In this document: piece by piece, positions 1 through 43,496 of the stretch | Numbering within the stretch: position 1 is the stretch's first letter | How the letters are laid out: every line of letters starts with the position of its first letter | NCBI GenBank assembly: GCA_028685185.1 | Contig: JAQUEK010000006.1 | Location: 1 to 43,496 of the forward strand | DNA from: Candidatus Altimarinota bacterium | GTDB taxonomy: Bacteria; Patescibacteriota; Gracilibacteria; BD1-5; UBA2023 | Reading direction: 5' to 3' | Length of the DNA stretch: 43,496 nucleotides | Program-made: the position numbers and the translations under genes | Notes under the pieces: generated by a model | Database searches by the model: none | Seen by the model: the letters and a program-made list of their open reading frames with translations, nothing else | What the model was told of the DNA's origin: nothing

Positions 1-261
1 AAACATTGCTGTTTCTTGTTTTGTAATATAATTTTAGCCTTTTTCTCGGCTAATCTTATATTTCTCTTATTTAAGTTAAATAATTTGGGATTATTTTTTT
101 TATTGCTTTGTGTTATGTTAAGGAACAACACTTTTAAAAGTGCTGGAGTATTTTATAAAAAAATCATCCCTTGTCAAAACTTATTTACAAAAATAATTTT
201 TGTTGATTTAATGCCCTTTTTAAGTACAATTACTGCAATAATTTTAATTTATCGGAACTAA
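1..261 (+). CDS. Partial hydrophobic protein, 5' end outside the window
   Basis: The frame is open from the first base, so the gene starts upstream of the window. The visible 86 residues contain two strongly hydrophobic stretches, one near the left edge (residues about 4-35) and one at the C-terminus (about 65-82), which suggests a membrane protein. Its TAA stop (259-261) shares a base with the ATG of folD, the TAATG overlap typical of this genome, which supports it as a real gene in the same operon. There are no internal UGA codons. I do not recognise a family, and a chance open frame cannot be excluded. Confidence 0.4.
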   Translation, partial: KHCCFLFCNIILAFFSANLIFLLFKLNNLGLFFLLLCVMLRNNTFKSAGVFYKKIIPCQNLFTKIIFVDLMPFLSTITAIILIYRN

Positions 262-1100
262 TGATATTAGATTGAAAAAAAATTGCAGAAAAAATTTATA
301 CGGAAATCAGGAAAAAAATTGCAGAGAATGAAAAAAAACCATGACTTTGAGTTATTCTTGTTTGAGATAATCCGGCTTCGATTTCATATATAAATCAGAA
401 AAGGAAATTTGCCGAACTTGTATGAATGAATTTCTATCTTAAGCATTTTGAGGAAAATACATCTGAAGATATTCTTATGGAAGAGATAGAAAGTCTTAAC
501 AATAGAGATGATATCGATTGATTCATAGTTCAGCTCCCTTTACCTAAATATATACATGAGCAAAGGGTAATAGATACGATAGATCCGAAAAAGGATGTAG
601 ATTGATTCACAAAGGAAAACATATGAAAATTATTCCTGTCCGAAGAGAACTGACTTATTTCCTGTACTCCGAAATGAATAAAGAAGCTTCTTGATGAATA
701 TGATATTGGCTTGAAATGAAAAAATGTCACAATAATCTGAAAAAGCAATATAGTCTGAAAACCTCTTTCATTGCTTTTCATAAACCATGCCGCAACAGTC
801 ACCGTATGTGACATATTCACGAAAAACCTGGATGAACATACATTAAAATCTGATATAGTCGTATCTGCCGCATGAGTTGCCAATCTTATAAATGAAAACA
901 TGATCAAGCCTTGAACCGTTGTGATTGATGTTGGATTCAATTTTGTCGATTGAAAAGTTATGTGAGATTGTGATTTCATAGGCCTGGAAAAAGATAATTA
1001 CATAACCCCTGTTCCTGGTTGAGTATGACCGATGACTGTCGCAATGCTTATAGAAAATACTTATTTGGCTTTCCTGAATAAAAATGAATGAACTAATTAA
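261..1100 (+). CDS. folD: FolD, bifunctional methylenetetrahydrofolate dehydrogenase / methenyltetrahydrofolate cyclohydrolase
   Basis: FolD interconverts 5,10-methylene-, methenyl- and 10-formyl-tetrahydrofolate in the cytoplasm. The 279-residue product has the normal family length. Visible signatures in order are LVGDNPAS, the catalytic YINQK (Tyr-x3-Lys), FIVQLPLPKY, DPKKDVDGF, SCTPKG, the nucleotide-binding GKSNIVGKPLS, and TPVPGGVGPMT near the C-terminus. Many of these conserved glycines are UGA codons, so a standard-code reading breaks the gene. The start ATG overlaps the upstream stop (TAATG), and the gene overlaps the next small ORF by 17 bases. FolD is one of the few one-carbon enzymes commonly kept by reduced genomes. 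With PurU at 8.8 kb it forms a minimal folate module. The identification is very secure. Confidence 0.97.
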
Positions 1101-1284
1101 GCTCCTTATTACCATTTTCCTTATAATCTCAGCTTTCTTCATTGGGGTCTGATTCAATGATTCACAAAAGGAGAAAAAAATTTCAGAATTGGAAAACAGA
1201 AGATATAAGGTTAATATAAATATCACCAAGGATAAGATAAATGTTGAAAAGCCTGAAAATATAGATGTTGTAATAAAAAAGTAG
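1084..1284 (+). CDS. Small N-terminally anchored protein, 66 aa
   Basis: A short ORF that begins inside the 3' end of folD in another frame. It starts with a hydrophobic segment (residues about 4-22, LIKLLITIFLIISAFFIG), followed by a charged, Lys/Glu-rich tail of about 40 residues. It looks like a signal-anchored small protein facing outward. There is no cysteine for lipidation. The stop TAG lies inside the palindrome that follows, so its last codons form the left arm of the putative terminator. No family was recognised. Translational coupling to folD is likely from the overlap. Confidence 0.6.
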
Positions 1285-1314
1285 ATACGTGATTAATCGC
1301 GTATCTACTTTTTT
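1275..1314. repeat. Palindromic REP-like element acting as folD-operon terminator
   Basis: A near-perfect inverted repeat with core arms GTAGATACG and CGTATCTAC around a TGATTAATCG centre, flanked by A-runs on the left and T-runs on the right. It can therefore serve as a bidirectional intrinsic terminator between folD's operon and the convergent minus-strand gene. The core matches the palindrome inside the RAYT transposase gene at 24.77 kb apart from one compensated base pair and one centre mismatch. This suggests it is a dispersed mobile palindrome rather than a purpose-made terminator. Confidence 0.8.
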
Positions 1315-1321
1315 ATAACAA

Positions 1322-1846
1322 TTATTTCAGGCTTTCCTTTATATCAATCGTGTTCTCCTGGATTTTTATCATATCGTCCTGCGAATAATCTATCGAATGG
1401 ACCAGTCCTGAGAAGAAATCCAAAAATCATGATTGTGTCGGTTGGATATATGTCAGCGAATCATCTATCCTTTTCAATACCTCTTTTTTGAAGTCCTCAT
1501 CCTTAAGGGCTCTCATATAATTTTCCTTAGTTACCCTTAATTCTTCAGGTAATATTTTATTTATCTCTTGAATCTCATCTATCTCTTCGATCTTTTCGAA
1601 AATCTCCCTTATCTCATCATTACCAAGTTTTTCTCAGGTTATTATGCGTGCAACGATACTCAATCTGATCAATCATCTTTCTATTATCGATTTCAGATGG
1701 GCTAACTTCTTATCCCTGTCTATTCTGGATATCAGCTTTTTCTTTTCATTTGAGAATTCAAGATTCCTTGCTATCTCATCTTTCCTTTCTTGTTCTGTTT
1801 TTTCTGAATAGCTTTCATAGCTGAAAACCTTTTTTTCTATTGTCAT
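1322..1846 (-). CDS. Unknown 174-aa helical protein
   Basis: A soluble protein rich in Lys, Glu and Ile, with long runs that look helical and coiled-coil-like over roughly residues 10-110. There is no signal peptide or membrane segment. The stop is TAA just after the palindrome at 1275-1314. The ATG at 1846 begins 22 bases downstream of the stop of the DMT-type transporter gene on the same strand, so the two probably share a transcript. I do not recognise a family. Confidence 0.7.
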
Positions 1847-1868
1847 GGGATTATCATTAAAAGATAAA

Positions 1869-2714
1869 TTATCTGTAATAATATCAGAAACCTACAAGCA
1901 TTATAAGCAAAAATCATAAAATTATATCTTTTTTTACAGGAACTTCCTTCAGGAAAAAATATGCCAGAAATATTGATAGGCTTGAACCGAAAAATCAGAA
2001 AAGCGTTGTTATGACAACTCAAAAATTCTGCAGCAGGAATATTCATATAAAATAATTTGCAAATCAGAAAACATATGAAGATGATCTGTATTTTATGATT
2101 TCAATGTTCATTTTCTTGAATTCATCGAGCTCTTTAAAATAAAGTATCGTCAAAAAACCGAAAATTATATAGAAAGTCTGATCCAGAACAACATATTCGA
2201 TATTTGTTATAGATTTCAGTATATATACGCTGATAATCAGCTTCACTGCAGAAATTGCCTCATATAGCAATATCTTTCAGAGATTCTTCGGGATGCTTCG
2301 TTTTTTGAAATCTACTGAGAATGTCATAGTCAGTAATATAGCTCATACACAAATCAAAAATGATATCAAGGATGAATCATTGAAAAACAAAAATCCTACA
2401 GATATAACTATGAAGTTATTTATCTTGAAATATGGCAGAAGTGTGGAAAGCTTTTCATTCTTATAAAGATATTGGCATAAATTATTATTTATGATAAACA
2501 ATACTATGGTCAATAAGAAAAGCGATATTATCCTTAAATCGATGAAAAGATGGAAATTGAAATCTAGAAAAAGGAATACTATTATTATTGGTATCGACAA
2601 TATCTCTCAAATAAACTGGAATACATTTGATTTTATATTAGAAACAGACACTGCTTTCTTATATAGTATATCAGCGATGCTTCAGAATATTGTTGTAAGG
2701 AAAACCCAAACCAT
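1869..2714 (-). CDS. DMT-superfamily (EamA-like) membrane transporter
   Basis: The 281-residue product has about ten hydrophobic segments, the size and layout of drug/metabolite transporters with two EamA repeats. The N-terminus, beginning MVWVFLTTIFGSIADILYKK, resembles the first helix of that family (a Lys-bearing first helix). The C-terminal repeat ends with FGVVITTLFGFFGSSLSIFLAY and a final Gly-rich helix, also typical. The gene is visible only when several UGA codons are read as Gly. The substrate cannot be predicted. The start is the first ATG after an in-frame TAA. It sits between a terminator (2774-2808) and the 174-aa gene. Confidence 0.75.
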
Positions 2715-2773
2715 TTATAGCGCTTTATATATTATTGACATCATTCTATTAAAAATAATAATATATCAATAAA

Positions 2774-2808
2774 AAAACAAACCTTCTTTTCGAAGGTTTG
2801 TTTTTTTT
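2774..2808 (-). terminator. Intrinsic terminator after the LysM-CHAP gene
   Basis: A perfect ten-base stem (ACAAACCTTC / GAAGGTTTGT) with a short T-rich loop, flanked by A7 and T8 runs, so it can work in both directions. It lies just past the stop of the minus-strand LysM-CHAP gene and upstream of the DMT transporter. Confidence 0.9.
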
Positions 2809-2813
2809 ATTAT

Positions 2814-3899
2814 TTAATTTGCATAGATATATCATTTTATGCTTGGATCATTTTTACTAATCCTTCTGACTGTAACTTCATTTATTCTTCTGTAATTCAT
2901 ATCCTTAACTATGATATCATCTCATTCTACTCAAGTAACCAATCATACATGTCCGTAATACGGATTATATCAAGATCATTTGAAAGATATTATCGCTCAG
3001 TTAACTGCTTCAGATCAAGTTGGAACTCAGGCTGCTCTAGCATTCTGTATCCATTGTCCAGCATTACCTCTCCATGTTACATTCTTATGATTTGCAACGA
3101 AGTAAGTACAATTTCACCATGCGAATTTATTTCAGTTTCAAGTGTAAGCAACACTATATCAGCTTTTCAATTTTGTCTTTGCTGTTGTTTTCTTAGTACT
3201 GTTAACTAAGTACTTAGGTTTTGCTGCGGATTTCTTCTCTTCAATGATAACTGGTCTAGGTGGCTCTGGTTTTACAGCTCCAGGAAGAATCAATTGTTGA
3301 CCTATCTTAAGCTCTTGTGAAGCATCAAGTTGGTTTTGTTCAAGTATAGAAAGCTTATCCACTTTAAATTTTGAGGCTATACCATCAAGAGTCTCTCAAG
3401 GAGCTACATTATAAGCTATTCAAGAAACTGGTGGGATTCTTATCGTATCACCTGGTTTCAATACCTTATTTTTTGAAAAATCATTTGACCATAATATCGA
3501 ATCCACACTGACATTGAATTTTTCAGCTATGAATCATAGACTGTCTCAATTCTGAATCGTGTAGTAAACAAGATTATTTATTCAGCTTGTATCTCTTGAA
3601 TCGCTACTTATAGATCCTGGTTTTACGAATCATGTTTCATTTGAAAAAATGTTACTTGATTGTACTTGTGTATCTCATTCATATGAAGCGATGATCGTAG
3701 ATTCGTCATAATTTCATACAGCCATCTCTTTATCTAATCAGATAGCTCAGAAGGAAGGATAAATTGGAAGAACGAGAATAATTATTAGTGAAAATAATTT
3801 GAATTTCTTTACTATATTAAATAAGCTTTTTCTTTTCAAGAAATTGGAATTCCTGGAATGTCTTTGTAGACGAGCCTTAATATTGATTTTTAAATTCAT
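2814..3899 (-). CDS. Secreted LysM-CHAP peptidoglycan hydrolase, 361 aa
   Basis: After a basic N-terminus, a hydrophobic segment (residues about 33-50, LFSLIIILVLPIYPSFGA) acts as signal peptide or anchor. Two LysM peptidoglycan-binding motifs follow, at about 108-158 and 160-203 (YTIQNGDSL..., YNVAPGETL...). After a Lys/Ala/Pro-rich linker comes a CHAP domain from about residue 245. It has the catalytic Cys in WGNCTYFVANH, GNAGQWIQNARAAG, the catalytic His in YYGHVG, and VKDMNYRRINEVTVRRI. CHAP enzymes cleave peptidoglycan peptides or amide bonds. Self wall remodelling or attack on another cell are both possible. It lies 68 bases downstream of rplU on the same strand and ends at a strong terminator. 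The C-terminal domain is seen only with UGA as Gly. Confidence 0.92.
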
Positions 3900-3967
3900 T
3901 TAAAAGGTTTAATAATAAAAGCATTTTTAGATTTACCCGGATATATCCTATAAATCTAAAAAATACA

Positions 3968-4279
3968 TTACGCAATACTTATTACTTCAAATTTTGTTCT
4001 CAATGCTCTGAATCATTTTGTTCTAGAGTATCTTTTTTTAGATTTCATTTTAAATACAGTAACCTTATCATCTTTAAAACTATCCAAAGTCTTTAACTCA
4101 ACGCTAACGTCAGTCAAAACTGGAGTACCTATTTTTGTATTCTTTCAATCTAGGTCAGAAACCAATAAAGGATTCATTTTAACTATAGAACCTATTTCTT
4201 GGTCTTGGTTGTCTACATCAATTATATCTCAAGCTTTCACTATAAACTGATTTCAACCTATTTCTAAAACTGCTAGCAT
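3968..4279 (-). CDS. rplU: Ribosomal protein bL21
   Basis: A 103-residue protein with the bL21 pattern: start MLAVLEIGGNQFIVKAGDII, a central variable VLTDVSVEL region, and the basic RNA-binding tail KMKSKKRYSRTKGFRALRTKFEV. The usual downstream partner rpmA (bL27) is not next to it. A LysM-CHAP gene occupies that place instead. A promoter lies about 30 bases upstream. Identification is secure from the tail motif and length. Confidence 0.93.
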
Positions 4280-4307
4280 AAATAATTCTTAAATTAATTG
4301 TAAATTT

Positions 4308-4334
4308 ATTATATCATATTTTTTAGTAAATCAA
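4308..4334 (-). promoter_or_regulatory. Probable promoter of rplU
   Basis: On the minus strand TTGATT (4334-4329) is followed after 15 bases by a perfect TATAAT (4313-4308), 29 bases before the rplU start codon. The spacing is short of the ideal 17, but the -10 box is exact. No Shine-Dalgarno sequence is present. Confidence 0.55.
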
Positions 4335-4451
4335 CTCTTTTATATAAAAAAATGATTCACTTTGGCAAAAATAAGCCATTATAAGTGTATAAATTTTTTC
4401 ACTTTTTTAATGGATTTCTTTTTTGGATATTTGTTTCAATCGTTTTTTCAA

Positions 4452-4526
4452 TGGCTGGGAATGAGGGATTCGAACCCCCGAGTGGCGGAGTCAAAGTCCG
4501 CTGCCTTACCACTTGGCTAATTCCCA
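4452..4526 (-). tRNA. trnQ: tRNA-Gln (anticodon UUG)
   Basis: On the minus strand a complete cloverleaf begins with TGGGAAT, which pairs with ATTCCCA at the 3' end. It has a D-arm AGCCAAGTGGTAAGGC, an anticodon stem GCGGA/TCCGC with loop CTTTGAC (anticodon TTG), and a T-arm with TTCGAAT. The discriminator G and the CCA tail are encoded. The U1 to A72 pair is usual for tRNA-Gln. Confidence 0.95.
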
Positions 4527-4588
4527 TCAAACTTTTTAAAACCCGCCTATTATATTAGTAATTTTAAAAAGTCAAAAAAATGTTTCGA

Positions 4589-5134
4589 TTATATGACCGG
4601 TATGAATGGTTGTATTTTTCTCATGACACCGAATATGACCAAATCCATTCAGCTTTCTTTTAATAACAGATCTATATTTGAAACACCTGAATCTTTGATT
4701 ATCTGGGCGAATTTCTGTTGGGAGTATTTATTTGCCTCATCCAAAAGCATATCCTTATATTCCGCAATTACCTTAAGCCTATTTATATCAGATACTGAAT
4801 TTCAGAAATATTTTCTGAATTCCTTATCAGCCAAATCATTAAGAAATCTTTTCAATGCTTTTTTCTCATCCACTATGATATCGATTAAAATCTTTTCGTA
4901 TGCTGCATGTTCTATCTCTCAATCAAACTCAATATGTGATATTTTCATATCAACTCCTGAAAAGAAAGAATTGATGCCTTCCATAAGGTTGCTCTTTATA
5001 TTATTACCTTCAGAAAATATTGCATTGAAATTCTTTTCAGTAGAATCTTTTCTCATTTCCTCTGAAACTAAACCCATGTCAACTGAATTGAATATACTTG
5101 AATCTTCATATGGGCTTGAATGTAAATCAATCAT
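4589..5134 (-). CDS. Unknown 181-aa soluble protein
   Basis: A protein rich in Asp, Glu, Lys and Ile without signal peptide or membrane segments, predicted to be mostly helical. It has an acidic N-terminal third (MIDLHSSPYEDSSIF...) and a basic helical second half (DEKKALKRFLNDLADKEF...). The gene stands alone between tRNA-Gln and murD on the same strand. Two UGA codons are read as Gly in the second half. The first ATG after the upstream non-coding gap was chosen. No family was recognised. Confidence 0.7.
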
Positions 5135-5204
5135 AGTGTATTTGTAAAGTTATAAATTTGTATTATAGTAAAGATTTTTTACAAATTACAAATTTAATTT
5201 ATAT

Positions 5205-6473
5205 TTAATCTATTTCCGCTATTGCATCGACAGATTCCTTGAATTTATTGGCCCTATCCAAATAGTCCTTGAAAAGGCCGAAGCTTGCGCATCAAGGAGA
5301 GAGAAGTATGATATCTCATGGCTTTGCATTGTCATATGCTGTTTTAACAGCTTCAGCCATGGAATCCGAAAGATGGAAGCTTATATTGTTTTCAAGAAAA
5401 ACCTTTCAGATCATTTCTCTTGTCTGTCAGATGAATTCTGCATGTTTAACCTTTTTTTTAAACAGATCTCACAGCTGATCGAAGGTATCTCACTTATCGC
5501 TTCATCATGCAATGAGTACAATCCTATTGTCTTCAAATGTCTCAAGCGCAGCTTTAAGGCTTTGAGATGAGGTTGATTTCGAATCATCTATGAAGCTGAT
5601 TCAATTTATCTCCTTATAAAGCTCTATCCTATGTGGAAGTCAGAATATATTCCTAAGGTAGCCTTTAATTCTTTTTGAACATATCTTAGTCTCATTTCAG
5701 ACGATCGATGCAGCTAAAATATTCAGCGCATTATAAGGTCATGAGAAATTGGTTTCTCGGATATCATATTTTTTTCTTCATGAAATTACAACAAATGGCA
5801 GTTCCACCCTGTCTTTCAAATCATTTCAAGCTCAAAACAAACGCATGTTCGGCAAATCGATATCAAGTCAAAGTTCTTTTGCTTTATTTAAGACCTGTGA
5901 GTTTACAATGGATCTTTTGGTTGTATTTCGGAAAATATTAAGTTTTGAATCCAGATAATCCTTCATATCCGGATGCCAATTCTGATGATCCTTCTCAAAA
6001 TTTGTGAAAATTGAGTAAGTTGAAGTGTATTTTTCGATGTTATAAGCCATGAAACTCGATATTTCCACAACTATCCAACCGGACCTTATTCATCTTTTTT
6101 GGATATCTAGGACGGTTTTTGAGAAAGGCTCGTCGAAATTTCAGCTTAAGAATGTTCTTTCATCTCCGAATTCCTGTTTCAGGATATTATACATAATCCA
6201 AGCAGTCGTTGATTTTCAATCGGTTCATGAAATAGAGATGATCTTGAATCATTTCGGAAGATAATCAAAGCAGAAATCAAGGTCTCATATAACCTTTCAT
6301 GTCTTATATATAGAATTTGTCGGCGGAATTCAGGGCGATGCAATTATCTTGTTATATTTGGAAAAGTCGGTGATATAATCCGAATCATCCTTGATTTCTG
6401 AATCTATATCATTATACTCACAAAATTCCTTAAGTGAATTTCAGACTTTCCCCTTTCAATATATAAGTACCAT
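5205..6473 (-). CDS. murD: MurD, UDP-N-acetylmuramoyl-L-alanine:D-glutamate ligase
   Basis: MurD adds D-glutamate to UDP-MurNAc-L-Ala in cytoplasmic peptidoglycan synthesis, using ATP. The 422-residue product has a short N-terminal nucleotide-binding domain (GKGKVGNSL..., IASPGIPPTN), a Mur-ligase P-loop GTDGKSTT at about residue 84 (more usually GTNGKST), and VVEISSFMAYNI. It also has FTNFEKDHQNWHPDMKDYLDSK, GPYNALNILAA, and the diagnostic MurD C-terminus IILLSPGCASFGLFKDYLDR. Both P-loop glycines are UGA codons. No other mur gene is adjacent. Its presence shows that the organism makes or modifies peptidoglycan. Confidence 0.95.
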
Positions 6474-6561
6474 AATTTTGTAAAAAATTAGTATTTATGA
6501 TATTATAGACAAAATAGTAATTATTCAATTTGAGTTTTAAATCTAACCTAAAACCTAAAAT

Positions 6562-8004
6562 ATGGTGCATAAATCTAAAAACACAATCGAATCAGTGGAT
6601 TTCCCAATAAATATCAAAAAGATATTGTTTTTGGAATTAGATAAAGAAATGACTTTGGAATGACCAAATGGACCTTATATGATTTCTACAGGGGATTGAA
6701 AGGAAAAAGAATTGAAATTTTCAAAGCTGGATTTTAAGGATTTCAGTTGATTGTCAGATCTTGAAGTAATAGAAGCTATAAAAAAAGATATAAAGGAAGA
6801 TATAACAACACAGGCCTGATTAGATAAATTAAATGATCTTTTTATGCTTTGAATCAGCCAATTTTATCTTGGAACGAGGAGGGATAGAATAATGTCAAAA
6901 AGGTGATTTTCATATCCATCTCTTAATTTAAAGTTACCATTCAGAAAATATACTGATGTTATACATTATATAAGATCAATTGAAGAGAATAGGAGAAAAA
7001 AGGAAACAACAAAAGCTGATCTCATGTGTTATTTAACGAAAATCGCCTCTGTGGTAAATGATTTGATTGATAATAATCTTGATAAATTAGATGAAATAGA
7101 ACCACAATTATTTGCACAGATAAGTTGAATTCTCAATATATATCCTGTGTCATGAGATGTATATATATGAAGAGTACATTGAAAGGAATTTATGTTTTAT
7201 TGAAGACCTAAAAAGGCAATATCGAGCGTATGAAAAGGACTGAGCGATGTTACATACTGAAAATTAGAAAGGATCAAGGATGGAATCTGATATACTTTTG
7301 AAATGCAGAATAGATCACAAGATGATAAGCTTTTTATTATTGGCAGAGCTATAAATGCAATAAGGTCTCTTTGATGAGAAAAAATAGAGATAGCAGTTGC
7401 CTGAAATAAATGACTGCATTTGAGTCATTTTGGAGTAAATATAAAAAGAGAAAAGAAGGGTGCAACTAATGATGATTTTGAATTGGTCAAAATCACCGCA
7501 CAGATTCCATGAGTAAGTTGATGAGTTGAAATAAGAATTACCGAGAAGTGAAACAGGAATCAGAAATGATTAGCCTTCAGCTGAATATATAAAATGCTCA
7601 GCTCTGATATAGAATGAAAAATGATAAGGCATTTTTCAAAAGATATGACTGATGATGAGTTAAAGGATGAAGTTATTCTTTTCTTTGATGATCTAGATAT
7701 ATTTTTAAAAGAAAATCCTGAAACACAAGGTATATCAAGGGAAGAATTTGAGATGGAATTATGGGATGATATGAAAGAAAAGGGATTTATTGATAAAAAT
7801 AAGAGCAGGGATTTCGATAAGCACCCGAAAGTGAGAGAAGCACAACTATCAGAGTTTAAAGAACAGCTTATTAATGGACTTACAAAATATTACAAATCAA
7901 AGCTAGAAGAAGTTCAAGATTGAGAATATACATCTCAAAGAGCACTACTTATAAAAAAAGCAATAATTGAAATCATGGAAATGCAATCTATTCAAATACA
8001 ATAG
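6562..8004 (+). CDS. 480-aa protein with a possible divergent RelA/SpoT-like synthetase domain
   Basis: I do not recognise the whole protein, but residues about 205-350 follow the order of RelA/SpoT synthetase motifs. FYGRPKKAISSVGKGL (about 212-227) resembles the R-x-K-x-x-S-I-x-x-K-M motif. RIKDGIGYTFEM (about 237-248) resembles D-x-x-G-x-R, with Tyr in the Arg place. KGLHLSHFGV (about 283) resembles Y-x-S-L-H. VEIRITEKGNRNQKGLAFSGIYK (split here as VEIRITEKGN then NQKGLAFSGIYK, about 322-345) resembles E-I-Q-I-R-T...A-H-x-x-Y-K. There is no HD hydrolase domain. The N-terminal 200 and C-terminal 130 residues are charged, helical and unrecognised. The 3' end overlaps the convergent purU gene by 17 bases. 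Alternatively it is a lineage-specific protein with chance resemblance. Confidence 0.8.
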
Positions 8005-8833
8005 TCCTATTTTTATAAACAACTAGTTTATTCTCGATATGTTTCCTAATTGCGAAAGCGAAGACCTCTTTTTCACATTCCCTTCATATAAGCTTAAGAT
8101 GATCTATATCATGGCTATGCTTAACTCTTTTTACCTGTTGCTCTATTATAGGTCATTGATCAAGTTCAGGTATGACATAGTGCGATGTCGCTCATATCAA
8201 TTTTACTCAGCGCTCATGTGCTTCATTGTATGGTTTCGCTCAAACGAAAGAAGGAAGAAATGAATGATGCACATTTATTATTTTCTGATCAGCCTTTTCT
8301 ATGAAATCATGACTTAATATTTTCATATAGCGAGCCAATCATATGACATCGGTCGGATGTTTCCTGATTATTTCAAGAAAACCCTTTTCATGTTCATCTG
8401 ATCATTTTTCAGTCGGTATATGATAGAATGTGAATCCTAACTTTTCCACCAATTCTTTCATATCAGGAGAGTTGCTCGCTACATATGGAATCTCAACTTC
8501 CAGTTCTCATAGAAGCTGACGGCTAAGGATATCAAGAAGACAATGTCATTCGCGGGAACAGAAGAGTCCAAGCCTTTTTTTATTGTTATCAAAATCAAGG
8601 CTGATCTCCATATCAAATTTCTTCAATATAGGATCGAATGAATCCAGAAATTCCTTTTCGGAGGACAGATTAAAATTTTCAAGCTCCCATTGGACTCTCA
8701 TGAAAAATTGATGATCCTCATTATGTTCCTCAAGGAATGATATATTACCTCAATGAACAAAAAGAAAGTCCGTAACTGACCTTATTATTCAAGGCCCATC
8801 TGGACAAGTGATTATAATATTTGCTGTTCTCAT
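7988..8833 (-). CDS. purU: PurU, formyltetrahydrofolate deformylase
   Basis: PurU hydrolyses 10-formyl-tetrahydrofolate to formate and tetrahydrofolate. The 281 residues show an N-terminal ACT domain ([27 protein letters not shown]). The C-terminal formyltransferase-fold domain has [59 protein letters not shown] with the catalytic His, [19 protein letters not shown], and the catalytic Asp in that last motif. Length and motif order are normal. It ends inside the 3' end of the convergent 480-aa gene. With FolD it could balance one-carbon units and the formyl donor for initiator tRNA. Confidence 0.95.
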
Positions 8834-8853
8834 ATTTTAAGATAATAATTAAA

Positions 8854-8881
8854 AATGCAGGAAATAATTATTTCCTGCATT
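8854..8881 (-). terminator. Palindromic terminator between secD and purU
   Basis: A perfect inverted repeat AATGCAGGAAATAA / TTATTTCCTGCATT followed on the minus strand by a T-rich tract. It lies between the secD stop (8907) and the purU start (8833), so it probably ends the secD transcript. Confidence 0.75.
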
Positions 8882-8906
8882 ATATTTAAATTATCATATT
8901 TCAAAA

Positions 8907-10694
8907 TTAATCCTTAAGTCCGATGAATAATTTCAGATTATCTTTGAATTTCGGAGCAAGTGCTATGACTAGGATCCTTGAAACCCACATTGCAGAGAAA
9001 AGAGAAACTATTATTCAGATTCAAAGCATGACTCAAAATCATTTGATAAGATTGACTCAGAAGATGAAGAGGATTACAGCAGATACGAATGATGTAACGT
9101 GTGAATCCCAAATAGCTGACCAGGATTTTTCAAATCAGATATTTATGGATTTCATCACCTCATTTTTATTTCTCAATTCTTCCTTTGATCTTTCAAAGAT
9201 AAGTATATTGGCATCTATAGCAAGTCATACCGAAAGTATCAATCATGCTATTGAAGCTAAAGTAAGAACTATTCAGCTTAATTTAACTATAGCAAGAACA
9301 AGCATTATATAACCGAAAAGTGCAATTCAAGCAAGAAGTCCTGATACTCTGTATATTAGAACCAAGAATAGCAATATAAGTATAAATCAGATGATTCAAG
9401 CATTGATTATTATCTTCAATGAATCACCTCCGATCTTCGCATCTATTGCTCTTTCACTGGTAAGATATATAGGAGCAGGAACTATTCATGTATTTATATC
9501 GTTTGCAAGTTTTTTAGCGGATTCAGGAGTATAATTTCAAGTGATAACGGCTTTTCAATCTGGTATGACAGTTTGAATCGTAGGAGCTGTCAATAATTCT
9601 CATCCTACAAATATAGCAAGTTGCTGTCCAACTAATCTTTTTGTCAATTCAGCGAAGATCTTACCTCACTTATCATTGAAAAGAAGTTCGACCTGAGGCT
9701 GAAAATTTCATTGTGAAATGCTTACTGAAGCTCTTGTAAGATATCTTTCATCAAGAATATCTCAAGCAGCAGTTTTTGCAGGAGTCCATTCGCTAGGCTT
9801 TTGGCTTATGAATAAAACCTCATAATCAAAAGTTGTTTCAGTGTATTTCTCCTTTGTTGTCTTAGCTGTTTCTCAGGTTCAAGTCTTCACTTCCCTTTCC
9901 TTATCCTGTTTTGTTATCTTGTTTATCTTTATTATAGAGTAACCTGTATCACCTGGGATCTGCTGAATGTTATTATCAGCTCAAAGCGCGAAGCTTGATC
10001 ATTTCTGTGAATTCACTATCTCAGATACAAATGGCGTATTCACATTTTCCATTCCGGAAAAAGTTGCTTCCTGAGGAATAGTTTCCTTTGTTCATGTTCA
10101 TGATAGGAATTCCACATTCTCATATGAATCCTTATATTTTTTTGCGATTGTCTCAAAAGCTATTTCTCAATTTTTCACATCCTTTGAAGCTGATTCGGCT
10201 ATGACTTTCCTCTGAGCCTTATCTTCATCGGTAATCTGTGTTTTCTTTTCTTTGAATTCAAGTCTTACCACTTTTCAGATCGTTTCTTTTGCTTTTGCGA
10301 TATATTCATTGTTTCTTTCTGTTTTCTGAGCATCAGATAGATTCTCTCATTCAAAATTAGATGTTGGTATCTGAACGATTATATGCGATTCGCTTCAATA
10401 TGTAGCTCAAAGGATCGTAGGTTCAGCTGTTCATAGGGAATTAACCCTTTTTTCAACTATTGACTTCAGTCATTCTGTAACATCTTTTTCATTGTAGCTT
10501 CATCATTTAGATTTTGCAGCCTCCAAATCTATTTTGTAATCAAGCTCCACTCAACCATGAAGATCAAGTCATAGCTTATATTCAGGTCATACTCAAGGCA
10601 TATTAAGACCGAAGGAATTCCATGGGAATACAATGTAGAAAGTAACTGCAAGCAATGCCACTATACCAGCGATTCTTATTCAAATTCATTTCAT
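8907..10694 (-). CDS. secD: SecD, preprotein translocase subunit with an unusual periplasmic insertion
   Basis: SecD works with SecF to pull proteins through SecYEG using the proton-motive force. The 595-residue product has TM1 (about 5-25), the P1 signature YKLGLDLHGGVELDY, HIIVQIPTSNF, QPQVELLFNDKGGKIFAELT and FVGGELLTAPTI. The C-terminal TM2-6 block includes GLAIDANILIFERSKEEL. Between the two halves of P1, at about residues 150-260, is an extra segment with parvulin/SurA-like character (FETIAKKYKDSYEN, FLSGTGTKETIPQE, NTPFVSEIVNSQKGSSF, GDTGYSIIKINKIT). No secF follows within the window. The next gene on this strand is purU. Many glycines are UGA. Confidence 0.93.
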
Positions 10695-10744
10695 AAAATA
10701 AAATTTAAAATATTAAAAATAATCATATGGCGCAGAGTATAAGA

Positions 10745-10775
10745 AAAAAGACTTCTTTTTCAAGAAATCTTTTTA
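10745..10775 (-). terminator. Hairpin terminator after the 49-aa gene
   Basis: Arms AAAAAGA-c-TTCTT and AAGAA-a-TCTTTTT around a T-rich loop give a long, nearly perfect stem with A/T flanks. It lies between the small ORF ending at 10800 and the secD start at 10694. Confidence 0.65.
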
Positions 10776-10799
10776 TTTTATGTTCAATTTGAAGATTTA

Positions 10800-10949
10800 T
10801 TATCTGTTTTCTCAGGCGGATAATATCAGGTTGATCTTCCTTTCATGAGCTTCCTCTATATATCATATTACTTTGCTTCAATCTACATAAACAGCTTCAG
10901 CTCATCAATGATGATCAATCTGTTCTTCTATTACTCTGTTGATTTCCAT
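10800..10949 (-). CDS. Small protein, 49 aa
   Basis: A short ORF starting MEINRVIEEQIDHHGGAEAV and ending with SAGENR, acidic, with a likely beta-turn-helix core and no membrane segment. Reading UGA as Gly (four codons) gives a compact open frame bounded by a terminator downstream and rsmE 58 bases upstream on the same strand. It is probably co-transcribed with rsmE. No family was recognised, and its small size leaves some doubt. Confidence 0.5.
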
Positions 10950-11007
10950 ATTTTCTAAATTATTTTTAAGGTTGAAAAATAATATTATATTTATCTGTTG
11001 TGTCAAT

Positions 11008-11712
11008 CTAAAAAATGATTTTATTCAAGATGCTGAATAAGACGACTATTCCTGTAGTTTCAGTCCTTAATATCCTATCTCAGAAATTCAATATCTCACC
11101 TCAATTTTTCTCAAGCTCTTGAATTTCCTTGTCGCTGAAACCTCACTCAGGTCATACGAACAGATTAATTTCCTCTGATCCGCCTTTTTTGACAGATTTT
11201 CAATCTTCGGGCTTTTTAGTATGGCAGACCAATATCTTTCATCTTATTCATGATAGATCCATCTTTTCGGAAAAGATTATTTCTGGCATTATATTTCAGC
11301 CGCACTGTTCGATAGCTTCCTTTATTATAAAGTTGAACCTTTCTATTTTCTTATCGTTTATGATCAATTTTTGGCTCCTTTCAGAATTGAAGAAAACGAA
11401 TTTCCTTATTCATATTTCAGATCCTTTCTGAATAATGAATTCTATCTTTTCATATTTGTTGGGCAATGCCTGATATAAGTTCACAGCAACTTCAAGGTCA
11501 GCCTTATTATGTGTTTTTTCTTTGAATCAGAGGTTTATCCCTTTTTTTGTGATTTCAGAAATTCCATAGGTATATTCAAAACCATCTCAATTAAACAATA
11601 CGACTTCATCATTTATTCTGGATCTCAGAACATGGGAAATCTGATGGAAAAAATCTTTATCATCGACCATAATGTCTTTTCAAAGGTCTGCCTTAAAATG
11701 AAATCTCTGCAT
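11008..11712 (-). CDS. rsmE: RsmE, 16S rRNA m3U1498 methyltransferase
   Basis: RsmE methylates N3 of U1498 in 16S rRNA using S-adenosylmethionine. The 234-residue product begins with the typical MQRFHFKADL and shows the PUA-like N-domain pattern (HQISHVLRSRINDEVVLFNGDGFEY). It continues with LYQALPNKYEKIEFIIQKGSEIG, EAIEQCGGN, and the SPOUT knot LFVGPEGGFSDKEI then GDRILRTETTGIV. The last two motifs bind SAM and are diagnostic. Length is normal. The stop is TAG. Several conserved glycines are UGA. Confidence 0.94.
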
Positions 11713-11812
11713 TTGTGCTTGAAATTAAAAATTATCGCCATTATAGAAAAAGGCACTGGAAAATCAAATTCTAAATTAGAACATTAAAAAGATATTGTGC
11801 AATGAAACTTGT

Positions 11813-11841
11813 TTGCGCGATGAAAAAACATATGTTAAAAT
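11813..11841 (+). promoter_or_regulatory. Probable promoter for the 11.9-15.1 kb gene pair
   Basis: TTGCGC (11813-11818) and TAAAAT (11836-11841) with a 17-base spacer, about 29 bases before the ATG of the 599-aa gene. The same TAAAAT -10 box occurs at the pilin and fusA promoters. No Shine-Dalgarno sequence follows. Confidence 0.5.
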
Positions 11842-11869
11842 ATTTCCAAATAACTAAACAAAAACAAAT

Positions 11870-13669
11870 ATGGGAACATCTTATTCATCTGTCGATCCTT
11901 TCAGCCTGGACTGAAGCGAACCGGTTATGCCGCAAAATATGAAAAGCAATGACTATGTGAAGACAAAAAGAATGAAAAGCACAGTGACTACCACCACTTC
12001 AGTACAGAATAATAAGATCTCTGAAGATTTAATTCCAGAAATGCCTTCTCTGGATATAAACATTGACCAGATAATAAAAAACCTTTCAGACATATTGAAA
12101 AGCCCATCACCATTGATGCTTTATAAGAAATCGAACGAACTTAAAGAGAATTTTTCTAGCTTCATAAATTATATAGCCAAGAAAATAGCCGAATGATTCA
12201 ATTCCCAGAATAAGACAGTCATATTGACCATGTATCAGAATGCTAACTATCAGCAGATATGGATAAGCAACCTGAAAAGCTATCTGGAAGACTCGAAATA
12301 TTTCGATTTGAAGCTATATTTCAAGGCTGTTACCGTTTTCGACAAAGAAAAGCAATACCTTGCAAAGTGACTGATGAAGATGTATCTTAGAAACAGCAAA
12401 GAACAAATAGATCAATTCCTAAGCAAATATAAATCGAAGTATAGGTACGAGGACATAAAATGAGTTTTCGAGAGTCTGAAAATGGAAAATATCAAGATGG
12501 ATGTGAAATACCTTAATGAGAATAGGATTGAATGTTTTTTAGAGCAATTGTCGCTTGATGATTGAATCGATTCAGAAAAGATCCTATGGCTTTTTTGGAT
12601 CAATCCGGAAGAGATGAAATCAAGATTCGATGATACTTATGCCATATTCTCTGAAATAGCAAGAAGCTATCTTAAGAATCTCAGCTACAAGGATGAACAA
12701 ATATTGAACTATATAAATTCTGATAAGAACATCCTTATAAAGCAGAAGATAGATATTGAGATAAAAAAATACTTTGAAGAAAAAGAACATTTCTATAAGA
12801 ATATAATCTCGCTTATATCAGATAAGAATGAAATTGAAAGAGGGTATTTCTGGAGCTATGTAAAAACAGAAATAATAAACAGATATTATAAAGAGATAAC
12901 AAAGCTATTTTATTGGGATAAAGTCGCATGCTGAAACAGGAATGAATGGGCTATGCTCAGATGAAATTTCATTCTGAATGATAAGAATATCTTCGTAAAT
13001 GAGATAAATTGAATACTTTCATTCAAAAAGCTTATAATCGAAATAAATAAAAGCATGCTTTCTCCATTTTTGAAACCTATCGTATATACCATAGTATCTG
13101 AAAAGATAAGCATAAATCAGAAAGATCTCTTGAAATTGAGATATCTGATGACTCTGATACTATCTGAAAACTATGATGAATATAAGAAAATCTACAATTT
13201 CTTTGAGGATCTTGAAACCTTTCTGGATTTCAATATGAGCTCTGATAGTCTTCTTAATATAAATTTCAAGAAAATCAAGATATTTACCGCTGATGCTATA
13301 GTTGCCTGTGTTTTTCTGGGTTTCCTATATTTTTATGCTCCTGTCTGAGTTTTTGTATGAACATTGCTTCTTATGTGATCTTTTGCAAGGCATCAGTTCT
13401 GGACATTCCATTCCTGAATCGAGTGGAATTTCTGAACAAAGACATTTGCAACGGTATTGTTGGTGGTGTCAGGATTTTTCTGGATCACAAACTTGGATAA
13501 GACAAAAGTTGATTTGAACTGACTTACACAGAAAGTCGAAAAGCTATGAGTATATAAGACACAGGAAACAGCTAAGATAGCAGCTTCAAAATTATGAGAC
13601 CTGAAAATCTGAGAAATGGTTGCCGATATATTACAATCTAAAAAGAAAAATCCGTGAAATTCAAAATAA
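11870..13669 (+). CDS. Unknown 599-aa protein with C-terminal membrane hairpin
   Basis: The first 30 or so residues are Ser/Thr/Asn-rich and probably disordered. Residues about 40-460 are a Lys/Glu/Tyr/Ile-rich helical region with no recognised domain. Two adjacent hydrophobic segments follow at about 470-505 (AIVACVFLGFLYFYAPVGVF, then VGTLLLMG) and one at about 525-545 (FATVLLVVSGFFWIT). The C-terminal 50 residues are charged and helical. This layout suggests a large cytoplasmic domain tethered to the membrane. Its stop overlaps the start region of the secreted C39-like peptidase, so the two are likely co-translated. Around a dozen or more UGA-Gly codons break the frame under the standard code. 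It has no recognised relatives by eye. Confidence 0.85.
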
Positions 13670-15072
13670 TTATGGTTCTGCTCATCATATCATCATTCTT
13701 TATGCTTAGCAAAGCTATTGCTGAGCCTTTTCATTTCGATGAAGAACTGAACAGCAGTGTACTTGAGGAAATCAGATCACAAAGCTGAAGCTTCGCTCAA
13801 AGATATGAATTCATAGAAGAAGTTAAAGTTAAGCTTAAGAGCATTGAGAACGAAAAGAAAAATATCTTATTGAAAGAGATAAATGACCTTCAGAAAGAAA
13901 TGAATCTAAAAAACATAAGGCAATATGTGCTTTACAGATATTTCAAAGATAACACCGAAAAGCTGAATATCAATTCCTATAGAAGAGGTTATCAGCTTGT
14001 TTCAAGAGTTGATCTTCAATCCGATATTCATCCTTATTATCTCAGGAAGCTTGAAAATACGATAAAGAAGGAAAAAATATTGAATGAGAAGAACAATACG
14101 TTCAAATCTTATGTTTTCCTTATATCGAAAATGAGAAAACCTGCTGAATATGAAAAATCAGAGGATGTTCTATGAAAGATGGATAGTCTTATCCTTGAAA
14201 GTGATTTCCTGAGCAATTCATGATCATACGGAAAATATTTTGACAGGCTGATGCTGGAAGAAAAAGCAAACAAATACAGCATAAATGATTTCAATAGGAT
14301 AAGGAAAAAGATAATCGACACAGGAATATCTCCAAGGTCGCATTATTTTCAAGCTTTTCTATATTGGTACAGCGAATCGAAAAGCATATTCAAGGAAAAT
14401 AAGGTCATACTGGAAAATAATATACCTCACGATATCCAAACAAAGAAATTAAGCTGTGAAGCGAACTCTGCGACTGATTTCATAAATTATCTATATGGCA
14501 CAAGATCAGCTTGAGCCATAAATGAACAGTCTGTGATCGATATGATACCGACAAATAGCTGAGCGCTTTGGTGAAATTCTGAAAATGAGCTTTTCTGGTG
14601 AGATCCAAGCCTTCATTTCGTATGAGATATCAACTGAAAGCAAAGCAGAAATTCCCAAAAGATAAGCTGATATTGAATATATGCAGATCCTATGGTAAGA
14701 ATAATCAATGCGAAAATCTCAGGACTTTGAATACAAGCTGAGAAGAATTCTTTCAGTGAAGAGAATATCATCGAATCATTATCAAAATGAAGCCCTGTGA
14801 TGTTCTGGTATCTTCTTCCTGTTGCGATATGAAACTGAGCATGATACAACTTCAATCCAATATCATGGACAACCGCAGAATGAAATCTAATAAACTGATA
14901 CATATGAGAACACACTTGAATCATTGTCTGAGCCAGCATAAAAGAAGATTGATCCATAAATAATCTGTATTACTATGAATGAAGAGAGAAAAACATACAG
15001 ATATCGAATTTTGCTGAAATTGAAAAAACTGCAAAAATGTTCGACCAGATGATACATTTGAAACGTTCATAA
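13654..15072 (+). CDS. Secreted C39-like cysteine peptidase, 472 aa
   Basis: The chosen GTG start gives VKFKIIMVLLIISSFFMLSK, a proper signal peptide with basic n-region, cleaved near AIAEP. An in-frame ATG at 13672 would lack the basic residues. Residues about 30-250 are a charged coiled-coil-like region. From about 262 the sequence looks like a Peptidase_C39_2-type domain. It has KLSCEANSATDFINYLYG with a candidate catalytic Cys, FVGDINGKQ, SGYGIYADPMVRI, a G-x-PVMFWY strand, and GEHTGIIVGAS with a candidate His at about 420. It ends HLKRS. Cleavage of exported peptides or wall components is plausible. It overlaps the upstream gene by 16 bases and is followed by a terminator. Confidence 0.78.
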
Positions 15073-15099
15073 AAAATTCACTTTAAAAGTTTTGAAGAA

Positions 15100-15150
15100 A
15101 AAAAATATAGCCTATACTGTAAAAAAAATTTATCGCGTAGGCTTTTTTTA
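15100..15150 (+). terminator. Terminator after the C39-like peptidase gene
   Basis: AGCCTA (15109-15114) pairs with TAGGCT (15138-15143) across an A-rich loop, with A-rich and T7 flanks. It lies 30 bases after the stop at 15072 and 12 bases before the next ATG. Confidence 0.7.
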
Positions 15151-15161
15151 ACTTTAAAAAC

Positions 15162-17153
15162 ATGAAAAAGATCATTATTGGATTATTGCTGTCTGCCTCT
15201 TTCTATCAGGCTAGTGCATGAAATTTCATATATCCTTTTGATAAGGTGGCTAATCCGAAATGCAGATTTTCGAGCTGGAGCAGCTTATGAAGCGAATGCA
15301 AGATTGACCTTCCAAGAATTGCAAATGCCGATTATACCAAATACAAAACTGATTCAACCTATAGGAAAGTATATTCCATACTTTGGGGCGCGACATATAA
15401 TTATTGATGGGATGTCTGATATTGAAGCCATTTATGAGTTGATATAGCTACAAGCGCGGGAACTCCGGTAAGAAGTATCTGAGATTGAGAGGTGGTGAAT
15501 GCCGGTTGGCTTGCCTGATGGTGAAATACAGTAAGCATAAGGCATAGATTAAGCAGCTGAAAGGATATATATTCTAATTATTCACATCTTAACAAGATCA
15601 TAGCAAAAAAATGAACCATAAAATCCGGCGAGACCGTAGGAGAAGTATGAGCTACATGAAACGCATATTGAAACCATCTTCATTTTCAGATCGATGTAAC
15701 GAATCAATCTCATCCATATTGGTATACGAAATGTTCCAAGTGAATCGAGATATTCGATCTTGTGAACAATTGAATGTGCAGGGATTATCTTATGGCGAAT
15801 TCTGTCGATCCTATAGTGTTCCTCGAAAATAACTGACAGTTCCTTGATGTTCAAAGTATAAAGGATAAACAGGAACAAACCAAGAAAATTGAAGGTAAGA
15901 ACATTAAGACAAGGGAGCAGATATTGGATGAGGAAGTTGAAGATTTCATGAAAAGCCATTCTTTTACATTAAGTACATGAGTAAGCTGAGATAATCTTCA
16001 GGTATGACTCAATTATCTTGCCAAGCTAAGGACATTCAGCTATTGAAACACCTTTTCATGAAATCTGCCTGAAAACTGACTTTCATTCGAATATGACAGA
16101 AGTGCATTGAAGATATTTCCTGAAAAGATACTTACGCTTGATGCTTGAGCTAGGGACATAAGAATAACATGATTGAAAAGCTGAAAATTCAATATAAACA
16201 TAAAGCTATGAAAAAAGGTCATATGAATAGTCACTGTAAACCTATATAAGAAATATGAATTTTCCGATCCTACAGATGCTATAATCACTTCAAAAAGCAA
16301 AATATCGCTTCTGGATGAGAAATTGGGAGGTGTTGTATTCAAGACAAAGCTTTGAAGCAAACAGATGTATATTCCCTACAACTGAACATATAGGCTCAAA
16401 TCACTTTCATGAAAGGTGAAGTTCTGCAATATATCAAACAGGGAAAACAAGAAATGCAATAATTATGAGCTTGTGGATGAGCTGATATTCAGATATGAGG
16501 ACACTTATAACTGAGCCTTGATATTCAATATGGTCCCTTTCGACTACATGCCTATAAAATTAGCAGTCATGAAAGACTGAGCAATGAAGCCCATTGCTAC
16601 TACAGGCTATAACATAACCATAACAAATCCGATCGCTTTCGATAAGACATACCTTTACTTCAATGAAAATGTTGAGGCGTTAAAAAAATGATTCATAAAG
16701 CTATATAACTGATATCTTCTTCAGGAAAGGGATATATCATGAAAACAGGTAAAAGAGATACTTAACAATTATCTATCTTATGAGTATCTGAGATCAGGTG
16801 ATAATTTGACTAAAAAGTGAGATATAATAACAAGACTCAAGCAGATGAACAAGAATTTCTCCTCCATAGATGACAATAAGACTATAAGCCGAGGAGAATT
16901 CATCAAGATATTTTTCGATAATCTATGAATATCTATAGTAAAAAACAGCAATAAGGTATTTCTGGATGAAACATGAAATTATAAGGATTATATAACTACC
17001 ATTAGGGAAAAGTTCAATTTCAGCTGGAAGGATCAGTTCTGAATAAGATATTTTCAGCCTGACAAGAGCATAACGATATGAGAAGCCCTATATCTTGCAA
17101 ATAAGATCCATACCGGATTCTGATTGCAGTTTGCTTATAATAAGCAAAAATAA
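15162..17153 (+). CDS. Secreted M23 peptidase with possible SLH-like C-terminus, 663 aa
   Basis: A signal peptide (MKKIIIGLLLSASFYQASAG) precedes a LytM/M23 metallopeptidase domain at about residues 75-190. It has HLGVDIATSAGTPVRSIGDG (zinc H-x3-D), GGNTVSIRHR in shortened form, YSHLNKI, and GNHLHFQIDV with the HxH zinc site. M23 enzymes cut peptidoglycan cross-bridges. A long middle region (about 200-540) of beta-rich, Asn/Lys-rich sequence is unrecognised. Near the C-terminus two stretches resemble S-layer-homology repeats: ISRGEFIKIFFDNLG and FQPDKSITIGEALYLANKI. These would anchor the enzyme to pyruvylated wall polymer. The CsaB-like gene at 32.3 kb fits that idea. The gene ends three bases before the convergent uvrB stop. 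Confidence 0.87.
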
Positions 17154-17156
17154 CAG

Positions 17157-19106
17157 CTATTTCCTTCCTTTCTTCAATTCAAGAAGTGCGTCTCTCAATT
17201 CAGCAGCCTTCTCGAAATCCAGATTTGCTGAAGCGATATCCATTTCAAGTTCCAGATATTTGATCTTTGATTGCAGATTTTCTCATTTTTCAATCGTGTA
17301 GTTCTTTTTTCATGTCATAGCGAGTTCCTTGATCTTTGAAAAGATGGTTGAAGGTATGATGCCATGCTCAGAGTTATAATCTTCCTGGAGTTTTCTCCTT
17401 TTTATGGTTATTTCAATCACTTCCTGCATAGCTGCTGATATCTTCTTCTTATAGGAATACATCGTGACCTTACCGTTCACATTTCTTGCCGCTCTTCAGA
17501 TAATCTGAAGCAAGGCTCTTGCTGATCTTAAGAATCCTTGCTTTTCCGCATCGATTATTCATATGAATGAGACCTCCGGCAAATCAAGTCATTCCCTTAG
17601 AAGATTAACTCAAACGAGCACATCGATCTTTCAAGTCCTAAGATCTTTCAGGATCTCGAGCCTTTCAAGTGTCTCGATTTCCGAATGGAGAAATCTCACC
17701 TTCAATCAGTTGGAAGCAAGATATGCCGATAGCTCTTCAGATGATCTTTTTGTTAAAGTTGTAATAAGAACCCTTTCATTCCTATCTTTCGCTTCCCTTA
17801 TATTCCTCATGATATCATCGATCATGAATTCCATATCCTCAATCTCAATAAGCGGATCAAGAAGTCATGTCGGTCTGATTATCTGTTCTACGACCACTGA
17901 TGAGTTGTTAAGCTCGAAATCTGACGGAGTCGCCGAAACGAAAACCGTCTGTCATATCTTCTTCTCGAATTCAGTGAATTTCAATGGTCTGTTCTCGAAT
18001 GCAGAAGGTAGACGGAATCAGTTCTCTATAAGATTTTCCTTTCTTGACCTGTCTCATGCATACATTCATCCTACCTGTGAAACGGTGATATGGGATTCAT
18101 CTATGAAAGTCAGGAAATTCTCCGGAAAGAAATCTATCAGGGTCGATGGTGTTCATCCTTCTTTCCTTCATGAAAGATACATTGAATAATTCTCGATTCA
18201 ATTCACATATCATGTCTCACTCATCATCTCTATGTCGTATTCGACTTTTGTCTTAAGCCTTTCAGCTTTCACCACATCTCATTGCGATATATAAAATGCA
18301 AGCCTTTCTTCAAGCTCAGCCTTTATCAGAGGGACTATCTTATCTATCTTCTCGTATGTGGTGACAGTATGCTTTGCAGGAAATACATCTATCTTCTGCC
18401 TTACTTCGTATATCTCATTCGTGAAGAAATTCCTTCTGGTTATCTTATCAAGCTCATCTCAGAAAAAATCAAGAGTCCAAACGGTCTCAGAGCTTGATGG
18501 GAAAATCTCTATCACATCTCACATGATATGAAATGTTCAAGGTTTGAAATCCGCTGCTGCCCTTTTGAACTGAAGCTTTATAAGATCGCTTATTATATTT
18601 TCCATCTCATATTTCTTTCAGACCTCGAATTCCATCACCTGCGAAAGATATTCCTCAACCTCTCATATCGAATATATGCAGCTCACAGAAGCGACGATTA
18701 TGACATCTTTCCTTGACAGAAGGCTTTCTGTTGCAGCATGTCTAAGTCTATCGATCTCTTCGTTTATGGTTGCTTCCTTTTCGATATATGTATCGGTCTT
18801 CACTACATATGCCTCTGGCTGATAATAATCATAGTAGGATACGAAATAATGGACTGCATTTTCAGGAAAGAATTCCTTGAATTCCTGCGCAAGCTGAGCT
18901 GTAAGTGTCTTGTTATGTGCGATGATGAGAGCCGGTCTTCATAGATCGGCTATTATATTCGCCATAGTGAAGGTCTTACCTGATCATGTGACTCATAGAA
19001 TTGTCTGGTATTTGTTTCAAGCGAGTATGGATTTTTCTATGTCTTCTATGGTCTTCTGCTGGTTTTCAATTGGCTTATATTCCGACACTAATTTAAATTG
19101 GCTCAT
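17157..19106 (-). CDS. uvrB: UvrB, excision nuclease subunit B
   Basis: UvrB verifies DNA damage and works with UvrA and UvrC in nucleotide excision repair. The 649-residue product has the ATPase motif [15 protein letters not shown] with UGA at two of its glycines. It also has [19 protein letters not shown], the beta-hairpin signature [42 protein letters not shown], and [14 protein letters not shown]. Further along are [29 protein letters not shown], and a C-terminal UVR motif ([20 protein letters not shown]). All six helicase motifs are present. Length is normal. The start faces a repeat-bearing intergenic region shared with the divergent 469-aa secreted protein. Confidence 0.97.
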
Positions 19107-19164
19107 TTATCTTTTATAAAAAATATTCTATTAAGTTTAGTTAAAAAAAGATAAAAATCAAAAT

Positions 19165-19197
19165 AAAAACTTCTTGAAAACTTCACAAAAACTTCAC
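19165..19197. repeat. Three 11-base direct repeats in the uvrB upstream region
   Basis: The motif AAAACTTC occurs three times in the same orientation, with exact 11-base spacing (units near 19165, 19176 and 19187: AAAAACTTC, GAAAACTTC, AAAAACTTC). Helical phasing in a divergent promoter region suggests a protein-binding site such as an OmpR/PhoB-family box. It lies about 60 bases upstream of uvrB and 80-110 bases upstream of the 469-aa gene. Confidence 0.6.
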
Positions 19198-19216
19198 TTA
19201 ATTTTATGGTGATTTA

Positions 19217-19244
19217 TTGATTATCGATTAAAAATTAGTATAAT
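19217..19244 (+). promoter_or_regulatory. Probable promoter of the three-repeat secreted protein
   Basis: TTGATT (19217-19222) and a perfect TATAAT (19239-19244) separated by 16 bases, 30 bases before the ATG. The three direct repeats lie just upstream of the -35 box, a good position for an activator. Confidence 0.6.
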
Positions 19245-19274
19245 CTAGTGTTTATTTATTAACCAATATAAATT

Positions 19275-20684
19275 ATGAGAAATATTAGGTCAAAAATCTA
19301 TAGAGGATTTGTTCTTTTATTGGGTATAGCATTTCTTTCGAGTTCATTGGCTTTTGCTGATGATATTTGAAGAGGTGACTCAAACAGAAACGAAAGGATT
19401 TGAAGATGACAATGATGAGTCAGGGTCCTTAATCAAAGGGATGAAGACACTCTGAGAAGAAAGATAGATTCTGTCTTTCTGAACAACAGGATGAATTTCA
19501 TCAATTGAATAATATGAAGGGTGAACGGTCTTCTGAACAGTATACAGAATGGAAGAAACGAACCTGCTATAAAAGCAAGGAAAATAGCTTTCCTTCAAGA
19601 GATATTGGACGTTCTAAATCAGAAGCTGGCAGAGCTTCAGAATATCCCATGAACACCTAACACCCCGCCGACTTTATCCAGCCTTTGAGTCAGTGTTACT
19701 TCAAGTACCACAGTAATGGCAAGCGTGACTTCAAATGAAGCATGAATATGATATTATGTGGTTCTGCCGAACTGATATTGAGCACCTACGGCGGAACAGA
19801 TAAAATCATGAACCAATAGCGGCTGAAATTCTATGCAGATGAAATGAAGTGTTAGCTTGAAATCATGAATAAACCAGTTCAATATTAGCTGATTGCTTTC
19901 ATCAACAAGCTATGTACTATATTTCACTGCTCAGGATTTCTCTTGAAATCTGCAGCAAAACGTAGCTAGTGTGATCTTCCAATCCGGTTCGATATATTGA
20001 GATTCAACACCTCCTCAGATATCCGGACTATGAATCAATGTGATTTCAAACACCGCAATAAGGGTTACTCTGAATCTGAATGAAACATGAATATGATTCT
20101 ATGAAGTATTGCCTAGCTGAGCTTGAATGCCAGTAGCATCTCAGGTAAGATTATGACTGGATAGCGTATGAAACTGAACATTGATATCATGAAGCATGAG
20201 AATGGATTCTTGAATCAATCAGTTCAATATAAGCTGACTGACAACATGAGTGAATTATACTTTTTATTTCACAGCCCAGGATAACAGCTGAAATCTTCAG
20301 CAAAGCGTTTCCAGCATATCATTCCAGGCAGGTTCAGTCACTTGAGATACAGCACCTCCTACCATATCAAGCATCTCGACAAGCTGAATAACCGCTATCT
20401 CGGCAAATGTTACAGTTAGTGTGAATGAGACCTGATTATGATACTATGTGGTATTGCCGAATTGATCTTGAATACCTACCGCAGCTCAGATTAAAGCATG
20501 AACTGACAGCAACTGAAATTCCGTCCAGTTAAAATGAAGCGTCAGTCTCGGTGTATGATCCAATCAATTCAGCATAATCTGACTTGCTACGAACACCGGA
20601 TATGTGATTTACTTCACGGCACAAGATAATCTTTTGAACCTTCAGCCTATAGTTACAGGCTTATGGTTTACAACAACGATGTAG
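19275..20684 (+). CDS. Secreted protein with three tandem ~110-residue repeats, 469 aa
   Basis: A signal peptide (about residues 1-31, ending SSSLAFA) is followed by a charged, helical region to about 130. Three tandem beta-rich repeats of about 110 residues fill the rest. Each repeat holds the same anchors: a PP-x-(I/L)-S start, NE(T/A)G-x-GYYVVLP (or close), an (A/S)-Q-(I/V) segment, GS-x-x-L-x-x-GINQFNISGL, and YFTAQD followed by NLQ. The repeats resemble extracellular fibronectin-like or big-type beta sandwiches, but the family was not recognised. A surface adhesin or sheath protein is plausible. Very many Gly codons here are UGA. A strong terminator follows directly. The repeat units lie at about 19670-20005, 20010-20345 and 20350-20684. 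Confidence 0.87.
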
Positions 20685-20704
20685 ATATACCTCCTCTAAG
20701 ATTT

Positions 20705-20736
20705 AAGCCCCTCCGGAATCGGAGGGGCTTTTTATT
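20705..20736 (+). terminator. Strong terminator after the three-repeat protein
   Basis: AAGCCCCTCC pairs with GGAGGGGCTT around a short loop, followed by a T-run. This is the most GC-rich hairpin of the window, 20 bases after the stop codon. Confidence 0.92.
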
Positions 20737-20767
20737 GTTTTTTTTAAAAAAATTATGGTTAGAAGAA

Positions 20768-21850
20768 CTATTCCTTTTCGCCCATCAGAATGTTTTCAAT
20801 GTTATATCTATCTCCCTTCTTGAGAGCAAGATAGATGGACATATAAATCATATAGCTAATTCATCAGAAGATAAGGAAATATAAGATTGAAACTGCAAAA
20901 TTCAATATCTGGCTATCGGTCTCTAATAATGCGAATATATCTCATATCATCGCTCAGATTATGAAGAAAGGAATTCAGATTCAGATTATCTTCCAGACCT
21001 TTCATTTTGTAACTGAAAGGCTTTCTTCTATGTAAAGCTTTGAATTGACATTAAGGTTTCTCGAGAATATGAATGCTATATACGAGAAAGCCAACCTTAT
21101 TCAAAGATAGAAGAAATAATATAAGGAAGATGCGAATATGATGAAAGTCACAACTCAAAGTATGATGTTTCAGGAATCTCACTGCGCCCATGAAAGAACT
21201 CATGAATATGATAATCAGAACAATACCAAAAATCCTACAAGAAGAATCAATAAAGGCCTAAGCAGGTAAAGTCAGACCCATCATAACACTCAAAGGTATT
21301 TTCACATATGTTTGAATGAGAAATACCAATTATCCGTAAAAGCCAGTTTTTTTCATATGAGATAATTCCTATAGACATTCTGAAGAAGAATATCTCAATA
21401 GATGAAAGCGAAAACATAGAATGAGAAAATGATTCCGACATTCAATACAAGAAGAAGCACAAGCCATATATTCTCTAGAAATGATGTTATAAGGGCAGGA
21501 TTGAGTTTTCATGTCTGAACAAGAGATAACATGGAAGTCGGATCGAATCTGGAAGACAGATTTCTGAAAATATAGTAGCTCAAAACTATGAATACAGATG
21601 AAAATAATGTTCAAACCAGTATTGAATAAATATATATTATGATTTTTGAGATGTTCCAGTGGAAAAATCTCTTAAAAAGGATCAATACATTCTTTATTAT
21701 GTAGAATATATTTTCCCTGTATGATTTGCTGAAAAATGCAAATACAGATACCACGATTAGAATAAGAAGATAAATCAGCATCTTTGTAGAGAAAGGCAAG
21801 TCTTGCGTTCATGAATTTGCAAAGATGTCCTGCATTTGGTTTACATCCAT
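20768..21850 (-). CDS. Polytopic membrane protein, 360 aa
   Basis: About six or seven hydrophobic segments spread over the protein (near residues 24-42, 68-92, 128-152, 195-225, 230-258, 300-325 and 330-350). The N-terminus is short and polar, and charged loops separate the segments. The architecture resembles a glycerophosphoryl-diester-phosphodiesterase-type membrane domain or a YihY-type protein, but no diagnostic motif supports either. Many helix glycines are UGA, so the standard code yields only fragments. It is transcribed convergently with the repeat protein. Its start faces aspS. The function is unknown. Confidence 0.75.
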
Positions 21851-21997
21851 AATTTCGTAATTAAAAATTAATTTAGATAAATATATCCAGATTTCACTTT
21901 TTTTCAAACTACAGATTGATTTTTTCAGAAAATAACTAAAATAACCCTATTGACTTTGGTTAACAGAAGTTAACTTTTTATAATTTACTTAAATTTT

Positions 21998-23842
21998 ATG
22001 CACAGATCGCACACATGTTGAGAACTAAACAAATCACACATCGGACAGGAAGTCACATTATCATGATGGGTTGCGAATAGCCGTGATCACGGATGAGTCA
22101 TCTTCATAGATTTAAGGGACAGATATGGTATAACGCAGACCGTATTCGATCCGATCGATAATAAGGATGCTTGGGAACTTGCAAACAAATTCAGATCAGA
22201 ATATGTTGTAAAGCTTACCGGTAAGGTAAAAGCAAGGATGGAAGGTCAAGCGAATCCTAATCTTTCAACCTGAGAAATAGAAGTCATCATAGTGAAAGCA
22301 GAGCTTCTGATGGAATCTAAGACTCCTCCATTTGAGATATCTGACCACGTAGAGGCAAACGAAGAAATAAGATTGAAACATAGGTATTTGGATCTAAGAA
22401 GGAAATCAGTATTGGAAAACATCGTTTTCCGTGCTAATATGAACAGATTCACCCGTAATTGGTTTTCAGACAAAGGTTTCTTGGAGGTTCAAACTCCTAT
22501 CTTCACAGTATCAAGCCCAGAATGAGCACGTGATTATGTAGTTCCAAGCCGTCTTCATCCAGGTCAATTCTATGCTCTTCCTCAGGCTCCACAGCAATAC
22601 AAGCAATTATTGATGGTAGGTTGAATCGATAAATATTTCCAGGTTGCACCATGTTTCAGAGATGAAGATCCTAGAGCTGACAGACATTCATGTGAATTCT
22701 ACCAGATCGATGTTGAAATGAGTTTCGTGGAACAGGATGATATTTTCCAGGTGGCTGAATGATTCATACATGATCTTATACCAACAGTTACACCAAATAA
22801 AAGAATATTCGTACCAAAAATACCAGAAGGAATAAAGAAATTGATCGGAAGAGATTGGAATGTGGACTGAAGATTCATAAAGCTTACACATAAGGAATCT
22901 CAGATGTTCTATGGTTCTGATAAGCCAGATCTTAGATTTGACATGCATTTCGAAGATTTCACGCTTGATTTCAACAAATCTGAATTCTCAGTATTCAAAG
23001 ATGCTGTAGATAACGGAGGATGCGTCAAAGCGATGAAAATGGACGGAGTGAACATGAGCCGTAAGGATATAGATGAAGTCACTGAAGTTGCAAGAGGAGG
23101 TTGAGCGAAATGACTTGCATACATAATATATGAAGAAGAAGGACCAAGAAGCCCAATACTGAAATATTTTTCAGAATCAGAGATCAAAGCCTTGCAAGAT
23201 AGATTCTCTCCGAAAGCCGGAGATATGATATTCTTCTGAGCTGGATCATTCAAAGCAGTTATAAAATCAATGAATGTAGTAAGGTTGGCACTTCGCGACA
23301 GATTCAATCTTGTTGATAAGAATGCCCTTACTTTCGCATGGATCACAGATTTCCCGATGTTCGAGATAGACAAGGATACCGGAAAAGTGGACTTTGAACA
23401 TAATCCGTTCTCAATGCCTCACTGATGAGCAGCAGCTTTTGATAATCCGAATGTTGAAGAGATATACTGAGTGCAATATGACATGTCATGCAATGGTTAT
23501 GAGATACTATCAGGTTCAATCCGTAACCATGACCTGAAGGCCCTTACGAAAGCTATGGAAATGGTCTGAAAATCAGAACAGGACGTAAAGAACAAGTTCT
23601 GAGCGATGTACAACGCATTCCAATTCTGAGTTCCGCCTCATGGATGATTCGCATTCTGATTCGACAGACTGATGATGATCCTGACTGATGAAGAGAATAT
23701 CAGAGCGATCTATGCCTTCCCTAAATCAGGAAAAGCCGAAGATGCCATGATGAACGCACCAAGCTTCCTAGAACCAGAGCAATTGGAAGAATTGCATATA
23801 GATATAAGAGAAGAAGTTAAAGAAGAATTAGGACTAGACTAA
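21998..23842 (+). CDS. aspS: Aspartyl-tRNA synthetase, probably non-discriminating (Asp/Asn)
   Basis: A class II synthetase that charges tRNA-Asp with aspartate. The 614 residues include an OB-fold anticodon domain, motif 2 ([17 protein letters not shown]), the bacterial GAD insert (about 310-430), LSGSIRNHD, and motif 3 ([14 protein letters not shown]). The anticodon domain reads [18 protein letters not shown]. The His there and the Gly in RMEGQANPN match the residues that mark non-discriminating AspRS in Pseudomonas aeruginosa (His31, Gly82). It would then also form Asp-tRNA-Asn for GatCAB. Gat genes are not in this window. Two GTTAAC hexamers and a TATAAT lie just upstream of the start. 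A terminator follows. Confidence 0.96.
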
Positions 23843-23850
23843 AACACAAC

Positions 23851-23880
23851 AAACTCGGGGTTAATGACTCCGAGTTTTTT
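23851..23880 (+). terminator. Terminator after aspS
   Basis: AACTCGG pairs with CCGAGTT around a ttaatga-type loop, followed by T6, ten bases past the aspS stop. Confidence 0.88.
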
Positions 23881-23902
23881 AGAGATTAAATTATATAAAA
23901 AA

Positions 23903-24409
23903 ATGAAAAGTGTTGAAAATAATTGAAATTTTGTTCCATCAGAAAGAGATATGACTGGTTTAATTGAACATATTATTTATGAAATAGAAATGTTATATAT
24001 TTCTATGAAATGTTTTAAAAATAAGGAATTATCAATATATAATTCAATTTTTATAGAAAATTTTCTTATTCATGAAAGAAATTTAATGGATTTTTTTTGA
24101 AAAAAAACAAGATGCAAAAAAGATGGATGTTCTAAATGTTGAATTCAAGATGAAGATGATGCTTTATGTTTAGATTTTGGTTTTAATACTAAAAAATTTG
24201 ATTATAAGACTAAACAAAAAATAAATAAGAGTCTTTCACATATATCTTATTCAAGAAATAATTGAAATAATATATGGGACATAAAGGAAATGTGAGAACA
24301 AATGTTAATAATTAGTTGAGAATTTTTATTATTATTAAAAAGTAAAAGATATATAATTAATTGAGATAATAATTATCAAAGAATTAAAAAAATATTTATT
24401 AATTTTTAA
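23903..24409 (+). CDS. AT-rich 168-aa protein, possibly HEPN-like
   Basis: A helical protein whose middle segment reads NSIFIENFLIHERNLMDFF and later KINKSLSHISYSR, with DFGF and WDIKEM. This arrangement resembles a family of small HEPN-like helical proteins (long helix with HxRNLxDFF, then N-K-x-x-x-H-x-x-x-x-R). Family membership is inferred from pattern memory only. It is markedly more AT-rich than its neighbours, sits between two terminators, and is followed by a transposase gene, all signs of an accessory gene. It still uses UGA for Gly at about nine places, so it is adapted to this code. Confidence 0.65.
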
Positions 24410-24464
24410 CCAAATTAAAATAATTTTCCTCATTTTTTCAATATTTTTCTTCAACAACCAAAAT

Positions 24465-24498
24465 AAAATCTGTTTAATTAAAATTAAACAGATTTTTT
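24465..24498 (+). terminator. Hairpin directly before the RAYT start codon
   Basis: AATCTGTTTAAT pairs with ATTAAACAGATT around a short A-rich loop, followed by T6. It ends one base before the transposase ATG. It can terminate the upstream gene and may insulate the transposase from read-through. Confidence 0.8.
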
Positions 24499-25146
24499 AT
24501 GTGAGAAAAATTCAAGAATAAATATAATACAGGTACAATAAGATTAAAGGGTTTCGATTATTCGGCGGATTGAGGATATTTCGTTACAATCTGTACGAAA
24601 AACAGAGAGGAATATTTCGGAAAGATCATTGATGGTAAGATGATTTTGAACGATGATTGAAGGATTATTGAAAATGAAATCATAAATACAGGGATTATCC
24701 GTGATAATGTGATAATTGATGAATATGTTGTTATGCCGGACCATTTTCATATGGTTTTGATGATTGGATATTCCCGTAATCATAGAGACGCGATTAATCG
24801 CGTCTCTACGATTACGGGAACAATGATAACGACGACGGGTGGTATTAATGGTTGAATTACATGAATATATAATCCAATGTTAAATCCAAATGTTTTATGA
24901 AATATAATCAGACAATTTAAATGAAAATGTACGTTTTTAATCAACAAATCCAAACAAAACAACCATTTCGCCTGGCAATCAAATTATTATGAACATATAA
25001 TTCGGGATGAAAATGAATTATATAGGATCAAAAAATATATAATAGAAAACCCGTTAAATTGGGAATCAAACAAAAAAAATGCCAGAAAATATATACATGT
25101 AGATGTGTTGCATGCATCGCATCTACATGATCAAAATTATTTATAA
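24499..25146 (+). CDS. REP-associated tyrosine transposase (RAYT, Y1_Tnp family), 215 aa
   Basis: A single-strand HUH endonuclease of the kind that moves palindromic REP elements. The product shows SADGGYFVTICTKNREEYFG, then EYVVMPDHFHMVLMIG with the HUH pair (His-Phe-His) at about residues 80-82. Further on are the NIIRQFKGKCT helix, FAWQSNYYEHIIRDENEL, and KKYIIENPLNW carrying the expected catalytic Tyr at about 183. Two palindromes lie within the reading frame, one right after the HUH motif (encoding HRDAINRVST) and one near the C-terminus. Both keep the frame open. The gene uses UGA as Gly. It looks intact, but whether the inserted segments allow activity is unknown. Confidence 0.92.
24771..24820. 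repeat. 50-base palindrome inside the RAYT gene
   Basis: A nearly perfect palindrome (one mismatched pair in 25). The outer arms are TTCCCGTAATC / GATTACGGGAA, the inner arms AGAGACGCG / CGCGTCTCT, around ATTAAT. The inner core matches the palindrome at 1275-1314 apart from one compensated pair and one centre mismatch. In single-stranded DNA it would form a long hairpin, the substrate type of RAYT enzymes. Confidence 0.9.
25096..25129. repeat. Second palindrome at the 3' end of the RAYT gene
   Basis: Arms CATGTAGATG and CATCTACATG enclose a TGCATGCA-containing centre. The GTAGATG...CATCTAC arms resemble the outer arms of the other two palindromes. It is fully inside the coding frame and encodes the C-terminal residues before the stop. 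Confidence 0.75.
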
Positions 25147-25156
25147 AAATAAATTT

Positions 25157-25252
25157 ATGTCTCAAGAAAAAATCATTACAATAATACTGATAGTCGTGGT
25201 TATCTGAATTTTGGGTAATCTGATTGTCTTATATAGGAATAACAGGAAATAA
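25157..25252 (+). CDS. Tiny single-pass membrane protein, 31 aa
   Basis: MSQEKIITIILIVVVIGILG then a short basic tail ending YRNNRK. It has one transmembrane helix with positive-inside C-terminus. The TAA stop shares a base with the next ATG (TAATG), a strong sign of a translated and coupled gene. The function is unknown. It follows the RAYT gene by ten bases. Confidence 0.55.
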
Positions 25253-25935
25253 TGCCTTTAGAGATTCAAGAAAACATATTGAGATGAAATAATGCCTTGC
25301 ATATTATACCCTCGGTGAGGGATAATTTTTCCTGTGTAATGGATTGACCTAAGGCAAAACCAAAAAAAACCATAAGAAGATGGAATAAGCAAAGGATAAT
25401 TCAAGTTATATGGAATGCGTTCGATGAATATAAGAAAAGGAAGGAGAAATGAGAAGATATTATTTTCAATACGACATTCTTCCTTAGATCATCGATTGAA
25501 GAAGTCAGAACTCTAGCAAAAACAATGAGAAGCATATTACGAAGAACTTTTCTAGAGGATTTGGAAATTATAAGAAAAATCAATGATTTCCCTGAACTGT
25601 TCGATTTTATCCTTCCTGATTGAGACATGAAAAAGGAACTTATCGGATGTTTTGAGAAATGATGGACAAAGAAACGTGTAATAAGAACTCTGCTATCGAC
25701 ATTCAAAGAATATGAGGAAAAATATGAACATGTTGTTTTCAATCATAATTTTTTCCTGAATTCCAAAAATAAGGATGCCAAAAATATGGCGAAGAAATTG
25801 AAATCATGTTCTAAAAGCGCTCTTTGAGAGATCTGAAATGAAGTTAGGAATATAAAGGATCTTATAATATTGGCACTTCCTGAATGAGATGAAAAAAGAA
25901 AGATACTGGAACATTTCAAACATTATGGAAAATAA
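25252..25935 (+). CDS. Unknown 227-aa basic helical protein
   Basis: A Lys/Arg-rich, mostly helical protein without membrane segments. It has RRWNKQRIIQVIWNAFDEYK near the N-terminus, a run of basic helices (RTLAKTMRSILRRTFLEDLE), and LKSCSKSALGEIGNEVRNIKD toward the end. Basicity suggests nucleic-acid binding, but no domain was recognised. It starts by TAATG overlap with the 31-aa gene and ends 20 bases before ligA, so these genes probably form one transcript with ligA. Confidence 0.7.
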
Positions 25936-25955
25936 TCAATTTAATTTTAAATAAT

Positions 25956-28010
<2,055 letters not shown>

Positions 28011-28022
<12 letters not shown>

Positions 28023-28733
28023 TCAGACTTCCCAAAGATGTTTTTTATAATCTGCTTCCGTTATATTACTGAAGTCAAATCCAGGATGGATCAATCTATC
28101 TACAAAAGATTTATCTCAAGAAAATGATACTGAGTTAATCGAGTTGGATATTATCTTATGAACATAAGGATCTTTTTCAGAAAATGCTTTTATTATAGTT
28201 CCTAACGAGTTTTCTTCATAAAAATAAGTTCACCTGTACCCATAAGCATCAATATTCATTGAGCAATCCAAAAGGACATTAGCATTAAATCAATCAAGAA
28301 TCAATGTTACCATTGAACCGACCACACAAGCGCTTATACTTACTCATCATATTCAAATGATAGAATCCCTATATTTTTCCAGCTTTTCCAACGCTATTTC
28401 CTTATATTCGTTTCTATTTTCAAGAAGTCAATCACTGGTTTTTTTCAAAATAAGCGGCTTTCAAGGAATCATCGACTTGATTTCAGGGATAGTATCTCAA
28501 TGTCATTCATATTCAACAAGGATTATCCTTCATCAGATATCCAAGATATATTCAATTTTAGATCTTATGTTTTTTATCACATTCCATTTCAACAATTCAA
28601 ATTCATCATGTATGTGCGGCCAATCACTGCAATCCAAATAATATCACTGCATATCGACAATCATTAAGGTTTCCATGGATTTTGGTTCTTTTTCAGAATC
28701 TTTTGAGAAAATATAAGCTGAATTGGATGTCAT
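28011..28733 (-). CDS. Isochorismatase-like cysteine hydrolase, 240 aa
   Basis: After an N-terminal polar segment, LMIVDMQGYYLD carries the conserved Asp of isochorismatase/nicotinamidase-fold hydrolases (about residue 27). A strand with RIILVEYEGHGDTIPEI follows. GGVSISACVVGSMVTLILDG (about 128-148) contains the expected catalytic Cys, followed by NANVLLDCSMNIDAYG. The fold assignment is fairly secure from these two motifs in order, but the substrate is unknown. The C-terminal half is longer than in pncA-type enzymes. It is transcribed against ligA. Confidence 0.75.
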
Positions 28734-28859
28734 TTTTAACGATACACAAGATAAAATAGGCCCTGATAATAAATAATTTTATTTCAATGTCAAATTCATT
28801 TTTCTTGCTAGTTTTTGTTTATTTCTTAATATTAAGCTATAAATATAATTTTTATTTAA

Positions 28860-30839
28860 ATGATCCTAGATAAAAAACTCCTACATACAACCGATGCTTA
28901 TATAAAAAAGCTGAATCTGGCCTGATTGAATACTTCAGAGGATCTCATAAACCATTATCCAAGGACATATGAAAATAAGAGCAATGTCCTGGAATTTTTC
29001 AGTTATGTGAATCTTAAAGAGAAAAATACTATCATATGTGAGATCGAGACCATAGGAAGCGAGAGGACCAGAAATAATAAGCAGCTTATAAAAGCCATAA
29101 TAAAGGATAAGAACTGATTTTTAGCTGAGGCTGTGTGGTTCAATCAGCTTTTCCTTCTCAGGGATTTCAAGCAATGAAACAATGTAATCATATTCTGAAA
29201 ACCAAAATACAATTATTGAAAGCTTTCATTCCTTTCTCCGGATATAGAGCATGCATGAAAGGATAATAAGACCATCTCCCCTATATATCCCGAACTTAAC
29301 TATATCCCCTCAGATTGGTTCGAAAAGAAAATTGAAATAATGAAACCGTATTTCAAAGAGATAAAGAATGTCTTGCCAGATGAGATAATAAGGAAAAAAT
29401 GATTTTCCCAAAAGCATGAGAATCTTTACAAGATCCATTTCCCTAAAGATGAGGCAGATTTTGAAAAAGCGAGAAAAGAGCTTGCTTATGAGGAGCTATA
29501 TGTGATGCAGCTAAAATGATTGCTTAAGAAAAAGCATCTTGAGGAAAATAGCCTTTGAAAATCTCCGAAAATCGATTTCGATGCTGAATTGGTGAAAGAT
29601 ATAATCAGCCATATACCTTACTCCCTCACAAACAGCCAAAAGATAGTGATTTTCCAGATACTTAAAGATATGGAAAAACTCCACTCGATGAGACGTCTTC
29701 TTCAATGAGACGTCTGAACATGAAAGACGATAGTAGCTCTCATAACTGCAATCCATGCAATCATAAAATGAGATATTCAGGTTGCACTGATGGTTCCTAC
29801 AGAAATTCTCGCACGTCAGCATTTTGAAAGCATCGCTGATCTGCTGTTTAAATATGATATCAGGTCTGATCTGCTCGTAGGAAGCCTCACTGAAAAGCAG
29901 AAAACAGAAGCCAAAGCAAGAATGAAAAACTGAGAGACTCAACTTATCGTATGAACACATGCTCTGATACAGGAATGAGTGAAATTCAAGAAGCTGTGAT
30001 ATGTCATAATCGATGAACAGCACAGATTCTGAGTGGAGCAGAGGAAATTCCTCGAGGAATACTATTCACAGGAATCTAAGGAAATCTGAGTCTTCCCTCA
30101 TAATCTGAATATGACAGCTACTCCTATTCCCCGTACCTTGGCGCTTACCATATACTGAGACCAGGATATTTCAGTACTGAGCGAATATCCTGCATGAAGA
30201 TTGCCGATACACACTAGAGTCATACGAGATGAAGACAGGGAAAAAATGTATATGTTCATAGAGGAAGAGATAAAGGCCTGAAGGCAGATTTACTGGATAT
30301 CACCGCTTGTTACGGAATCCGAAACCCTGGATATAGCAAATGCGACACAGATGCAGGAATTCCTGCAGAATATCTTCCCATGAATCAGGGTATGACTTCT
30401 TCATGGTAAGATGAAGCCGAAGGAGAAGGACAGGATCATGGAAGAATTCATGAATAACGAGATAAAGATACTATCATCAACATCTGTGGTGGAAGTCTGA
30501 GTGAATAACAGGAATGCGACCGTGATGTGCATCGAAGCTTCGGAAAGATTCGGATTGTCGCAGCTTCACCAATTCAGATGAAGGGTCGGAAGAGCTGAAC
30601 ACCAATCATACTGCTACCTTTTCACAACGAAGGAGTATAAGGAAAAAAGATTGAAGGCCATGGAAGACACAAATGACTGATTCGAGCTTTCTGAAATAGA
30701 CCTTGAGCTCAGATGACCTTGAGAAGTATATTGAATACGCCAAAGCTGAATAGAGGAGTTCAGGATTGCCAATCTGTCAGATTTCGAGCTTATATCGGAA
30801 ATTAGGGAGGATATCGAGACAAATCTATGACTTAAATAG
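28860..30839 (+). CDS. recG: RecG, ATP-dependent branch-migration helicase
   Basis: RecG remodels stalled forks and Holliday junctions. The 659-residue product has a wedge/OB domain at the N-terminus, then [17 protein letters not shown] and the Walker A motif RRLLQGDVGTGKTIVAL (about residue 280), where three glycines are UGA. It also has [26 protein letters not shown], the DEQH Walker B ([14 protein letters not shown]), [14 protein letters not shown], and the C-terminal helicase half with [17 protein letters not shown] and [14 protein letters not shown]. The ATG follows AT-rich sequence without Shine-Dalgarno. The stop is TAG. Confidence 0.97.
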
Positions 30840-30875
30840 TAAAAATATAGTCTTATGTCATTATTGATAATACTT

Positions 30876-30904
30876 TTGACATTTTTAAAATAATATTCTA
30901 AAAT
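30876..30904 (+). promoter_or_regulatory. Promoter of the type IV pilin gene
   Basis: A perfect TTGACA (30876-30881) and TAAAAT (30899-30904) with ideal 17-base spacing, the best promoter in the window. It leaves a 5' untranslated leader of about 100 AT-rich bases before the pilin ATG, with no Shine-Dalgarno. Confidence 0.75.
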
Positions 30905-31016
30905 AACTTATAGTTATATTGCTGATAAAAAAAAGAAAAAGTACATACTTAATTATTTAGCTTTTTTTTATTTTATATATAATTAACCTGATATTTTTAT
31001 ATTTAACTAAATATTT

Positions 31017-31637
31017 ATGATAAACATAAAAAACAAAAAAGCCTTCACGTTGATCGAGCTTTTGGTAGTAATCACTATTATCGGTATACTTGCAACTGCT
31101 TGAATCTGAATATTCACCACTCAGCTACAGAAGTCAAGGGATAGCTCAAGACAGACAGACCTTAAGATGTACCAGACTGCAGTAACACAGTTCTTCTCAG
31201 ATAAAAGCGCTTACCCAGGATATTCAGGATCGACTATTGCATTCACATGAGGTGTTATGCCATATGTTTCAAACCTGAAAGAAGACCCTAAGGCTGGAGT
31301 TGATAACTGTAGAACCGCTTGAAATGCTGCTATGAAGTGTAATTATACATATACAGTCTGAAATGATCAATCTGGTATACCGGATCAATCTTTCAAATTA
31401 TCGACAACCCTTGAGAATTTTGATAATGTAAAGAATCTTTCATTGAATACAAAAGACTGATCCACATGGGCTCCAACATGAACTGATAATGTTTCTTGAG
31501 CTAGTTGGTTCGAGGTTTTCTGATGAAATCAAGGTGCTGCATTATTCGCAACATGATCAACAGTTGGTACGAATTCCGATGGAACAACTGTTGTAACTAC
31601 TTGAGGAGGTCAAGGTTTTGTTGCTATAAGAAAATAA
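31017..31637 (+). CDS. Type IV pilin / pseudopilin, 206 aa
   Basis: A short basic leader (MINIKNKKA) precedes FTLIELLVVITIIGILATAG, the class III signal sequence recognised by prepilin peptidase. It includes the conserved Glu5 of the mature pilin. The residue before the cleavage site is Ala rather than the usual Gly. After the hydrophobic helix come SRDSSRQTDLKMYQTAVTQF and a globular domain with two Cys about 14 residues apart (DNCRTAG..., MKCNY) that may form a disulfide. The tail is rich in Gly, Ser and Thr. It stands alone between a strong promoter and a strong terminator, as for an abundant major pilin. Assembly genes are not in the window. Confidence 0.93.
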
Positions 31638-31655
31638 TTTTAAAAGGATTTTTTT

Positions 31656-31692
31656 AATCTCCTGAGAACAAGATTCTCAGGAGATTTTTTAT
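31656..31692 (+). terminator. Terminator after the pilin gene
   Basis: A perfect stem AATCTCCTGAGAA / TTCTCAGGAGATT with a five-base loop and T6 tract, starting 19 bases after the stop. Confidence 0.93.
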
Positions 31693-31756
31693 TGTCTAAA
31701 TTTGGTAATAATCCAAAAATTATTATAATGGATCCAATAACATTAAATCCATTCCA

Positions 31757-32350
31757 ATGTATTCCTACGTCAAATGAAACATACTGAATATCGAAGACTG
31801 AAAGATATCCGTTTGTGTAAGCAACACTTGATTATGACTTGAAATCTTGGTTTCTCCGATAATATTATCCAAGATGAATACCTGAGATGAGGTTGAGCTG
31901 AATATCTACCATCATATCACAGAGGTTTCTCAGACACTTTTCTGATTTGAGAATTCAAATGAAAAGAAGCTTTTCAAAAGCCTTCTAAAAATAGATTGAA
32001 TCGGATGAAAAGCAGCTATAAATATTCTCGGGATGTGAATAAATAACCTTGTAAAAGCAATCGAAGATAGCGATGATAAGCTACTTTCAACTGTTCCATG
32101 AGTAGGTAAGAAAACTGCTTTAAAGATAATACTTGAAATGAAAAATAAGGTAAGTGCCGAGGATCTGTTTCAGCAAAGCGGAAATATTCCTTTATCCAAG
32201 GCTTACGATATAGAGATAATAGAAACCCTTATCTCTATGGGATATGAGAAAAGGAAAGTCGAAGAAATAGTAAAGAATATACCATCTGAAGTGGAGGATC
32301 TGAAAGAAAGGGTTGTTTACTGCATTAGATTCCTAAGTAATTCAAAATAA
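31757..32350 (+). CDS. ruvA: RuvA, Holliday junction branch-migration subunit
   Basis: RuvA tetramers bind four-way junctions and load RuvB. The 197-residue protein has the N-terminal OB-fold (MYSYVKGNILNIEDGKISV), HITEVSQTLFGFENSNEKKL, and tandem helix-hairpin-helix motifs (KIDGIGGKAAINILG, STVPGVGKKTALKIILEM). A C-terminal helical domain III follows (ETLISMGYEKRKVEEIV). Length is normal. ruvB and ruvC are not adjacent. It heads an operon: its TAA overlaps the ATG of the next gene (TAATG). Confidence 0.95.
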
Positions 32351-33429
32351 TGGATATTTCTATATTTACAGCAACCTGACATCATAATCTATGAGATGAG
32401 CTTATACTTTTAAAGGAATATGAGGTTTTCAAAGAGAACTATAAAAATGCGAATTTCAATATATTCACATATGACAAAGAAAGTTCCCTTATAAAGGATA
32501 AGGTGAACTATATCCAGTATTTCCCTACATGAATGTTTGCACATCCGTTTAAGAACATATGATATCTCATCAAGAATATAATCGTGATAATGAAATCTGA
32601 TATCGTCATAATCTGATGAGGATGATTGATATACGAAAATGAGTTCCAAAGTGCTCACTTCCCAATCATGCAATGGCTGTTCAGGATCATATTATCGAAA
32701 ATATTCGCAAAGAGAATAATATATTTTGCCGTCTGAATAAATATAAAGAAGCCATGATTCTTCAAAAGATTCCTTTTTTCAGGAAAAAAGGTTTTAATAA
32801 GCGTAAGGGATAAGGAAAGCTCTGAAACTCTAAACAGGCTATGAATAAGAAATATCGTGATAAATGATCCGGTTTTCCTGTTGAAGCCAGAGAAAAGAGA
32901 GAAAAATGATGGAAAAACCATATGAATATCTCTAAGGAAATGATATCTGAAAAATGAAGAGGAGAATATAAAGCAGATGATACTTTTCCTATCAAAGAAA
33001 TGATACAGGATAGTATTCTTATCCCACTCCATCCATCAGAAAGATGCTTTGGCAAATGACTATGTATTCCTGAAGGATATCTCAAAAAAGTATTGAATCG
33101 AGATGACTTCTGATATAAGAAAAACCCTTGACATGTATAAAAAGCTTGATTTTGTCATATGAATGAGATTCCATTCATTGATCCTTTCCTTAGTCTATAA
33201 TATACCTTTTCTTGCACTCAGCTACAGTCAGAAAACAGATGAGCTTCTCAAAGAATTCAAGTATGATCATAAGATGGATCCAAAAAGATTCGAATTTGAG
33301 AAATTCATTAAGATGTTTGAACATATCGAAGAAAATGAGTCTTTATTTGATTTTAAAGAAAATATACATATAATCGAAAAAGAATTTAAAAATAATATAT
33401 CTAACTTCTTAAAAAATGGATTGGAATAA
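32350..33429 (+). CDS. CsaB-like polysaccharide pyruvyl transferase, 359 aa
   Basis: Family members add pyruvate ketals to wall glycans, and CsaB does this on secondary wall polymers that hold S-layer proteins. The N-terminus shows SIFTATGHHNLGDELILL, the typical G-x-x-N-x-G-D-E signature. VIIGGGGLIYENE and IIYFAVGINIKKPGFFK follow in the first half. The second half has KTIGISLRKG and LDFVIGMRFHSLILSLVYNIPFLALSYSQKTDELL, read here as two pieces (VIGMRFHSLILSL and NIPFLALSYSQKTDEL), the family's active-site RxH region. It sits second in the ruvA operon and overlaps the next gene by 14 bases. A possible partner is the SLH-like tail of the M23 peptidase at 15-17 kb. Confidence 0.88.
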
Positions 33430-33871
33430 GTTAAAGGAAAGAGCAATAACTTTCAAGGATAAAGCTATGGATATGAAAGATAAGGCAGTTGAATTAGCTG
33501 AAAAATGAAAAGAGTATAAGCAAAAAGCTATAGATTTCGGTTCTGATACCATAAATAAGACTCCTATGGCATTAAAGATCATGGCTGATTACGAAAAAGT
33601 GAAAGCTGATAAATATCTTGTAATCCTATTTCTTAAGAAAGATGAGGACGAATCAAAAAAACTTCTATTGCAGATGCCTGTGATAATGTCAAGATGATGG
33701 ATCAACAGTGCAACAATAAGAACATGTTTCATAAATGAGGCTAAAGAAGTAAGCGATGGTCTGGAAATAACAAACGCTCCTGTTATCCTTACATACAAAT
33801 CATGAGAATTATCAAAGAAACTTGAAAATATAGAAGAGATTAAAGCTTTCATAAAAGAATTTAATATATAA
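33416..33871 (+). CDS. Unknown 151-aa protein, possibly thioredoxin-like
   Basis: The first 45 residues form a Lys-rich amphipathic helix with a repeated KxKAxDxxxxA pattern. The rest alternates strands and helices: YLVILFLKKDED, SATIRTCFINEAKEV, NAPVILTYKSGELSKKLENI, KAFIKEF. The strand-Pro-strand pattern near the end recalls the cis-Pro region of thioredoxin folds, but there is no CxxC, so this remains a guess. It overlaps the pyruvyl transferase gene and is followed by two small membrane proteins. Confidence 0.65.
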
Positions 33872-33885
33872 TTACAGTTTTTATC

Positions 33886-34071
33886 ATGACTTTAATTTAT
33901 GTTGCCATAGCCTTTCTTATAATCATATGAACCTTATTATGCCTGATATTACTTAGATTCTTATATATGATAAAAAGATTGGATAAGATATTAAGCTTTG
34001 TTCATGATATATTCAGCAAATGATTTACACACAATATTAAAGAGCTTCTGAAATTCAGATTTTATAAATAA
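33886..34071 (+). CDS. Small single-pass membrane protein, 61 aa (first of a pair)
   Basis: One transmembrane helix (about residues 3-26) is followed by a basic amphipathic tail KRLDKILSFVHDIFSKG... ending RFYK. Its layout matches the next gene (helix, then K-x-x-DK-x-x-x-F, then a basic end R-F-x-K), so the two look like tandem paralogues. Its TAA overlaps the next ATG. Confidence 0.65.
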
Positions 34072-34295
34072 TGATAAATAATATGGAACCAATTTCAATA
34101 CTTATATATCTTGCTATATTTTTCGTTGCAGTTATCTGAGTCCAGCTTATCATAACAATGTACTATGTTATCAGGGTCTCAAAGAAAGTCGATAAGGTAT
34201 CGAACTTCATAGATTGAACTTTGGACATATTCCAGACCCTTGAGAATATGCCGATTGAAATAGCAAAGCTTCTTGCTAAAAGATTCTTCAAATAA
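34071..34295 (+). CDS. Small single-pass membrane protein, 74 aa (second of a pair)
   Basis: One transmembrane helix (about residues 7-30) followed by VSKKVDKVSNFIDGTLDIF and the end LLAKRFFK. It parallels the preceding 61-aa protein in every segment. Coupled to it by TAATG overlap and ended by a strong terminator, so it closes the ruvA operon. The function is unknown. Both could be scaffold or envelope-associated subunits. Confidence 0.68.
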
Positions 34296-34301
34296 ATAAT
34301 C

Positions 34302-34336
34302 AAAAAAAAAACGACTAAGTCGTTTTTTTTTTTTTT
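34302..34336. terminator. Bidirectional terminator
   Basis: ACGAC / GTCGT stem extended by long A- and T-runs on the two sides. It serves the plus-strand operon and the convergent M29 peptidase gene. Confidence 0.85.
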
Positions 34337-34339
34337 GAT

Positions 34340-35539
34340 TTAAATCTGAAATTCTCAATTATCATATATCACGATACTCTCTCAATTTCATAGTTCAGCT
34401 GTCACTTTTCTGTTTGTTGTAGACATTATATCTGTATGGATGGCACTTTCATTGAATCACATCCTAGCCCAATCCTCTTTAGATTGAGAAGGCATATCTC
34501 AGGTGAATGCATCATGATATGAAGCTCCTACTGCAATATGCGTATTTCAGAATTCTCATCCGACATTCTCATCATATAAAGTCTCTCCCATGAATTTCGT
34601 TATCCTTGAAAATCTTCTGTCGGTAAGTGAGAATTCACCTATCTTGTCAGCATTTTCAGCTGCAATCATATCTTTTAGCAATTCCTCGTTTTCAGATGCC
34701 TTTGAACTTATAATGACTCAATCCTTGAATTCAAGTTCTATTCATCTTATTATATTTCAATATCTGTAAAGTGGCTGATTGAAACGAATCCATCCATTAG
34801 TACCTCTCCAATCCGGGGAAGTATATATCTCAAATGATGGTATATTCCTTCATGTTCATCCAAGCCACTGCCTTTTTTCTCATATTGTGATATGCAGATC
34901 AACATCTTCACCTTGCACATGTACCTTCTGGATATCCAGCTTATTCAGCTTTTCCTGGGTCTTTTCTATGGAATCCTGTATTTCTTGCCATTTAGCTATA
35001 GGATCATGTTCATCTAGAAAACATGCCTTAATTATCTCATTCCAATACTCTTCAATAGTCATTCATACATCTTCTGCCATTGCTTCAGTACCATAAAGCC
35101 CTATGGTCCATGTGAGCTTTCATGCATTCTCCTTTTCAGTGCGTGCATCCATATAAAATTTGGCTCATTTCTGGCGGCTTATTATCTTCTTGCTATCGAT
35201 TCACTTCAATTCGTATTTATCCCAGCTCGATACTATATGCAAAAAATGATCACATACATTTACGCGCTCCAATAAATATTTCTCCGGCCAAAAACCTATT
35301 TGCTCATCATTCGCCAATTCAAAGAAATCACGTCATACTCCTTCTGGGATATAATTCGTAATAAAATGTCATCAGGCTTCAAGGATGGATCTTTGCAATT
35401 CCACCAAAAGCGGTTTCGCACTTTCTGGAACATTCAGAAATACAACATCTCATTTCTTTATTCCTTCACCTCACCATAAGGCGAATTTTATCAAAACATC
35501 CGCATATTTTTTCAATATCTCCTGACTTGGTTCGAACAT
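34340..35539 (-). CDS. M29-family aminopeptidase, 399 aa
   Basis: The sequence follows the thermophilic aminopeptidase (M29) pattern of a two-metal exopeptidase. It starts MFEPSQEILKKYADVLIKFA and has GDVVFLNVPESAKPL and DVDLHITIGEKRQWLGGTGRN. Further on are NIPSFEIYTSPDWRGTNG (metal-binding Glu), IGEFSLTDRRFS (Glu/Asp), TLYDENVGGEFGNTHIAVG (Glu and His), and GFNESAIHTDIMS (His and Asp). The set of metal ligands is complete. Cytoplasmic peptide recycling is the likely role, useful to a cell feeding on peptides. A 54-aa ORF lies immediately upstream on the same strand. Confidence 0.93.
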
Positions 35540-35567
35540 AATCTGTATATTTAAAGATTAAAAATAA

Positions 35568-35732
35568 CTATTCACATTTCAGAGAATCTGTTTTATCCAA
35601 AATTCACACAACTTTTTCTGGAGATGAGTCCAAAGCTTTTTCAACTGAATTCTGATTATTTCAAGGCTGTATGTTTTCCGCTCAATCAAAACTGAATCTT
35701 TCATCAAATATACCTTCTAAGAATTTTCACAT
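35568..35732 (-). CDS. Small acidic protein, 54 aa
   Basis: MGKFLEGIFDERFSFDGAEN followed by a polar Asn/Ser/Glu tail. It has no membrane segment. The TAG stop lies 28 bases before the M29 peptidase start. The N-terminal amphipathic helix (FLEGIF) is the only structural feature. It may be a real leader gene of the operon or a chance ORF. Four UGA codons are read as Gly. Confidence 0.45.
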
Positions 35733-35883
35733 AATCAATGGTTTAATATTATTATAATTGTAATGCAATACTGCATTAAGCTCGATAATTATATTAAAAA
35801 ACGTATAAATATCAAAAAACATTAAAAAATTGACATTGCCATAAAAAAAATTACCTTATATACGACTAATCTTCAACTAAATC

Positions 35884-36309
35884 ATGAAAACATCATTTAC
35901 CAAAGAGGACTTAAATACAAGAGAGGCAATATGAGTTGTCATATATGATGATGAAAGAAAGGTTCTCATCCAAGATCATGTGAAACTTGATTTCTTCACT
36001 ATTCCCATCTGAAAAATAAAGGAATGAGAGGAAATAGAGGAAGTTATAAAACAGGAAGTTTTTGATGAAACAAATCTTAAAATCCTAAGCTACAGGAAAA
36101 TCTGAGAGAAAATCTGAGAATACGACTATGATTGAGTGATGATAAGAATAAAGACACACATATTCGAGGTTTTGGAATATGAATGAAAACTGATAAACAA
36201 AGAGGAGAAAAAACATAGATCAATGAGATTCATGGATACAGGTGAAATCAGGTGATTATCAAAAATATCAGATGCCACGAAATATTTCCTATCAACTCTT
36301 GATATATAA
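35884..36309 (+). CDS. Divergent Nudix-fold protein, 141 aa
   Basis: TREAIGVVIYDDERKVLIQDH and FTIPIGKIKEGEEIEEVIKQ lead into EVFDETNLKI. This covers the Nudix box, with G-x5-E and E-V-x-D-E in place, but with Gln where the canonical Arg of REUxEE stands. The metal-binding Glu residues are kept, so hydrolysis of a nucleoside diphosphate derivative is possible though not assured. The C-terminal strands (HRSMRFMDTGEIRGL) fit the fold. It is transcribed divergently from the small 54-aa gene and shares a bidirectional terminator with fusA. Confidence 0.82.
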
Positions 36310-36318
36310 TATTTGGCA

Positions 36319-36357
36319 AAATAAAAAACAGTTCGTTTCCGAACTGTTTTTTATTTT
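36319..36357. terminator. Bidirectional terminator between the Nudix gene and fusA
   Basis: A perfect stem, AAAATAAAAAACAGTTCG with its complement CGAACTGTTTTTTATTTT, around a four-base loop. It serves both convergent genes. Confidence 0.93.
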
Positions 36358-36368
36358 GAATTACGATA

Positions 36369-38504
36369 CTATTCCTCTTCTTCGAATTTGATTCATCTTT
36401 CGCTTCTGATTTTTTCAGTGATATTGCTAGGTACCTGTGAATAATGATGGAACTCCATAACATATGTTGCTCTTCATTGAGACATAGACCTAAGATCAGT
36501 TGAATAACCGAACATTTCTGATAATGGAACATAAGCCTTAAGGATTTTTGCCATTCATCTTTCGCTCATTTCAATGATCTGTCATCTTTTTGAATTAAGA
36601 TTTCCAAGAACATCTCACATGTATTCTTCTGGTGTATTCACTTCAACCAACATTACTGGCTCAAGAAGAACTGGCCTAGCTTTCTTTGTCGCTTCTCTGA
36701 AACATTTTGAAGCAGCAAGTTTAAATGAAAGCTCATTCGAATCTACATCATGGTAAGATCAGAAAGTCAAAGTAGCTCTTACATCAACAATAGGATAACC
36801 TGCGATTATACCTCTTGTATAAGATTCCTTCAATCATTTTTCAACTCATGGTATGTATTCTTTTGGTATAACTCAACCTACTATCTTATTAACGAAAACA
36901 CATTCATCTTTAAGTCCGATAGGATCAGCTTCTCTCATCTCAACAGTGATAGGTTCGAAAGTGATGATAACATGTCCGTATTGTCCACGACCTCAAGATT
37001 GCTTTGCATGCTTGAATTCTTGATCTTTAACCATTGTCGTGATAGTTTCCCTATAAGCAACCTGTGGAGCTCATACATTACACTCAACCTTGAATTCTCT
37101 TTTCATACGATCAACAATGATTTCAAGATGCAATTCACCCATTCATCCGATGATTGTTTGACCGGTTTCAGCATTTGAACTAACTCTGAAGGATGGATCT
37201 TCCTCAGCCAATTTGTTCAAAGCCATACCCATTCTTTCCTGATCAGCCTTTGTTTTCGGCTCAACTGATATATGTATAACTGGTTCTGGAAATTCCATTC
37301 TCTCAAGTACGATTGGTTTTTCAACTTCACATAAGGTATCTCAAGTCTTAGTATCTTTAAGTCAGATTACAGCTCAGATATTTCAAGCAGTGATTTCTGC
37401 GATCTCCTCCCTGTGGTTAGCATGCATCTGTAAAAGCCTTCCTATTCTTTCTTTTTCTCAGCTTACTGAATTAAGAACATAAGAACCTGATTTCAATACT
37501 CATGAATATACCCTTACGAAAGTTATTCTTCATACGAATGGATCAGTAGCGATCTTAAATGCAAGAGCACTTAATGGCTCCTTTACATCTTGTTTGTATG
37601 TTATCTTCTCTTCTATATCATCAACATCAGATCAAGTGATAGTACCGTTATTGATATCCATTGGTGATGGAAGGTAATCAACAACAGCATTAAGTACTAA
37701 TTGAACTCATTTGTTTGTCAATGCAGATCAGCAAACCAAAGGATAAAGTGCACTTGCGACAACTCAAACCCTTAATCATTTTTTGATATCTTCTATTGTC
37801 AATTCCTCTCATTCAAGATATTTGTTCATCAATTCATCAGTCTGCTCAGCAGCTTTTTCAACCAATTCCCCTCTCATTCTCAAAGCCTCTGACATTAAGT
37901 TTTCTGGAACAGGGATCTCAACAACAATCTCACCCATCTTTCCATCAAATCTATAAGCCTTCATCTCGACCAAATCAATGATTCCAGCGAAATCATTCTC
38001 TTCTCCGATAGGAAGCTGTATTGCGATAACTTTGTTTCAAGCCAATCTTTTCTTTATTGAATCATAAGTCATCTGAAAGCTTGCTCATGTCTTATCCATC
38101 TTATTTGCAAAAGCGATTCTAGGTACGTGGTATTTATCTGCTTGTTTCCATACAGTCTCTGATTGAGGCTCAACTCATTGAGAACCGTCAAATACTGCAA
38201 CTCAACCATCAAGAACTCTCATTGATCTTTCTACCTCGATAGTAAAATCAACGTGACCTGGAGTATCGATGATATTTATCTGGTGATCTTTCCAGAAACA
38301 TGTAGTAGCTGCAGAAGTGATAGTAATACCTCTTTCTTGCTCTTGAGCCATCCAATCCATGGTAGCTGCTCATTCATGTACTTCTCAGATTTTATGTGTT
38401 TTTCAAGTATAGAACAAAATACGTTCTGAAGTTGTTGTTTTACCTGCATCAATATGGGCTATGATACCGATATTTCTTAGATTTTTTAAATCCGTCGTAG
38501 CCAT
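36369..38504 (-). CDS. fusA: Elongation factor G
   Basis: EF-G drives ribosomal translocation with GTP. The 711-residue product is full length. It shows [20 protein letters not shown] (G1), the switch I stretch [34 protein letters not shown] (G3), [11 protein letters not shown] (G4), and CGSALTNKGV (G5). Domains II-V follow, with [33 protein letters not shown] and [13 protein letters not shown] codons replace Gly at many invariant places. It is not in the usual rpsL-rpsG-fusA-tuf string here. It stands alone, divergent from the tRNA-Met gene. Confidence 0.98.
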
Positions 38505-38623
38505 AGTTAAATAAGTTATAAGTTATAAGTAGTATTTTGGTCTCTAGTCCTTAGACTTTAGTCATTTTGGCTTACTAATCTAAAAACCAAAAATTAAAAA
38601 CCAAATACGATTTGGGTGAGCAA

Positions 38624-38685
38624 ATTTTATAGGAAAGTCGTGATTAGTCAAATTTAATTTGACTAATTTTTCTTTTAAATATAAT
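38624..38685. promoter_or_regulatory. Back-to-back promoters of fusA and tRNA-Met on one palindrome
   Basis: A perfect inverted repeat (38643-38667, arms ATTAGTCAAA / TTTGACTAAT) puts a TTGACT box on each strand. On the minus strand TTGACT (38651-38646) is followed after 16 bases by TAAAAT (38629-38624) toward fusA. On the plus strand TTGACT (38659-38664) is followed after 15 bases by TATAAT (38680-38685) toward the tRNA. The palindrome could also be an operator. Confidence 0.6.
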
Positions 38686-38698
38686 AAATTTCGCACAT

Positions 38699-38773
38699 GC
38701 CAATGTAGCTCAGTGGTAGAGCACAGGATTCATACCCCTGCGGTCGGTAGTTCAATTCTACTCATTGGCACCA
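38699..38773 (+). tRNA. tRNA-Met (elongator, anticodon CAU)
   Basis: Acceptor GCCAATG / CATTGGC, D-arm GCTCAGTGGTAGAGC, anticodon stem CAGGA-TTCATAC-CCCTG, T-arm with TTCAATT, discriminator A and encoded CCA. The GATTCATACC anticodon arm resembles elongator tRNA-Met. A lysidine-modified tRNA-Ile2 is the alternative for a CAU anticodon but fits less well. Confidence 0.9.
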
Positions 38774-38819
38774 GTTTTAAATTTGACATTTTTGAAATAT
38801 TCGTAGAATCAATCTACAT

Positions 38820-40475
38820 TTATATCGCGGAGTAGAGCAGTGGTAGCTCGCAAGGCTCATAACCTTGAGGTCGTAGGTTCGATTCCCACCTCCGCAACCA
38901 TAAAGGAATTAACACATTTTTACAATAATACAAAGGACTGTTTTCGGCTATCGGAAGCAGTTTTTTGTTGGTTAAAGTTTGGTTAGAGTTGATGTATTTG
39001 AGTTTGGTTAGAGTTTTTGGTTTAACTCTAACTTTCATACGGTCGATTATGGCTTCTATTTGAGAAGAAATCCACATTAAAAATATCTTATTTTTCTTCA
39101 AATCGCTTTGGTTAGAATAATAATTGATAGTCTTATCTTTTTTCATTTCTAATTCAAAAATTTCTTCTTTGTATTTATTATTAAGCATAGAATAATTTTC
39201 ATCTCCTATTTTTCACTCCATATATTTTTCTGTAAGGTTGATTTGTTTATTCTTCATTTCACTAATTCATACATCAATTTCTTTAAGTTGTGTATTATCT
39301 TGTATATTTTGATTATTTTTAAATTCATTCATTCCCTCCTTTATTTTTCTAATCATTTCAGAGCTTATTTGATATTTCTTAATTTGTTTTATTACCTGAA
39401 TTAATAAGCTTTTTTCCTGTAAAGGTTTTTCATTGCATTTTGTAGGAAAATTTGCGGATATTCCTCTACAACATCAGTAATATGTAAGATTTTTTGATTT
39501 TATGTGATATCAAGTTATGGATCTTCCGCAAGAACACTTAAAGGCTCATTGAAAAAGAAAATATTTCTGATTTCTCCTTCTTTTGTTATCTTGGTTTTTA
39601 AGATTAAGATATTTATTCCTGTTATCTTTTATGTTTTTGACTTTCAGAAATAGCTCTTCTGATATGATAGGTTCAATATCTAATTTGTATCTTTCTTCGA
39701 AAATTCCCGCAGTTTTAGCTCAAAAATATGGTAGTTCGTATGGTTTAAGATTCCATCTCATAGTTTTAAAGCCTGTAAATATCTCATGTCAAAGTATACT
39801 TTCTATAACTTTGTTGGTAATAGGCGTTCAATTTTGCCTTGTAAATCACTCTTTGATTAATTTTTCTGATAACGAAAGATAAGTATATTGTCAGCTCGAA
39901 TAAAGTTCAAATGTTCTCTTTATGAAATTTCATCTTTCAGGATCAATAATTGCTTTATTTTTTGCTATTTTAATATATCAGATAGGAATTACACTTCAAG
40001 AATGTTTTCATTCCATCATAGCACGTCTCATTCATAGTTTAGATTTAAAACTTAATTCTTCACTATATAATTGAGCTAAATTTCTTGAATTTCTTATTGA
40101 AAAATTTCCCATAGGTCCAGTCATTCAATAATTTTCTGTAATAGCCACGACCTGAACTCATCTCTTTTCGCAAAGATTTTCTAATGTGATAAAGTCGCTT
40201 CAATTTCTGCTTAATCTATCAAGTTTAAAAACAAGAAGATAATCGATTTTGTTTGTTGATATATAATTTAAAACTTCATTAAAGATTTTTCTTCAAATCT
40301 TCGGATTATATTTAATACTCCCTTTGAATGCAGAGTGTTTCTCTTCAAATTCTTTTAAAATATCAATACCCTGCTCTTGTGAATATCTCCTAATCTGAAA
40401 TATCTGCTCCTTAATACTCATTTCTGTTTGAGTATGTGCTCACGAAATACGAGCATAAGTTATTGCTGTTTTCAT
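38820..40475 (-). CDS. Large serine recombinase, 551 aa, C-terminus antisense to tRNA-fMet
   Basis: A site-specific integrase/excisionase of the large serine family. The N-terminal resolvase domain starts MKTAITYARISG with the nucleophilic Ser, then IKEQIFQIRRYSQEQGIDIL and LLVFKLDRLSRNGSDF with catalytic Arg residues. A recombinase domain (about 160-300, GFTRQNGTPITNKVIESIL) and a zinc ribbon (FKCSCGRSITGYH, then YGCCRG and a further Cys) follow, then a Lys/Glu-rich coiled coil. The last 45 residues are encoded antisense to the tRNA terminator and the whole initiator tRNA (for example GYEPCELPLLYSAI), so the true C-terminus was probably replaced on integration. Its start lies within the end of the upstream recombinase gene. 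Confidence 0.9.
38826..38900 (+). tRNA. Initiator tRNA-fMet (anticodon CAU)
   Basis: It shows the C1-A72 mismatch of bacterial initiators (CGCGGAG with CTCCGCA), D-arm GAGCAGTGGTAGCTC, anticodon loop CTCATAA on a short CAAGG/CCTTG stem, T-loop TTCGATT and ACCA end. The whole gene lies antisense within the 3' end of the serine recombinase reading frame. Confidence 0.96.
38936..38967 (+). terminator. Hairpin terminator downstream of the initiator tRNA
   Basis: An ACTG-TTTTC arm pairs imperfectly with GGAAGCAGT around ggctatc, followed by T6. It lies 36 bases after the tRNA CCA end, so it probably ends the tRNA transcript. It is inside the antisense recombinase frame. Confidence 0.6.
38967..39034. 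repeat. Cluster of short direct and inverted repeats near the element end
   Basis: GTTTGGTTAGAGTT occurs at 38977-38990 and again at 39002-39015. A degenerate copy (GTTGGTTAAAGTTT) precedes them, and an inverted copy (GGTTTAACTCTAAC) follows at about 39021-39034. They lie in the 3' end of the recombinase gene, a plausible place for recombinase-binding or attachment sites. Confidence 0.55.
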
Positions 40476-42301
40476 AATGATGATTTGTTATGATTGTAGA
40501 CAAATTGAAATTCTCAAAGAAGCTTCACTTTTAAAAGCTGTTTTTGATATCATCATTCAGTTTTTCTATCTTTTGGATGTCTATATCTGTTTTCTTCGCT
40601 TTTTTCTTCATCAAGGACTATTTCATTCAGAAGAATATCCACTACATCCTTTTTTATATCTTTTCAAATATCTTTGTATCTTTGTATTATTTCATATGTT
40701 CTTTCTATATATATTTTAAGGTTTGCCTCAATCTTTTTTCCTTCTGCTTCAAGTAATTCTATTTCATCTTTAATATCTTTTATTTCTTTTTTTATTCAGG
40801 GAATTATATTAAACAACAAAATTTCGGTATTAGCGTTCATTTTATCATAAATGTTATTAACATTCACTAATTCAGTCTCTATCTTATCAAGTTTTCTTTC
40901 CTTACCAGCAAGCCTTATTTTATGTGATTTGATACCGTCATTTATTCTTACAAGTTCTTCTTTTTTTACTAAATCAAAAATAACTTCATATAATGGTCCT
41001 ATATAAATATATTTTATAATTTCCTTATAAATAAGATCATCGATTTGTTCTTCAAGAATTACTGATTTTCTATCACATATTAAAGAATTGGTTCTGGCAT
41101 TTTGACACATATATCTATATTTATTCCCATTTCATCATCTTTGACCTGTTATATCTCATCAGCACACACATTTAAGAACTCCTGAATATAAAGCTCAATC
41201 AAATACTCATACTTCTATTTTTCTATGTTGTCTGTCCATATTTTTCAGAAGAACACTATCATAAAGACTATCATCAATTATCCTTAATTTTGGAGTTTCA
41301 AAAATAAGTATATTCCTTCATTTCTTGATGTCTTTTGGTCTTTTATAGAAAGAATGCAATATTTTTAAATCATCTTCAAATTTTATATCTATAATTACAA
41401 ATCTTTTTCAATTATATCTAATTCTTTCCTTATTTAACAGTATTTTACTTATTGTCTTCTCATCTCTCGGTAAATAATAATGTTCATAAGATCTTTTTTT
41501 TCACCTATTCAGACTATCACACTCACTATTAAACTCTTTAAAAATTGTTTCAATTATATTTTTATGCTTATATCACTCATAATTAAGTTCAAAAATCCTT
41601 TTTATGACTTTCGCGTGAAATGGATTAACAATTATTTCACTTTTCTTGTCTCAATGTTTTTTTATTGTATATCAATACTGTATAGAGCTTCATCATAAAT
41701 AGGCATAAGCATTTCTGTTTATTACGAATAGTCCGTATTGTGTAGCCTTACTACTCTGTCTATCACTATAAAAGATGGATTCACTGCAAATCATTCTGAA
41801 AAAATACATTCATGCAGCCGAATCGACTATGTTTTCTTTGATAGATATGAACTTATATCACAGTTTATATAATTTTTCTACTTTGATAAAGTCTTCTCAA
41901 TTTCGGGCCATTCTGGAAATATCGAAAAATATAACTCATCAATACTTTCTTTGGAGACTTTGACTATCTTTTTCCATCAAGCTAATCATTGTTTCAAATT
42001 GAACTCTTTTTCAGCTTACATATCAAGATTTTTCCTCTTCAAATATATCACTTAATTTTAAATTATTATCTCGTGCATACTTTTTTATTGCCTTATTTTG
42101 GGCATCGAAAGTTAATTCCGAATTTCCAGCTTTTGATTGTCTTGTATATCAGAGATATTCAAGAGGCTTTGAATTTTCACCTGCTTCGATATAATCATCC
42201 AATTCTTCTTCATCAACTTCGACATTATCAAATTCTCAATCATTTCATTCTTCATTCTCATCATCTTCGAAATCTATGTAGTCCGCTTTTAAATTACTCA
42301 T
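40460..42301 (-). CDS. Second large serine recombinase, 613 aa
   Basis: An acidic N-terminal extension of about 50 residues precedes LEYLGYTRQSKAGNSELTF with the nucleophilic Ser, DAQNKAIKKYARDNN, and VIFFDISRMARNGEDF with catalytic Arg. A recombinase domain (KSEIIVNPFHAKVIKRIFEL, then ISKILLNKERIRYNG) follows, with a zinc ribbon (LYSGVLKCVCGGDITGQRGG, then YRYMCQNARTNSLICDR) and a long coiled coil (about 430-540). It overlaps the next recombinase gene by 16 bases and begins within the end of the small membrane protein gene. Conserved glycines are UGA. The pair may act together, as in elements that need two recombinases. Confidence 0.9.
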
Positions 42302-42690
42302 AGTTATATAGTTATTTTATTTAAATCTTTTTTTCTTTCAGTGTATAAAGCAAACCATATCAATAAATACAGAAAAATTAGAATAATTGTAAATGTCAAA
42401 CTTTGTTCCGGATTTAGCTTAATGATTATTCATGAACCCGGAATTCATATGCTTCACGTTGACGGTGTATGAATTGTTGAATATTTGTATCAAAACATTT
42501 TAAAGGACAAGAGAGTAAAAATAATAAACCCAAAAAGCCCTTTTGATTTAAAAAGCGTTATTCATTTAGACAACATACTAACCCTTTGGTTCCTGATATT
42601 TTCAATTATTTCTTTCTTTGAATAAGGAATACTTTCTTCTAATTTTGAACTATCAAAAATATCTGACTTATATTTATCTTTTTTATCCAT
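42289..42690 (-). CDS. Small two-helix membrane protein of the element, 133 aa
   Basis: A polar N-terminus (MDKKDKYKSDIFDSSKLEES) is followed by a hydrophobic segment near residues 55-70 (LFGFIIFTLLSFKMFGY), an extracytoplasmic stretch of about 30 residues, and a second segment near 97-117 (LTFTIILIFLYLLIWFALY), ending with a basic tail. It overlaps the start of the second recombinase by 13 bases, so they are coupled. No family was recognised. Confidence 0.65.
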
Positions 42691-42714
42691 AAAATTAATT
42701 CATTAATAAAGTTA

Positions 42715-42873
42715 TTACTTATATTTAGCTACGAATTCTTTTATTAGTGTCCTTATAATTTGAGAAACTGTTTCTCATTCATTCAATGCTATTGTTTCAA
42801 GTTTTTGTTTCAAATCTTGATCAACGTAAATGTTTATTGTTTCTCTTTTTTTAAAAATAGTTTTACGAGCCAT
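42715..42873 (-). CDS. Ribbon-helix-helix (CopG-like) DNA-binding protein, 52 aa
   Basis: MARKTIFKKRETINIYVDQD gives a basic leader and a beta strand, then LKQKLETIALNEGETVSQII and RTLIKEFVAKY form two helices with the G-x-x-V/T-S turn typical of ribbon-helix-helix repressors. Size and layout fit CopG/MetJ-type regulators found on plasmids. It probably controls the element's own genes. The start follows an AT-rich intergenic region with no Shine-Dalgarno. Confidence 0.8.
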
Positions 42874-42952
42874 ATGATAAATAGTTAATGTATAAAGTAT
42901 ATATTGTGCATAGTATATACATTATATTAATTTGTAAACTAAACAAATTGAA

Positions 42953-42997
42953 AAAACCTATTATAATACTGTTTTTAAGAGTTTTTAATAGGTTTTT
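42953..42997 (-). terminator. Terminator between the Lys-rich gene and the RHH gene
   Basis: AAAAACCTATTA pairs with TAATAGGTTTTT across a T-rich loop of about 20 bases. It lies 30 bases past the stop of the minus-strand Lys-rich gene. It is symmetric and could act in both directions. Confidence 0.65.
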
Positions 42998-43027
42998 GTG
43001 GTTTGTTTATTAAGCAAAAGAATAATT

Positions 43028-43288
43028 TTACTTCTTTGATATTTTTTTCTTGGAAGGAGTTTGTGAAAGAACAGATCCTGCAACTTTTTTTTCAGATTTA
43101 GTTGATGAAGTTAGTTTTCTTAATACCTTTGAAGCTTTTGTCGCAATTTTACTTGTGGTTTGTTTATCTTTATCAACTTGTGAAAGTCAGCTACCAGCAA
43201 CTGAACGAATAATTTTCTTTGGACTTTTTAGCTCTTTTGAAGCTGTTTTTGCAACTGACTTTGAAGTTGCTTTTTTATTAATTGGCAT
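43028..43288 (-). CDS. Lys/Ser/Thr-rich basic protein, 86 aa
   Basis: MPINKKATSKSVAKTASKEL sets the pattern: repeated SK, TSK and KASK units, with two related segments, SVAGSGLSQVDK and KVAGSVLSQTPS. The protein is very basic and low in hydrophobics, like histone-H1-like or other small nucleic-acid-binding proteins carried by mobile elements. The duplicated VAGS-x-LSQ motif shows an internal repeat. The exact function is unknown. It lies 21 bases downstream of the partial gene at the edge. Confidence 0.7.
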
Positions 43289-43309
43289 AGTATTTTAAAT
43301 TATGAAATA

Positions 43310-43496
43310 TTATTTTGCTTTTGAGGCCGATAATTTCTTTCTACAATCTATTATGAATATTTTCTTATCTATAAATTCAGACATTCAAATATCTTTTATT
43401 ATGTTATTTAATTTTAATAATTCACTATCATGAAAATATAGTATGACATATATTCAGTTATTGGTTCAGTCTGCCTTCTTATAAATATCAAGTTGT
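43310..43496 (-). CDS. Partial gene at the window edge, C-terminal 61 residues
   Basis: The frame is open to the right edge, so the start lies outside. The visible part reads ADGTNNGIYVILYFHDSELL, then KDIGMSEFIDKKIFIIDCRK and ends SASKAK. It looks like an alternating strand-helix-strand domain with a final basic tail. Two UGA-Gly codons fit the genome's code. Nothing more can be said about the family. Confidence 0.55.

Follow-up and report, generated by a model that had tools for sequence, protein, structure and literature searches.

A REPtron very probably lies in the 43,496-nt stretch of DNA analyzed here (the window, which is contig C2 of a 1.17-Mb genome): a HUH/Y1 nuclease resembling the TnpA_REP (RAYT) proteins of subclass 2.4, together with GTAG-footed REP hairpins, in a genome that uses genetic code 25. 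One REP would have inserted into the gene of the enzyme itself, a second one would have become coding by read-through at the 3' end of that gene, and further copies would serve as terminators at gene ends.

The RAYT gene and its product

The genes in the window are read through with TGA as glycine (code 25, Gracilibacteria/SR1 type). Under this code, the RAYT gene (24499-25146, forward strand), of which the genome has one copy, encodes 215 amino acids with seven TGA glycines. The protein has a DHFH motif (ending at 24750), FAWQ, and the tyrosine motif KKYIIENP, and in an alignment of 37 sequences H82, H84, Q160, Y180, and N184 were invariant. A profile search matched it to PF01797 (6e-8), above the family cutoff. 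The match to NCBIfam NF047646 (REP_Tyr_transpos; 60 bits, E = 2.3e-16) is below the cutoff of 80, which is a naming threshold and not a biological defining feature, and it comes in two stretches, split around the region of the insert described below. Judged by its sequence, the protein has the HUH motif and the single catalytic tyrosine that make up a Y1 transposase domain. The AlphaFold2 model (mean pLDDT, 79) has a confident core, but residues 96 to 117, which include the insert, are below 50, and the C-terminal tail is of low confidence as well. By fold, the best solved structures were IS608 TnpA and the REP-bound TnpA_REP 4er8 (TM of 0.62 by target length for the latter), and by sequence 4er8 was the only solved structure matched. 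Two of the three motifs (DHFH, WQ, and YIIENP) are one residue off the published NH[IFV]H, WQ, and YIxNNP of subclass 2.4, which speaks against a REPtron of this kind; close homologues of the window RAYT have NH[IVL]H and YIxxNP.

No REP was found on the 5' side of the gene. Instead, a non-REP hairpin with 15 perfect base pairs and a T-run behind it lies there, just upstream of the RAYT start (24465-24496), and is likely the terminator of the gene at 23864-24409. Near the contig end, two large ORFs on the reverse strand that overlap by 16 nt (38820-40475 and 40460-42301) have, by eye, the look of serine recombinases and are possibly part of a mobile element.

Two palindromes within the RAYT ORF

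The first palindrome spans 50 nt at 24771-24820 (24 of 25 pairs; RNA fold z = -11). It is in frame under code 25 within the ORF, as an earlier note on this DNA had described, and starts about 20 nt after DHFH; the position behind the HUH motif given there was right, and "immediately after" is in fact a distance of 20 nt. The palindrome consists of a 28-nt double-foot REP core (GTAG...CTAC) at 24782-24809, ATAGAGACGCGATTAATCGCGTCTCTAC, and 11-nt complementary arms, TTCCCGTAATC and GATTACGGGAA. The core is of the GATTAATC type and encodes HRDAINRVST, at the site of the loop that leads from the HUH strand to helix C. It is one base away from the perfect REP GTAGAGACGCGATTAATCGCGTCTCTAC, the left foot being mutated from G to A (ATAG). 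This foot is a point against the REPtron, since tested relatives cut single-stranded GTAG-footed hairpins and foot mutations block or reduce this cleavage (PMC8266576). The 11-nt arms had no other copy anywhere in the genome that would support nested insertion into a known second palindrome.

The second palindrome (25096-25129; fold z = -4.7) likewise keeps the frame, as had been noted before, and encodes most of the C-terminal tail, HVDVLHASHLHD. Its REP (25099-25126, GTAGATGTGTTGCATGCATCGCATCTAC) is of a GTTGCATGCAAC-like type. Since homologous proteins end about where this tail starts and their genes carry a REP 10 to 43 nt downstream of the stop, the palindrome is best explained, from this comparison, by an ORF that now extends into the usual 3'-flanking REP. 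Absorption of REP copies into coding sequence, proposed in the earlier note, is thus seen within the RAYT gene.

Origin of the RAYT gene

TGA accounts for 7 of the 18 glycine codons of the RAYT gene but for a fraction of 0.78 genome-wide (p = 4e-4), a hint that the gene came from a standard-code donor. The RAYT and its internal REP might have come recently from a standard-code bacterium, with the dispersed REPs as older relics of an earlier RAYT. We regard this as a real, if tentative, possibility; it bears on which events came first and does not conflict with the REPtron explanation. It agrees with the TGA share, with an internal core that equals the cross-phylum consensus while the dispersed copies have diverged, and with a 3' REP of another type, but low TGA shares are also found in other code-25 RAYTs. 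Moreover, whereas a quick tree placed the window RAYT among standard-code Patescibacteria, a clade test favored a tree that unites all code-25 RAYTs, and tree-based horizontal transfer was therefore dropped.

REPs inside other RAYT genes

A REP between HUH and Y was found in 39 of the 71 RAYT genes scanned, and the insert of the window gene sits in frame in the same slot. The view that palindromes within a RAYT ORF are unusual could not be upheld, since REPs are common inside RAYT genes and were published in 2018 as a hallmark of subclass 2.4, according to the main text of PMC6006769. Two of the three reading frames of a REP are open (VETRLIASL and xRDAINRVST), and of the internal REPs, 24 were read in frame 0 and 17 in frame 1, with none in the frame that would turn the foot into a TAG stop.

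If a gene had both an internal and a flanking REP, the two were of one type in 17 of 19 cases, with a mean similarity of 0.85 versus 0.30 after shuffling (0 of 2,000 shuffles). Only L111 and the window gene clearly break this rule, the latter with an insert of the GATTAATC type and a GTTGCATGCAAC-like 3' REP, and the mismatch in the window gene is a further point against the REPtron. The type matching in 19 genes goes beyond the main text of PMC6006769, as do the association of REPs with the RAYT in 77 genomes and the cross-phylum identity of third positions described below; the supplementary Figure S10 of that paper may already show the type matching. If the internal REP were a maintained reference copy of the enzyme's substrate and not a tolerated passenger, it would keep the type of the flanking and dispersed REPs, with its DNA conserved across phyla, and enzyme and substrate would travel together in horizontal transfer or the protein would regulate its own gene by binding the copy. 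We consider such a role unlikely. Nevertheless, the type match and the cross-phylum identity of the insert make the question of passenger or function testable.

The REP family in the genome

For a census, the whole genome was rebuilt from its stretches, and 28-mers were counted if one or both feet matched GTAG or CTAC exactly and 12 or more of the 14 pairs could form. The genome contained 12, compared with 0 in three Markov controls. The GTAG foot was found 11 times, versus a mean of 0.33 for 96 two-GC feet and 2 for the next best, and was the only two-GC foot enriched. The count of REPs excludes four GTAG-footed palindromes that lie in paralogous Cys-rich genes, because all of them may go back to a single ancestral event. 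This leaves about 10 REPs, one of them 29 nt long, of which about 8 are outside the RAYT gene. REPs thus lie beside the RAYT, and related REPs are dispersed in the genome. Five have the GATTAATC core: the RAYT insert, the copy at 1281 in the window, and those at C3 210251, C4 273479, and C6 84997. In the three stretches searched against Rfam, the REPs had no match. None of the dispersed copies is identical to the internal REP, and thus none is a recent copy of it. Their divergence from the internal REP and the low number of copies (only about 10, 5 with the GATTAATC core) argue against the REPtron. The earlier note had reported one distant copy, that at 1281, and had suggested that the transposase spreads a palindrome family. 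Indeed, the copy at 1281 is not the only one, and a REP family exists whose presence tracks that of the RAYT; that the window RAYT itself moved the copies is what we infer.

The Cys-rich genes belong to a multicopy family without a Pfam match that has in-frame GTAG-footed palindromes at one site. In this genome, these palindromes are at C1 90523 and 92899, C3 303487, and C7 68580, outside the window (EYYPI-SSRDAINRIAT). Data on the palindrome site came also from the homologues L292, L314, L324-L326, L329, and L330, and most of the homologues examined are without the GTAG-footed palindromes. In genome G076, from another family of the order, the peptide ISRDKALPYLY goes with a AAGGCATTGCCTT-type REP, and about 11 of the 23 REPs found there sit in the Cys-rich family; duplication of genes may thus be another way in which REPs spread. 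Other inserts at the same site lengthen it from 20 residues to between 38 and 60 (L308, L316-L323, L328, L331, L333, and L334), and some of these have other palindromes or peptides that resemble repeats (PHPNPLPMGEGI, RRDVIPAKAGIYQ), as might be expected of a site where several repeat families tend to insert.

REP copies at gene ends

The copy at 1281-1308 (GTAGATACGTGATTAATCGCGTATCTAC) has A6/T6 flanks and is part of a palindrome (1268-1321) between the folD operon and a convergent gene (1322-1846, reverse strand), whose stop is 13 nt away. Two of its pairs differ from the internal core: a G-C pair is replaced by T-A, which is compensatory, and a C-G pair by the wobble T-G; the first of these bears out the compensated copy reported before. 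The palindrome folds with -26.8 kcal/mol (z = -10 on the forward and -9 on the reverse strand), and 7 of 8 nucleotides are T on both sides. A stable hairpin, a T-tract directly after it, and a gene end are thus all present, and the copy is likely a two-way intrinsic terminator for the folD operon and the convergent gene. A consensus terminator scan made no call at 1268-1321, which counts against the REPtron; perhaps the long perfect stem, A/T tracts included, exceeds the limits of the scanner. The GTAG foot of the same copy provides the TAG stop (1282-1284) of a putative gene for 66 amino acids (1084-1284, forward strand) that overlaps the end of folD and whose open frame ends in the foot.

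Outside the RAYT gene, seven of the eight copies are no more than 20 nt from a gene 3' end, compared with 3.7% of random intergenic places. A T-tract, defined as at least six T in eight on one side, was present in 6 of these 8 but in only 8 of 123 exact REPs in other genomes (p = 1e-5), a difference that may be due in part to composition, since the genome is AT rich and the gene calls are crude (background, 8.5%). As anatomy, a REP family with some terminator-like copies is well supported. The use of REPs as terminators, also put forward in the earlier note, holds to this extent, and we infer termination itself from the anatomy.

Could the gene-end hairpins be ordinary intrinsic terminators, as an AT-rich genome might contain, that are unrelated to the RAYT and similar to REPs only by coincidence? 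The commonest palindromes of the genome are indeed A/T-flanked hairpins (AAAA foot, 43), and the copies differ from each other as well as from the internal REP. However, no enriched two-GC foot other than GTAG was found, and four gene-end copies match the insert in the GATTAATC core and in the exact length of 28 nt, which makes a chance resemblance very improbable.

REPs and RAYTs in other genomes

The exact 28-mer was found in at least 118 stretches from at least seven phyla, with hosts in the Cyanobacteria, Bacteroidota, Patescibacteria, Gammaproteobacteria, Spirochaetia, Abditibacteria, and Calditrichota; many of these are MAGs, and single cases may be contamination. Six of the 124 exact copies listed are inside RAYT ORFs (four between HUH and Y and two before HUH), and a similar RAYT is encoded in 31 of the 44 listed genomes with the exact 28-mer. 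Among 77 genomes of the window's order, a RAYT (E up to 1e-6) was found in 12 and palindromes of the GTAGAGAY...RTCTCTAC type were found in 17. Palindromes were present in 10 of the 12 genomes with a RAYT but in only 7 of the 65 others (Fisher p = 1e-6, with genomes that are related and not fully independent and with copies inside RAYT genes counted too), which supports an association of REPs with the RAYT throughout the order. The seven genomes that have palindromes without a RAYT at this threshold (G021, G025, G026, G035, G038, G062, and G069) possibly contain relics of a lost RAYT; the copy in G026 is of the GATTAATC type.

All eight third positions of the insert are identical to those of the inserts in RAYTs L238, L239, and L241 (Bacteroidota and Calditrichota), compared with 28 to 32 of 62 to 66 in the rest of the gene; reinsertion, conversion, or selection could each be the cause. 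Decayed inserts in the cyanobacterial L243 and L244 keep a DAMNRVST-like peptide with 9 of 14 Watson-Crick pairs, as might be expected if the segment were ordinary protein and the hairpin a by-product of a conserved peptide, but this explanation is scarcely credible and was rejected in view of the identity at the DNA level, the quite different REPs that fill the same slot in two frames, and the 32 of 71 homologues without a REP between HUH and Y.

A probable REPtron and its known relatives

The REPtron explanation would account for these data as follows. By analogy with the tested relatives, the enzyme most likely moves or copies a GTAG-footed hairpin that it recognizes in single-stranded DNA. 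One copy would have inserted into the gene of the enzyme itself, at the disordered loop that links the HUH strand to helix C, where it may be tolerated because two of the three REP frames are open and the loop is outside the predicted core. With loss of the ancestral stop, the usual 3'-flanking REP would have been read into. Other copies would have landed just behind gene ends, and those with T-tracts may have become intrinsic terminators and would have drifted by paired changes that preserve the hairpin. This adds a recoded CPR genome to the range of the self-inserted REPtron and, for one REP family, documents which members are absorbed into coding sequence and which are terminator-like.

The closest known systems are the TnpA_REP proteins of subclass 2.4 (RAYT group 4), for which the main text of Quentin et al. 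2018 (PMC6006769) describes long, double-foot REPs and, as a unique and predominant feature, in-frame REPs in the own gene, generally between HuH and Y. The window gene shares with them the double-foot REPs (GT[AG]G...C[TC]AC, here 28-mers), the WQ motif, the in-frame REP between HuH and Y in the variable region from beta-3 to helix C, and a scattered occurrence over phyla. The differences from that description are a host among the code-25 CPR bacteria, DHFH and YIIENP as motifs, a 3' REP that is translated, and a coupling of gene-end copies to T-tracts. The GTAG REPs of Di Nocera et al. 2013 (PMC3733652), which occur at gene ends and inside genes, are likewise palindromes of 20 to 40 nt with a GTAG foot that are mostly behind gene ends, sometimes inside genes, and sometimes nested in other palindromes; in contrast, the genome studied here has about 10 copies, with a foot on both sides. 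Rickettsia palindromic elements also lie in frame inside protein genes, but their ends are CGTC, a class of repeats for which no dedicated transposase is known (PMC3733652), whereas the host gene in the window is the presumed transposase itself. The window gene is thus a well-documented further example of a kind already described.

Follow-up and report, generated by a model that had tools for sequence, protein, structure and literature searches.

The window, i.e. the 43,496-nucleotide stretch of DNA that was analysed, raises the question of why a large serine recombinase gene should run antisense through an entire initiator tRNA gene, and whether the C-terminus encoded there is exchanged when the element carrying the gene integrates. 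The features involved, in window positions, are the following:

38699..38773, + strand: tRNA-Met (CAT), upstream, outside the element
38820..40475, - strand: large serine recombinase A, integrated state, 551 aa, translation table 25 (TGA = Gly)
38820..38900, - strand: host-derived C-terminal tail of recombinase A, WLRRWESNLRPQGYEPCELPLLYSAI and stop, complement of tRNA-fMet
38826..38900, + strand: tRNA-fMet, an initiator tRNA-Met (CAT), serving as attB/attL
38894..38902: GCAACCATA, common to the tRNA end and far ends M'2 and M'3, with the crossover inside
38930..38968, + strand: element-borne terminator hairpin for tRNA-fMet, within the recombinase A coding sequence
38970..39016, + strand: GGTTARAG repeats at 38970, 38981 and 39006, putative recombinase-binding repeats
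40460..42301, - strand: serine recombinase B, second of the pair, 613 aa, its end overlapping the start of A
42304..42690, - strand: small element ORF, 128 aa
43310..43496, - strand: C-terminal part of a 505-aa protein that runs on into the genome's own contig C7

The long genes of the window are open solely under table 25, indicating that the genome reads TGA as glycine, and a genome-contig search gave Candidatus Gracilibacteria as the nearest named relatives. The recombinase A ORF contains 20 such TGA codons; under table 11 it is open only over its last 122 residues, so the full gene requires TGA = Gly. Its Pfam matches (Resolvase PF00239, 2e-25; Recombinase PF07508, 5.9e-6), a zinc ribbon match (PF13408) at 0.0021, below the curated cut-off, and long helices modelled at residues 372-479 confirm, at the level of sequence and predicted fold, a large serine recombinase with catalytic domain, Recombinase domain, zinc ribbon and coiled coil. 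Residues R9, S11, R87 and R90 are invariant in an alignment of six relatives, as are C314, C316, C335 and C347. The domain search returned serine-type domains only and no homology to tyrosine recombinases. The closest named NCBIfam matches are XisF (6e-18), CcrB (1e-15) and CcrA (2e-13), all far below their cut-offs; against the curated Ccr models recombinase A scores 50-57 bits, where 700-900 are demanded. In the AlphaFold model (mean pLDDT 69.5) residues 508-551 are disordered, at about 30-38, so that confident modelling stops short of the crossover, at about residue 508.

The earlier note had described a frame that stays open through the terminator and the whole tRNA to a TAA six bases beyond it, and the ORF and tRNA coordinates bear this out. 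Read in its own direction, the frame passes the terminator hairpin and then the complement of the entire tRNA-fMet, and it stops at 38820 (TAA at 38822-38820). The element supplies 525 of its codons and the antisense tRNA with its leader the final 26, and the integrated protein ends with NVLIPL followed directly by WLRRWESNLRPQGYEPCELPLLYSAI. The overlap by itself is not beyond chance. Under code 25 none of the three frames antisense to this tRNA-fMet is interrupted by a stop, and across 99 distinct tRNAs 59-82% of such frames are open. An open antisense frame is thus unremarkable, and the informative fact is that recombinase A itself supplies no stop ahead of the 3'-CCA of the tRNA. Relatives G026 (C43; 46% identity) and G020 (C22) overlap the tRNA likewise, in an identical register, and have the tails WLRRYESNVRPQGYEPCELPLLYSAI; these homologues also read on into the tRNA in the integrated state, and no conserved stop was seen upstream of 38901 among homologues. 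Of 18 tRNA-convergent recombinases 16 read through CCA, and 15 of these have TGG, the complement of CCA, in phase 0; the loci counted came from similarity searches and are not a random sample. Between tRNAs the number of residues past CCA varies from 3 to over 60. The T-stem of the window's tRNA-fMet (GTAGG...CCCAC, 38874-38891) contains an A-C mismatch, which is also present in G012; in most relatives the stem is fully paired.

The end of the element coincides with the CCA of the tRNA. The sequence behind CCA, hairpin included, is conserved among element-bearing genomes, and terminators at other fMet loci are unrelated to it; therefore the element begins at CCA and brings the tRNA its new terminator. 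The hairpin (-19.9 kcal/mol, z -5.8) keeps its position in G026 and G020 with a different stem sequence. The GGTTARAG repeats recur at cassette ends (C7:16711, 16736, 18091, 18174 and 18903) and are possible recombinase-binding sites. The recombinase pair likewise recurs in G026 and G022, with B directly upstream of A. Elsewhere in the window, an ORF at 24499-25146 resembles, by eye, a REP-associated/IS200-like Y1 transposase. Contig C15 of G024 breaks off a single base behind the CCA of tRNA-fMet, as if only part of the population carried an insertion at that point.

If integration exchanges the C-terminus, as the earlier note had proposed, the other end of the element should hold the part that was left behind. 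In the window's own genome no further copy of the tRNA 3' end was found, but such a search is the wrong test since serine recombinases share a short core only. The continuation of the element is probably contig C7, because the 505-aa ORF runs uninterrupted over the join between it and the window contig (C2), which overlap by 9 bp. There, three tandem far ends (M'1, M'2 and M'3) finish with GCAACCA at 16655, 18120 and 18932, and behind the last lies a strong terminator, as expected of a displaced native one. These sites delimit a recombinase element of ~21.2 kb, which carries a type I restriction system, and two cassettes of 1465 and 812 bp without a recombinase. M'1 shares the stretch GCAACCATAAAGG with the tRNA end. 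From the complement of CCA, in the frame of recombinase A, the far ends encode a conserved peptide of ~48 residues (WLPKGGKSLTKTLAVECDMEIPDEFFELNPEIDREEYEEELLGKFDKL, then stop) and a copy of it at 72-73% identity; both remaining frames are interrupted by stops. When far end and recombinase end were joined in silico the product was in frame, with a conserved tail unlike the tRNA-derived one; the predicted forms would be told apart by peptides from ECDMEIPDEFFELNPEIDR (free) versus WESNLRPQGYEPCELPLLYSAI (integrated). The proposed swap thus gains support from both the far end and the C-terminus that the free form would encode. M'1, the nearest far end of the window element, has a 1-base deletion relative to M'2 and M'3, so that its frame is lost some 28 codons in, and this element's own free form may therefore be damaged.

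A peptide search of 99 genomes placed the 48-aa peptide behind tRNA-fMet in G008 (two copies) and at G020:C16, with a further copy, lacking CCA, in G011:C15. At G020:C16:518 CCA is followed by a terminator resembling the native fMet terminators of relatives, and we read this site as the attR that matches the attL at G020:C22, both ends of one element being seen. Joined in silico, they give NDGILN, then WLRFAELGRTKIIASPSAFEIDEEFLKMNPHTSKEGFEQMLWERWESGKKFYLGRRNGK and a stop. The peptide appears to be maintained as protein: for the intact copies M'2 and M'3 dN/dS is 0.28 in the recombinase frame versus 1.1 and 2.1 out of frame, with substitutions at codon positions 1/2/3 of 6/7/18, and 0.26 versus 1.25 and 1.67 for the G008/G020 pair, these peptide comparisons being based on 80-144 bases each in genomes that are mostly metagenome assemblies.

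Recombinases of two further, unrelated groups have their own far-end peptides. In the second group the recombinase of G022:C40 enters tRNA-Cys in a different phase (phase 1), and the peptide at its far end (LVNVPRLASKNLLICFSFKRKKLGKAK, then stop) lies exactly in that phase. In six far ends of the C40 type that frame alone is stop-free to the end of the peptide, and its pN/pS is 0.40 versus 1.65 and 0.63 in the other frames; for a pair in G011 pS is 0.39 and pN 0.02. The third group uses the standard code. Its members G159 and G218 have in-phase tails of 19 residues (WQAAFAKIRTDFSTSGCGG and WWGAFAKIRTDFKTNRRGG, each then ending in a stop) with a common stop position and the common core AFAKIRTDF. 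A search for more tails of this group returned inverted pairs in G159 and G161: far-end peptide copies lie inverted about 3-5 kb apart (G159:C1 10444-10569 and 13404-13514; G161:C23), one of those in G159 just upstream of the recombinase gene, possibly marking an invertible segment.

Out-of-phase junctions at G022:C29 and G045:C23, which set a recombinase against a far end of another type, weigh against the proposed exchange. Both were considered as free forms and rejected: at G022:C29 the far end of another group is out of phase, pointing to insertion behind another cassette rather than to a circle (attP), and at G045:C23 recombinase and far-end peptide do not share a phase. The recombinase end at G022:C29 is found again at a tRNA-Leu in G022:C31 (239/240 bp), i.e. 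one end stands at two CCA targets (G022:C31 5364-5447 and G022:C29 1-62). This seems to reflect either relaxed site choice or a strain-mixed assembly; in the former case the G022 recombinase could use several CCA-type targets. A sequence model, R1, returned only noise from the window's genome, because the element there has a different end. No relative was found among viral contigs, and genome contigs yielded only the two known G026 and G022 records and one remote match. Far ends of the elements in G141 and G108 were not found; the sole stretch shared with them is a tyrosine-recombinase-like gene. A gene of the Phage_integrase family (tyrosine recombinase) lies inside the window's element at C7:13688-14314, and the G141 and G108 elements contain a similar sequence; it is possibly a third recombinase of the system.

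Far ends are also found without a recombinase. The C40-type end closes small recombinase-less elements behind tRNA-Lys in G010, G024 and G040, and these cassettes keep the coding end too. Behind tRNA-Glu of G011 three cassettes stand in tandem (G011:C4 6005-8000, L150), holding an HD-domain hydrolase and then two related small cassettes, one of them matched to an ASCH domain. Such cassettes start with a terminator-like hairpin after CCA and end by re-creating (C)ACCA; those at L150, L112, L113 and L154 end in a conserved 85-bp motif that finishes with ACCA. This motif was considered as a CCA-ended RNA and rejected, as it has no Rfam match and marks the end of elements behind several tRNAs. A role at the DNA level may contribute to the conservation of cassette ends.

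Read directly from the DNA are the crossover at the 3'-CCA of tRNA-fMet, the lack of an element stop before it, the in-phase far-end peptide and the element-borne terminator. We consider it probable that the free circle encodes the conserved C-terminus and that integration swaps in the antisense-tRNA tail, thereby disabling or redirecting the enzyme and locking the element in place. In this mechanism excision would join both ends in a circle and so yield a full recombinase A gene with its conserved C-terminal domain, whereas integration would leave that domain at the far end and put the disordered antisense-tRNA tail in its place. The domain would most likely be needed for integration (attP x attB). 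Full-length enzyme could return after excision, from another circle, or via a cassette inserted between tRNA and recombinase, which would lend its in-frame end to recombinase A, because small cassettes carry the same end. The element's terminator, directly behind CCA, would keep the tRNA functional. The presence of the circle in the cell, translation of the tails and a role of their exchange as a state-sensing switch are inferred. A wider proposal, to which we give a chance somewhat short of even, is an integron-like cassette system run at tRNA 3'-CCA ends by large serine recombinases. Every cassette end would carry a spare in-frame C-terminal domain, and the tail of the enzyme would report whether it is free, next to a tRNA or next to another cassette.

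The C-terminus might change as a tolerated by-product of an attachment site at the 3' end of the gene, with a core enzyme indifferent to its tail. That the modelled fold stops before the crossover, leaving residues after about 508 disordered, and that tail length past CCA varies so freely between tRNAs is what such indifference would look like. However, a dispensable tail would need no conservation, and the free-form tail is conserved in frame (dN/dS 0.26-0.28) as a distinct peptide for each recombinase group; we regard this alternative as unlikely. The ratio over the last 50 codons before CCA, 0.88 with few synonymous changes, implies some other constraint on the DNA of that stretch, a point against the exchange of a functional C-terminus.

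Conservation of the far ends could also be that of a DNA attachment-site signal, the in-frame peptide being accidental. Although the ends share the DNA repeats GGTTAGAG and are kept by cassettes that lack a recombinase, this seems quite improbable, as in the first two groups, which differ in phase, no frame but that of the recombinase is open at the far ends, substitutions cluster at third positions, and the stop position is common within the third group. Antisense frames of tRNAs are among the entries of AntiFam. This is a collection of spurious translations of this general sort (PMC9710616), and with antisense tRNA frames so often open (59-82%), the ORF could be spurious, the true recombinase ending earlier and its tRNA part being an annotation accident. 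Against this, homologues with 42-46% identity show no stop from the conserved core up to CCA, their register is identical, and a single phase accounts for 15 of the 16 read-through cases; we give this reading hardly any weight. The exchange of a functional C-terminus remains the reading we prefer.

How serine integrases choose between insertion and excision is a central question, to which the usual answer is a separate directionality factor. To our knowledge, a switch by exchange of the C-terminus is described from tyrosine integrases only. A C-terminal addition can control serine integrases, since a directionality factor fused to them changes their direction (PMC5737554). The main text of a large survey of serine recombinases (PMC10083194) contains no mention of tRNA, and a search of open-access papers turned up no serine-recombinase case of tail exchange, which does not prove that none has been described. 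If the proposal holds, a C-terminus exchanged by the reaction itself would be a built-in sensor and would extend the switch of tyrosine integrases to a second enzyme class. It would bring to light a cassette system in candidate-phylum bacteria whose genomes are tiny, and would explain why many recombinases of these bacteria seem to read through tRNA genes, something that annotation would dismiss as an artefact.

Int of the Myxococcus phage Mx8 is a tyrosine-type phage integrase. In the passage of PMC6070905 that treats Mx8 Int/IntR (citing Tojo 1996 and Magrini 1999), attP lies inside int and integration produces a new 3' end with altered activity, a 'molecular switch'. Recombinase A is similar in that its crossover lies within the coding sequence and both products are in frame (the free one in silico), but it belongs to the large serine recombinases, is paired with recombinase B and targets a tRNA 3'-CCA, and its free-form tail is also present on separate cassettes and in tandem arrays. 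In archaeal suicidal (SSV-type) integrases, which are tyrosine enzymes, the attachment site lies inside the gene and integration disrupts it (PMC8371274). Those enzymes are split into inactive N- and C-terminal fragments, whereas the core of recombinase A stays complete and only the tail after about residue 508-525 is exchanged. CcrA and CcrB of the staphylococcal cassette chromosome (SCC) and XisF are the closest named NCBIfam matches to recombinase A, and SCC likewise has a two-recombinase module. The target of SCC is rlmH, and its ccr genes lie inside the element; here, in contrast, the gene crosses the junction and the target is a tRNA. As in tRNA-targeted integrative elements, the insertion is at a tRNA 3' end, and C7:18932 and G020:C16:518 are followed by terminators. 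Integrons and tycheposons (tRNA-targeted cassette islands) share with this system tandem small cassettes and a conserved end that re-creates the target. They use tyrosine recombinases, whereas the ends described here match serine recombinase elements and encode the tail of the recombinase.
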